Source: Lepraria neglecta (Eukaryota; Ascomycota; Lecanoromycetes; Lecanorales; Stereocaulaceae). From it: a stretch of DNA of 64,000 bases. The notes beneath the pieces were generated by a model that did no database searches, was not told the origin of the DNA, and saw only the letters and a program-made list of their open reading frames with translations. Within the stretch, counting starts at the first letter, position 1, and each line of letters starts with the position of its first letter. The position numbers and the translations under genes are program-made. The DNA lies in assembly GCA_033220425.1 (NCBI GenBank), contig CM065652.1:4278001-4342000 (forward strand), written 5' to 3'. Shown here in pieces: positions 1 through 64,000 of the stretch.

Positions 1-1500
1 ATCTCTCTCGCAGACATCGCGCCAAATGTATTCAATGGTTGATTCATTCTCCCCGGAAGATTCCTTCAAGTGAAATTCCTTCGTTGCTAAAGGCCGGGAG
101 CAGATTTTAATTTTATCTATTTGTAAGCCATGAATTCGAAGTAGTCGATCGTTCATATCAAATGCCAGCTTCGACGATGATTTACCGTGAGCACGATGTG
201 GGTTGACTGGCTCTGAGAGGATGAAACTTTGATAAGTTCTCCAGTCTGGGACCCAGGATGGCAACCAAATTTTGTCGACAATTTGACCTTCAACATGAGT
301 CTGCGCAGGTGCCTCGCTGGGCGACAAGTTTATATGCTGCACAGCCGCAAGTGCAATCAAAGCAGAGCCGTCATTGTTCCTCTCATCGGTCTCGACCTTT
401 AGCGCCAATTTGGCCAAGTCGATATAAACCTCTGCCAATGTCTTCTTGTAGTCGGCTTTCAATGTTTCCGCAAGCTCTTTGAAAGTCCAATGCTTCGAGT
501 AGTGGCCGAGCCAGGCGTAGACCCGGTCTCGATGATCGGTGAATTTGAGACCCCGTGCTCTGTGCAGCTCGTATATGAAGCTCACACGATTTGCGTGGTG
601 GCTGCTCATGTCTGGGTGGACAAATCGCTCGAAGACATACTTGATCTCCGAAGTCCGGATATTGAATCGGCTACGGAGAAGATGGTAGTCCGTTAGGATC
701 TCGCAAACTCTGTGTAGGACCGTCCAGTCGATGTCCTCATCACCCCACAACAAGGTCGCTGGAGCTTTTGTTCCGATCTCCTGTACGATCCAGCCTCGTG
801 TAAACTATGGAGAGCCGAGGATGTTCAGTAAGGCGTTTCATTTTCTTCGGGTGGTGGTTTTCCTACTTACCCATGGGCGCCCTGTCAAGTGGTCCAAAGC
901 ATTCCATCTATCTCTTGATTGTTCCTCCAGATCCTTTATAGCCGCGGTGGAGAATTTTGCGTGTTTTATTTCGTCTTGGAATATATGGTCGAGACTATGG
1001 ACCAGCTCGAAAGCAGGTTTCGCCAGGCCAGTATCGTCTGGACCGAGCCACACCAAAATATGGCTCGCATGCTTGTAGATTCGGTTCATGAATTGCACTT
1101 GCTGGCTGCGCTCAGCCACGTCGGATTGATTGATACAAATCTGGTCAACCCAGAGCCGACGTTGTTTGTCTGGGAAACGGAGTCGCAGTAGAGTTTCTTT
1201 GAGGCTAGCAGTTAGGTCCACCGGCCACTCATTATTTCCATGCCGGATGGAGATATTGTCCACCTGGTTGGATGTACCCCAAACGTAAGAGAGCGTCTCG
1301 TAGCTCCCAGCCGAGTCGATGTCAGCGAGTTCAAGTCGTCCTTTTAAGGGGTCGGCTAATTCTCCAGGCTCAAGTATCAGCATGCGAATGGATTGGCCAT
1401 CCGGTAGCGCTGCGTATGGCTCTCCTTTCGCGCTGTTTGCTTTGCTTGACTCGACAAAGTCACCGACCGAGGATTCCAGTGATGGAGCTAGATCACCCAT
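1..1500 (-). CDS. HET-domain (heterokaryon incompatibility) protein, C-terminal part beyond the window
   Basis: HET-domain proteins act in non-self recognition after hyphal fusion in filamentous ascomycetes. The protein reads from an ATG at 1500 (MGDLAPSLES). Family blocks appear in order: YETLSYVWG at about residues 70-78, the LRFPDKQRRLWVDQICINQ block with RSQQVQFMNRIYKHA, then VWLGPDD, and across an intron RPWFTRGWIVQEIG. The intron is 805-870 (66 bp, donor GTAAGT, acceptor ATAG); splicing it restores the family motif, while read-through stops within a few codons. The second exon stays open from 804 to base 1 and includes the DHRDRVYAWLG block, so the C-terminus lies outside the window. 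A TTG five codons before the ATG extends the frame but is not a likely start. The specific recognition partner cannot be inferred. Confidence 0.9.
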
Positions 1501-1899
1501 TGTTACTACGTTCAAACTCTAACAAAGAACCAAAATAGGGTGCAGGTGAAAAACACTGGAGAGTCGTATCTAAAGAACCTGCACTCCAAAGCCATTCGAC
1601 ATTTTCATAGTGAGTGATGTCGCCTGCTGTTGTCATTAGTCCTCAATTCTCTCAGCCTGATTCCACAAGCTTCCATTGCGGCTACCAACACCAATTGAGA
1701 AAAGCAACGTAGCCCGTTATTTCTTGCTAAGGTTCTCCTGGCTAGACCAATCCCCGAATCTCGCCAATCTATTCTTAGAAGGCTCTACCCCTCGAGTTCA
1801 CCGAGCTGAAAATTGCGCCTCACCCGTGAAGGCCATTGGTGGTCCTAATTCTTATGTAATCTTCGAAGTCCAGTGGGAGGTGTTACCGTAGACTTCAGA

Positions 1900-2455
1900 A
1901 CCATTGGCGGGAACGCTAAGGCACTTTTGGGGTACCCCACCAAACACCAAATTTTGGTGGCAGAAGAGGTATCTAGTGAGGGTAGACCGTAGATGCAATT
2001 CAATATTTCTCAAAAAGGCAATAGTGAGGCCCTGTAGACGTCATTCCTTGGTGTTTTGCTTGCCCACCGCCACCTCGCTCGCTGTCACCATGGTCCCACC
2101 GATAGATCCATATACCAGGGCTGCTATTCACCGAGAGCTTGAGCTCGGTTTTGACGACACCCCCACTCCAAGGGGGCGCAGTCACCCAGGATCACCCAGG
2201 ATCACCCAGGAGCACCCAGGCTCGCGCGACGGGCACCCGCGTCGCGCAAGGATAAAGCGGCGCTCACCCTAGACCTGGTGGGGGGTGAGGTCGGGGCAGA
2301 TTTCTGTCACCTTGGCATATAAATGCCGTTGTTACTGGGCTAATTTCTAGTAAAGTGTACAGCTTTATATACTATGCTATTAATAGTGTAGTAATAGCGA
2401 GACTAGTACCGTTGTGTTTGATATGCGTACGAGCTCCCTGCAAAGGAGAACAATC
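1900..2455. repeat. repeat-like intergenic patch with 10-bp tandem repeat, possible element relic
   Basis: No gene is supported here. The patch holds an inverted repeat around 1934-1960 (CCACCAAA paired with TTTGGTGG), four tandem copies of a 10-bp unit (consensus RTCACCCAGG) at 2181-2220, and directly after it a GC-rich hairpin (CGCGACG / CGTCGCG, near 2224-2245). An AT-rich tail with a TATA-like ATATAAAT follows near 2320. A short plus-strand frame starts at 2089 (MVPPIDPYTRAAIHREL) but matches nothing I can name. The composition differs from the flanks and suggests the remains of an inserted element, perhaps LTR-like, but no pair of terminal repeats was found. Low certainty. Confidence 0.3.
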
Positions 2456-2456
2456 T

Positions 2457-3549
2457 CTAGAACCCTTTGCTCTTCAATTCGTTTTCAGTCCACTCCCATA
2501 ACTCCTTGGCCAGCTTCGAGTTCTGAGCCAACGAATTCCCTTTACTTAGAATCCCAATCGGCTTGTAATAACCACCGCTGACAACTTCCTCTCTCTTGCT
2601 TGTTGCAGCCCACAATTGATTCCGAGACCCCATCTCCACACTTTGGCCGGTCAAAATGAGGGAAGCCGCTATGACATACTTCATGATGCCACTTGTATGC
2701 TCATTCTGTATCCACAAGTCTGATTTGATCACGCCTGGATGTATCGCGACAGACGTGATGCTGGGGTATCGTGTAGCCAGCTCTTGGGTAAAGAGAATAT
2801 TGGCGAGTTTCGAGTACCCGTAGCGAGCCCAAGTGCTTTGCGCATCGAGTTTGGACTTGTCAAGGACGACTTCGGCACTGCGGGCGAAGTTGTGTGCTTC
2901 TGAAGCGAGATTGATAATGCGAACGTCTGCCCCAGGTTCCTTGGCTGTAGCCAGGAGTATTGGCATAAGGAGTTTTGTCAAGAGCGCGGGTCCGACATGG
3001 TTTGTGCCGAGCTGGGTCTCGAATCCTTCTTTTGTTGTGCCCGGAGGAAGTGCCATTACTCCTGCATTGTTCATCAAGATGTCTAGCCGTTGTGATTGGG
3101 AGGTGAATGTTTTGGCGGCCTTAGATATGGAGTCAAAAGAGCAGAGGTCGAGGTGTATGTAGACGATGTTCGCTGAGGGGAAGGCTTTCGTGAAGTCTGC
3201 AACGGCTGCTTCGCCTTTTGAAGGGGTGCGAGCTGCGAGGTAGATGCGCGAAGGGTTGTGGGCTGCGAGCTGGCGAATGCTTTCCAGGCCTAGGCCGGTA
3301 TTGCCTGCAGTGATACATCAGTATCTTTCCGTAAGGCGAATATGGGACCAACTAACCACCAGTGATCAAGATAACCTTTCCAGCCAGATCTGGAATGTCC
3401 ACCTCTGGCGTGAAGGTCTTGCCCCCAAATAGACCAAATATGTCGAGGTGTGGAATGTATGCTCTGACTGCTTCGACAGGATGTAGGAGACCTTCAATGA
3501 CTAGATGTCTGAGGTCTAGCAGCTCTATCAAGGCTTCTAAGGATATCAT
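2457..3549 (-). CDS. short-chain dehydrogenase/reductase (retinol dehydrogenase/WWOX-like SDR)
   Basis: A classical-type SDR that would use NAD(P)H to reduce or oxidise a small carbonyl or alcohol; the substrate is unknown. Exon 1 is 3357-3549 and exon 2 is 2457-3304, with a 52-bp intron at 3305-3356 (donor GTTAGT, acceptor CTGCAG). The splice falls inside the cofactor motif and rebuilds ITGGNTGLG. Other family landmarks are DLAGKVILITGG, ILMNNAGVMALP, the active-site YGYSK and the following IHPGVIKSDL. The N-terminal stretch before the Rossmann fold (MISLEALIELLDLRHLV) is hydrophobic and may associate with membrane. I chose the ATG at 3549 (346 aa); an in-frame ATG at 3630 would add 27 less ordered residues. 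It is divergent from the hydrolase gene at 4276. Confidence 0.88.
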
Positions 3550-4275
3550 ATTCGAGGCTGGGATACAACTACCTTGCTGGATTGGAGGCCTCAAGGTCTG
3601 AGATTCTTTTCGGTCCTTCTGGTTCTCCATCTAGCGTAGTCTTCATATAACTTTCTTATGATTGGTACCCTGATGTCGTACTCGTTCGGCCATTGAGCGG
3701 TAGGGCCATGGCTTCGGAGAAAGTATTGATCGAGCGTGGGCCTAGCATCTTCTTTCGTGATGCTCCAAGTTCGTCCGAAGATCGTCAAGGTCAATTGAGA
3801 TGCCACCAGTGCCAAAGTTACCTCAATCCCGATCAGTGCTTCCCATCGTTCGTCCGTTTCAAAGACAGCCTGGTCACTGTTTCGTCATACGTCATAGCAG
3901 ACTGTGAGGAGCTTCAACGCTTCAATGCTCCAGTGAAGATGCATCATCCGTGATACACAGAATGCGTCGGGCTTGGCGTGGATCCCGCCCAAATGCTAGC
4001 CTACAAACGCCTGCGTAAAAATACCCTCCTAATTCAATTTCACATAGTACAAAAGCACAAATCTTCTTACACAGAGGCCGTATTCTATTTCGGGAAGGTC
4101 AATGCTCCTCAGATAACATGGCGCAGCTCGATGACCATGCTAGGGTTTCACCCCACATTCGTCATACTCACGGACCAGCCCTCAGCATTATAAAAGACCA
4201 GTTGCCGAAGACATCTTTGAATGCCAAAGCGCTATCGAAAACCTTCTACGAATTTACTTGACGGGTATCGATAAC
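3550..4275. promoter_or_regulatory. divergent intergenic region between SDR and alpha/beta hydrolase
   Basis: About 0.7 kb lies between two start codons pointing away from each other, so it must hold both promoters. The frames that stay open inside it begin at non-ATG codons or resemble no family. A possible TATA-like element (ATTATAAAAG) lies near 4188, about 90 bases before the ATG at 4276. Shared regulation of the two genes is possible but not shown. Confidence 0.4.
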
Positions 4276-5351
4276 ATGGCAGATCAAATCAAAATCGGAA
4301 AACTCAACATCGCCGATCTCAACCCCACATGTCGTACGGCAGGCATCCGTTGGATTCCAGTGGTCAACGGCAAATACAAAGTGTGGACCAAGAAGATAGG
4401 CAGCGGCAAGACCAAGGTACTCCTCCTACACGGCGGGCCAGGCTTTAATCATGAATACTTCGAATGCATGGAAGACTTCCTCCCTCCGAATGGATTCGAA
4501 ATGTACTACTACGATCAGCTAGGCTGCTGCAACTCGGACGTACCAAACCCCGACGATAAATCTCTATGGACGATATCACGCTATTTGGAGGAAGTGGAGG
4601 AAGTCCGCCAGGGCCTAGGTCTTGGCGACTTTGTGATTCTCGGGCATTCATGGGGAGGGATCTTGGCCATAGAGTACGCCCTGAAGCATCAACATGAAGG
4701 CCACTTGAAAGCCATTGTTGTGTCGAACATGGTCGCTAGCATCGAATCATTCCTGGTGTGCTCTGGCAAATGGAAGAAGACCCTCCCTCCGGATCGTCTA
4801 GCATTGTGTGAGAAGATCGAATCAGAGGAAGACTGGGAGAATCCCGAGTACGAGAAAATCATGATGGAGGAGCTCTACCCAAAGATGATTTGCCGCATTC
4901 AGCCATGGCCTGAACCATTCACAAGGTGTCTCCGCCACGTCAACATGGTACGTACATTTGAGGGGGATTTCCTATTCAACTCGAAGCGCAGTTCTGCACT
5001 TACTGTTTGCTCCCTACCCCAACTTCTAGACTCGTTTGCGATGCATGAAAAGGAATGCTGACTTGGGGGACTCTGCAGGGTATTTATGTGCATATGCAGG
5101 GCTACAGCGAATTCGTTGTTACAGGAAACCTGAAAGGATGGGACTCATGGGATCGCTTGAAAGACATCAAGGTCAAGGCGCTGATGATAGGTGCGGAGCA
5201 TGATGAGATGGATCCGGAGGAGATGAAAAAGATGGCCGAGATGATGCCCAATGCGACTGCAGCGATATGCCCGGGCGGCAGCCACATGGCATTCTGGGAT
5301 TCGCAAGAAGCCTACTTCGAGCATCTGCTGCCCTTCCTGCGCTCACTTTAA
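4276..5351 (+). CDS. proline iminopeptidase-type alpha/beta hydrolase (peptidase S33)
   Basis: Predicted cytosolic serine hydrolase that would remove N-terminal proline or act on related small amides. Exons are 4276-4947 and 5079-5351 with a 131-bp intron (donor GTACGT, acceptor CTGCAG), giving 314 aa. The oxyanion motif HGGPG is at about residues 53-57, the nucleophile elbow GHSWGG at about 122-127, the acid in GAEHDEMD and the catalytic histidine in GGSHMAFWD near the end; this is the full S33 set. Splicing joins HVNM to GIYVHMQGYSEF, the equivalent of the family's MQGxxEF segment. I start at the ATG at 4276 (MADQIKIGKL); the frame opens six codons earlier only at a TTG. No signal peptide is evident. 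Confidence 0.9.
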
Positions 5352-6194
5352 ATGCATCCGCGGGAAGAAGGCATGATTTCTGGGACTTGCGATTTCCTGA
5401 ACGCCCACTGATTGGCCAAATTGACAACTGGAAACATCATAATGGCGGTCAGAGCCCAGAGAGCCAGTCGCAGATGCTAGTGGTTGCCAACTAATGATGG
5501 CGTGTCTGTGCTTGTAGTGGTTGCATTGCATATCTCCAAGTACTCACGAAGATTATGCGTGCATATTAGAAGTGTCACGCCTACAGGCATCGGTCCCGTG
5601 ATACACAGTTTCCAGCATGTCCAGTGCTCAGACCCTTTGGGAATATGGGCTTTTCCCGCTCTTGCTGCTATGAATGCATCTAAAGGGTTACATTCGGTGT
5701 CAATTCGTGAATTGTGACGCCAAGCCTCCTTTCGCTTGCCGGTAACTCAATCTTGCATTAGATTCCCGAAGTTCCCGCTAATCGTACCGACTCGATCCTC
5801 TTTCTCGCTTCCAATCAAGTTTGTTGGCCGCAATCAACATGGTTTTAAAGTCATGATGACAGCGAACAGTGCAGCAAGTCACCCGTGGTAGGTGCAGATG
5901 CAGGTGTTTCGTGTATAGCGCCTGGGAATAATGGCTCATTATTTCCAGATTTTTCCAAAGCCTTATATGAATTGGAGCCATCTACTAATGATGACATCTC
6001 CTGCTGTTCTCCCTGCATTGACTTCGCCCATTACCTTAGTTGCAACTGCAATCCAATATTTAATTTGATTTGGAATTCGGTAAATTCCGTCAGATCTAAA
6101 TAACACACTTTTTTGACATCGCCATCTCCAATTGCGCGTGTTGTTCATATTTCCATATTTGCGTGAAAATACAACCTGCGTCTACCCCCCCAGC
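5352..6194. other. intergenic region upstream of the DASH cryptochrome
   Basis: No coding region is supported. It should hold the 3' end of the hydrolase transcript and the promoter of the cryptochrome gene. I see no clear repeat and no motif that I would assign with confidence. Confidence 0.4.
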
Positions 6195-8276
6195 ATGTCT
6201 TCTCCACGGGTCCTCATCTACCTCTTGCGACGGGATCTGCGTCTTGCAGATAACCCTATCTTCAACGAGATAGCCAAGAATTTCCAGCAGTCTCACCATC
6301 CATACACGCACCTACTCCCAGTTTACCTCTTCGCAGCACAACAGATTGAGGTCTCTGGCTTCCTTACATCCGACTCGGACCGTTCGCCATTCCCAGAAGC
6401 TAGATCAAGCGCCGGCAGTTTCTGGCGATGTGGGCATCACAGGGCAAAGTTTCTGGCGGAAAGCGTATGGGATTTGAAGAAGTCGCTGGGCAACGTCGGG
6501 AGTGGCTTGGAGATCCGAGTCGGCCTGGCAGGCCAAGTCATCAAGGATTTACTCGAAGCTTTCAAGAAAGAGAGCACCGAAGTCGTGGGCATATGGATGA
6601 CGGACGAAGAAGGCGTTGAAGAGAAGAAGGAAGAACGAGATGTCAAGAAGGCTGCACAGGGTGCTGGCACCGAGTTCAAGCTCTGGACTGATGAGAAATA
6701 TTACATCGATGAGTAAGTACACACGCTGAAGGAGCGACTCCAGATCTAACAACCTGCAGCCGAGATGTCCCCTTCCAAAACCCTCGCGACCTCCCAGACG
6801 TCTTCACAACCTATCGCAAACAAGTCGAACCCCTCCGCGAAGCTCCTCGCCGCATCCTCTCCACCCCCTCAAAGCTCCCACCGCTACCACCCACAATACC
6901 ACCCCAACCAGCTCCCTTCAACATCCCCACCACCCTCGAAGCCATAATCACAGCTCTCCACAAACCCCTCTCCCCTTCCCTCGGCCTTGCCCACCCACCA
7001 ACCTATCCCAAAAACGCCAGCTCTGCGCACCCGTTCCACGGCGGCGAAGGCCCCGGCCACGACCGCATGCGCCATCTCATAACAAGCGGTAGCATAAGCA
7101 CCTACAAAGACACCCGTAACAGCATGCTCGGCCTAGATTTCAGCACCAAATTCTCCGCCTGGCTAGCCCTAGGCTGCATAACAGCACGGCAAATCCACTC
7201 GTACCTCCTCGCATTCGAAGACGGGACCAGCGACCTTGGAAAAGGTGTCCACGGCTACGGAAAGGGCGAGAACAAAGGCACAGAAGCCGTACGCTTCGAA
7301 CTACTCTGGCGGGACTACTTCCGCCTCACGACGCGAAAGTTTGGGCCCCGTCTATTCCATATTGAAGGATTCAAAGATGATACTTCCATATCGTGGAAAT
7401 ACCCTCAAAAGGACCCAGACACGCAAGCAAAAGTAATTCGTTTCCTCGAAGGTACGACAGGCACTGGCTTCATCGACGCAAGTATGCGCGAGCTGTTCCT
7501 CACAGGATACACGAGCAACAGGCTGCGGCAGAACGTGGCGAGTTTCCTCGCGAAGCATTTGGGTATAGACTGGAGGATCGGGGCGGAGTGGTATGAGAGT
7601 CTGCTGTGTGATTATGATTTGAGTAGTAATTGGGGTAATGTAAGGCACTTTCCTGCTTCATCCTTTCCCAGTCGGTCTCAATTTTGGAGCAATGAGAGAT
7701 GTCTCACAGCATTGTGTTTTGGTGAGGAGACGCTGACTCCGAAATGTTCTAGTGGCAATACACCGCTGGCGTCGGCAACGATCCTAGAGAGGCGAGAATA
7801 TTCAATCCTGTTAAGCAGGTAAGCATACCCGCCCTCATCCTGATAAATTCCTCATTGTATATATGAGAAAGGGCGACGCTGATGACATGCAGGCACACGA
7901 CTATGACCCACAAGGTGAATATGTCAAGAACTGGGTTGAGGAGCTTAGGCCACTCGATGATCCGCAGATTATATTCCAGCCGTGGAAGATGTTTGAGGAG
8001 AAGAAAAAGGAGCTCGGGCTTGTGGGGAATGAGATCGTTGAGCAGCCATTGAAGAGAATAGAGTTTTATGTTAGGAGGAATGCTGGGAGGGGAGGGGGGC
8101 GTGCGGGTAGGAAGGGCGGTGTAGCGGGCGGTGGTAGGCGAGGAGGAGTTGGTAGTGGTGGTGGGCGTGGAGGGTATAATGGGAGAGGGAGGGGCGAGAA
8201 ATCCAGAGGGCAGTGGAGGGAGGGAAAGATGGATCGCGCGAAGGCGATGACCAACGGTGAACAGCTAAATTTTTAG
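6195..8276 (+). CDS. cry: DASH-type cryptochrome with RGG/glycine-rich C-terminal tail
   Basis: Member of the photolyase/cryptochrome family, DASH branch: a flavoprotein known to bind FAD and a folate antenna, acting on single-stranded DNA or as a blue-light receptor. Exons are 6195-6712, 6760-7639, 7753-7818 and 7893-8276, 615 aa in all; each intron has GTRAG-type donors and a consensus acceptor. The N-terminal antenna domain starts LIYLLRRDLRLADNP. The FAD-binding domain carries GGEGPGHDRM, the STKFSAWLALGCITAR helix, LLWRDYFR and SNWGNWQYTAGVGNDPR, which is rebuilt across intron 3. The last 75 or so residues are an arginine- and glycine-rich tail (GRGGGRAGRKGG and similar) as known from fungal DASH proteins, fitting nucleic-acid binding. 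It ends tail-to-tail with egd1, 211 bp apart. Confidence 0.93.
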
Positions 8277-8487
8277 AATTCTTTCACGACCTAATGCTTC
8301 CCGATGTCAGCTATGAAAGTCATTGATGCCGCGATTGAGCGTTTGCTCCTTGAACTTGGCTTCAAATCATATTTGACTGCTCCTGCGCCTCAAGCTAGCC
8401 TGTACAAATTGTAGCTTCTTGCATGGGCCAATCTTCTTCTCCACATGATCAATCTCTTAAAATCATGCACAACCCTTTGAGTATGCC

Positions 8488-9325
8488 CTATTCGACTTTA
8501 CTCTCGAAATTCTCCCCCTCCACCAACTCCGGTATATCGTCATCGTCCTCCTCGTCCGCCTTTCCACCCTCTCCACCTTCCTTCTTCTGCATGCTCTGGT
8601 AGCTCTCTGCTAGCTTTCGGAGGCTAGCTAGGGAGTCTGGGCCGAGCTGGTTGAGGATGCCGGGTACGAGTTCGGTGAGTTCTTTGTCTTCGCCGTTGCC
8701 GTAGATGGCGAAGGTGTTGGAGGGGACGGAGGCGTGGACTGTGTGGATTTCATCAGCGATACTCCTATGATTAAGTCTAATGTGGTAAGGAAATGAGGGC
8801 GCGGGTTGGCTCATGTTGTGTGGGGGGTGCGCATACGCCTGAAAGAGCAACAAAAAATGCTAGTTCAGGGCGCTTGAAGACGTACCCTTGGGAGCTTTGA
8901 AGTGGATCACATTGCCGTCTTCCTTGAACATGTTGACCTCCTCAATTGCTTGAATAGGTTGTACATTGAGCTTCTTCAGCGAGGTTTGGAGCTTCTTGTC
9001 GTCTGTGCCGGACGTTTTGTGGACTTTCTTCACTTTTCTCCGGGGTGTGCCTTTGCCTCTGTAGAGGAGAAAGGCATCAGCGAAATGGTTTCGACAAAGA
9101 CCACAGTGATCTTATGAGCTAGAACGAGGGTTTTCCAGGGGGCTAGAGCGGTGAGGAAGTGGATGGAATTTGCATACCCTAAGGTTTAATTGTGTCAGCG
9201 AATGCTCGTTTCCGGGACATACACAAAGAAGCAGATATAGCCATTCAAATACAGAGATAATGCTGGTACAGTCACTCACCAATTCGCACCGACTGCTGCA
9301 TCTTTGCTAGCTTTGCTTGATCCAT
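8488..9325 (-). CDS. egd1: nascent polypeptide-associated complex subunit beta (Egd1/BTF3), with a 1-nt exon
   Basis: Beta subunit of NAC, the ribosome-bound chaperone that meets new chains at the exit tunnel. The model has four exons: 9280-9325, 9178 alone, 8886-9058 and 8488-8738 (156 aa). The protein starts [16 protein letters not shown], has the ribosome-binding basic block [13 protein letters not shown], then the NAC domain ([47 protein letters not shown]) and an acidic tail ending in [13 protein letters not shown]. The conserved [12 protein letters not shown] is obtained only if a single G at 9178, between a CCTTAG acceptor and a GTATGC donor, is used as an exon. Skipping it with the first acceptor shifts the frame; using an AG two bases further loses one glycine. 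Gene identity is certain; the one-base exon is inference. Confidence 0.95.
9178..9178 (-). other. egd1: putative one-nucleotide microexon of egd1
   Basis: Intron 1 (9179-9278, plus the donor base 9279) starts GTGAGT, has a GCTGAC branch site and ends CCTTAG. One base (G) follows, then intron 2 (9059-9177) starts GTATGC, has a GCTGATG branch-like site and ends CTCTACAG. The base supplies the middle position of the second glycine codon of RIGG. Confidence 0.7.
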
Positions 9326-9956
9326 GAATGTAGAAAAGGAGGCTTGTTGGACGGGGGTGGCTACGGGCTGCTGGGGACGTAGCGCTCTGGTGGGAGCTCT
9401 GAAAATGTCTCAACTAGGACCCGGATTCTCAGAAGTCCAATTGTGCTGTAGTGCTGTGGAAGAGCTCAAGTTTGTGTGTAAAGCGACTAGGAATGTCTGT
9501 GTGATCTGATGCCAAGAGTTTCTGTAGGCGAAGCTAGCCGGGTTAGCCGCACAGACACTTGCTCACTTGATAGCCCAACCGGGTCATCATTCTACGTAGT
9601 CTCCATCCACGAAGTAGCCTTAGCAATCTTGTTTGAGAGGGTTATAGACGAGACATCCCTTCTGTATTGGTTGTGACTGCACGGCTGGTAGGCATAACGT
9701 GCACACAGGGGCTCCCCACCAAATGCATCCTTGAGGCATTGGGCAGCCTTTCTCCCTGATACCTCTGGAACTTATGACACTGCGACCAACATCATCCATT
9801 GAGATCGCTCATACAATGCTAGCACTCGTCCATATGGTCTTGCGTAAACGTTGTCCTTCTCTGGTGACTGCATGGCTCGCTGCACAACCATGAAAAAGAA
9901 AGTACATTTCGACAGGGTACAGCCAATATCCCACCAGGAGTGGAAGCCCCGTTCAT
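9326..9956. other. intergenic region, egd1 promoter side
   Basis: This holds the egd1 promoter and the 3' end of the minus-strand gene that terminates at 9957. Nothing in it resembles a conserved protein, an RNA gene or a repeat. Confidence 0.4.
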
Positions 9957-10965
9957 TTATTTCTCCTCCTCCGCGACGCCAGCTCCTATCCTAGCTCTCT
10001 TGGCCTCTTCATCGCTCCTACCGTCGTCGTCGAGACTCCCTCGCTTGCGACTGCACATTGAGGTTGTGTTTGAAGAAGTGCCCAGCCCAGAAGATCCTAT
10101 TGGCGGCGTTTCTGTTGCTATGCCATGGCTGGCACTTGTGTACGATCGAGTATTCAATTCATTAACTGGCTCCATTGCCGAAGTGTCTGGTACCCTAGGC
10201 GGAGGCCAATTGAGTCCTATTACTTGGGTGGCGCCTCGTAGCTTTGACGAAGGTTTAAGTACCCTGAATGATCCTGTTTGTGGGCCATTTGTAAAGCTAC
10301 GTGTGGGGATATCGAGGTCGAATGAAGGTACTAACAATTCGAGTGACTTCGTTTGTGGATCAGATGCTATTTCAGGTTCGTGGGTACCGAAATTTGTGCT
10401 GCTAATCCCAAGCGGATTCGATGGAGAGAGCGTTTGGACGAACTTTTCCAACTGGAGATGAAACTCGAGCCTAGCTACAGAGGGACCGAAGGCTGGACAT
10501 TTGACAGCACTTGGTGTCGTTGGTGCTCCAGTGAGTTTAGAACTTGGCTGTGTACTGCCACCACTGAGTGCAGCTCGTTGAGGAGGAGCTTCGTCGACGC
10601 CAGCTTCGCTATCGGCAATAGCCTGCCTCTTACTAACGGACAAACTGTGTCCGGAATCTTTTTGCTGCTTGGGTCTCCAAGGCAGGTCCAACTGAAAATC
10701 GCAACACTAAAGACTGCGATTGTATGCCAGGTGTAGGACATGCCAGATGGGTTTTAGACCCGTGACCTTCGGCTATCGAACCAGAGGTTGCTATTCGTGT
10801 TGGCAATCGAGTCACGAATAGCGTCTTCCTCGGGATTTGTACGCGCTGAAAAACTTGGATTTCCTGTTCTGCCGAGAGGCAATCATACTATGCGCAGAGT
10901 AGTCTCTTGTCTAGAAACTTGCGCTTTTTCGTAGGTGGAAGAACAGCAGGGTTTCGGCGGGGCAT
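9957..10965 (-). CDS. hypothetical nuclear-type protein, exon structure uncertain
   Basis: Not a family I recognise. The main exon, about 9957-10690, follows a good acceptor (TTTTCAG) and encodes LDLPWRPKQQKDSGHS... rich in Ser, Pro and Thr, ending in a basic/acidic region (CSRKRGSLDDDGRSDEEA, KRARIG) like a nuclear localisation signal. Upstream lies a coding-looking block around 10760-10860 (TNPEEDAIRDSIANTNSN, WFDSRR). A likely first exon starts at the ATG at 10965 (MPRRNPAVLPPTKKRK), again with a basic cluster. The donors joining these blocks are weak, so the exact splicing is a guess. The opposite strand is also open over much of the main exon but lacks protein-like composition. Together the features suggest a disordered nuclear protein. 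Confidence 0.45.
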
Positions 10966-11010
10966 TTTCCCTGTACTCTCCACGGACGGTCTCACTGGTA
11001 GCTGGCGGAA

Positions 11011-11628
11011 TCAATACACCTTGCCATCGAGTATGCAGGGAAAATTGCCGCGTGTGAACTCTTCAAGCGAAGTAAGAAGGTGCTCGCCATCGACACAATG
11101 AGATATGATTCTGCTTGTGACTTTGCCCTTACCATCGACAAGCACAAACTTGTTGAAGAGAATCGATGGCACGTGTATGTTCTTGAAGACAGAGTCAACA
11201 AGGGTGGTCATGGTCTCAACTGTCAACGCTGTGTTGCCTTGATAGGGGAGATTAAGCTCTATTTCTTTCTTGTCCATCATGTCAAGCAATTTGCCGACCG
11301 CTCTCAATTTGTAGCCTTCCTGTGGCATCGTATCTTGTTCAGGATCGTCGCCAGTCTTAGTGTGATGTTCGGGATGGGCCCTATTCTCGGCGTGGTCATG
11401 TTCGGAATCGTCCTTATTCCCAGCGTCGTCATTGTGGGGCTCGTTCCCGTACTCAGCGTCGTCATGTCCTAAATCGTCTCTCAGAGCAACGTTGTGCTCA
11501 CCGCCATCGAGAAGGTCGTCCTTGGAATGGGCATGGTACTCCTCTATTGCCGAGCTAGCAGCAGCTTGTGGACTGACTTGAGACAATTCCACTGCGTCCC
11601 CCTTCGGTTGAATAGGATTTTTCTCCAT
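11011..11628 (-). CDS. hypothetical protein with Asp/His/Glu-rich repeats
   Basis: Unrecognised intronless frame of 205 aa from the ATG at 11628 (MEKNPIQPKGDAVELSQ). Residues of roughly 55-110 are a degenerate repeat of acidic and histidine residues (GHDDAEYGNEPHNDD, then DSEHDHAENRAHPEH), with a period near 9-11 residues. The C-terminal half looks globular (LRAVGKLLDMMDKKEIELNL, VFKNIHVPSILFNKFVLVDG). No signal peptide or membrane segment is visible. It lies 45 bp from the start of the hypothetical gene ending at 9957, on the same strand. Expression is unproven. Confidence 0.45.
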   Translation of the reverse strand: MEKNPIQPKGDAVELSQVSPQAAASSAIEEYHAHSKDDLLDGGEHNVALRDDLGHDDAEYGNEPHNDDAGNKDDSEHDHAENRAHPEHHTKTGDDPEQDTMPQEGYKLRAVGKLLDMMDKKEIELNLPYQGNTALTVETMTTLVDSVFKNIHVPSILFNKFVLVDGKGKVTSRIISHCVDGEHLLTSLEEFTRGNFPCILDGKVY

Positions 11629-13014
11629 TGTTACAACGGCATTTGGATCCACTTGAAAACCTGTCGACTTGTAACTGAGCTAGGGAATCAATAACGGTGG
11701 TGTGCACCTAGCCGGGTGAAGGAAGAAAATTTAATGTGCCAGCTGCAGAGAGGCTGATGGGAAGACTTGGACAGCTACGACAAAGGTCGAGGAAGTAGGA
11801 AAGACGGAAGAAAGTCCAAGCACTGAATAGTGTTCGGTATATTTGGTATGTCGGTGGTGGAGCGCACTTGTAAGGAGTAATCAAACATCTTAGCCGTTAT
11901 GTGGGCGTGCTATCTCGGCTCATCACGTTGTGACGAGCCGCCGTCCAAGGCCAGATTACCAGCACGTAGCGCTGTAGGACAAGCTATATCTGCTCTAAAA
12001 CTGACGCATCCTGCCCCACAGACGACAACAAAATTCAGACTTGAGCCGCAATCCTAGCAAGTTCAAGGTCCGCCTTAGCCTTTGATGTCAATGAATCCAG
12101 CTCCATCCTGTACAGCACATGACATTCTTAATGCCATAGCCTTCTGACTGGCGAAGCTGAGACCTGCCATGTTGAGTACGTTTACGTCCGTGAGATTTCC
12201 GTCATTACAACTGCTTCCCAACGGAATGCAAAGCATTTCCAGCTCAAATTATTTGCAGAATATCCTTAGAAACTTGTTCAGTGAGTTTCGGTCCAGCGAA
12301 TTTACTCGTAGTTCGAAGAAGGCTCAAGAATTGGCTAGTTCTGTCTGGGCTCCCACATTGTGGGTTTACCTTTGGATTAATTTATATACAGCTTCAAGCG
12401 CTGCGGACTGACGTGGCCCTTATCAAGAGCACAAGACCACGATGAAGTCTTTCAGATTTTGCGGCCTCACATTGCACCTGGTAGGGTCGTCTAGCGCTTC
12501 TGGCACTCAGGCGGATCGCCCGGAGAACTTTAGATCTTAGGGGACACCGAGATTGTTCACAAGAGCATATTGGTGGGGGTGTGGCCGTGATTTCCGTGGT
12601 ACGGCCCACAATAATGTACATAATAGGAGCAAGGTTTGAAGAACCAATTACATCACTTACATTGCGGCTGTATCATCATTCCTGTGGCTTTTGTTCTGCT
12701 TACTTCCGTTCATATTGAGATCAACTCCAGGTATCCGCTTTAGGCGGTGTATCTTAGGCAATTTCTGGTTAACATATACTGATACAAGCCGTCTCAATGG
12801 CACCAATACCACACCATGTCCGTGTCCGTGTCCGTGTCCAAGGGCATCCTGTATCCACCGCTGTCGACATCCACAACGCGTCTGATCGGGAAGTACAGTC
12901 AGGCGAGCATCGTGTGGGTTACTGCAACAAGTAGGATCGGAGGCCTAGACTCACTCATGCCGGCAGTATGGCTCGTCATGAACACAGCCTTAAACAAAAG
13001 CTCATGGAATCACA
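11629..13014. other. intergenic region upstream of the nitrate reductase relic
   Basis: No gene is supported. A hexanucleotide microsatellite (GTGTCC, about 3.5 copies) lies at 12818-12839. Two HGATAR sites, the binding motif of AreA-type GATA factors, are seen as ATCT/TATC-type reverse matches near 11911 and 12421; such sites are frequent by chance. The immediate upstream part (from about 12850) may hold the decayed N-terminus of the nitrate reductase. Confidence 0.35.
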
Positions 13015-16000
13015 GATGAGGAAGAAGATTTTGAGGAGAAGGCCGAAGAAGAGATAGTGCAATTCAGACGAAGGGTGCAGAACGGAGAGCTCGTAAATTT
13101 CAGGGAGCTCATCAACAGTCAAGAGGTGCGCGGAGTACCAGGTGGGAAGTCCAGTGTGGAGATACATAGCGCTAAGGGAAGCGTGATGATCAAGACTACC
13201 ATCTTCGGCGGCCCGAAAATCACCCAGCAGGCCGGAGATACGTGCTCGATGCTTCGGAAGATTGGATCAAGAAAACGCAAGACTGGCCTGTGAACGTACA
13301 GAAGCGGAAAAGAGAGCAGAGCAAGAGGACAAAGAGAACAAGAAATCGGAAAAGTCCCAGGAGCCAAAGCAAGAACATGAGCGGAAATGGGGAGTCGGCT
13401 ATTGAGCCGAACACGAAGCACAATGAGGCATATGCTAGTAGTGGAGACCAGAACAGGACGTCTAAAGAAGGGGAGAAACCCTTGGTGAATGGACACAAGG
13501 AAGAGAAGGAGACCGAATACCAACGGCTGCTGAAGGATTATTCTCCACAAGGGATAGCTTTGTTACGCAGTCTACAGCACGAAAAGGACCACATCAAGAA
13601 TCTCAAGCAAAACGACGGGAAGACAGTGTTACCAGTGGGAAAATATAAGCACCTTCTATCCATTGACGAAGCGGATCAATTCAGCCCGGATAATTGGATC
13701 CCTCGTTCATCGAACCTCATTAGGCTCACAGGCAAACATCCTCTCAATGGCGACCCAAAATTCACGCCACTCTACGATGCTAGCCCGGTGACTCCTAATG
13801 AATTTCACTACATTAGAAACCAATGGGTAATGAATTTCGATGCCCTTTGCTGAGAAGCATGCTAATCCTATGGACTGCCAGTGCAGCGCCTCATCTACTC
13901 TGGGAGACTCATAAGCTAGACGTAGAAGACGGCAAGCTCAGTCTCTCAATGGATCAGCTTCGAGACGACTTTGATTCCATTAATATTCAAGTCGCTCTAG
14001 CCTGCGATGGTAACTGGTGCAAAGAACTTAACATGATCAAGCTATCCAAAGGCTTCAGTTGGGGTTCTGGCGCTGTCAGCTGTGCCTACCGGAAATGACC
14101 ACTTGTACGAGATATTCTCCATGAAGTAGGCATACCCGAAAACTTATCGGAAGGCCACAGATACTGGGTCCGTTTCGCCGGTGCGGACGAACCTAGCGAA
14201 GGTACTTATGAGACTTGCATACCGTTCCAGTATGCGATGGATCCTAAGAACGATGTTATACTGGCTTAATTTATGAACGATGAGCCCCTACCTCCGGATC
14301 ATGGAGCGCCTGTTCGGGTAATCATACTAGGCAACGTGGGTGGTCCTTGTATGAAATGGCTTAAGAAGATATGGGTGAGCGATAAAGAGAATGAGAGCCA
14401 TTACCACATCTGAGACAATCGAGTACTGCCCAGCTTCATCACGGAGAAGGATAGTGAATTTTGCCACTTCAATGTTCGCTCATCCAAGCACAGCGTGCAA
14501 CGAGCAGAATCTCAACCCTGTAGTTGTGAAACCTACGCAAGGAGAGAAATTGCCTCTTCCGGAGGCAAGAAGGGGAAACACTTACCGGATTGAGGGCTAC
14601 GCCTACGATTGAGGTGGCCACGAAGTCCAACGGGTGGAGATTTCCCTCGATGGTGGCGGGACATGGCTCTACTGAATTCGTAGATTTCCTGACGCCCCCA
14701 TCCGCCACGGCAACAGATTCTGGACCTGGTTACATTGGCATGTTGATGTTGAAGTTGCTCATCGTTGAGATGTAAGAGTATAAGCGTCCGATGCTGGAAA
14801 GTCTTCAAGAACACCTAGCCGGAGTACCCTAATTGGAATAGTATGGTATGTACTTACTCTTTCGGTAATCCAGCCTTTTCGACAAGTCTTGCTCATGGTG
14901 GGTATAAGGCATGATGAACAGTTGCTGGTATATAGTAAGACCACAGGTGGTAGAAGAGACGCAGGATCGTGTGCCTGAGATCCTCTTCAGACATCCTTGC
15001 GAGCCTGGCACCGGAAATGAGGGCTGGATGAAGCCGTCTACCGAGCAGCAGATCGCAGATGCGAAACAACCGGGGAATACACCAGGAAAGCAGTTCACTG
15101 GAGAGGAGATCGAGAAACACGATAATGATGAGAGCTGTTGGATGGTTGTGGATGGAAAGGTAAAGCGTTCTTTTGACAAACTAAGGAAGTCAGGTCTATG
15201 ATGCAACGAGCGTACTTGAATGGCATCCACGTGGCGCCGCCGCAATTCTCGGCCACGCTGGTAAAGTCCACTAAGAAAATAGCGATGAGTTCGCCAGTAT
15301 CCACGATGGATATGCGTATCAAAAACTCAATGGTACGTCCCCAGCCCCTGGTTCCCAGTATGATTTAGCTTCTAACCGACAAATCCGAATAAAGTGCATC
15401 TTGGGTGAAGTGACGGAAAAAGCAGCCACCTTCATCAAGAAGAACGCCGAAGCCCGAGCTGAAGAGCTCGTGTAGTCATCTCAAGGTAACCACGACCTGG
15501 CGTTGTAGAAGCATCGTTGGGTGCCTGTCCGCTTAAAGGAGAGAAAGGAGCTCAGCAAGGACACGAGGAGATATACATTTGACCTTCCGGACAGCAAGAA
15601 AGCCCTAGGGTTGGCAACCTGCCAACACATCCAGCTGGGATTCCACATGAAAGACACCATGCTTATACGGTCATACACCCCCACAAGACCGGTACTAGAG
15701 CCCGAAGAAGACGGGACCTTCGAGCTCGTAGTGAAGACGTACTTTCCGAACAATGATCAGCCAGGTGGAGCTATGAGCAATCTTCTCGACTGCATGTCTC
15801 TCAACGAGCAAATCGGAGTCCGTGGTCCAACTGGCGAGATTGAATACGACGGAAACGGAAAATTCATCATCGAAGGAAAAGAAATGCACTTCAATCGCGT
15901 CACCCTGATTCTCGGAGGTAGCGGTATCACGCTTGGATACCAGCTCATTGCCCGCGTCCTCGAAAACAAGGGCGATAAAACTCAAACAGCAGTCATGACG

Positions 16001-16284
16001 CAAACAAAAGTGAAACTGATGTCCTTCTGAGAGAGGAATTGCGGAGCTTCAAAGATAAGCATAGGTGCCAGTTCAGGATCGAGCACGTTCTAAGCCACCC
16101 TAGCGAAGAATTGGATGGCAAGAAAGGCCATGTCAACGCTGATGTGATTAGGGAGGTGGGTTTCGAGCCCTAGGAGGGCAGTGTGGCATTGCTTTGCAGC
16201 CCGCCTGCAATGATCCAGAAGGCTGCGCTGCCAGCTTTGAGGGATTGGGGGTATTAGGAGGAGAAGAATTGTTTTGGTTTCTAG
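13015..16284 (+). pseudogene. niaD: nitrate reductase (NADPH) pseudogene, nearly full length
   Basis: Eukaryotic nitrate reductase reduces nitrate to nitrite with molybdopterin, heme and FAD. Pieces follow the family order on one strand in shifting frames: N-terminal FRRRVQNGELVNFRELINSQ (about 13055), YVLDASEDWIKKTQDWPVNV (13230), Mo-cofactor domain IPRSSNLIRLTGKHPLNGDP (13700), INIQVALACDGN and KGFSWGSGAVSCAY (13980-14090), dimerisation region (SDKENESHYHI, 14375), cytochrome b5 (DESCWMVVDGKV and EWHPRGAAAILGHAGK, 15130-15270), FAD domain with IRSYTPTRP (15665) and GPTGEIEYDGNGKF, and NADPH part GGSGIT and PPAMIQKAALPALRDWGY up to a TAG at 16282. It carries several stops (for example near 14266 and 14411) and frame changes, and key residues are altered: the arginine pair after ACDGN is WC, and the heme motif HPGG is HPRG. 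It cannot encode a working enzyme. Confidence 0.9.
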
Positions 16285-19200
16285 GTCTCAGGCGGAGATA
16301 TAATTGGCAACTCGACCAATGAAAAACAACATCTTTACGAAACTCTCTCTGACCTAGCTAGAAGTCAAGACTGTAATGTACAGAATCGCGTGGACTTGCC
16401 ATCTGAGGGAGAGACCAAACACCTCACACCATCGAGCATCTCCTGGCCTTATCTTCTCTCACCGCACCGACCCGTATCTTTCTCACGCACATCATCGGTA
16501 GCCTGCATCCATAGATAGCGTCTCACCGCCTTTCAGCTACGGAGCCGTTATCTGCGCAGCATGAGCCTATGGATATCCATCGTGGTCGCCCTGGAAGTAT
16601 CAAATACCTTGGACAAGCTTATCGGTATCAGCGTAGGGGCTTGCTGGACTGTCGAATACCCGCAGGGACCACACGGCCGGGCCCATAGCCCCTTGCCAAG
16701 CCTGCACAACCCCATGATTGTGCCTGGATGGTATCTTCAGCTATTGCTATCATCCTCTCGCTCACGCACGAGACCTTATCTCTTGCTTATGGCGTGCTCT
16801 GCTTGCTGCCTACGTAGTATATTTATATGAACCTTTGAAGCCCCCAGGCCTTTCCTACTTTTGTTCTGCAGACCTGCTTAACACACCTCCCGGACATAAT
16901 TTCTGCCATGCCATCCCATGCCTCGTGACTCTGACTCTGGCCTCTAGATACTCCCACATTCACACAATGTCTCTGGGCTCCCAAGACCAAGACGCATCCC
17001 AACTCCCGACTGCGCCCTACCTATACTGCCATTCGCCAGGGTCTACATGCTGTCCCACAACGACAGCCAACAAATCAGCTTCACATCGCTGACATCAATC
17101 GATCCTTCTTGAAACCAGCCACCAAGGAGCGCAACATCTTCGAACACGAAAGCGCTGCCTATTGCAAAGCCTCTACTGGACGGAGGAGAGAACAGACTCT
17201 TGCGGGGATAACGGCCCGCTAAGCTTTCTCAGACGTTCCTTGTGGCCTGTTGTGGCCTTGAGGTTGATGCGATCCTATGATGTTGCTGCCCACCTCCATC
17301 AACGCCACAAAGAACGGATATGGGCACAGATCTCCACCATATTAAGGCTTATTCGTCCTAATCCTTACGCCGCTCTCACAGTTTGCTTTGTCGATTTTCA
17401 TTCGTCCTCAAAACTCGCGACTTTCCCCTTCTTGTCTGCTTACCGCTAATCCGTGCTACACGATCCGGTCTTCCGTCAACTTCATGCACCGCTCTCTTCT
17501 TCTCCGTCTCCAACATCGATCTGTACGGCTCTCTCGATCCCCAGTCCACACGTCCCGATTTCCCCGTTGTGGAACAGTGGGCCCGTGGGAGAGAAGTGGG
17601 AGGAACATTTGGATGTGTCACGGCGGAAGCCCTCTGTCTAGCGCCTCTCTGGAGGGAACCATCTCTGATCCAACGTGCCGCTACGTGGGGGTCTCTCTCT
17701 CAACTTTCCTCCTTTCGTGCGCACGGGCCCTTCGAGATCAACGCCCAAAAATCAGAGCAGGAAACGAATAGTCGAATCGACGTCCTCAAAATGTGCTTCG
17801 AAAAAGTACGATATCACCGCGTGGAGGGCTGAAGAATCAATAATAGCGCATCTGGGAGATGTTCCACAGGCTGTCACCAATGCCATTCGTTCCAACCGAG
17901 CCTTCTAGGCAGGCCTCGGCCTCTATCCCATGCACCAACATTCGGGCCGGCAGTGCGCATTAGGCTCTCGCTAACATTTTCACACGCCTCCCACATTTTC
18001 TTCTTTCAGGGACTTGCAGATTGAGATCTGCCAATCATAGCCTGTTTTCTCACGCCTCATAATTTGAGATGTGGGATGAATCAACGGCAAAGGTTCTCAC
18101 ACTCCCCACGTTCTCCAGTCTGGCGTCCCGATCGACAAATGTCGCATGTCCAATGCCTTCTTTAAACCCCAGTCCCGATGAACGAATTACCGTGCGACCA
18201 TTTCAAGTGCAGGTGATGCAACTCGTGATCCATCAGTATTGCGCTGCCGTTGGCAATGGAGACTATTCGTTCGAGCTGACACTGTAAGCTAATCCGAGAT
18301 TTCAGAGCAGCCTCGAGCTATGAAAATTGAGTGCGACCTGAAGTCGTCTACCTGGAAGTAATAGACGGAAGATGCCTGGTTCAGATTTAACGTCGGAATA
18401 CCAAGAAAATTAAGTTGAACATTAAAAGGCGCACTCCGGTGGCTTATGGACGAAAGCTGGTTCTAGACTTGCTTGAGCCGTGGGATGCAAAAAAATTGTG
18501 GAACACTCGGGAGTATTAGGGCCGACAAGTCAAGAACAAAAACATGGAACAGTTGGACCAATCCACGACGGTTGTTCGCTGGATATCAGTATGCGATTAC
18601 TGAGTTCCGGGTATAGGAAGGTGCCTTTAATGGCTTTAATCTTCAAGCTCTTGTGTGGTGGTTGCTAGGTATTGTTACTGTTGGATGAGAGAAATATGGT
18701 ACGCTATTCGCTATCAATAATAATGTCTATTAAAAACTTAAGCTACTTGAATTTTGCGCTTTCGAGGCTATTTGGAGCCTGTAAGAAATGGAATGATATT
18801 ATTCCCATCTAGACTGTACGATGTGTTTGACCAACGCTCTTTACGGGATTGTCAATAGATGGAGATCCTTTTTACCCTGGTTCGCGATGTTGGGGAGACA
18901 GCGCACGGATGGAATTTCTTTTGTGGAGGGGCAATTGTAGGCTGGAATCCGAAGGGAAAAGGGACACGGATGCTTTCTCGTTGCTCAAGAGATCCCCCCA
19001 CCTTTCCCGTAGCGCCAACATGGCCTAATTAGCACTAGGATCACTAGAGCATGGCAGCACGCAAGTCTTGAGTGAAGTTAGTGAAACCTCGGTCTTTGGG
19101 CTCTTAGACCCTGCGAACTCTGCAACAGCTGGAGAAATATTAAATAAGCCTGGAAAAAGGCCACTATTGCTCGCTAACCATCTTAAGGCCCTTCGGCTCA

Positions 19201-19453
19201 TCATTCTCTACAGTAGCGCTACCCCGAATCATGCACGAAGCCTAGTAGCACTGGTAGCTCCCCCTTAGTATGGCCACTCACAGCGCCCGTAATGCAACCC
19301 TGAGATCGCTTCGAAGGTCAACCACGCTGCCAAACATCATCATTATTGCTCTTCTCTTTGCCTCCAATGCCTCGCATGCAGGCCGAGAAGCGACTACTCT
19401 TCATCCTCTCCGCCGATTGTTGACTGTGGAGGCCCCTTCTGCTGGAGCTCTTT
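16285..19453. promoter_or_regulatory. 3.2-kb region between nitrate reductase relic and areA
   Basis: No protein-coding gene is supported; the frames that stay open around 17160-17900 are open in several phases at once and look like composition effects. The region should contain the areA promoter and a probably long 5' leader. HGATAR-type sites (as TTATCT or TTATCG on this strand) lie near 16447, 16547, 16620 and 16774, a loose cluster that could serve AreA autoregulation or be left over from the nitrogen locus. The segment 18700-18800 is AT-rich. Confidence 0.4.
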
Positions 19454-22398
19454 ATGCCTCGTCGAAGCAAGGTCATCAACGATGAGCCGACTCAAAACGC
19501 TCTGAGCCGGGAGCAGATGGCGACAGGACCGCATGCGCGTGGGGGGGCCGCCAATAATGCAGCCAACCAGTCCAATGAAGGCATCGAATTCGAGGCATTC
19601 ATTGGAAACCTCTCCTCCAGCTCCCCCAACAGCAACACAAATGTTCCTTCATCCTCCACCGACACCACAACCCCGCTATCATCGCGAACTCCCAGACTAC
19701 CACAACTCTCCTCGTCGCAGCGTCAATCCGGCATTGCCCCTCCTTACGGCCAGATTCGGGACAAGCTGGATATCTCACCAGCGAACAAGCAGACTCGCAA
19801 GGACCTTCTCCGCGAGGCTTTCTTTCCAGACTGGAAAGACGACGCTGCCAGCGCCGATCTCGGCAACCCTGATGAGATGCAAAAGCAGGACCCGCTGGCC
19901 ACACAAATATGGAAGCTCTACAGCAAGACTAAGACCCAATTGCCCAATCAGGAGCGGATGGAAAATCTGACATGGCGAATGATGGCTATGAATCTAAAGC
20001 GCAAAGAAAGAGAGCAGGCGCGGTACGTTAAGAGCGCAACTTCTTCCTGTATGCTTTGACTGACACAAATCGCTCCACCAGAGCAAGCCAACATAATACA
20101 AGCAATCCCTCCGGAATCGCGAAGCTTCGACAATCAATCGACCTATCAAATCCCTTAGATCCTGACGCCATGAACATTGACGACTTCATATTTCCCAACT
20201 CTATCGCATCCCCGGCTGGCCTCTCTACCTCTCCTCCGACACCACCCTTACACACCACTGTCTCAGCCATACCCATACAGACGAAGAAGGACATCCAGGA
20301 TCCGTCACATCCCAACTTTCCCCCATCCGCCCCACCACATGATGGAATGAGAAACCACGAGTTCGAATATGTACAGAGACGAGTGAGGAAGACGAGCATC
20401 GATGAAACAAAGGTGCGTTTCACCCCCTTGTTGGAGGACCCTATGGACCCCCAACCTGCTAACCAACTCCAATGACAGGGTCGAAAGCGGCCGGCCGAAT
20501 TCTCTCCTCAAGTACACCCGTCCAACAGCATTATGATACCAAACGATGCAGACGGAGAGACTGGCTTAGGCGACTACTCACTCGACCAGGCAGAGCAGCA
20601 ATCATTCCCCATGCATGCAAGCACATACCCACCGGTTCCATTCAACCTCGAGACCTTCAATCTGAACGAGGATCCTATTCTCCACTCAGCTGGGCCTTTC
20701 CAGCAGAGTTTCCAATTCGGGTCTCCCACTGGGTCACCAATACACCAGGGTTACTCATACAAGAACACGCCAATGGGATCATCTTTGAACTCTGCGGAAT
20801 ACTACTCGCCTCCTGGATCTGCTCACCCTTCCTCAGCCTCTACTCCACAGCCGCTGTACGACAGTGAACAGGTGTACTTTGGCCGTCAGAATGCCGACAT
20901 GCGGCACCAGCGGCCTATGCAAGGCTATCCGACCAACCGCCCTTCTAACCTCTCCAGCTCCATGCAGGCCCAATACATGTACAACCCCACCACCAACTCT
21001 ATGTTCAGCGCTGTGACTAGCGGTGCCTCCATGCCAACCACCAATTTCACAGCTCCCGCATTCTCCATGCAACACGTCAACCCTTCCCAGATACATCCGG
21101 AGTATTCCAATACACATGGACATGGCTTGGCCAACGAGAACATGTTTACCTTTGGGGAAGATTCGGATAATGAAGAAGATGAGGGAGGCGCCTTCCCGGA
21201 AGGATCAATGATGATGCAGACAGATTTTTCGGGTATGGACGACCCATCTGTGGAGGCGCGCGGTGGTCTCCCGTGGGATTCTAACTTTGGAGGACAAATG
21301 AACACAATGGCTGCAAGATACCCTGGGGGCCCTCCAAAGAAGCAAGTAACAATAGGAGGGACCGAAACAGTGACTTCACCACATGATTGGTCACGAAGTG
21401 GAAGCTTCTCTCGTACCCATGTGTCCTCGGCTTCTGTGACTGATATGCGCAACCGAAGCAATGATCCCAGAAGACAGAAGATCCCGCGGACAAGCTCGAC
21501 GCCCAATGCTGTAAATCTTGGGCAGCAGGCATCCATGCAGCAGGCCCGTCCACAGTCTTCGCCCAATTCTCCTCCAGAATCGGGATTCAGCAGTGTGGCT
21601 CCATCCCGTCCAGGTAGTCCAGGTGGATCCAAATCTGGCGACAACAACGGCGTACCTACAACTTGCACAAATTGCTTCACGCAGACCACTCCATTATGGC
21701 GGCGGAACCCTGAAGGTCACCCTCTTTGCAATGCATGTGGCTTGTTCCTCAAGCTTCACGGCGTGGTTCGTCCCCTGTCTCTCAAGACAGATGTGATCAA
21801 GAAACGCAATCGAGGCAGTGGCAATCAGCTCCCGTTTGGTGCTGCCTTAACTCGTTCATCTAAGAAAGCGTCTCGGAAGAATTCGATCCATCAAACTTCT
21901 GCAACAACACCTATATTTGGAAAGGGTCAGGGTCAAAACGACTCCGCATCTCCACCTTCAGCCTATGGCTCTACCAATTCAGGATCAACCGCCGGCAGCA
22001 CGCCTACAAGCCACGGGCCAGGAACCGCCACAGGTGGTATGGGCAGCCTTCCCCCTATTGCTGCGGCTCCACCGAAACCAGCACCTCCAATTGCGACAAA
22101 CGCTTCTGGCAGACCATCAAATACTGCGATGCCAAAACGGCAGCGCCGACACTCGAAGCAGGAAGCTGGCAGAGGTAGTGGTGGCCAAGAAGCCGAGATG
22201 GCTGATGCAGATGATACCAGTGGGAAGGCCCCTGCTGCTTCGAAGAAGAGGGACAATATTCCTCACCAGATGCCAGCGTCAGGCATGGGCGGTATACCTG
22301 GCGCAGGGATGATGGGCACCAGCAGCCAGCAGGGTATCATGGCTGGCGGGAGAGATTCTGGTCCACAGGAATGGGAGTGGCTCACGATGAGTCTATGA
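19454..22398 (+). CDS. areA: AreA/NIT2 GATA-type nitrogen regulatory transcription factor
   Basis: Global activator of genes for secondary nitrogen sources such as nitrate, acting in the nucleus at HGATAR sites. Exons are 19454-20022, 20082-20412 and 20479-22398 (939 aa); both introns have strong signals (GTACGT/CACCAG and GTGCGT/GACAG). The DNA-binding domain at about residues 695-745 is a type IVa zinc finger, C-X2-C-X17-C-X2-C ([36 protein letters not shown]) with the basic arm [13 protein letters not shown]. The N-terminal half carries the fungal conserved block [15 protein letters not shown] and [17 protein letters not shown]; an acidic stretch ([12 protein letters not shown]) lies near residue 530. 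The extreme C-terminus EWEWLTMSL matches the conserved AreA end known to bind the NmrA co-repressor. All parts look intact, unlike the nitrate reductase upstream. Confidence 0.95.
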
Positions 22399-23626
22399 TA
22401 CAACCTGCTCGGGCGATACGATCCAGATCCCTGACTCTAGACACCTGTTTCCACCTCATACCTAGACCGCGCACCAACCTAAGGCAATTACACGATGCAC
22501 ATCGAATAACATTTCCGGTATAGCCTGGCTTCTCTGTTCATACATACCTTCACTACGTGGGCCCTTCATCAAGCCCCTCTGGATATACTCACAACTTCTA
22601 CACACTACGCATACACGTTTTTCGCTCACTAGCTAGGCGCAACGGCAGGATCGGACAGACTTGGGGGGCGGCTACTTTCTTTCGTTGCCATGACTAATTC
22701 ATTTCTTGCGTTTCTACACGTCTCTTCTGTTTATACATGCTTTTTTTTATGACGATCTGAATTGACTGATATCACCGCGTCTGACGAACCTTGGCAGAGG
22801 TGTCAGAAGTGCGCAATGGGACTGGTTTTGATTTGGGATATGATTAATTCGGCCTGAAGGATTGGGATGCCGATGGGGTACACCCCAGGGGATGGAGTGA
22901 GGAGCGATGAACGCACACACAGTGACGGATGTAACTAGACCTAGATACCACGGAGGGCGGACGGCGTTTACGGCGTGAGTAGACAAGATAATATAAGGAT
23001 TTCTTACGCCTAAGATCATATCGTCTGAACCTGTGACGCTTGCTTCACCTTTGATTCGGCATATTCCATTCTCGTGGCCAAGAACGGCAAGTGAGCTACC
23101 CTTCTCTCCTTTGCACATCATACTACGTAGCTCCAATGCTCATCAGAGTGGTGGACACGTTTCGGAAACACAATTGTCCACTACATGGAAGCAAGAGATG
23201 GTCTTGAGCAAAGGGATCCATCCCATCCCAGACAGCATATGTGTGTAGTCCATAAGCGGCGAAAGAGTGCAGGCAATAAGGTGTGAAAGAATCAGGCAAG
23301 CAACCACGGCCAGGATCACCCAGGCTCTCCTGTTGTGAAGTGTTACGAATCTCTCCCATCCGAGTTCAATTTGTACCGACTGTCTACCTATCCGGTACGA
23401 AAAGAAGGCGAGCTCTTTCTTGACTAGCCACCTCTCCGTTCTAGCCCTTCTTAAAGACCCACTCCCATGCATCGTCTGCTAGGCCCCCACGCCATGTTCT
23501 CATTCTTCCCAAAGCAACCAGCACACACTTTCTCTGCCTCCCATCCCACCCCAACCCCAACTCGCGCGTCATCACCTCTCACGCTTTCGTCCTTTTATAT
23601 AGCATCGTCGCTCCGTAACACACCTC
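22399..23626. other. convergent intergenic region between areA and hsk3
   Basis: Tail-to-tail spacer containing the areA 3' untranslated region. The areA mRNA 3' region is known in aspergilli to control stability, but I see no specific element to point to. Open frames here on both strands lack protein-like features. Confidence 0.4.
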
Positions 23627-24223
23627 TCATTTCTGTCCGCCCTTCTCAGACGCAGCGGCTCCATTCACGGTCTCTTCGCCGAGGATTTTGGAGGCGGCCA
23701 TGAATCTGGGGGAGAAGAGTCGGATGTTAGCTAGGCCTGAAGAACACCAAGGCGAGGAGAGAAGGAGGGAAGCAATGCTGCGCAGGTCCAGGTAGGGTGT
23801 GCCGTACTTCCCCGACACAAGCAGGGCACAAGCAGCAATAGCGCTGGCTTCAAAAGCAGTGTAGACAAGGACTGTCCCTAATCGAGCACACGTCGCCCCA
23901 TTTCTCATATCGCAGCTTTACGCGTAAGAAGCAAGGAGAGTAATCACTCACCCACCCCCCCACCAAGCCCCCAAACCCCTCACATACTCCGCCTGCACAG
24001 CAGTCATGCCGACCAGATTCTCCATATCAGCTAAATGCGCGTTCAGCTGTGCCAATTGGGCGTGTAGATGCGTGTACTGTCTGTTGCGGTTGATGGAGGA
24101 GGAGGAGAGGCCTTGTGTTGAGGATTGGGAGGGTTGAGAGGCGGAGGAGGTGGAGGGTGTTGTGGTGGGGATGGAGGTAGAGCCGCGACTTTTTGAGGGG
24201 TTGGAGGAGGCGAAGGTGGACAT
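23627..24223 (-). CDS. hsk3: DASH complex subunit Hsk3
   Basis: Small coiled-coil subunit of the DASH/Dam1 complex that couples kinetochores to microtubules. Exon 1 is 23952-24223 and exon 2 is 23627-23705, joined over a 246-bp intron (donor GTGAGT, acceptor CCCCAG), giving 116 aa. A low-complexity Ser/Thr-rich start (STFASSNPSKSRGSTS) precedes the family core: RQYTHLHAQLAQLNAHLADM, ENLVGMTAVQAEYVRGLGAW and, after the intron, FMAASKILGEE. An alternative donor three bases upstream is possible in the same phase and would drop one glycine. The ATG at 24223 is the only start that keeps the core in frame. Confidence 0.8.
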
Positions 24224-25032
24224 GTTTCAGCTTGGAAGGGAACAGAAGGAATTATTTGGTACGGAAGATGGAGAACAGTGATGGAGGTGAGATTGGAGAA
24301 GTTTGTTGTGGCTCGTGAGTGGGTCAAGGCGAGACGCGACGGGGTCACGTGGAGGCTTGCCAAATTAAAAACTACAATACTACGACGATGAAGCGGAGCT
24401 TACACAGATTTGGGAAGTTGAAATGTATAAAGCAGTGTGCCTGGAGAGAACCAGCGAGTCGGGATATTTCACAAGGAGAATTTGACTTTATATTCCTCCG
24501 AGTTTAGCTAGTGCACAAGAAGCAGCCACAGCTGCCAGAAGACCACACATGATGCCCACTTTTTCTTCTCCTCCACTCCCTCCCATGCCAACACACAGAT
24601 GCAAATCCTAGAATTGCTCTGCTGCGGATCGGAAGAAGACTGGAAATGCTCCAAACGCTGACTCCAATGCGTTATTATGTTAAGCGGCCCACGGTATTAA
24701 ATGAGGACATAGTCGTGTTCGTGTATATACGACCCCCACCAAAGTGGTTCTTGCTGAAGTGTGTGTTGAGGAGGCCCATAGAGCCCCCTCCTCTGGTCGA
24801 TTAAAATAATGTTGTGTTGTCCCTGCCCCTAGCCTCCCCGTCTATTTTTGTTGAATTAAATGAAGGTCGTTGTATGTATGCAAATGCTGCTGAAAGTATA
24901 ATTGTTCGAAACCAAGATGTCCTAGGAAGCCTTCAGGACCAACGCCGATTTCCTGATAAACTCATTATTGGAAAAGTCGAGGTGTCTGGTTTGTCGAGAG
25001 TCGGTCTCCCACATGAGATGTTGGATGCGGTC
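24224..25032. other. intergenic region between hsk3 promoter and reductase 3' end
   Basis: Holds the hsk3 promoter and the 3' untranslated part of the minus-strand gene ending at 25033. No gene, repeat or RNA structure is seen. Confidence 0.4.
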
Positions 25033-27773
25033 TCACTGAACACCAATGGGGTGGCCTTGGAGACGAGCAGCCTGACGCGGCGCAAGGCTGCTTTGGCTGC
25101 TATGAGCTGAGGGGTCGGATTCGATGTGCGCACTGGCACCACTATCGCCACTCCCCGCGCTGGCGCTCGCACTACCAGTCAGACTACGTATGTTCTTTTG
25201 TACAGGGCCGAAAGGGCCTTTGGGTGGGTATTGGTTGCTCACCCCAGCGTGCTGCTCGACTTGTTGCGGTGCTACAGCATTTCCTTGCCCAGGAGGGTAC
25301 CTAGGCACAGGCTGACGCATCATCCCTGGTGGTGAGGGGCCGCCATTGCGCATCATTCCTGGTGGCGAGGGGCCGCCGTTGGGCTGCATTCCACCTGGTC
25401 CCATATATCCATCGTCTGGAGGTGATGGTCTACCCATGTTCCTCCCATTGAATGGATTGCCGGGAGAATGGCTTGTTCGTCGAGGCTGAATCCCAGGCGA
25501 TGGGCTCGGGTATGCGCCATTCATTCCTGCGTTCGTACCGGCTCCTTGCAACTCATTCAGCCGGGTAGCTGTCAATGAGTTTGTTCTCGACGCATCTCCA
25601 ATAGCCTTCCTGTCGACGGTGCCATACCGGTTTGACGAATAGCCCAGCATTGGGTCGTCTAGCGGATTAGCATGCGCCTCTGGCATGCCAGCCATCAATT
25701 GTGCTGAAGCTCGGTTCCTGTTCAATCCGGGTCTGGGCCCAAAGCTGTGACTCTGACGCATGCCACCACCTCTTCCCATCAATCCATGTTCAGGGTTCTG
25801 ACGCATTTGGCTTAGGCTTGGGGCTTTTCGAGTCCTACGAGAGGTGACACTCATCATATCGACACTGTCAGGATCGATAGCAGGTATAGCCGGCCCACGA
25901 GCCATGGGGTCAAAGAAGTCATCATCGTCATCGTCCTCATCATCAAAGCCACCCCTGTGAGATGGTGGGGGCCGCCGCGTGCCCTTCCGCATGTTATATT
26001 CCTGCTCTCGTAACTGTAGCTCTCGCTGACGAAGGTTGAGTTCCCGTTCTCTAATTGCGAGTTCTGGCGTGCTCGATGTGCCATTGATCATTTCACCATA
26101 CCCTGGATGCACACCACCTTCGGGGATGTCGTCGTATAGCACGACGTGACTGAACTCTCCTAGGTCGTCACCCTCGAATGACGGCCGCCGAGACAGTTGA
26201 TTCGGTGGAGGTCCGCGAGGGTTGTAACCATTTGATTGTCGCGAAGGATAGCCATTCATTGTAGGTGGGCCTGGCCCTCGCCTCATTGGGGGCCCCATCG
26301 ATGGGGTCCTTCCTCCACGCATGCCGTTTCCGTTCATAGGGCCTCCATTCATAGGTCCTCCGTTCATAGGTCCTCCGTTCATAGGGCCATTCATGTTCCC
26401 ATTCATTGGCGGCCGTGGACCCGCAGAAGACATTCGAGGAGGAGGTGCAGACCCCGGTGGTGGATTTGGTGAGACCGAGGGCGCTGGTCGCTGTTGATTG
26501 ACTATGTTGCAATGATGAAGCAGGGCGTATAAGGTCTCAATGCGTGGTACTCGGACTCCAGTCTCCTGGGCAAGTTTGATAGGGGAGCCTAGATAGGTCT
26601 CTACCTCCATGGGCCTTTTGGCGGTGAAATCCTGGTACATGATGCTGTTGGTTTCTGAGGGTATAGACATTTTCTGAATCGTCTTTTGCTTGAAATCAGT
26701 GTCGAATTGACAGCCTTGCGCTGTAGAGATCTGGAGGAGTTCTTCTATCACATCTGAAATCATAGACCGAACACCAACCTTCTCAAGTAAATCTGCATGA
26801 GAAGGAGTTTCGAACAGAACGCTGGGAGGGTGGAAGGCAATCGGTCTAGGCTACGTTAGCATTTTTGACCTTGAATTGGAATTAAAGCAGTAGTCATACC
26901 CGATCATACGCTCATACTGCTGCTGTCTGATGTTTTGGGAGACTTTGCATTCGACTTGGCCGGTACTCAGCGTCATGGCCAACGCTTCGGCCATGTCGTT
27001 TTGGATAGCAGGTGGAATTGCATCATTCTTATTCGCAGGACCAACCCAAACATCTGTAAGCCCAACATGTTCAAATTCGCTGGCCCCCAGCTGTGCGATC
27101 TCAGCCCCAGACACTAATGAGAGCACGACGTTTGTTGGAAATCTTTGCTCCAAATGTGATTCGACGCCAAGGCTGTGTGTAGTATTGACGAGGATGCAGG
27201 TATGCTGGGGAGTGACGACTGATTCAATAACAGCAGCTAGATCGTAGACGTCTGGTAGTGCTTTCACGCAAAGGAGGACGTAGTCGAAGGCCGTTTTTCT
27301 GCCTGCCGCATCCTCCGGACTCCGGACAACTGTAGTGTGTCAATGAAGCTCAGCCGTTAGATAAATCAATCAACTTACCATGGCGCGGCTTGAATCGTTC
27401 GTTGCCGAAGAGCTTTGATCTGGAAGGGAGCTCGTCAGCACTGATCCAACGATGAGGTCTGCCATATTTCTACTTACTTGAAAGAGATGCCATACTGCGA
27501 GACAGCTTCGTATCCGGATTTCCAGACCAAAGTCACATCACACGCATTGGTAGCTTGGAGCCTCCATGACAGGAAAGCTGAAACAGCATTTCCGCCGACT
27601 ATGAGATATGTTAGTGTCGAAGTTGCCATCAAAACGGAGCCTCAGTAAGGGAGGATGCCGGCAGGCAGGAGGCCTTGGAGTTGGGGGAGAGTAAGGGTAG
27701 TTTGCCATTTGTGGGGGGGAGGCAGTGCTGACTGACCTGATAATATACGAAGGCGCGGTGGACTTGGACCCAT
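25033..27773 (-). CDS. ketopantoate reductase (ApbA/PanE)-domain protein with long disordered C-terminal tail
   Basis: The N-terminal part has the 2-dehydropantoate 2-reductase fold, which in classical members makes pantoate with NADPH. Exons on the minus strand: 27737-27773, 27478-27598, 27379-27419, 26900-27329 and 25033-26845 (813 aa); all four introns have GT/AG ends and keep phase. The Rossmann start is ILSVGGNAVSAFLSWRL, then FDYVLLCVKALPDVYDL and ILVNTTHSLGVESHL; the C-terminal ApbA domain contains FKQKTIQKMSIPSETNS, MYQDFTAKRPMEVETYLG and VRVPRIETLYALL. After residue ~350 the protein becomes some 460 residues of Pro/Gly/Asn-rich disorder with PMNGG repeats (15-bp units near 26330-26395) and GGPSPPGMMR repeats. 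Catalytic pantoate synthesis is possible, but the GGNAVSA motif is not the canonical GxGxxG, so the true substrate is open. Confidence 0.85.
26330..26400. repeat. 15-bp in-frame tandem repeat (PMNGG units)
   Basis: Four to five near-identical 15-bp units (GGTCCTCCGTTCATA type) lie inside the tail exon of the reductase-domain gene and encode PMNGG. Since the unit is a multiple of three, copy-number change would keep the frame. Confidence 0.8.
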
Positions 27774-30184
27774 GGTGTGCGAGTATGTGACCCAAGAAGA
27801 GCAGGGACGGACGCCTTAAAGCTATCCAAAGAGCTTCTAACCCAAGAAGCCGCAGTTGTGGCACTGTATTCCTTTATCCAGCTTATCCCGATCCTCAGGA
27901 GTGAATAGCGTACATCTGGAGGATTGCGACAGAGTTCCGAAACACCGGCTGAGAGCGGATTTTCGGAGGATTTCGAGGGCTGTGTAACGAGCGTGAGTCG
28001 TTGTGACAGTAAATAGAACGACTGATGCCAAGGTGTGGATGCCCAGGTGTGTCGGGGTGGACAATGAGAAATTTGAAAGACTGTCGAGACTGTTCAACGG
28101 TCGCCGCGCTAATCAAGAGTATCCTAGCCGCAAGGGCAGTGCACGGTCTTATCTTGTGGCTCCTCAACTGCAATTGCTGGTGATCGCGAAGGGAAAGCGA
28201 GTGAATTGCGATGAGAACCAGATGACAGAGGTCGTGAATGTCACAGAGACGATTTGCTGCGGGTTGTGCAGGTTGACTACGACGATTTTTCGAAATGGGA
28301 ACATCCGCTGCTTGAAGCTAAAAGGGGACCTAGTGGCGTTATAAACGAGCAAGCTCCAAGCTCCTTTGAATATTGATACTGTTCTAATTGATTGCATTAT
28401 CACTAGGCTACTGAACCTTACTCTGCCCTCCGCTTGAGTCTTCTCTGACCTCTGGTAGCAAGGTGTACAAGATTGAGCGAGGTTGAGCTTGTTATTGAAA
28501 TAAACTACCATTGTTTCAGACTGAGTGCGCTTCGTATGGCTGGCTCGTACAGGATTCGCAAAACAAGCTCCGCGCGTCTGCCTGCACGACCGAGGGGAAC
28601 CTTTACCCTCCATTCCACCTATACTTCATTCCCTACCCGTCCGCCCCAGAGTAGCCAGGCACAGACACAGTCAGATTGCTTGGCTGAAAAAGCTTCAGGT
28701 GCTTACAGCGCAGCTTTTGAGGCTTGCGCTGTTTCCCGTTCAGTGCTCAGTAATTTCAATCGGTATTTATCGTAACGCAGCATAGCGCTTCAGTCGGCGT
28801 AAAATAAGTGGACCTATCTCCGCTCTGTTCCATCTTCTCACCGTCACAATTCCTATTTTTTGAGCCATTCGCGCCGAAAATATCGATCCCCCGGCAGGCA
28901 GGATCAACATCATACAGTCTATGAACCATGAGTAGCATCAACCTGGCCTTCGAACGGAGCGCGCGCAGGGCAAGGATCGAGCCTGGTACTTGATCGTCCG
29001 AGCTATCAAAGTATACGACCCCTGCCTTATCTTTTTATAGAAAATTTCGCTACTCTCGGTCTTGGCTTGTCGGCCGAGCGAACGCTACTACTTCCTACGG
29101 GGACTGTAATTATTGACAATCGTAAAAGGGTTGATCTTCGTCGCCTTTGGTTGGGGGTATACCTGGCCAAAGCTTTTTAGATCTCGTGCTGCGTGCTTAT
29201 CATCCCTTAAAGCGCCAGCCAAGACGTCTGACAAGCAAAGCGATTCCTAACGCCAGGCCATGAATGGCTTCGATTCCCTTTTCGAGACAGCCAATCCATT
29301 CGATTTCACGTTCCTTGGTCGCAGCTACAGCAAATAGCCTAATTCCAAGACCCTAAATGGCTGATCAATCTGCAGGCTTAAGATGAGCTGTCCCCCGATT
29401 TCCAGAAGCGGCAACCCTAGGCTCGATTGCATTCTCGCCAAGGTCCATGCACTCGTTGGCACCATCAGCTTCTGTCAAACTACCAACGGATTTCCGTCTG
29501 TCAGGCCGCCCCTTTTGTTCCGAAACGCCATGCAGGCGCCTTTCATTGCTGTCTTTTGATAACAACTGCCCACTACCGGAATACGGTCCCCACTGATATT
29601 CGTGAGGGGCCAATCGAAGCCCACCAGATACACGAAGCAAAAGTGTCATGCTGATCTCATTTGCTAGCACGCTCATTTTGTCCAAGTAAGCTTTTTCGTG
29701 ATGCTCGATACATCCGAAAAAAGGCATCACACTTTCTCGTCCTTGCATAAGCATATTGAAAGGATTGATGCATCCGTTTGCTCGTTCTGTGAGCTCAATC
29801 TCCCGTGGAAAGTTTGCAAGATGAGAGGACTGTGTGATCCTGAAAGAGCAAGTATCTTACTGGGTTTAGCTAAAGGGGCTTCATAAGATTCTTCTCTACC
29901 TTTCTATACCGAGCAAAGAAGCTTGTTGATGATTCATTATTGGCTCTCCAGCTTCCGCTAAGGAACCTCTCCTTAGTAGCAGCCTCAGGAGTGTTTCTCC
30001 CAATATCAAGGCGCCAGAGCCAACCATTTCTGGGTGCAGAGCTCTCTGAGATGACCTACAAGCCATTCGTCGCTAGCCAATATCAAGTATTGAGAACGTC
30101 AGAGATACCTAAAGAACTGTCTGCCTTCCAAACTACTGCATAATCTCGAAAGCTTCAGCGGCTCCAGTAATACGTTTTGCCTGA
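27774..30184. other. gene-poor intergenic region
   Basis: Promoter of the reductase-domain gene, then about 2 kb without a supported gene. A minus-strand frame at 27837-28097 (ending QCHNCGFLG) lacks an ATG and matches no family I know. No tRNA or repeat was recognised. Confidence 0.35.
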
Positions 30185-30430
30185 CTTCGAGCTCTTGACC
30201 TCAACTGATTTTGCAATTTTCTGCTCATCGCTCTGAGTTAATCTACCAGTTCCAGCTCCTGGCTCCAAATGAATCTGTAAATCTCTGCTCCTATTCCCAG
30301 GTCAACCTGCGACCTCCAGGTCCTTGGCTCTATTCATTCTATAAATTCCTGCTCCTGACTGTCACTAAAGTTGCAAGCCCCTGCTCCTGGCCCCAATTGA
30401 TTTTGCAATTTCTCACTCCTTACACCAACC
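30185..30430. repeat. degenerate tandem repeat of about 40-45 bp
   Basis: Around five diverged copies of a unit like CTCCTGGCTCCAATTGATTT followed by GCAATTTCTG. Clear instances are near 30200, 30255, 30320 and 30395. No coding frame is preserved through the units. Confidence 0.55.
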
Positions 30431-30920
30431 AAAACTATGAAATAGCCACAGCTCTGGAGCGTTTGTGTTACCACGACCTCCAACAATGAACAACAACCTC
30501 GATTCAAGATAGTGCCCACGCCTCGCCACGGTAGATATGACATGCCCGTACCGTACTCTACACAAACCGCGCAAACTCATTGATAGTGAATGTTGTTGTA
30601 TATTTTCATGTTTGTCTCCCTCAGTACTTTGTCTGAGAGTACATCATTGTTTCATTGCACTTCTTGCCTTTCGAAGTATGCTTCCTTTTTCTTTTAACAC
30701 GCTCTCAGTCCGTGCATGAATGTACAAACGCCAGGAGTATACCCAAGCGTCTCTCCTTTTCGAAGATAGAGGATCCTTTTAACATCCGCTCGCAGTATTA
30801 AATCGTCCAACCATATCTACATCTAACGCAACACCGAACAAAGGAAATCCAACGCCGGGTATCCACATGCCTCAATAACATCTTCCATCATGTCCCGTCC
30901 AAAGGGCTTGCTATTCAACA
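30431..30920. other. intergenic region downstream of nimA
   Basis: Holds the 3' end of the nimA transcript. No gene or clear motif seen. Confidence 0.35.
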
Positions 30921-33220
30921 TCACAACCTCCTCATCCCCTTCCCACCCCTCACCAAAAACGGACTCGGCATCTCATCCCTCTCGGGATCCCAAACCGGCA
31001 CTTCCCTCTCACCACTGCCTCTCAAATTCTCCTTCTTCACTTCCTCACCCATACCCTTCTCAATCCTCTGCGCCTGACTCGGCATTCCCGCCCTCGCCTG
31101 CGCCAACTCCACCAACGTCCTGCCTCCACCATTATGGCCCAGCAAATTCCGCTGCATGACGGCTTTGAACATGTCATTCTCGTGTGTGGTGGTAGTGGTG
31201 GGTGGTTTAGGAGGTGCTTTACGGACAGGTGAGAAGCCTGAATGTTGCTTTTGTTGTGGACTTGGTGGTGATGGTACTCGTGAGGGTCTATCAGCTGCTA
31301 TTGGGGGGAAGAGCGTTGGTTGTGGGTGGTGGCCGTTGAGGCGGTTCATTGGGGCGGTCTTTTGGCGCAAGAGACCGGGCCGGCTGGGCGCGTTAAAGGG
31401 GTCTGGTAGACCTACTGGAGGCCGTGTTGGCGAGGGGAGATCGGGAACTATATCTTCTTCGTCTTCGACAATTATTGAAGAGCGTGGTGAAGACGTTTGT
31501 GGTGCTAGTCGGTGCTTCTGTGCTGCGACGGCAGCGAATATGTTTCTGCTATTAGGGATAGTGGGTGCACTAGCCGCTGCAGTGCGACGTGGTGATAGGG
31601 AGAGGCAGGCGATGGACATGGGTGATGGGTCGACCATTTGGACATCCATGGGCGAATCGAACTGTGTGCGGGCGCGGGAGAGTGGGCCACGGGTTCGCTT
31701 CTTGGGTGGTGTTTTGGATTCTACCACTGGTGGCGAATCGAAAGAGAGACTGCTAAGGTCCGTCATTGATGGGAAGTCCGTATCTGCAGCTGTGCTGACC
31801 GATGAGTATTGGAGGTCTGGCGAGGGCAACTCTGTCGTGTCTCTTGAGATGTCCTGCGAGCCATCCTGCGAAACGTTCTGTGATGCGAGACGCTGTTGTA
31901 CTTCTGCCTCAACTTGCTTCCGGACTTCAGCATTGAACATCGCGTGTAGTTTCTGTCTTTCGATCTCGACCTGTCGGTCAATCTCAAGTCGCGCCTTCAC
32001 TTCCCATTCTCGGCGTATGGTGGACTCGAGAGCCGCCATTATTCTTTCCTTCTCATTGTTTAGATTCGAAACCTTCGCCTCTGCCTCTTGTGCTTTCAGC
32101 ATCATCTGTTCTTCTCTCGTCTTGAGTATCCGTCCTAATTCTACCACTTCTCTCTCTTTCCTCATCAGTCGTACAGCAGGAATGTTCAGAAGGCTTGCGG
32201 TATCCGGTCGTTTCAGAGGATTGACACTCAAGCAGCTCTTAACGACATTCTGTAATTCTTGTGAGTATATCGATGGCAGTGGATCTATGCGGCCTTCCTT
32301 GATCTTTTGGATTAGATGGAAGTGTGTCTTTGCATTGAATGGTTGGGTCCTTGCGCATAACTCATATATGACACAGCCTAAGGACCAGATATCCGAGTGG
32401 AGGGTGTACCGCTCTGCCGCACATATCTCGGGGGACATATAGAAGGGTGTTCCGACATACGTTGACGCAAAGTCGTGGGATTGCATCAATTTTGAGAGAC
32501 CAAAATCCCCGAGCTTGACCGAGTTGTCTGCGCCGAGGAATACTGCAAGACTCAGCAATAGCACAACACATCATATTGGGTACCTTCGCTTACCGTTCTC
32601 CGGCTTCAGGTCTCGATGCAGTATCATCACCTGGTTCTTGCCCTTGAGACCCAATGGTTTCAGAGCGTTGTTCGGTCCCATGACATTCTTGCCAACATCA
32701 GGCGCATCGACTCCATAGTGACACCGGTACAGCGCAGCGACGAGTTGCGAGAATATACTCCAGACGTACTCTTCATCAGCGTACTGGTTCCGGTCTTTCA
32801 ACTTCTGGATCTCCTTGCTCAAATCACCCCCACCGCAATATTCCATGTACAGGTATAATTCTTGTGTTGACTTCAGGTGTTCTCGGTGATAGTAGCCAAC
32901 GATATTAGGGTGCTTCAAGGAGTTGAGGATCGAGAATTCGGCATGAAGCTGCTCTCGCTCTTTTTGAGACATCTTGATATACTGGATCTCTTTCCGACAT
33001 AGTATCTGGATCGCTTGTCAGTATCCAATAAGATCTGGACTGGATTCAAGGGCTCGCATACATGTCCATCTGATATTCTCCTGACCCTTCTGATGGTGCC
33101 GAATGATCCTCGTCCTGTGACATTGTTAACTCTGGAATTTGTGATAAGTGTTAGCAATGCTTGAGGCCTACCTATCGTCTCCAGCACTTCGTACTTTTCT
33201 AGCTCTGCTGAGACAGTCAT
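30921..33220 (-). CDS. nimA: NIMA-type mitotic serine/threonine protein kinase
   Basis: Founding family of NEK kinases, needed for mitotic entry in aspergilli. Exons are 33172-33220, 33062-33114, 32594-33005 and 30921-32542 (711 aa, close to the ~700 of known NimA). The kinase domain occupies about residues 8-330: glycine loop ETIGRGSFGTIRRV rebuilt across intron 1, LCRKEIQYIKM, MEYCGGGDLSKEI, catalytic HRDLKPEN, LGDFGLSK, GTPFYMSPE and SDIWSLGCVIYEL. Between the E helix and HRD is an insert of about 28 residues (GVDAPDVGKNVMGPNN...), which is a feature of filamentous ascomycete NimA. A coiled coil follows (EREVVELGRILKTREEQMML to QVEAEVQQRL), then a Ser/Pro-rich regulatory tail with possible PEST-like stretches. 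It shares a short divergent promoter with the ankyrin/BTB gene. Confidence 0.95.
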
Positions 33221-33563
33221 GTTTGCAATTAGAAGCCGGCCTTCCAATGTCGATGCAATGAGTAACAATGTTGAACCTAAGTAGACCTACAAACCATGAT
33301 GCTAAAGTAAGTACCTGCAGACGTCCAAGAGATTCTCATTGGTTTCAGCCGCCGTACTTCGGCTCGGGTAAACACGCGGGGTTGCTGCGACAACACAAAT
33401 CACGTGTAGATAAGATAAGAGTTTTTACTGACGCCACTGCGAATGAAGTCCGAGAAGTCCTTGGCATCTTTATCTCTTCTTGCATTTTTGTTGCCAGCTT
33501 GCTTTTGGATCGGTCTACTATCGCTACTGAACAGCTCGAGATCGCTATACGCTAGAAGCCAGC
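33221..33563. promoter_or_regulatory. divergent promoter of nimA and ankyrin/BTB gene
   Basis: Only 343 bp separate the two start codons, so both promoters must lie here. No TATA box or named site could be assigned. Confidence 0.5.
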
Positions 33564-35636
33564 ATGGTTCTCAGGAAAGACCAGATTGAAGCCAGCCTTC
33601 TAGAGGAAAATAAACTTATCGAAGATGGCAAACTCAAGGAAGATAATCCTCTCGACATCAGCGAGACGTTTCGAAAGCTATGTGAAGCTTGCCGGCGTGG
33701 AGACCTGAAAGTTTGTCAGGAGATGATCACAGAGGGTGCTAACATTAATGCACGCGATGGCTTTGACTATACGCCCTTGATTCTGGTATGCAGACCTCCT
33801 CAGAGGCCCCGTGTTACACCTGCCATTGTTTGCTAACGCCTCAAGGCAAGGCTAGTTTATGCGGCCATTTCGAGGTTGTACAGCTTCTACTTGAGTCTGG
33901 CGCGCTCTGCGAGCGAGATACATTCCAGGGCGAGCGATGTCTCTACAATGCCCTTAACGACCGCATACGAAATTTACTACTCCAGTATGAATACTCAAAG
34001 TCCACGGATCCATTACAGCCTTTCGCCTCCCACATTACCTCCCTTCTGGCTCGAGATCATCCTCAGACCTCCGACATACTCGTTACGGGTGCAGGAGAGA
34101 CGTTTCATCTACACAAATTCATTCTGTCTGCACGGTCACCATACTTCTCGAAAAAGCTATCTGTCGCACCCGACACCACTTCATGGAAGCTGCCTCCAGC
34201 CATACCTCCACAAGCTTTCGGCATAGCTATAAAATATCTATACCTTGGTGAAATACCCAATGACGTAGGAGGTGGACCAGGGACTGGGTTCTCAGAGGAT
34301 GATGTATTGGAAGGGATCGACAAACTTAGCAGGCAATTGGAGATAAGAAGTTTATGGGACGGTATCCTGGAGAGTGGCGACCGCAGGCTTGCGAGACAGC
34401 GCAGAACAGACGAGGTCGAGAAGGGCAGGAATCAGATGGAGGCATGGTTCACAGATAACGTGCTGAGCCATAAAGTCATTATCGATAATGTGAAGGCGGA
34501 AGATGTCAAGTGGGACCGAAATAATGGCATATTTGCAGACGTGCTTTTACAAGCGGTTGAATCTGAAGATGCTATGGAGTCCGAACAACCTTCCGAAGGA
34601 ATTGAACGACCACGTATCCGAGACACGCCAGGCCCACTCAATGGGATACCCGTCGGCCCCATACCCCAAGTCTCTCGATCACCATCTCGAAGCCGCAGAC
34701 CGCGAAAGTCCGCACTCTTTCCCGTCCATCGAGCCATGCTACTTCGTTCAGAATTTTTCCTTACGATGTTTTCTTCGGGTTTCCGCGAGGCACAGAATAC
34801 GGAGCACCTACAGATTATACCCATAGACTGCTCGCCAGATGTTCTCGAGGTCGTTCTAAAATTTCTCTACACGGAGAAGACGGACTGTCCTTTGGATCTC
34901 GCTATCGATGTGCTATTTGCTGCCGACCTTCTTTTGATAGAAAAGCTCAAGCAGAAGGCTGCTGTGGTAATAAGCACCTTAGGCAATGGATCAATGTCTC
35001 AAATACCAGCCCGGTTGGATGTCTCTGAGGAAGCACAACCCGAGCAGCCTGAGCTAGACATCTACGACGTTGTTCGTGCAGGGTGGCTTACTCGAGTACC
35101 CCGACTTGAAGAGTTTGGCGCCAGATACTTTGCTTACCGATTAGAATCCTACATTGATGAAGAAGATTTCTCAGATCTGGTTCGGGAAAGTGCCGCAAGA
35201 ATCAAAGCTAGACAGGAGACGGATACTATCGAGCTGCTTGATGAGTATGTTTCCCCCTGGCCGTTCATGATTTCATATTGATCAATTACACAGTATTCGG
35301 TACTACCTATCAGAGCGATTCCGTCTGCGATTTGAGGACTCAGGTCTCGAGGACATGATGGAAGAAGAAGCTGAGCAAGCTGCGGCAGCCGCTCTCGAGA
35401 GCGAACATGCCGCCGAGAGCAAACTCCCAGAGGATGAAGGCATCGACGTGAGCCAGGTGCCCAACAGAGAAGCGACAGCAGGCATGGGGCCTTCAGAGTA
35501 CCAGTTGATGAATACCACTATCAGGACCTTGGATGGAGAGATCGCAGGCGATGAGCTGGAAGTTGACGCCAGAAATTACCAAATTTTACTGGGTAAGGTA
35601 GATGGTTTATTGGACAAGCTGAAACTCGATGCTTGA
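33564..35636 (+). CDS. ankyrin-repeat protein with two BTB/POZ domains (ABTB1/Btb3-like)
   Basis: Likely substrate adaptor for a cullin-3 ubiquitin ligase, by analogy with ABTB1/BPOZ and fission yeast Btb3. Exons are 33564-33785, 33851-35244 and 35294-35636 (652 aa). Ankyrin repeats at about residues 30-115 include CRRGDLKVCQEMITEGANIN and, across intron 1, ASLCGHFEVVQLLLESGA. BTB 1 is at about 145-240 (SDILVTGAGETFHLHKFILS, FGIAIKYLYLGEIP). BTB 2 is at about 370-460 (LFPVHRAMLLRSEFFLTMFS, VLEVVLKFLYTEKTDCP), after a charged linker. The C-terminal helices (LEEFGARYFAYRLESYIDEE) resemble a BACK-like region. Exon 3 ends with an acidic alanine-rich helix and LGKVDGLLDKLKLDA. Intron signals are standard. 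Confidence 0.88.
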
Positions 35637-36321
35637 ACAAGGCATATAACCCACGAACACGTGTAACTGTGATGCTCTAAATGAGTGCATAGATATCATA
35701 CAAGCAATGAATGAAATCTAGATAAGTAGCGTAGGAAAAAAGGAAGAAAGAGAAAGAAATAGCTATTTAAAGCTGTCGCATTGTTCCTTATCATTCGCCT
35801 ACGTTCTGAGGTTGTCTTTTCAATAATGAAAAGCATCAATCTCCACGATAGGTTTGTCAGTATCGGTATGAATGGTCAGTAGCAGTGAGTACCTGGTTGA
35901 AGGTAGTTGAAGGCCTAGCCACTTTGTTGGTTTTAGCTCAAAGCGGGTCTTTACCCGATTAGGTAAAATTCCTTATCCACTATGGCCTTGACCGGAACTC
36001 ACAACGCAGTCACCACTTTCATTCGCTCCATTTCAAGAATTTCCCACAGTCTTTCCCTCTACTTGGTCAACGTCAACCGCGAGATCAGAGATCACTCGTT
36101 TGCGTCTCTACCTTCGCTATGTCAGTATTGAGGATTAATCAATCGTTCGTTAATACCGCTCACCTTCCGTGAACGTTTGCTACCAAAGAAGTCTTAACCA
36201 CCACCGGATGTCCGGCGTCCAAGGCCAACATCAGCTCCTGCTTGAGATAAGCTCTCTTAAATAGCTACACACCTCATCCTCATACCTCTACAAGCTCGCT
36301 TCCAAGCTTCACAACTCCGCA
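35637..36321. other. intergenic region upstream of the TRP/FLC gene
   Basis: About 0.7 kb with no gene. It should contain the 3' untranslated region of the BTB gene and the promoter of the membrane protein; no repeat seen. Confidence 0.4.
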
Positions 36322-39185
36322 ATGGCTCTCACGCGATCCGGCCCCATGGGCGGTTCCTGGTCGGGCGTTCTAGTCCTCCTGGTGTCACTACTCTCGCTCA
36401 TAGATTTCACCTACTCCGAGAACGACCAATATGTACAGACGACAAATAGCGCTGGACAAACGGTATACCTTGCCGATAATAGGAAACCATCACTCTATAC
36501 ACAGAATTTCGGGGATTGCTTGGGGAGCTCCCTGATCAACGTTACGCGTTTCGATGCTGCATACTACGCAGACAACATGACGGTTCTTTTCCACTTGGAG
36601 GGCAACACAAACGTGGCCAATGAGAGCATCATGAGTACATGCATACGAACTTCCAATCCTTGACAGTCTGACTGAAGTCATTTAGTGTACATTGGCGTCT
36701 TTGCGTACGGCGAGTCGCGATTCGACCTCACCTTCAATCCATGCAACGCACAGATATACAGGTATGCGGGTGCTGTTTCCCACTACTAGATACAAGACTG
36801 ACGCTGCATAGTCTCTGCCCCATGAATCGAAGTGTACCCATCTCCGCCTATGGCATTATCCCAGTCGATCAATCCGACGTCGCAGGCATTCCTCCAATTG
36901 CACTCACCATACCTGACTTCGAGGGCCAAGCAATCCTGCGTATCTTCGGCAACTCAACAGAAACAGAAATTGGTTGCTACTCAGCAGTGGTCACAAATGG
37001 GGCTACTTTCTCGCATCCTTCGTCAGTAGGAACCGTGTTGGGACTCTTCACACTGGTGGCTTCAATCGCATCATTCGCCACAACAGTCTACGGGAGCCAC
37101 ATACCAACCATGCGAATGCACTATGCGCATTCGCTTTCAATTTTTGTGGTCTTCGCCGTCCTCCATCATGTCTTCTTCACGGGCGCGCTGTCGATGAATT
37201 GGCCCAGCGTACTCGCTTCATGGTGGAGCAACTTCGCTTGGAGCGCGGGAATGATTTACAGCGAGTCAATGCAGAACAGCATCAACCAGCTCATTGGCAG
37301 CAACAAAGGCAACACCAGCATTGTTGGAGCAGCAAGCTCAGGATCGTCGGCCAATGACCTCGGTGGTGGCTACCAAATCTCCCAAATCTACAAACGAGCA
37401 AGTGCTCACAATATATATCGGCGATTCACAGAGTCACCGGAGGACCAATTCAATCTGCTCAGGACGAGGAATATTGAAGAACATATCGCCAAAAGAGCGT
37501 TAGCGAACTCTTCCAATGGCTTCTCATATTACGGATCTCCTGTCAAGCCCGGTCTACCAATTCCAGGCAACTTCTCTGGCTTTGCAGGCACACTTTCCGA
37601 ACAGAGCATTCCAGCTTCGAACGCCTTCATGACTGGTTTCCTCTGGTTTCTGATCCTTATCTCCCTTGTCTGTGCTTCAATCATCGCATTCAAATGGATT
37701 TTGGAAGGATTGAGCAAGAAGAATCTGATCAAAACGGAAAGACTTGGGCACTTCAGAGCTCATTGGCTCGCCTACACTGCCCAAGCTGCCCTTCGCGCTA
37801 TATTCATTGGGTTCTTCATGATGATGTTCCTGACTATGTTTGAGTTTACATACAAAGGGTCTGCTGGAGTCATTGCTATCGCCGCTCTCGTCTTCATTGT
37901 CTTCCTAGTCGGCATGATGGGCATCGCTAGCTATGCTTGCTTCTACCGGCTTCGCTTTGGCCACTACGAATCAGTTCCAGACAGAGTGCATTTCGAGAAG
38001 ACGAAAGCATTTGGGCCCATCCCGTGGTACGGGCTCGAGCTTGAGAGCCATAGGTCCGAGAAATCTAAGCAAAAAGTTTCTACTGGCTCACTGCCTTGGT
38101 GGAGGGTCCGCTACGTCGATGAAGATCCTCAACGGCTTGAAGTGCATCAGGACGAGGATTACACACAGAGATTCGGCTGGTTATCTGCACGCTTCCGAAG
38201 AACAAGATGGTGGTTCTTTGCCTTTTGGTTGATTTACGAGTTTGTACGTGCATGCTTCTATGGAGGGGCTGCCGGTCAACCTCTAACTCAGGTCTTTGGC
38301 TTGCTCGTCGTGGAAATCATCGCTCTAATAGCGATCGTCTTGTTGAGACCTTTCGAGGGTGCTCGTCTCAATGCTCTTATGGTCTACCTACTCGGATTTA
38401 GCAAGGTCGCCACCGTCGCCTTGTCCGCAGCCTTCGACGAACGCTTCAACCTGGCACGAATTACGACGACAGTCATCGGTGTTGTTATCATCGTCATTCA
38501 AGGCATACTCACCATCATTCTCATGATTGCCATTGTCATCGGCGCCATCTCGAGCTACATGTCCCTGACCCGCAATCACGAGAACTTCAGACCTCGCAAA
38601 TGGGAAAACATTCGCCAACGCTACTTTGCTCACTTAGAGAAGTCCGCACCTGATATCCCGCCGCCACCGCCACCACCACCAGAAGCGCCCAAAGGACCCT
38701 ATTTCAATGTCATGTCTGTTCGACGTCAGACCAAGATCGAAGACGAGGACGAAGACTTTATTGGTAGCGTCCACGATCCGATGGGTTCACGCACCTCTGT
38801 AGCCGGCACAGCAACCGCTCCTCATACTGCTCAGGCTAGCCGAGCAAACAGTATGCGATCTCAGCTTGACAGCTCACACACCAACGTACCATTCGGAGCG
38901 CGTGTTCACCGAGCCAGCTGGAGCACTCGCGACTTGAACAGCTACAATGACAACAGCAATCGCAATTCACGCCTTGATTTCAGCAATCGCAACTCCCGGA
39001 TCTGGAGCTCGTCGGGTCTTCCCACCAAGGCCAGTGATGGAAGCCTAAGAGAGAACGGACAGCGGAGAGCGAGAACGCCAATAAAGACTGAGGGCGGATT
39101 GGACGTGAAGAAGTCGAGGCATGGCAAGGAGAGGGAAGATGTGCTGAATGAGAGAGAGAGCGAGGAGCAAGCGGAGACCAGATAA
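36322..39185 (+). CDS. TRP-like ion channel / flavin carrier (FLC) family membrane protein
   Basis: Members have an ML-like lumenal domain followed by a TRP-like channel domain and act at the ER, vacuole or plasma membrane in calcium and cell-wall homeostasis. Exons are 36322-36634, 36686-36761 and 36812-39185 (920 aa). A signal peptide (SGVLVLLVSLLSLIDFTYS) precedes the N-terminal domain with paired cysteines (GDCLGSSLINVTRFDA, FNPCNAQIYSLCPMNRSV). About nine to ten membrane segments follow, for example VLGLFTLVASIASFATTVYG, FLWFLILISLVCASIIAF, ALVFIVFLVGMMGIASYA and VIGVVIIVIQGILTIILMIA. The polyproline run (PPPPPPPPE) marks the start of a cytosolic tail rich in Ser and Asn with basic patches. 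Introns are in canonical positions with good signals. Confidence 0.9.
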
Positions 39186-42100
39186 TGAAAGGGACTTCGG
39201 TCACCATGGCCATTACGACTTCATGAATACCTACGATCCTATACCGCCATATCGTATCGGGCAAATGTGAGTCCCGAGCAGCCATATTTCAAAAATTCAG
39301 ATTGGGATCTTGTTTCTACGACCACTGTCCCTTTCCGCTCGTTTGTCTCCTAAAGACCTCAGACCGGCGGTAATTTCTTTCCCAGATTGGATGCCGCACA
39401 GATGATAGACCTCATCATCAGCATGGTGCGCAGGTGTCTCCAGGGCACAGCTTCACGGGTATTGGGTCAGCGCTTTCTACTTATTGGTTCTCGTCACTAC
39501 CAAGCGGAGGAAGTTGCATGCATGCAACATGCTTGTTTGTTAGAATGCCCCCATGACTTTCATGCTGCTTTCAATGACGGTGAAACGATGTAGGCAGATA
39601 GATAACATAGATGGATCCAATTATTGATATGCCTACATATTACTGCCTTGAAATCTTATACCTGTTTGCTCTGTCAGACTCCGGACACCCACTTACCCAC
39701 CGAAAGACCATTCATTTCCTGCATGCTAGAGTGGCTTTGGTATTTATAGGGATAAGATAGCTCGCACACAGAGCTTGGCTGGTTGAACGAATTTTCTCAT
39801 CTCATAATCGCATTTCATTTTGTATATTGGCTAGTTGGCTGGCTGGCTGGATTTCTACTCAGTAGTCAAGACAAAGAAACATTCAATTCTCTCATCTCAT
39901 GCCCACCCTTCCTCATCCCTAAACGTGACAGAGTAGAATAGATGTGATCGTACCCATCAACGTTTCCAAGGGTCTCATCCACCATACCCTCCCATACTGC
40001 CTCTCAGCCGCTCAAGCCTCTACCATCCCTGCCGGTGTCGACCCAACTCAACCCAACACAGCTCCCCGTATCGCCACCCACCCGCCTTATCAATCCGATA
40101 ACGACTTTGATATTGACTATCTCCTTAGCTGCGACAAATACTCTACACGCGGTCATCACAGCATGACGATGAGGCGCTTTGCCTATTTGAGGTTTCTTTC
40201 TTTGAGCGGTGGTTGGACCTCACTTCATGCCAGAGTACGACGTGTATGAGTGGTGATATACCAGACGTGATGTGTGCTGGTAGGGTGGGTATGTGCAGAG
40301 GTCTTGCTATTGGAGGGGTCGGTTTGGCAGTAGTTGATATGAGGCAGCTCAGAGGGAAGAGATGGGAGGGTAGTATGGGTGGATGGCATTGAGGCGCACG
40401 GGTCTCCTCTTGACATCTTCACTCATGGAGAGAGATCCTAACGTTGCATACTCGCTAAGGACTGTGTATGTCAAGTAACATACATAATCGGAAAGAAAAC
40501 TAGTATTCTTGCAATTAGTAATCTTGTAATAATGCATTAAGCAGACGTTACAACAAGCGGTCAGAAAATTCTTGAGACCAAGCGAAGGAAAAGCATGACC
40601 GAGGAGAAGATTCGCAGGCAGAAATCATTGGAAGGCTAAACGAACTATGGAGATGGCAATCACGAATATGCCATGACTACAAGCGAGCGAAGAAGTTTCT
40701 CGTAAGCATTGCCCGTTTAGATTTTTCATCCCCCGAGCGTGCAGAAGAAGTTCCGAAGTCAGAGTATCGGAAGAGAAGTGTGCTGAAGTAGGAAAGCTAT
40801 AGATGTGGGTAGGCAAGGATGTCCGAAAACGTTATTTTAAACGAGTCCTGGTTTTCGAATATCGGAAGGTAGTTCTTGGTCAAAGCTCTGGAGCGTGCCG
40901 TTCTACCTGCTGGAGACGGATATGGAGAAGGAAGAGGCCTGGCTTATTATGAGTACTGGATAGTAGAGATAAAGCTCACGAACTGTGATGGGCGATGAAT
41001 TGAGCGTTTTTAAGGCATTCGCTTTTTGATGATTAGCCCTGCAGACGTAGCTTCGAGCTCAGAGCAGCTGCAGTAGAGTTCCTGCAGTCAGCCCTAACAA
41101 GAGGGGAAATGGGCGGGACATGAGGCTTAAAATTCCCCTGGCGGGCATTGCAGCGAGTCTCCTTGATTGTGTATGGGGAACGCTCCGCGGGCAATCCCAT
41201 ATCTGGGCAATTGATCGACCATTTGGGGGTGGGCGTGGAAAGAGTATGTCTCTGGCAGAGACATTTCGTGGTGCAGGTCTTGCATGCCCACAGAATTAAG
41301 CAGTCAGGAGCAGAGATGGCAGTCAGAAATGTATCCCGGTTAATAATGTGCACTTGGCCCATTTGGGGGTTCCACGGAGAGGTGCAGTGAAAGCGCAGCC
41401 GAGATGTCCACTTTTGGAATTCCATGCAATGGTAAAGACCATAGTCTAGCCGAACTGCCCTTTTTGGCATTCCACAAAACGACGAGAACGACGGCCATCA
41501 TCAGCCAAGCCGTTTTCCCGAGTGCCCTGCATGATCTACATTGCCGACCCATTCGCGTGAAACGATTCGATCAAGAAGTGAGGTTTCAGACGTTCAAGAC
41601 TTTTTTGACAGTTGAGATCCTAGATGCTTGACCGTGACCCAGATCTCGGCAATCTTCAAGAATGACTATGCCAAAAGAAGAGCACGACGGAGTAGATTCA
41701 AAAATGAGCATTGTAGTCCTTGCCCTAATGTTGAAGAGGAAAGTGCTTTCTATGATTCCATCATTGGTCACGTTTGATCATGGGAAAAAAACACTCGCTA
41801 TGACCTCCAAAGTTAGATTGCTGAGGGGCACGGTGCTGCATCTGGAACACCTTCGGTATCTGTGGACGTTCGATTAGAATTATGTGGTGTATCTGCGGTC
41901 GTCATCGTTTCATGAGCTTCTTCAGAATGGTTGCAGCGCCCTGTCTAGCCGCTCCATTCAGATTGCAGCGACTTTTGGACTCCTGGCGTGTTGAGTATTC
42001 GCAACGTACCAACTAGGAAGTTGGTGGAGCCTCATCGCTCTGCACGTGTCCATGAAGTACACTGACCTGGCATTATTGTGCCATGGAAAGTCGACTAAAA

Positions 42101-44266
42101 GAAACAGATTCGGTCGATAGCAGTTGGGAGGCTTGCTCGGATCGGGTGCGCACAATGACAGTGGGAAAAACGGCCAAGCGAGTCTGATATCAGATGAAGC
42201 AAAAGGAAGGATTATTAGAAGAATCCGAAGGATTATCATCAGCCTCTGCCGTTAGTCAGGAGAAGCTTCCAGCCAGAGTCTCCTCTCAGGAAACATGCTG
42301 GATCAAGGTAGTGTCGCGCATGAACGACGACCACTGCAACTAGTTGTGATTACAGGATCCGGCATCGACTTTGACAGCTGTACTACGGCCTCGGGCTTTC
42401 TGATGAGTGGTCAGAAGACTTGTTGGTGACTTTTGGTGACGGACTCCGCACAAGCGGTTGGAGATTGGGAACGCCCAGCAAATAGGCCATGTGTCGGCAT
42501 TTGGTTTGGCAAGGTGCAACTAGGAACAGCGCAGTGGGACTTGGTTATTGGATGTGGATGTTCGGCAGGATCTGCAAGCCACTGCTCAAGTTAAACGTCT
42601 CCTCAACAATTGTTACCCATGGCCGTTGATGTTGCAGTGACGATCGCTGACCCGCCCGTTGCTGACATCCCTGGAATTTCGGGAGATTCGTCGCAGGGAT
42701 CTTCTGGAAGCCTAGTCGTCGGGATCCCGGGAAAGCACTCCCTGTGCCAGTTAGGCGCGGCCTCCTAAGCTAAAAGTGGTCGACGCCGATAGCGTGGGCG
42801 GGTCCTGAATACTGACTCTTGTAGGATGGTGCTAGAGGTGCTACTGCCGGGTCACAGGCTAGAGGTGGTGTGGCAAATAGGTAGGAAGAGTAGCGGATTG
42901 TGCACGGTCGGTTTCTCAGGACGATGGGGGTTGGTTCGTGTGGGCATCGTGGACCCCGTGGGGCGAAAAAGCACGCATGATGCATCATGGCGATCGACGT
43001 GATTCAAGGACGATCAGCCGGCCGGCGGGAGATTGCTTCCCAGATGCTAATAGCTCCTTAAGGGCACATAAGCCCCCCTAGAGTCCTTAGAGTAACTGCC
43101 AAAAGCGGACCAGCCTGTGCTGGAAAGTGCAGATCCAGAGGCCTAGAAGAGGCCCGGGAAAGACCTCCTGAGCTGTGGGACTCTTGGCAACAGTGAGCTT
43201 TGCTGGATGTAGGTACCGATACTCTCGGAGTACCTGAGCAACACAAAGAACACAACCACTTTGTTTCTTTTTCTTTTTTTTTGCCACCCTAGCGCACCTT
43301 CCTTTTCTCCACGCCCCCATGCCGTCACACACTGTCAGCAAGCCATGGTCTGATTGGAGGAAATTCAAGCGAACCCAAATCCAACATTCCTAGACCCTGT
43401 CACCCCGAGGTACCTTGGGTCCCACACGCAAACCTCGCACCATTCTTGACGCGCGCCTCCTCTCCTTGGAAGAAGCCGTGAATAATCTGAATAATCGTTG
43501 ACGTTTTCTGTAGAGGCAGGAAAGATCGTTGGATGATCGCCCGGAAGCAGGGACAAGGTTAGATTACTGGGGCGAGATCATCCTGAACACCCTGAACACC
43601 ACGAGGTTACTACTGGGTGTCAGGGCGGCCGGTGGAACGTCCTGCTGGGCGTGTTAGCTTCAACTCTGAAGAGCACCTTCTTCCTAACCGAGACACTCAG
43701 GACTGCCAGACACTGCGATCACAGATACTACTTACCCCAATTCACACCAATACCCCTTGTTCCAGCAAAGAAGGAAGTGATTGACCGCACACCATCTCAT
43801 ATTCGTTCCTCGGGAGCACGTTGAAGATCTGGCGTGGAGCGTTGTCTAGCATCCCGGAGCTCTAGTAATTCGGCACAGCTGTTCCCAGCTCACTTGACAC
43901 TACGCTTGCTGCTACATGTAGATCCTCGAGATCGATAGCAAAGCAGCCTCCTCCGCCTCATTTAGAGGACTTTCCGGTGTTTGTGGAAGCACATGAAAAC
44001 CGGCGGACCCACCGTCTATGGCTTTCACGCTTTAGGACTACTTTTAATCCTTGTAAGCTTGTTCGCTTTCTTCCATCACTCATTCATCATCATCATGCAG
44101 CTATTCTTGTTTTCTGGACCTACCACCCCCAGACCTCGCATTACATGCGAAATGCGCAATGGCCTTATCATCAAAGTACTTTGTTATTTGGGGCCTTCTA
44201 CTGTTCTGCATTTGCATCTGCATATTTCTGTGAGCTTTTGACTGATGCGCTCAACGTCTTAAAGAC
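39186..44266. other. 5-kb gene-poor region upstream of the C2H2 regulator
   Basis: No protein-coding gene is supported on either strand. Small features are a (GGCT)n-like run at about 39826-39850, a poly-T tract at about 43260-43281 and paired GCATGC motifs near 39515. The long spacer probably includes the promoter and leader of the regulator at 44267. Genes for regulators in filamentous fungi often have such extended upstream regions. A diverged, silent gene or long non-coding RNA cannot be excluded from sequence alone. Confidence 0.35.
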
Positions 44267-45405
44267 ATGAATCTGTCGAATCTGGTAAATAGAGCAGCTC
44301 AACCTTCTTCTTCCACCCCGCAAAGATCGAGTCAACACGTCCAACACCCTCACGTCCGCCTTCAACATAATTCGAGGCAAGATATGGCAACTGCCCTCAC
44401 TGCGAGCCCATACATCAGCCAGTCGCCAGTGTACACACGACCACCTCATCCTCCGCCTTCACCACCAGTCGACCCTAACAGCCTTCGAACCTTGCCGTCC
44501 ATCCAAAGCTTGATCGGTATGGATGTGTCTCCATCCAGTCAGGAGCAGCAATGTTTGTCCCCTCTAATCTTCTCGTAACTGTGAAGCTTATGTCTATAGC
44601 AGTGGAGGCAGAAGCGCAGCAGCCTATGAACCAGCAACCACCCTCAGGGGGAGAGCATCAAAACACAGGCCACCGACCGCAGAACTACGGTCCGCCAACC
44701 GTGAGCAACCCTAATGCAGTACCGCCATCACCTCCAATTGATCCACAGCTTGGTTTTGACGTTCGCCACCAGTCTCCCTCTGCAACTTCTTCCCACTCGT
44801 CAACGTCTGCGCCGCAGTACTTTGGGAGCGCAATTAACAACATTGAGCCCCACCAACAGCGCCAGGCTCGCGGCCCGCCATCGTCCCACCCTGGAAATTC
44901 CATGCCTTTACATCCATCGGAATCGCCATACCAGAATTCCCCATACCCCCCGTCTCCTTCGGCAACATCGAACTACTCGTATCCTTCTCCAGCTCATCCA
45001 AACCCCACAGGTGGCCCGCCATCGTTGTACTATCAGCGGCCGCTTCCAAACAACTTTCCGCCACCAAACATCCCCAACGCTGTCAACTCTCCAATGGCTA
45101 ACTCCCAGGATGACTCCCCGATAGATCCGAACAACCCCAATCAATTCCAGCGCCAGCATCATCACTACATTGCGCGGTCTTCTTCGACGAATTTTACTGG
45201 CCAATCGCAAGACAGATACGTCTGCTCAGTGTGCAACAAGGCGTTTTCTAGACCATCCAGTCTCAGGATCCACAGCCATTCGCATACCGGGGAAAAGCCA
45301 TTCCAATGTCCCCACAAGGAATGTGGAAAAGCATTTAGCGTCAGGAGCAACATGAAGAGGCACGAGCGAGGTTGTCATGGCGGTTCAAGTCCCGGGAGTA
45401 CATAA
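44267..45405 (+). CDS. mtfA: C2H2 zinc-finger transcription factor, MtfA-like
   Basis: MtfA in aspergilli is a nuclear regulator of secondary metabolism and development. Exons are 44267-44552 and 44600-45405 (363 aa) with a 47-bp intron (GTTTGT donor, TCTATAG acceptor) that keeps frame ([13 protein letters not shown]). The start [12 protein letters not shown] and the motif [20 protein letters not shown] resemble the N-terminus I remember for MtfA. The middle is Pro/Ser/Gln-rich and disordered. Two adjacent C2H2 fingers lie near the C-terminus, about residues 303-355: [20 protein letters not shown] and [20 protein letters not shown], with the linker HTGEKP between them, ending [11 protein letters not shown]. 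Being a fungal two-finger protein is certain; orthology to MtfA is from memory of the motif layout. Confidence 0.85.
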
Positions 45406-47868
45406 GGTTTCAGCATGTTGGAAAATGCTTGCAGGTTGCACACGATTCAAATCAACGTAAATACTACGATTGGCCATGACTTGTCTATTTTGATGGCTGG
45501 GCGCATTCCCAAAATGCACGATGTTTCTCTATACCCTGTGTGCATCACGAAGGCGTTTTCGAGAAAGCGATTACGAAAAGGACTCCAAAGAAACCTTAGA
45601 GCTGAGTTTGGGATCATATGTCTGAAAGGAGGTTTCTCTTACACCTGCCAGGCATTGTACGTTGCTGGTCCCATGTCATAAAAGCTAAAAGCTATGGTCT
45701 AGAGCTACCATCAAATCGATACATCTGCACATGTTATGCATACCCAGCTCGTCCAGCATGGGAACTAACTTCTCTGGCTTTTACGTACTTCTTAATGAGA
45801 GCGTGACGACTTTACGCACACACTACCTGTCAGAGCCGCATAGCTTTTCCGTGTGTCGGCACCTTGCGTCACACATATGCAAATTTCATGCAATGCACAG
45901 ACTTCCCACATTCGAATCTTCAAGCTGTCCTTGTCAAAAAGTACCGAGGTCCCCAAGCGTGCTCTCCCTTGGGATGGCCTGGACTCACTTTGCTTCTCGA
46001 AGCCACATGTTTTCTGTTGGGAAGGAGCTTGCTTCGAGAGATAGCAATTGTCTCTCCATGCTCGCTTGGGCGGCTCCGTGCGTAAGGACCACGGAGTCGT
46101 GGGAGGTACTCCCACTCACATGTGGAGCTTCATGGCCATGAAGATTGAGCCGCGAGACCCTGTCGTCCATAATAATAAAGATCTGGTGCGCCACCTTATT
46201 TTTCTTTGCGTAGCACCAACCACTATTATACCGCTAGCTGCTCCCCCGTCACCGCTATGGAGCTTCACAAGGATAGCATCAGAGCCGCAGAACATTTTCA
46301 CTCTGGTTACAATCGGGTCTTCTCGGCTGGTACCCTTACTGTGCTCAGCGCTTCGACACTTGCCACGTTTGTCAACGGTGGATTGCGAAGCCTGTTGAGT
46401 CAGAATCAGACTAGCACTTCCTCTATCCGAATCATCCATCTCCACCAAGCCAAGTCTGTCACCAGCAGTGCTTGCGAACTACTCAAAAAAGGAAACTCCA
46501 TCAGAAACAAGCCATCCAGAGCCGCGTTTGGAATGATATACCATCTCCCTGCACAATCAACAAGCCTTTCTCAACGCACAGCCCCTCGGCGCTCGCAACA
46601 ATCAAAGATCGCCGTCCTCTGGCCCTTTGCCATATAGACGAGCTCTAGTTCGTTCTGCCCTTGCGCCTGAACCTTCGCATTCCATTGCTGATCTATCTTG
46701 TCATCCTTTTAAACATTGAAACATCTGGCTCCGGCTTCGGTCTCCCGCACCTTCTCGCACATCACAAACTTCGTCCCAACATAGCCAAATCTTCCCAACG
46801 TGGCGAACATGGCTAACTACTACGGTGCGAGGGTTCTCAACCGACCCTTTCCCGATCCTTAAAAGATCGCGTAAAACGGGAAAGGAAACAGGTCAATAGG
46901 GCCATGTTAGTCATGCAAGTTTGACATCGTCGATTGAACTTTGCGCTACATACCCTCGAACCTACAGCGGCCTTGGCAACGGGCCTCTTACATGCTCAAA
47001 AAAACAAAATGCATACACGTGCGAAGAAACTTTTCGGAAGAGGGAGTGCTGATGAAGTTCGGCTGAACATGGTGATCAAACGCTGGCAGAGTCGTTCTGG
47101 CTATAGCGTCACGAAAGGGGAAAAAAGGGAACGGGAGACTGGATGCGAATACGATGAATAGGAGCAATCGCAGGGAAGAAGAAAGGAATAAGAATACAGA
47201 GGCCTCTGGGAGATAGGTATGGCAAGGTAAAGGTGTTTTGCTATGTTTTAGGTTCGTACAAACGGCCAGCATCATCGCAGCTGGGCCTAGTACTACGACC
47301 ACCATCGCAGTTTGGCCTACCCATCCAACCAGGACAGATGATTCACAGATGATTCACAGTCAATGCACCAGCCAAACGAAACAGATAGCATATTTCTCGA
47401 TAGAACAGCCAGCAGATGGAAGGACAGGCACTCAAGGCTCAAACAAATAATAATAATAATGATACATATATCGCCTCGATTAAAATTTTCAATACTCCCA
47501 GATCCCAGATACATATGTAAACAGACAGACAGACAGACAGACAAGGTCTGGCTCCCTTCATAGCCTTCATAGCTTGCGCTGTTTTCCTCGATCTAGCGGG
47601 TATAAATCCAACATGACAATGAGCATGACGAAGACGCGTGTCCAAACCAAAGAAATCCCTCCCATAGATAGCAGACCGAACCATTAGCATGTCCAACAGC
47701 GCCCGACACTTCGCTTCGCTGAGCTTGCATACAACATCGACGTACGTTCCGAGATAGGTGTTCAAACATGTCCTCCAGCGATATTTGACTAATGACTCCT
47801 CCAACTGCCACTCCAAACCTCCCGTCCTCACCTCTCACACTCCCACCACATCCACCCAACAAAGCTCA
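45406..47868. other. intergenic region with microsatellites
   Basis: No gene supported over 2.4 kb. Microsatellites are (TAA)n at about 47446-47460 and (ACAG)n at 47521-47544. Several frames stay open by chance but show no family signature. Confidence 0.4.
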
Positions 47869-48566
47869 TCACCGTCTCCCTCTTCCCGCCCCGGGCGGCC
47901 CCCTCCCATCAACCCTTCTCTCCAAGCCCTCCACCCTCGCCCTGAAACCCTTCACTATATCGCGTATGTGCCTAACCTTATCGAACTCAGTTTCCAGCTC
48001 GTCAATCTGTCTCAATATTTCTCTGAAGCGGGCGATCTCGGCGTCGGCGGCGGCGATGGAGGTTTGGGCGCGGCCGGATTGCGAGGAGACTGAGCGTTGG
48101 GTTTGTGCTGTGAGCTAGAAAGAGACGCATCAGTAGGCTGTCGCCGAATGTAGGGTGTGCAGCAGATTGAAGCGTATCAATCGAGAGATGGAAGGCCCAT
48201 AGGAGCTGCGATGTGAATTTTCTGCAATATAAGAATCCTCCGACCTACACTATCAACCCTCCCCTGAATCGCCCCCATCAATCTCTCAAAATGACTCCCC
48301 AACACAGCCAAGCTCCCCGCATCCAACAACAACCTGCCTCCCCCACCATGTGTTCCAGCTGAACTCGCCGCCCTGCTCGTACTCGCACTACTCCTCACAT
48401 GCCCCCGCCCACGACTCGACGCCGTACTATTCGCATAATGCGTATTCGAGCTCCCTCCAGCGCTGGAAAGAGCAATTTGCTGATGCTGGCGAAGAATAGC
48501 GAGCTCGGAAGCTGAGAGACCGAGCTGGGAGTCCGGGATTGAGGAGGGGAGGGTTGTTGTTGGCAT
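47869..48566 (-). CDS. coiled-coil protein, CNL1-like BLOC-1 subunit
   Basis: Two exons, 48249-48566 and 47869-48114, joined over a 134-bp intron (donor GTAGGT, acceptor TTTCTAG), 187 aa. The N-terminus has the pattern IPDSQLGLSASELAILRQHQ, followed by a Ser/Ala-rich linker. The conserved core is LLLDAGSLAVLGSHFERLMG, IQGRVDSLTAQTQRSVSSQS and ADAEIARFREILRQIDELET, ending EFDKVRHIRDIVKGFRARVE, which is predicted coiled coil. This layout agrees with what I recall of fungal Cnl1, a subunit of the BLOC-1 complex in endosomal sorting. The family is short and poorly conserved, so the name is moderate in certainty while the gene itself is well supported. Confidence 0.7.
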
Positions 48567-51226
48567 TGGATGGGCTCATATTACATGGTCAGAGGAAAAG
48601 CTTTGTGAGGGGATAGTGAGAAGTGGGTTGCATGGTTATTTTAAAGGCGACGAGGCTGGATTGCGGGGTTCTGGGGAGAGCGAGGTGTTTATGTAAGTAT
48701 TTGATTTGTTTGCTCGGTGGTTATGGTGGTGTCGGGCAGCCCACTAGCATAGCTCGGTTGGGCACCTGGGGATGAGTTCGCGCATTCTCCTCCAATCGTT
48801 TTGCGTAGGGCTGATGCTAGCTGATGATTACTGAGGCTCTTTCAGCCGTGCGTGCTCGGCTTCCAAGTAATTTTCTTTGCTTCATTCCTTTGTTCGATGG
48901 ACGTTTGAGAGATGGGTTCCTGCGTCGTTGATGCATCATGGACCTCGCATTGATGCATGATGTGACCTCTTGATGCATAGGTAACGCACGATCAATGCAT
49001 GTACGTTGGGCCGAGGCAGGTGTATGCAGAATGAGGGTCTTCAGGGGATTGGATAAAATGGATATATGAAAGGATCCCTTGCAGACTTCAAAGCGCTGTG
49101 GAAACCGAGCACACCCAGCTTCTGACTTATTTGTAAGAAGTACCATGGTCCTCGCCGCAGGTGTTTCGGTTTCATTTTGGCCTGGAGCATGACCCATTGC
49201 ATTCCCCGGCAAATACATGATTTTCAGGAAGGTCCCCGTGTTTTTGTTCTCGTGCTCCGAAGGGTGTTGGAGCAGTGTTCAAGCCTAACCTGCGCTCTTT
49301 ATCTAGAAATTATAATGCTTTAAAAGGTACTTGTGTCCCCCGATTTGTCCAATTTGCACTGAGCTGAAAGGCTCCATCTCAGGCTCTGCTAGAAGCTCCT
49401 CAAACTTGAGATAGGGTTTCTAGGCTCATTGCAGCTAGATCACCGCATAAAGACTCCTCTACCGTGAGATGACTGTGGTCTCTTTTCCAGGGAATGCTAA
49501 GATACAGCTCTATTTCAGATATTCAGGATTGAGGCAACACCATCTCCGCATCCTTTCCTTGCTCATTATCACCGACTTTCAACCCAAAAACATCTCATGC
49601 ATCCTGCTCAGCCTTGCTTGGTCCCTGTTCAATCGCCGCATAACTGTACACAAGTATCTGAAGTATCGTACACAAAGTGACTAAATGTCTGCTCACTCGC
49701 AGCTCAACCACACCTAAATATCTCGCACATCCTGCTCAAAATTTCCGCATTCTCTGTCAGATCGTCGTTCAATCACCTCTGATTATCTGACATATCATAC
49801 TCAATTGGAGCTTGCCCAGTCTGCAATACCAGTAAGTCCGAGCGAGCACTGAATGAGACACTTGACCTATATTGGGTTTCTGAACTTCTGCTGTCGAACT
49901 TCGCGTGTGTTTTCTCATGCCCCTAGACTTCGAGTGTCTTGGGTGGCAGTTTTTTCTGAAGCTATACAGGAATTGCGACGCTGGAAGGTTAAAAATACAG
50001 AAACCTCGAATAGGTTGAGCGCTTCCTGGCCGTCGTATCTTTAAGTCAACTGCCTGCGTACGAGACTCAGCCTCGACGCGAGCTGCTCAGCCTGGTCAAA
50101 AGAGCAGCCCACGGTAAAATTTGAGCACGACGACACTCTCGTTCGCCACGAGATATCCCATAACGTCGACAAGACTCTCATCGAACCTTATGACAATAGC
50201 GTTGTCTCCACAAAGCAAAGAGAAGGATCGATGAGCTTGTCCACGCGGAGCCTTCGGACCGGATGCTCTTCTTCACCATGGCCACCATGTACATCGCAGA
50301 GAATGACAACATAGACGCAAAACCCACAACGAAGAGTAAGATCACGGCCGATATGTAAAAGTGGAAGCTCATCCACAATGGAGCTTTGAGGAAACTGGAA
50401 CACAGTCAACAAATGGTCTTCGATCGAGACAGATAGGAAAGCAAAGGTCTCAGATGGACGAATGGTCGCTACTTTGGTTAGGCTAGATGGTAACTTGGGC
50501 GTCTCGATCAAATGTCGATCGCACGGATCGATGCTGCAGAAACAATGGGACGTGTAGGCCAGCAATGGCATCCTTAGACGGATATCTGGGGGAGCCATGT
50601 ACTGGGGCGTTGACAGAAATGGAAGGACAATTGGCTTTCATTCCAGACACCGACAGTTCACGCAGCGCCATTTCTGATTCCTGAATTCTTCAATCACCGA
50701 GCATCTGCTTATACAACGTTCTCCATATTCGAATGTGTGTTGATGTACACTTACCTTTGCTAAACCTCTGTTCATTTGCTCCTTAATTGTACCAAAATGA
50801 CAGATAGCTCTTGCGTAATATGATCAAGTGTCTGTCTGCTCAAACGTACCTGCATATCTGACTCATATTGCTTAACATAACCATGTTCCTGGCCAATTAT
50901 TGCTCAATCAGTCTAATTATCTGACTGTTAATCTCGACGAATTGAATCATGTCTATTTGCAACGCAGACACAGCGTAGTCAATTTCTTTTCTGTGATCAC
51001 TCTTGGATGGATTTGTCATATTCTAAAAGTACAGCACATACTCAATCGGGCCCGAATGTACGCACGAATTACAAGACATTCCTAACACACTAGTTCCTAT
51101 CCGACCGCTTGATCAGTAGAGCCTTCCGCCTGCGTTCACTCCCTTTTACCAGCATCGTCTGATCCATCCTCCCGCTTGCGTTTCCGATCCTGGCCGTCTC
51201 GGCGACACTCTAAGAGCTACCATGGA
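48567..51226. other. gene-poor accessory region with degenerate repeats
   Basis: No intact gene is supported. Between about 49560 and 50930 an irregular repeat recurs (TGTTCAATC..., then TATCTGACATATCATACTCA), seen near 49628, 49770, 50835 and 50905. Around 50110-50345 two short plus-strand stretches look coding in different frames (LVRHEISHNVDKTLIEPYD; DRMLFFTMATMYIAENDN), which may be the trace of a lost gene. Repeated TGATGCAT motifs occur near 48930-48990. Confidence 0.35.
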
Positions 51227-51954
51227 TCATTTCGCCCGCATCCCGCGACCGCCTTGGTCTGGCTGCAATAGCGTCAACCCTCTGGCAGCTGCTCTACGCT
51301 TTACTTCTTCTCGGACTGACTCGTGGGCAGTATGAACCACACATATCCTGCTACGCCTCTCGCCGGCTTGGGAGTCGAAGTCCGTCCAAGGCGAGATATA
51401 GTGTAGTGTTTCTTTACCCAGAAGCGCGGTCATAGTACCTGCTGGCGAGGGCAACATTATACCCAAAGCTCGAATACAAATATCGCCCTCTGAATCTGCC
51501 AGTGTTTGTAACAGCGCAGAGTTTGAGGGATTTTGCCTTCGAAAGGATCAAGAGGCGTGGTCCAAACCAAGCCGTTCTTCCAGCCTTTGGTATCCATGTG
51601 GGAATGCATCATGACGTTGCAAAGGATAGCTCTCAAGTGGAAGAGTTCGTCTTCAATGGTGTCTACCCGACGAATGTTGTGAATAATTTGCGCTGTCCAT
51701 TTATATTCTTCATGAAGCTTGGGATCGACGATGCCGAACATGACACTGATTGCTCGCGTAATATGCGCAAGCGTACCCTCTAAGAGATCTTCGAGCAAAG
51801 TGTCAATGGTTGCTGTGCTTGCAAACAAATTGTTGGTCTTGAGAAGTAGGGGCTTCTCGACATTCTCGTGCCAACTTCCCGGATGGCCGCCCTCCTCTTT
51901 TGAAAATTCTGGATGGGATTCAAGCAACGCTTTTGATGGTGCACCACCGCTTTG
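51227..51954 (-). pseudogene. C-terminal part of an unrecognised interrupted gene
   Basis: Minus-strand coding-like sequence. One block covers about 51457-51954 (NPQSGGAPSKALLESHPEFS, TLAHITRAISVMFGIVDPKL, NVMMHSHMDTKGWKNGLVWT). A second block in another frame, 51227-51466 (MLPSPAGTMTALLGKETLHY, CVVHTAHESVREEVKRRAAA), ends at a TGA at 51227-51229. No good splice pair joins the two in phase, so a frameshift is likely. I do not recognise the family. It lies directly beside an inserted element, beyond which coding-like sequence on the same strand resumes. Confidence 0.5.
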
Positions 51955-52437
51955 AGGGTTTGGCGGTTTTAACCGGTTGGTGCAGCCTTTTTTCTCTTAA
52001 TAGTTGGTGGAGTTTAACTTATATGGTTAGTGGTTTAAACTAAAACAAATTCCTCCAGGTCACAACATAAGCTTATCCACCCTCTAAAACCACCCCAAGG
52101 AGGGAAAACGTTATATTAGCAGCCTGAATAGGCCCTGTATATAAGCTTGTTCTAGGGTAATAGCCCCTATAAGGGTAGCCTTATTAATTTTAAGCCTGCC
52201 AAGCCGGAGATCGGTAAATTTTTAATGCACCCGACTGTAGAGCTTCTGAATACAGTTGGCTTGTTCTAAAATAGGCCTAGCGGTAGGACTTTAACTTTGC
52301 GCTAAGCTGGAATAATAGCGCCCAGAGCGCCCCGCGCGCCCCCCTCTTCCCTCCTCGCCCGGGGCCGGAGCCCCCCTAAGGGGTACTGAACACCACTTGA
52401 ATCAGTAGTGCATTATTGGTTCAAATAGTTTAAACCG
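51955..52437. mobile_element. inserted non-coding element of about 480 bp between two gene pieces
   Basis: The segment has no open frame, mixed AT- and GC-rich blocks unlike its flanks, and lies between two minus-strand coding pieces. Near-identical direct repeats bound it: TTTTAACCGGTT at about 51968 and TTTAAACCGGTT at about 52427; the core AACCGGTT is itself palindromic. An internal short repeat (CTTGTTCTA) occurs near 52147 and 52260, and a C-rich block lies at 52330-52375. It could be a MITE, a SINE-like element or a solo terminal repeat; no transposase, no tRNA-like promoter and no clear inverted termini beyond the palindrome were found. Confidence 0.5.
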
Positions 52438-52905
52438 GTTCAACTTTGGGTAGGCGAGGCGGCTCAACCGAGAGGTACGTGTCTATATCAACATAAAATC
52501 TCAGAACAACCTCAGGTCCATATGCAGCTTGGAGACCATCTGGATAATGGGAACAGATGGTCACCCCGTTCATGTCGACAGCCCAATACAGAGCACCTTC
52601 CGGGGCACGCCTGAGGATCTCCTTTCTGGCAATGGTATTCCGCAGGTCCTGGTAATAGCGATCTATGCGATCGACCGCAGACTGCTTTATCCAGTTGGTT
52701 TGCAGGTTTGTATGCGCCGCAATCATGCTAGGGTCTTTGAGTGTTTTTTGACGCTCTTCTTCCACCTCAGACCACTTTTTAACATCTTCCCATAGCTGTT
52801 CTAGCGCTCGCTGGTAGACAATCTTCCATCTATCGACAAAAGACCTTGGCTCTTTGTTCTCCGTTGGCACAAGCTTTCCGTCGGTGGCTTTCTACGTGCG
52901 GATGT
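52438..52905 (-). pseudogene. N-terminal part of the same or a neighbouring interrupted gene
   Basis: Minus-strand frame of about 150 codons (KATDGKLVPTENKEPRSFVD, AVDRIDRYYQDLRNTIARKE, ALYWAVDMNGVTICSHYPDG) that ends PPRLPKVEPV exactly at the edge of the inserted element. It has no ATG in the open part: the frame runs up to a TAG, preceded by a possible acceptor or by chance sequence. Family unknown. That it belongs to the gene piece on the other side of the insertion is inferred from strand, distance and composition only. Confidence 0.5.
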
Positions 52906-53045
52906 ACGCTAAGAATTGTACCATTGTGGAACAGGATTATAGTAGTGATTCTATTGCGACACAGCCACCCATGACGGGTGGGACGAGCGTTTCGAATTAT
53001 AAGTATTTTTCGGAGAGTTTCGTTCCCTGTGGGACCATTGTCTGA
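52878..53045 (+). pseudogene. relic fragment of a small secreted protein family (copy A)
   Basis: The plus-strand frame FYVRMYAKNCTIVEQDYSSD ... SIATQPPMTGGTSV resembles copy B at 53948-54355 (KYTIKMYAKSGCEEPL ... IATQPPLDGG). It lacks a start and signal peptide, so it is a partial copy. Function unknown. Confidence 0.45.
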
Positions 53046-53947
53046 GTCCTGAGACTCATTGCGGGAGCAATGATCCAGGCTGTGCTTCCGAAAAGATACC
53101 CCACAGCTCTTTCTTCTGCCGGTAAAGAGTACTGCTGACTCTAGAATGTGCGTTAGGTACCACATGGCATAGGCCGCAGGAAAATGAGCACAACTTTTCG
53201 AGTTTAAAAGTATTTGGGTTGATACTTTCTGAAGTTTAGCAGCCAGTCCTTGTACTTTGAAGATGCAGTAGGAAGATTAGAATTTCTTTGGGCTGGCATT
53301 GAGCCCCGTTTGATGAGTTCCAATCTGAGCCAAGGGAAGAAAATGCCCAAGCCTCATTTCACACTCACCCACCAACACTGATGTTGAGATCCGTTTCTTT
53401 TGAGCGCACCCTCAAGCCCAATGGGGCTCGGCACAATGGATTCCAGCATGTGATTCTAAGCTCGCTAACGTAAGTGATCGCGATTCAATTCGCTCAGTGC
53501 CATGTCCTCATTCATCCTCGGCTTGTATTGCCACAAGCCGCATTAGGCTCTCTGCAATGAGCTGTAAGACCGGCGCTTGAAGTCATGACACATTTCCAAA
53601 GGACCTGAAACTTCTCATTGTTCGGTCTGGCTCTATATATGGCGAGAGGTGGCGCTTTCCTTTCCCAATAGGCTATGGCCTGATGTCATGTTCGGCTTGC
53701 GTTGCTTATGAGGCGTGTTAGGCTCAGTATGAGGAGACAGGCCATGCTGGGTACGGACTTCGCAACATCGATCTGATCAACGTCGATGAAACCTTTGTCC
53801 ATTTCATGACGATGGCAGAGGATATGAAACTGCCACTGCAGGGCAGGTCTCTATATAAAGCAAGCGAATGGGAAGTTTCGTGAGAATTTTCCCCAACTTG
53901 TCTCCAAGACCAAACAGATTCCACTACGCCCTCACCAACCATCCATT
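53046..53947. promoter_or_regulatory. spacer with diverged duplicated promoter
   Basis: Two similar blocks of about 130-170 bp lie at roughly 53515-53645 and 53690-53860. Shared pieces are CGGCTTG, a following TTAGGCTC, CATGAC, TGAAACT and finally a TATA box in similar context (GGCTCTATATATG at 53629; GTCTCTATATAAAG at 53848). The second lies about 95 bp before the ATG at 53948 and fits a core promoter. Confidence 0.45.
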
Positions 53948-54355
53948 ATGCGTCTCCATCCACCAGCATTCCTCCTAGCCTACGTCGCCTTCCTACTTCC
54001 ACTCGCGCAATCATCTAGGGACTCGTACCACGTCATAGACTATTCCACATCCGACTGCAAGGATACCAATGGCGATCAGGACCTCCAACCCGCTACGGTT
54101 AACGGCCCCTGGGAGTGAAAAGATTTCAGCCTATCATCCGGCGTCCCGTCCGTGGGATCTATCAACATCGCAATGGATTCACCGAAATACACTATCAAGA
54201 TGTATGCGAAGTCAGGATGCGAGGAGCCCTTGATTGCGACTCAGCCGCCGCTGGATGGCGGATCAGATGTTTGGAATTGTACGATCTTCAAGAATTTGTA
54301 GGATGTCGGGATGAGTTGGAATGAGTATAAGAGCTTCAATGTTATGATCATTTGA
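53948..54355 (+). pseudogene. small secreted protein gene (copy B), broken
   Basis: An ATG at 53948 opens a typical signal peptide (MRLHPPAFLLAYVAFLLPLA followed by QSSRDSY), then a cysteine-bearing region with YTIKMYAKSGCEEP and TQPPLDGGSDVWNC, ending NEYKSFNVMII. The frame is interrupted by at least two nonsense codons, so it is a pseudogene unless unannotated splicing rescues it; no suitable introns were seen. A TATA box sits about 95 bp upstream. The family is unnamed; fungal small secreted proteins of this size are often effector candidates, but nothing here shows an activity. Confidence 0.55.
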
Positions 54356-54905
54356 AGGGATGGCTGGTGATGTGCTGCGACCCCTTTTCTATACGCTATG
54401 GGCACTCAGTCATGTCAAGGCGCAGCGGGAAGTTTAAAATCGCCCTGGGTTGGGCCTGAGCGAACTCGCCTGGGCTAGGTAGCTCCAGCTTTGGCCAGGA
54501 GCAGAAGGTAGAAAATGGCAAAGCTTCTTCTTATACTGGACCACCAACAATGATGCTGGGTTTGTATCCGTTAGTACACTGCTTCATTCTCAAATCTCTG
54601 TGATCAAGTAGTCGCACTTTTCAATGTAGAGAGCTATAGCTTGGGTCCAAGGTTCAAAAATGCATAATGAGAAACAGAAGACACTTCTGGGGCATCATGC
54701 ATTGCTGCTCACTATCCTTCAAGGATGTTAGCCAAGTTGTAGATACATATGCTAAGTAAAGGCTTCTATAATCAATGTAGTAAGTGCTAATGTTCCACAT
54801 TACATTGCCCTATAGCGGGCTCGTACCCCGTTCAGCACTTGAACGGGAGCTCGAAGACTGGACCTAGCCGCAAAAAGAGTCCGGCTATACACCCCATCAA
54901 GTCAA
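54356..54905. other. intergenic region downstream of IPI1
   Basis: Contains the 3' end of the minus-strand IPI1 gene. No further gene or repeat is supported. Confidence 0.4.
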
Positions 54906-56010
54906 CTATATGTCGGGTTCAACCCCCTCCATGCCCTCCTCAACTGCCTTGCCAACACCAGCAGTCGCCCTCCCTACCTCACCACCTTCCCGTTTCCCAG
55001 CCTCTACTCCTAGGTTCACAGCCCGTTGAAATCTCTTATGAAAGATTCTCTGCCGTTCTTCCGGCTCAATATACATCTCGCCCTCTTCATCTCTTGGTGG
55101 GCCGAATAGGTTGAGATGCGTAAATGCATTGGACCGTTTAGGAAGCATATGACACTCCACGTGTCGTAACGGAAAGGGCCATTTGCTCTGAAACGGTATG
55201 TTTTCATGCTCGTCCGGAGCAGGGACGAGACCAGCGCGCAGGAACGCAGCTAGTGCATTCAATGTCTTGATGGGTAAACGGCCCTTCGCACCGGCATTTC
55301 CTAGGTTAGCAGCCTGTGTTGATGTCCAATTTGACGATGGACCTCCACCTGATGCTGCCGGTTTTGGGGTAGGTTCATGCCAATGTAGCACTGTTAACAG
55401 GCATTTAAGCGTCTTGACCCAGCCACCTGCACAGGACACGAGCTCGTCGGGACATGTTTCTAGGGCCCACAACAGAATTTCGGTGGCAGAAGAACGGATA
55501 TCAGCCGCTAGATGTGTCAAACCGGCGCGGATATAAAGCAGCAGTTGGCCAATATGGGGTTCAATATCCTTGGATGGGAGCACCCGTAGTAACAGCAATA
55601 GCTGGGATCGCACCCCGTTGCTCCCGTCCAGTATAAGTGGATTGAGTTTTGGTAGCAGCACACTGATGGGCTGGGGGAGGGGGCCATTGACGGGGCGGGA
55701 GGCTATCGCTGTCGTTAAGTAGGCGAGGGAGTCGCGCCGTTGGCTGGGGGACTTAGAGGAGAGGAGGGAGAGGTGGTGGGAGAATTGGGAAGACCGGGTT
55801 GGGGCGGTGGTTGTGAGAGATTGGTGGGCGAGGACGATGGCTGGGGGTTGTTAGTGATGGACTCTGGGGAGGGATTGGGGGGAATGTACACTTTGATTTG
55901 AAGCTTGTATCAGTGAAGTTGGTGGGCTTGGGGCGCGCTTTGCCGACTTTCAGCTTTGGTTTCTTGAAGTCCTTTTTCTTGTCACTCTTTTTCTTCGCAC
56001 TGGATCCCAT
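54906..56010 (-). CDS. ipi1: pre-rRNA processing protein Ipi1 (Rix1 complex)
   Basis: Ipi1/TEX10 works with Rix1 and Ipi3 in the nucleolus and nucleoplasm on pre-60S particles and ITS2 removal. Exon 1 is 55890-56010 and exon 2 is 54906-55840, with a 49-bp intron (donor GTACAT, acceptor CCCCAG), 351 aa. The N-terminus is the highly conserved basic start GSSAKKKSDKKKDFKKPKLK with VGKARPKPTNFTDTSFKSKS and, across the intron, IVLAHQSL. HEAT-like helices follow (SQRRDSLAYLTTAIASRPVN, LLPKLNPLILDGSNGVRSQL, LLYIRAGLTHLAADIRSSAT). The C-terminal part is less conserved. Start at the ATG at 56010 is fixed by the conserved N-terminus. Confidence 0.92.
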
Positions 56011-56424
56011 AGTTGCTCAGGGCGGTCGTGGTAGTCGCAGCGTTTGCTATATGCTGTCGCGGTAGCCGTAGACCGAGTAGTACAAAGGTGGTTTGATATG
56101 CAAGAGAACATGCTGAACTGTGTGGCTTGCGAGAGTCTGATCTTTCTGTGGGAGAGGCTTGTTTTGGCTCAAGACTAGCTTACTCAGCAGGGTCCTGTGA
56201 GCAAGCCAATGCACCAGGTGCTCGCGTTTATATCGAAGTGTTACAGCGGGAAACAACCCTCAAGCGCCTAGTCCTCCGACACCTCTTTTCCATCGAGAGC
56301 TATCCTGAGCTTTGTGGCACTACGAGGCAACATGATGACAGAAACTCTCGTTCAAAACCCTTGCTCATGATCGGCCGTAAGTAATTGCAAGGTAGCGAAA
56401 ATAACATGGTCCATCAGATCCAGC

Positions 56425-56775
56425 ATGAGCACAAACTTCCTCAACTTTACTACCTTTGACATCCAAGTGTGGCCACCTCCCTCGAAGACAGATCCAAAAG
56501 TTTACGCCGAACACACTCTGAACCCATCAGTGTGGGTGCCTCTGCTACTCCTCTATCATTCCTTTACCTCAATCGTCCTCCAAGCTCCAAACTTCCGCGA
56601 TTATCGAGGACGGCGTGACACCGTTTGGTATCAGTTCTGCCTGGGGCATCTATTGGTGCTGGAGCTTTTCATGATACACTTCCTCTTCGTCTACCAAAAG
56701 CACTGTTCTCTGTCCGAGAACATCGGCTTACTGCTTTACGCCGTCTTCGGTAGCCTGGTACACGCCGCGGTTTGA
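56425..56775 (+). CDS. candidate small membrane protein of 116 aa
   Basis: Unrecognised intronless frame from an ATG at 56425. It has a hydrophilic N-terminus (MSTNFLNFTTFDIQVWPPPS) and three hydrophobic stretches: VWVPLLLLYHSFTSIVLQA, FCLGHLLVLELFMIHFLFVY and IGLLLYAVFGSLVHAAV. Its stop lies only 24 bases before the ATG of the roadblock gene on the same strand, leaving no room for a separate promoter. It may be an upstream frame on the roadblock mRNA, a separate overlapping transcript or a chance frame. Confidence 0.35.
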   Translation: MSTNFLNFTTFDIQVWPPPSKTDPKVYAEHTLNPSVWVPLLLLYHSFTSIVLQAPNFRDYRGRRDTVWYQFCLGHLLVLELFMIHFLFVYQKHCSLSENIGLLLYAVFGSLVHAAV

Positions 56776-56799
56776 GACTGGTCTGTACCCAAGGCCAAG

Positions 56800-57362
56800 A
56801 TGGTACAGCCTACGGTAAGTTTTTGAATAGACGAACATTTGATCTCCACAGTGCTGATCAAAGAATCCACAGCCAGCAGCTACGCTGGAAAACCTCTCCC
56901 GCCTTGCTTCCAAGCCTGGCGTCCAATCCACCCTGATCCTCTCGAAATCCGATGGATCAATCATACGCAGCACTGGACTTCTCGCTTCCTCATCCTCACC
57001 CTCACAAGATCCAACGGTCAACAACGGTATCAGTCAGAATAGCCCAGGCGAGGCAGCAGATGCAATAAGAGGCGGGAGCGAATATCCTGGCAATGGAGAA
57101 GTCGAGGCCAAAGGCAACACTGCTGAGGAAGTTGCAAGGATGGTCTTCGCCTTTGTTGCAGGAGCAAAGGCTTTCACGGAGGGCATGGACAAGTCAGACG
57201 AAGTCAAGCTTCTCAGGCTGAGAACGCGCAAGAACGAGATTGTCATTGTTCCTGGTAAGGCTTCTCGGATTGACATGAGCCATGCATTTTTCGTACTGAC
57301 ATGCAATTGTGACAGATCCTAAGTTCCTCCTCGTTGTCATCCATGATACTCCACCCGCTTGA
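56800..57362 (+). CDS. roadblock/LC7 dynein light chain-type protein
   Basis: Roadblock-domain proteins form dimers on dynein intermediate chains or in GTPase regulators. Exons are 56800-56814, 56873-57254 and 57316-57362 (147 aa). A 15-nt first exon encodes MVQPT; the core reads ATLENLSRLASKPGVQSTLI, LSKSDGSIIRSTGLLA, a linker of about 40 residues rich in Gly, Ser and Asn, then ARMVFAFVAGAKAFTEGMDK, LLRLRTRKNEIVIVPDPKFL and LVVIHDTPPA at the end. The final exon completes the last strand. The linker insertion between the two halves is longer than in animal LC7 and is usual in fungal members. The first two introns have good acceptors; an alternative upstream acceptor in intron 1 exists. Confidence 0.85.
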
Positions 57363-58570
57363 GCGCAACTATTTGCGGTGGTCCCTTTGGTGTTGACTCA
57401 TCAAATTGTTGTTCTCAGGATCATTAAGCTTATACCCGTGCATAGCGTCTGGTAGAGATATCGAGATAGGCGAACGGGCCCAGCCCAATGTGGCGATTCA
57501 TCCTCGAAGGAAGGATTTTAAGAGGCCTCGGTTCACATATACGATGTAGCGCATTGACCAACTTCCTGAGCTTACAGCATTCCTTGGCATATTTGCAAGC
57601 GACGTTGAAGAATGACCAATCGCGTGCCCCTCCTTTCGTTGTCGGTCCCGCCCGAGAGCAACAACCGAGCTTGCCCAAAAGCTTGTAGGCTTCAAGCCAA
57701 ACCTGAAGCTATGCAAGCTTCGAATGAAGCGATGTAAATCATCGCGGGTACCAACGGGCTAATAATTGCGACCTACAGCAAATTACTGCCGGGCCTCGAG
57801 AGAAAACATCGAGAATTGTCGGTGGCGTTACAATGGCAAACTTCCAGAGGCTTGACTCGCAACGCTTATCAAAAGGCTTGTGAACGCCACTGGACTTTTC
57901 TGAGGTGGATGTTTGCAAAGTCTGCATATATTTCCATAGCCTATCAACAGAGCTTCATTTACAGGATCTCGATAAGCAGGTACACCTACGCAACGCCTGA
58001 GGTCTAGACTCTTACAACCGTGCGAAATTGAGGTCTCGGAGTGAATGTCAATGTCATCTGGATAAGGTAGGTCTGTCTCCACTTGCCGCTCCGCAGCACA
58101 CTCTTCTAGAAGTTCTGAAGAAGATTTATCACCTGCAGCACGCTTAGCTACATGATGTCAAGCCGAGCTGGGAAATCACGTCCGTAATGATAACCGATTA
58201 TTCTACTAAGCATTGGTTCTAGCACTCTAGCTCCTTCGCCAAAAAACCGGAGAGCGGGAGTTCCATCTGTCGACCACCTTCCTTTCTTGGCTACCATCTG
58301 CACTTATCACCGTATTGTTCTACAAGTCTATGGTAGTAGATTTGGGTGGCAGCCATCCCAAGTGCGAGTGCCCCGAGATATGATTGGACCAACCACAATA
58401 TTGCTAAGCTTGTACATTATTATTCTGAAGATCGCTAGCCAACGATAAGCTCGGCGCTTTCCCACAGCATCGCTCATTATATATAACGGCATGTCGCATG
58501 CGACATGTGCTTCCATTTCTCACCTTTTCCTCACGTGCTCATTTCCCCGTTATAGCCAAAATCAGACATC
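57363..58570. other. intergenic region upstream of the amino acid transporter
   Basis: No gene could be supported. A minus-strand frame around 57430-57680 (CKYAKECCKLRKLVNALHRI) has some protein-like character but no recognisable family and no clear start. The last 200 bp include a TATA-like TATATATAACG near 58478, about 90 bases upstream of the transporter ATG. Confidence 0.4.
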
Positions 58571-60448
58571 ATGGCGGGCACAATGGGTGGAGCTATGAAC
58601 ATGGACGGCGGTGACCCTCGCATAAATTCATCTGCTGGTATGGGCTTTGGAGTGGCTTCTGAGGTTACTCGCCCTGCCGTTCAGAAGCTACATGACCCCA
58701 GCGTCACATTCGAGGAGTATATGCACTATGCTGCCATTACTCGCGCCGACGATCGCAACATCTCGCCTCACACTGACAATGCTTTGAGCGTTGCGGGCTT
58801 GAAGTCGATGAACCCGTTTGCAAAGAAGAGAGAGCCAGTCGTCGAATCGGTAATTCAGATGAACGAGAAGACCGCTTCCTCTTCTCCTGATCGTACATCC
58901 TATATCATCTCTGAGGAAGAATACATCCGAGCTTCTCGCGCCGTTCGCACTGCTACCTGGGGCGCCGTCTTCTTCCTCATCACCACGGATATCCTGGGTC
59001 CTTTCTCTACTGCGTAAGTATTCCCATGACATACATACCTTGGGAGCAGGTGCTAATATTCGTGGGAAACACAGATGGGCATTCAGGCAGATGGGCTATG
59101 GGCCCGGAGCTGTTCTCTACACAATCTTCGGGGTGTTCGCCGGCTAGTAAGTCACTGATCTTTCAGCATACTTTGATGCACTGCTGACTCTGTTGGTAGC
59201 GGTGGATTCCTGCTATGGAAGATGTTCCTCGGACTGGACTCTGATAAATACCCGCTGAGAACATATGGCGATATTGCGTTCCGTGTATACGGCCAAACAG
59301 TGCGAATTGGCGTCAATTTTCTGCAAACCTTTCAGCTGTTGTTCAACGTTGGCATCATCATCGTCTCCAACGGCCAGAGTCTGTCCCAGATGGCTGCTAA
59401 AGGTCCGAATCTTAATCAGAACGGCGCTTGTTTCATCGTCCTTTGCTTCGTATGGGCCATTGCTGGAATGTTGCTCGGCCAGATCCGAACCCTAGCACGA
59501 CTTGGCCATCTTGCTAATTTCGCCATTTGGCTCAATGTTATCGTCATCATTGCAACAATGGCTGTCGTTGCCCACAGCACTCCAAATTACGTCGCCGCCA
59601 ACACCGCCTACATGGTCAACCCAGGGCCTGTTGTAACGACTGCCGGCCCGCCTGATGGAGTTGCATTCCAAGGTCAAGTTGTTGGACTTATGCAAGCAGT
59701 CTACTCATATGGCGGTGCCATGCTCTTCGTTGAATTCATGGCTGAGATGAAACGACCCTGGGACTTCTGGAAGGGCATGCTCTGTGCCCAGTCCTTCATC
59801 TACGTCGTCTACATGCTGTTCGGCTTATTCGTCTATTCCTTCCAGGGCCAATTCACTCTGATCATTGCGTATCAAGGTATCTCGAGTTACGCTTGGCAAA
59901 CCGTTGCCAATGCCTTCGGTCTCACCTCTGGGCTTATCGCCGCTCTGCTCTACGGCAACATCGGCATTAAAGTCGTCTACAACAACGTTCTCATGGAAAT
60001 TTTCAAATTCCCCTCCCTCGGAACGAAAGCCGGCAAGCTAGCATGGATTGGTGTCGTCCCCGTGTACTGGGCCGTCGCATTCATCATTGCCTCCGCCATC
60101 CCTCAAGTCGCTAACTTGTCTGGTTTCATTGCCGCGGCCTGCATTCTCCAGTTCTCATACACCTTCCCCCCATTCTTGCATTTTGGTTTCCAGATCCAGA
60201 AGGCTGCTATTCAAAGCGGCGAGGGTTTCGATCCTGCGACTGGACAGACTGTGCGTCATGACAACGGCATGAAGAGATATATCCGTGGTTTTAAGATGAA
60301 TATCCTGTGGAATACCTTCCATATTATTTTCTTCTTGGGATCACTCACCACTGCCATTTTGGGTATCTACTCTGCTATCGTTGGCATGATCGCGTCTTAT
60401 GCAACTGGTGCGACGACGACGTTCAGCTGCAGCAGTCCTGTTTTGTAA
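58571..60448 (+). CDS. amino acid transporter, AAAP (Aa_trans) family
   Basis: Secondary amino acid transporter of plasma or vacuolar membrane. Exons are 58571-59013, 59075-59146 and 59200-60448 (587 aa). A long hydrophilic N-terminus of about 130 residues, with FEEYMHYAAITRADDRN, precedes the first membrane segment (RTATWGAVFFLITTDILGPF), which is rebuilt across the introns with STAWAFRQMGYGPGAVLYTI and FGVFAGYGGFLLWKMFLGLD. About 11 membrane segments can be counted, including NFLQTFQLLFNVGIIIVSNG, VYSYGGAMLFVEFMAEMKRP and FIAAACILQFSYTFPPFLHF. The pattern fits the fungal AAAP group related to neutral amino acid permease Mtr. Substrate is not readable from sequence. Confidence 0.92.
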
Positions 60449-60770
60449 GTTGGGGAGACTATTTTGGTTGAGTGGAGAATGATTGTGGGAGATTGGTTGA
60501 TTTTGGTTGGAGAATGATATCCTCATATCTATTGTCTATAATTTAATCAACGCAATTATCATGTCCTCTCCAGTATGGACAAGTATCTCGAGCTTGATAG
60601 CCCAATTGTGAATTTGCCTCCGTGATCATGCCGCGTTGCCAGAAACGGCATGCCTATCCGGAAGGATCGAGATGGAGTTGCACTCCGCTTTGTCGCAAAG
60701 GCATGTTGATCAGGGTGCTGATCCTAAGACCCCTGACTCGTGCTTGCCTTCCCCCGCGCCCTATGACGTA

Positions 60771-60986
60771 GCAGGGTTCACCCCCTGAATTGTCAAACCC
60801 CTGAGTTGTCACCCACCCGGGCCGCCCTTGAACAGGGCCTAAAGATGGTCGTCTGGGGGATGTCAAGCGCCCCCGGAGATTTTGGATTTAGTCCTTCTCA
60901 GGGTTCAATTCGGCTTCCCGGAGGAGCCTCTTTAGGGCCCAACTGACAACTCAGGGGATTTTGACAACTCAGAGGGTGAACCCTTC
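60771..60986. mobile_element. MITE with TA target duplication and 25-bp inverted termini
   Basis: A 216-bp non-coding element flanked by TA on both sides. The termini are inverted repeats: GMAGGGTTCACCCYCTGARTT continuing GTCA, matching for about 25 bases with three differences. Just inside each end a second copy of the motif CCCTGARTTGTCA occurs, so each end has the motif twice in tandem. TA duplication and structure fit a non-autonomous Tc1/mariner-type transposon. No open frame of note lies inside. It inserted between the transporter and the Hsp12 gene, about 310 bp before the latter's start codon. Confidence 0.75.
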
Positions 60987-61294
60987 TACCGCATTGAACG
61001 TCAGAATTGCATGAGAGCAGCCACAGCCTTTGTACCACAGCAACGTAGAGAATGTGATCAAATTCAGAATGTACGAGTCGAATGGAGAATTGCATGTGAC
61101 CCATTCAAGTAAGACAATCTCGAGCCCTGTAGCGTGGGGCAGCAGGCACGCGCGTAGGAACACTGCCCCTCCTTCCCGAACATTCTTCTCCTTCAACAAC
61201 CGACTACCTCACTCACAACTCTCACAACTTTACAAAGTCTACAACTCTTTGAAAAAACAAACTTCCAAACACTTCCAAACAACAAACAGTCATC

Positions 61295-61809
61295 ATGTCT
61301 GACACAGCGTAAGTCAAGCATCTTATCGACGCTGCTGCGTACGACCTCTAAGCCATGCACTCTGGCTGACACAACCTCTGCTACAGACGCAAAGATTTCA
61401 CCGATAAGGCCCAGGAGAAGCTAACTCCCGAGTCTGAGAAGTCAACCCTTGACAAGGCAAAGGAGGGTGTCACCGACACCGCTGACAAGGTCGCTGGTGC
61501 CGTTCAGCCAAGTATGTCTCCGGCAAAAGCAGTCCATAATGGGGCCTCATTGACGAAGACTGACTGACGCAACACAGAGGGCGACAAATCCATCACCCAA
61601 TCCCTCTCTGACTCCACTAGCACCGAGCCCGGCGAGGAGAGCTACCTCGATACCGCGAAGAAGACTGTTGGCGATGCTGTTGAGTATGTCGAGAAGACTG
61701 CTACAGGTACGGCTCACATCACCCTATGTCGGCTTAACTATGTGCTAATTGCTTCGCTTGTTATACAGACGTCTACAACAAAGTCGTCGAATCCACGTCT
61801 GGCAAATGA
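61295..61809 (+). CDS. Hsp12/Hsp9-family stress protein
   Basis: Small hydrophilic protein of the yeast Hsp12 family, which is induced by heat, osmotic stress and starvation and associates with membranes. Four exons, 61295-61308, 61387-61511, 61578-61706 and 61769-61809, give 102 aa; every intron has good GT/AG signals. The protein reads MSDTARKDFTDKAQEKLTPE, then SEKSTLDKAKEGVTDTADKV, the GDKSITQSLSDSTS segment and KTVGDAVEYVEKTATDVYNK, ending VVESTSGK. Lysine, serine and threonine dominate and amphipathic helices are expected. A 14-nt first exon is characteristic of the filamentous fungal genes. The 5' leader is A/C-rich (ACTTCCAAACACTTCCAAAC), typical of highly expressed fungal genes. Confidence 0.92.
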
Positions 61810-62364
61810 TTTCGCTACATCATGATACCCAACACAGCAACTGGTTTCTTTATGTCTTGAACCAGCGGTTCCTTTCCTAGGGGGACCTCAATGGCTAGGC
61901 TACGAGAATCTTAGGGAGCTAGATGGCGTAATGATGGCGGATTTTACCAGGTGACGGTGGAGGGGGGGGACAATTGCGTATTGCTATTGCTCGGGAGGAG
62001 CTTGATAGAGAGATATCCAATAATGAGAGCCTAAGGGCATGATTGATCGATATGTTGTGTCTGCTTCTACGTGATGTGTGCTTGCTTACCAAGACACCTG
62101 TTTCACTCCACAGAGAGATCTTCATCCGCAGCTTTCAGTATGTGTAGAAAACAAATTCCCCCAAACCTCAGACCAGAGCCTTAATATCTTCAGAACAATG
62201 TCGACAAGCACTTCACGAAATACTGCCTTACAATACTAGAACACACCTTCACCCCATATCCGAAATCCACCGACTAAACCCCACTTAAACCACATTCATT
62301 CCCTTCCCACCAGCTCACCATCCACCCTCCACACAACCTACCCAACCCCCCTCATCACCAAAAA
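61810..62364. other. intergenic region, Hsp12 3' side and WBP11 promoter
   Basis: No gene supported. The last 150 bp before the ATG at 62365 are strongly C/A-rich on this strand, as is common for promoters and leaders in filamentous fungi. Confidence 0.4.
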
Positions 62365-63497
62365 ATGGCAAAAGACAAAGACCGCGCCCTCAACCCCGCC
62401 GCCGCCCAACGAAAAGCAGACAAACAAAAAGCCCTGAAGAAAGGTTCGTCCCCCGCCCCCAATCCTTCCCCCATCCATATCCTTCTCCTTCCTCCTATCC
62501 GCAAAATACTAACACCCTTTTTCCCATCACAGGCAAAGCCCAAGTAGCAGCTCAACGCACCGAACGCTATGCCTCCCGCAACCCCAACCGCCTTGAAAGC
62601 ACCATCGAATCCCTGAAGGCGTTGAAAGAATCTCAGGGCGGCAAACTATCTTCCCGAGACCAGAAACAGCTTGAAGACGCGGAGAGGGATGTTACTAGAG
62701 TGAAGAAAGCGAGGGAGGTGCTGGGGAATAGGGCGCCGAGGTTTGATGGTAGGGGCGGCCATCGGGATGTAGGGGGTGTAGGGGAAGATCGACGAGGTAG
62801 AGGGGGCTATGGGGGCCTGGGGAAGAGGGGGAGGGATGAGCGGGGCGAGGAGGGGGGTAGTGGGAGTGAGACGGACGAGAGTGTGAGGAGGATACCATGG
62901 CCTAGGGATACGCCACCGCCTATACCAAGACAACAACGAAGGGAGAGGGATGGTCCTGGACGGCATTCTACGAATGCGAATAGCGAGCCATTGGGCGCTG
63001 AACGCCGCTTCCCAGACCGTACAGAACCAAGCCAGAACGAGGAAACAGTGCCAGATACAGCACTGCCAGCCAAACCCACACCTGCGACGAGAACTACATA
63101 CGAAAGCGCTCCCCAGGTGCGGGATTTGAGGAAGGAAGCCACGGCTCGTTTTGTGCCGCAGGTTGTGAGGAAGAAGATTGATGCTACGAAGGGGAAAGGA
63201 GGGAAGTTGTTGGAGGAAGAGGAGGTGGAAGCGTTGGAGAAGGAGGGATATGGAGGGTCTGGGAATGCTGGCAGCCGTATAGGTGTGAGTGGGGTGGTCG
63301 TCGATGCTGCGCCGGCTGTTGGTGAGGAGGTCGGGGGTGTGGATGAGAGGGAAAGAGAGAGAAGATTGGAGGAAGAGGAAGAGAGGTTTAGGCGGGAGAT
63401 GGAAACGGAGATGGATATTGGGGAGAAGGGAGAAGGGGAGGAGAGGAAGGGACCGAGGGGTGTGGAAGTCGAGGAAGTTAGTGATGAGGATCTTTGA
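62365..63497 (+). CDS. WBP11/Wbp11-domain splicing-associated protein
   Basis: The N-terminal Wbp11 domain is known from WW-domain binding protein 11/NpwBP and SIPP1, nuclear proteins linked to pre-mRNA splicing. Exons are 62365-62443 and 62533-63497, 347 aa, intron of 89 bp (donor GTTCGT, acceptor CATCACAG). The domain is clear: MAKDKDRALNPAAAQRKADK, QKALKKGKAQVAAQRTERYA, SRNPNRLESTIESLKALKES, and a charged helix SSRDQKQLEDAERDVTRVKK. The rest is disordered: a glycine/arginine-rich stretch (GRGGYGGLGKRGRDERG), a proline segment (PWPRDTPPPIPR) that would suit WW-domain binding, and a final charged coiled coil (ERERERRLEEEEERFRREME) ending in EEVSDEDL. The opposite strand is long and open, which reflects the purine bias of this exon only. 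Confidence 0.88.
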
Positions 63498-63853
63498 GTA
63501 GGATGAGGAGGTAATGATGGTGTGGAGTTGCTGTGGAATAAATAGATGATAGCCATAAAAGTACTACCACTAAGGCGTTCAACTGAAAAGAATAGAAAGA
63601 CTCTCTCATCATGTTCAAGGATAGCCTATCAAATTGCAATGAAAGATGAATCTTTCGTGTTCTAGAAAGCCATTTGCGACTAGAGTACATCATGATCTGA
63701 ACCTATGAAATCCACCGCTTGCAGGAAACACTCCGCCGAAGAAACTGGCATCATTTTTTGGTTTATTCAGAGCCCGCCAGGGACACTGGAACGAACAGAA
63801 ACCGAGAAAGATCGCTAAGCCGTTCAGTAACATCTATCATCTTGCATGCATGC
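63498..63853. other. convergent intergenic spacer
   Basis: Short tail-to-tail spacer between the WBP11-type gene and the partial gene at the window end; AT-rich, no features seen. Confidence 0.4.
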
Positions 63854-64000
63854 CTAATTGCCCATGTATGTGGAGGAATCGATGTGTTCGGGGACCGTCC
63901 TATAGATATGTCAGCACGGAGTCTCCACAATCAAGGCTTGGGACGTACGGGATAGCGACTTCAAATCGCTTCTCAATAGCCTTCATGACCTCCTCATCCG
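63854..64000 (-). CDS. C-terminal end of an unidentified gene (5' part beyond the window)
   Basis: The minus strand gives DEEVMKAIEKRFEVAIP from the window edge, a 49-bp intron at 63900-63948 (donor GTACGT, acceptor CTATAG), and a last exon TVPEHIDSSTYMGN followed by a TAG at 63854-63856. The splice keeps frame and the result is protein-like, but too short to name. It faces the WBP11 gene tail-to-tail. Confidence 0.5.

Follow-up and report, generated by a model that had tools for sequence, protein, structure and literature searches.

The gene egd1, which encodes NAC-beta (Egd1/BTF3) on the minus strand at 9325-8488 of the 64,000-nucleotide stretch analyzed here (the window) from Lepraria neglecta, a lichen fungus of the Stereocaulaceae (Lecanoromycetes, leotiomyceta), raises the question of how its transcript can specify the VRIGGKGT motif of the family when the exons that carry the two halves of this motif cannot be joined directly. 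Joining 9280 straight to 9058 loses the reading frame, as the first-pass annotation of this DNA, made from the letters alone, had stated, and leads to a stop after 24 residues; that annotation proposed instead that a single G, at 9178, forms an exon of its own. We conclude that egd1 very probably contains two ordinary introns that lie one base apart, and that the lone G between them is retained in the mRNA, inside a glycine codon of GGKGT. The use of this exon in L. neglecta is deduced from the DNA, from the uniqueness of the resulting model, and from protein comparison; at the DNA level, the lone G has been seen in the L. neglecta window only, and its counterparts in other species are deduced from proteins. 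Viral, bacterial, and archaeal contig collections contained no fungal relative of this DNA, as was to be expected. The gene comprises the following features:

9280-9325, minus strand: egd1 exon 1, with the ATG at 9325, 15 encoded residues plus a G, ending in phase 1 (from translation)
9179-9279, minus strand: intron 1, 101 nt, GTGAGT...CCTTAG (from sequence)
9194-9199, minus strand: branch-like site GCTGAC in intron 1 (from sequence)
9178, minus strand: putative one-nucleotide exon, G (from enumeration and comparative evidence)
9059-9177, minus strand: intron 2, 119 nt, GTATGC...CTCTACAG (from sequence)
9076-9081, minus strand: branch-like site GCTGAT in intron 2, with a pyrimidine-rich stretch after it (from sequence)
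8886-9058, minus strand: egd1 exon 3, A followed by GGC AAA..., starting in phase 2; the NAC domain begins here
8739-8885, minus strand: intron 3, 147 nt, ordinary, at the junction APK^VHA
8488-8738, minus strand: egd1 exon 4, to the stop codon (from translation of the enumerated model)

The identity of the gene is supported by a match of 59.1 bits to the NAC domain (PF01849) and by matches of the spliced protein, which has 156 residues, to BTF3-named chains of solved structures (best E value 5e-49), with VRIGGKGT present in all three BTF3-chain alignments shown. NAC-beta assists newly synthesized proteins at the ribosome. The egd1 translation also includes GTPRRKVKK, which carries an RRK-type motif that we take to be the ribosome-binding motif of NAC-beta. 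A second or intron-free copy of egd1 was not found in the L. neglecta genome, where, among the best candidates scored, only the locus at 9325-8488 matched; the genome therefore provides no internal control. Another NAC-domain match in this genome, on contig C4, is presumably NAC-alpha. On the plus strand, there are open frames at 6713-8276 that are photolyase/cryptochrome-like by eye; about 210 bases separate their end from the stop codon of egd1, and these frames and egd1 seem to be convergent.

The exon ends, donors, acceptors, single G, and branch-like sites quoted in the first-pass annotation were all found on the minus strand. At 9179-9177 the sequence reads CCTTAG|G|GTATGC; one base, preceded by AG and followed by GT, separates the two introns, and in GGKGT this G serves as the middle base of the codon for the first glycine. 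The acceptor of intron 2, CTCTACAG, ends at 9059, and exon 3 opens with AGGCAAAGG at 9058. The branch-site consensus is CTRAY. Throughout, statements on splice-site consensus are either general background or taken from PMC12940212.

We enumerated splice models by combining GT and GC donors (from approximately 9295 to 9220) with AG acceptors over the interval, at a minimum intron length of 40 nt; since the product was required to contain KGTPRR, models with an AG inside exon 3 (the type annotated as IGTPRR) were left out. Five single-intron models were in frame, with products that continue after MQQ as GKGT, SVGKGT, SVRIDHCGLC...RGKGT, SVRIGKGT, and SVRIGEGKGT, and none of the five gives VRIGGKGT. 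Among 952 two-intron combinations, 49 were in frame, and a single one, the model with the one-base exon, yields VRIGGKGT. The earlier claim that only the lone G restores both glycines thus holds across all single-intron models and two-intron combinations enumerated. Two of the in-frame single-intron models, with introns at 9275-9059 (VRIGEGKGT) and 9279-9111 (VRIDHCGLC...), had not been listed in the first-pass annotation; both match published annotations in L. neglecta or related lichens.

With regard to chance, the bare string AGGGT occurs 138 times in 128 kb (the 64-kb window on both strands), which corresponds to 0.24 expected per 221 bases; of 5000 dinucleotide shuffles, 3.5% had it in the central part of the interval. 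For the more specific YAG-G-GTRNG, there are 7 occurrences per 128 kb (0.012 per 221 bases), and 0.14% of 5000 shuffles had it. None of 5000 shuffles contained this pattern together with a CTRAY branch site 5-35 bases upstream; over the 128 kb of both strands, this composite is present once, namely at the egd1 site (9198-9173, minus strand). Intron 3 of egd1 contains, at 8844-8831 on the minus strand, TTTCAG-GC-GTATGC, which looks like a two-base exon for which the frame has no need and which represents a natural decoy for splice software. In view of this decoy, the presence of a motif is by itself weak evidence; motifs alone prove nothing, and the argument is carried by the conserved frame and the comparative data.

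For the comparative analysis, the L. neglecta egd1 protein was used as a query, and the best 120 of 4863 matches were retained; the closest relatives were lichen fungi (e.g., Lepraria finkii at 98% and Letharia columbiana at 96%). A second, Sordariomycete-like query contributed the best 120 of 4668 matches, 81 of them new, for a pooled set of 201 proteins that, where named, are Pezizomycotina by name; the placement of named relatives in Pezizomycotina, in classes, and in the groups of the control set below is our assumption. We classified 126 proteins (76 and 50 by query) as genome-annotated because ncbi, uniref, or nr was among their sources, and 75 as transcript-like, i.e., 74 that came from jgi, lgn, ena, or merc only (44 and 30 by query) and one uniref record filed under a firefly. 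Contigs for these 74 were 0.6-2.6 kb long, except for one of 3.4 kb and one of 5.2 kb, and three had no contig entry; an uninterrupted full-length frame from a multi-intron gene, if the contig is about 1 kb long, points to cDNA, and the label "transcript-like" is thus our own, derived from source and contig size rather than from a field in the record. The firefly-filed record, P0142, is a BTF3 entry under Photinus pyralis that is fungal and of the Sordariomycete-like type, perhaps a fungal contaminant in an insect transcriptome.

The junction was scored as intact when it read R/Q-x-G-G-K/R-G, with x being I, T, V, L, or A. By this measure, 29 of the 126 genome-annotated proteins (19/76 and 10/50) among the best-scoring Pezizomycotina relatives were intact and 97 were garbled, in many different ways, whereas the two glycines were present in all 75 transcript-like proteins among the matches listed. 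The 29 intact annotations may either include the one-base exon or represent genes with a simpler structure. As a control, a Basidiomycete-like query was used, and 105 new proteins among the best 120 of 5686 matches were scored; by name we take these to be mostly Basidiomycota, along with Mucoromycota, Taphrinomycotina (Protomyces, Saitoella), and one pezizomycete (Terfezia). Among the control matches listed, GG was present in 73/73 genome-annotated and 32/32 transcript-like proteins (105/105 in all); the BTF3 chains aligned, the transcript-like relatives, and these further proteins thus all have both glycines. Fisher tests gave P values of 1.8e-31 and 9.3e-31, which are descriptive only, as the proteins are related, and the lists compared represent best-scoring relatives rather than a random sample. 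GG was also invariant in an alignment of 25 proteins, which carries no weight on this point because GG-bearing proteins had been picked for it.

A second junction provided a control inside the proteins. There, the pattern HF..APK^VHA, an intron junction in the L. neglecta window and an assumed intron site elsewhere, was intact in 125 of the 126 genome-annotated Pezizomycotina proteins; it failed in 14 of the 105 control proteins, apparently due to real sequence differences (e.g., VHG or VQVHA). Matched records were drawn from the 30 closest pairs, a list along which identity falls to 94%. In Xylographa parallela, the genome-derived P0078 reads ...ANGVHASRGKGT while the transcript-like P0014 reads GGKGT, with 99.3% identity downstream of the junction; in Trichoderma evansii, the genome-derived P0192 (GRTGTGKGT) and the transcript-like P0168 (GRTGGKGT), the latter on the 5.2-kb contig, are 99.2% identical downstream of the junction. 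Alectoria P0004 equals Letharia P0002 once an inserted E is removed (GEG versus GG). Finally, the published L. neglecta NAC-beta, P0003, agrees at 173/173 residues with the translation of the window under a model with an intron at 9279-9111, and it carries 18 residues from the 3' end of intron 2 instead of the first glycine.

The garbled annotations themselves suggest how the junction was misread. The commonest class (33/97) has one extra residue, IGxGKGT, with x being T in 15, I in 6, D in 5, E in 2, H in 2, and K, N, and S in one each, as would result if software takes the next GT, four bases on, to mend the frame. Thirty of these 33 residues decode as consensus donors (GTACGT 15, GTGAGT 7, GTATGT 6, and GTAAGT 2), and the remaining three (H, H, and S) are off consensus (GTCAGT twice and one ambiguous); since some GTNNGT can encode any residue, the informative part is that the hexamers are consensus ones. 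The same four-base move in the L. neglecta window yields VRIGEGKGT, exactly the L. finkii annotation. A second class, which ends in xGGKGT (11/97), is expected if the annotation has a mini-exon that reads across YAG, takes in the same lone G, and stops at the same donor, in which case the codon for x should end in YA; x is S, P, L, I, T, or A, each with a codon ending in YA, in 10 of the 11, with P0194 (x = R) as the lone misfit. In 6 of these 11, LT occurs shortly upstream (SLTIFP, LLTVHP, QLTIYL, QLTLYI, QLTISP, and LLTSFS) and would represent an in-frame branch site, CTRAC, as translated. Retention of the end of intron 2, where AG, then A or a pyrimidine, then GGC would be read as AGA or AGY, is expected to produce R/S-GKGT; this ending was found in 21/97, and in 21/21 of these the preceding residue has a possible codon with C or T in last place, as needed for a YAG acceptor. 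The other annotations have one glycine (IGKGT, 4/97), have lost GK (IGTPRR, 6/97), or are of other, undecoded types (22/97).

Several readings do without the one-base exon. The competing model already named in the first-pass annotation does exist: a single 223-nt intron at 9279-9057 that uses the second AG of ACAGAG is in frame and gives VRIGKGT, and four of the 97 garbled annotations among the listed Pezizomycotina carry IGKGT. Splice acceptors disfavor G at -3, and this model needs such an acceptor two bases behind the better CTACAG; it also drops a glycine that is kept in 75/75 transcript-like relatives and 105/105 control proteins, and we consider it very unlikely. A single intron at 9275-9059, with the donor GTGACT four bases on, has a slighter chance still, even though it is in frame, gives VRIGEGKGT as annotated in L. 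finkii and Alectoria, and belongs to the commonest class of garbled annotations (33/97). Its extra residue varies among species in the manner of donor hexamers (T, I, D, E, K, or N in 30/33) and is present in 0/75 transcript-like proteins, including the 99.2% identical partner of one such annotation, and GTGACT is less consensus-like than GTGAGT. The published L. neglecta model, an intron at 9279-9111 with the acceptor CATAAG, translates to exactly P0003, yet it replaces the first glycine with 18 residues and so breaks the conserved motif; these residues come from translation of the 3' end of intron 2, including its branch-like site and pyrimidine-rich stretch, and annotations in close relatives have different inserts or none, which leaves this model with the smallest probability of all, close to nil.

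A different kind of alternative is one non-canonical TG-AG intron, with the donor shifted by one base (ATTGG|TGAGTG...ACAG) and no internal exon. It predicts the identical mRNA, so the transcript-like proteins cannot separate it from the one-base exon. To our knowledge, TG donors are essentially unknown among U2 introns, and their use is chemically very unlikely; in addition, the extra residue in 30 of the 33 annotations of the commonest garbled class decodes as a consensus GT donor retained at phase 1, and AG|G|GT with its two branch-like sites would be left unaccounted for. We regard this reading as highly improbable, on a par with the intron at 9275-9059.

The one-base exon between two canonical introns can be compared with a number of known systems. 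A one-nucleotide exon in CYP621A, a Fusarium P450 subfamily, was termed the first fungal case by its authors; these genes are said to be rarely expressed, RNA reads back the exon, and an origin through rescue of a lost base via a cryptic AG-G-GT was proposed (PMC12940212). Like CYP621A, egd1 is a fungal nuclear gene in which a lone AG-G-GT base lies in a glycine codon of a conserved motif, is needed for the frame, and is a place where automatic gene models err; unlike CYP621A, egd1 is a ribosome-associated housekeeping gene for which one copy was found and of which traces extend across several classes, and its exon is predicted from DNA and protein comparison whereas that of CYP621A is supported by RNA. 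The plant APC11 gene, which the first-pass annotation had rightly named as the best-known case, has a one-nucleotide exon in Arabidopsis and other land plants, with proof from minigene mutations in protoplasts (PMC4674806, PMC8831610); VPS55 in land plants, in which the base is present in some copies or isoforms and absent from others (PMC8831610), and Fusarium CYP621A are further cases. As is proposed for egd1, APC11 has an old, constitutive lone-base exon between canonical introns in a conserved housekeeping gene, and this exon is missed in annotations; APC11 differs in being a plant gene with A as the base in Arabidopsis, as opposed to G in a fungus. VPS55 is likewise deeply conserved and absent from reference annotations; it has forms with and without the base, unlike egd1, for which a single copy was found. 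Mitochondrial one-nucleotide exons in Trichoplax cox1 (PMC5436844) and in fungal rnl with group II introns (PMC12308204) also place a single base between two introns; unlike egd1, neither is nuclear and spliceosomal.

Stwintrons, the nested introns of Ascomycota (PMC12403724, PMC5639578, PMC6616335), resemble the egd1 arrangement in that two packed U2 introns require consecutive splicing. In a [D1,2] stwintron, the internal intron splits the donor after its first base, leaving zero exonic bases between the introns; in egd1, what comes after the first acceptor is G and then an entire GTATGC rather than TATGC, so the donor is not split, and a [D1,2] stwintron was rejected on sequence. A term search of the three stwintron papers for one-base exons, and of two of them for NAC, gave nothing relevant (one small exon occurs in another context) (PMC12403724, PMC5639578, PMC6616335). 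No report of a one-base exon in NAC-beta was found in our searches of the open-licence literature. One-base exons are already established through APC11, VPS55, and CYP621A; the probable one in NAC-beta appears to be new, and it is notable for the gene, its age, and its spread.

As to mechanism, two U2-type introns with canonical GT-AG ends and a branch-like site each would be cut from the egd1 pre-mRNA, and the lone G would be joined to both of its neighbors, giving G-G-A, a glycine codon, and restoring the frame. Since the acceptor of intron 1 overlaps the donor of intron 2 (AG|G|GT), one spliceosome could hardly sit on both at once, and introns 1 and 2 are thus probably removed consecutively, each by intron definition.

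The exon was initially described as an oddity of a single gene. The one-base exon itself is supported; the notion of an isolated case is too narrow, as the database entries point to a recurrence of this structure in several fungal classes, which, by our assignment of these database proteins, presumably are Lecanoromycetes, Eurotiomycetes, Dothideomycetes, Leotiomycetes, and Sordariomycetes. Garbled annotations in Pezizomycotina, set against intact transcript-like proteins and an intact outside group, suggest that the one-base exon is probably ancient and common to the leotiomyceta. Genome annotations in Pezizomycetes (Wilcoxina, Pyronema, Choiromyces, and Terfezia) have GG in 4/4, and those in Orbilia in 0/2, a pattern that suggests an origin near the base of the leotiomyceta, possibly also including Orbiliomycetes. 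We consider it likely, as one joint reading, that the exon arose once, in the leotiomyceta ancestor after the split from Pezizomycetes, that it has been kept since through lichens, aspergilli, dothideomycetes, leotiomycetes, and sordariomycetes, and that about three quarters of the sampled annotations (97/126) are wrong because of it. It may have originated through a cryptic AG-G-GT that rescued a lost base, as proposed for CYP621A, or a second intron may have been gained next to one that was already there.

The comparison of annotated and transcript-like proteins suggests that the egd1 one-base exon is usually missed in genome annotation; if the reading proposed here is true, a conserved protein would be corrected in many public proteomes, and the gene would provide a test case for annotation software. 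Furthermore, the overlapping AG|G|GT sites of egd1 would offer a natural series for the study of their ordered use and of why such an arrangement persists. The one-base exon would then no longer be an oddity of a single P450 in a single genus, and the smallest possible exon would be a long-lived and constitutive element of a housekeeping gene across a very large group of fungi.
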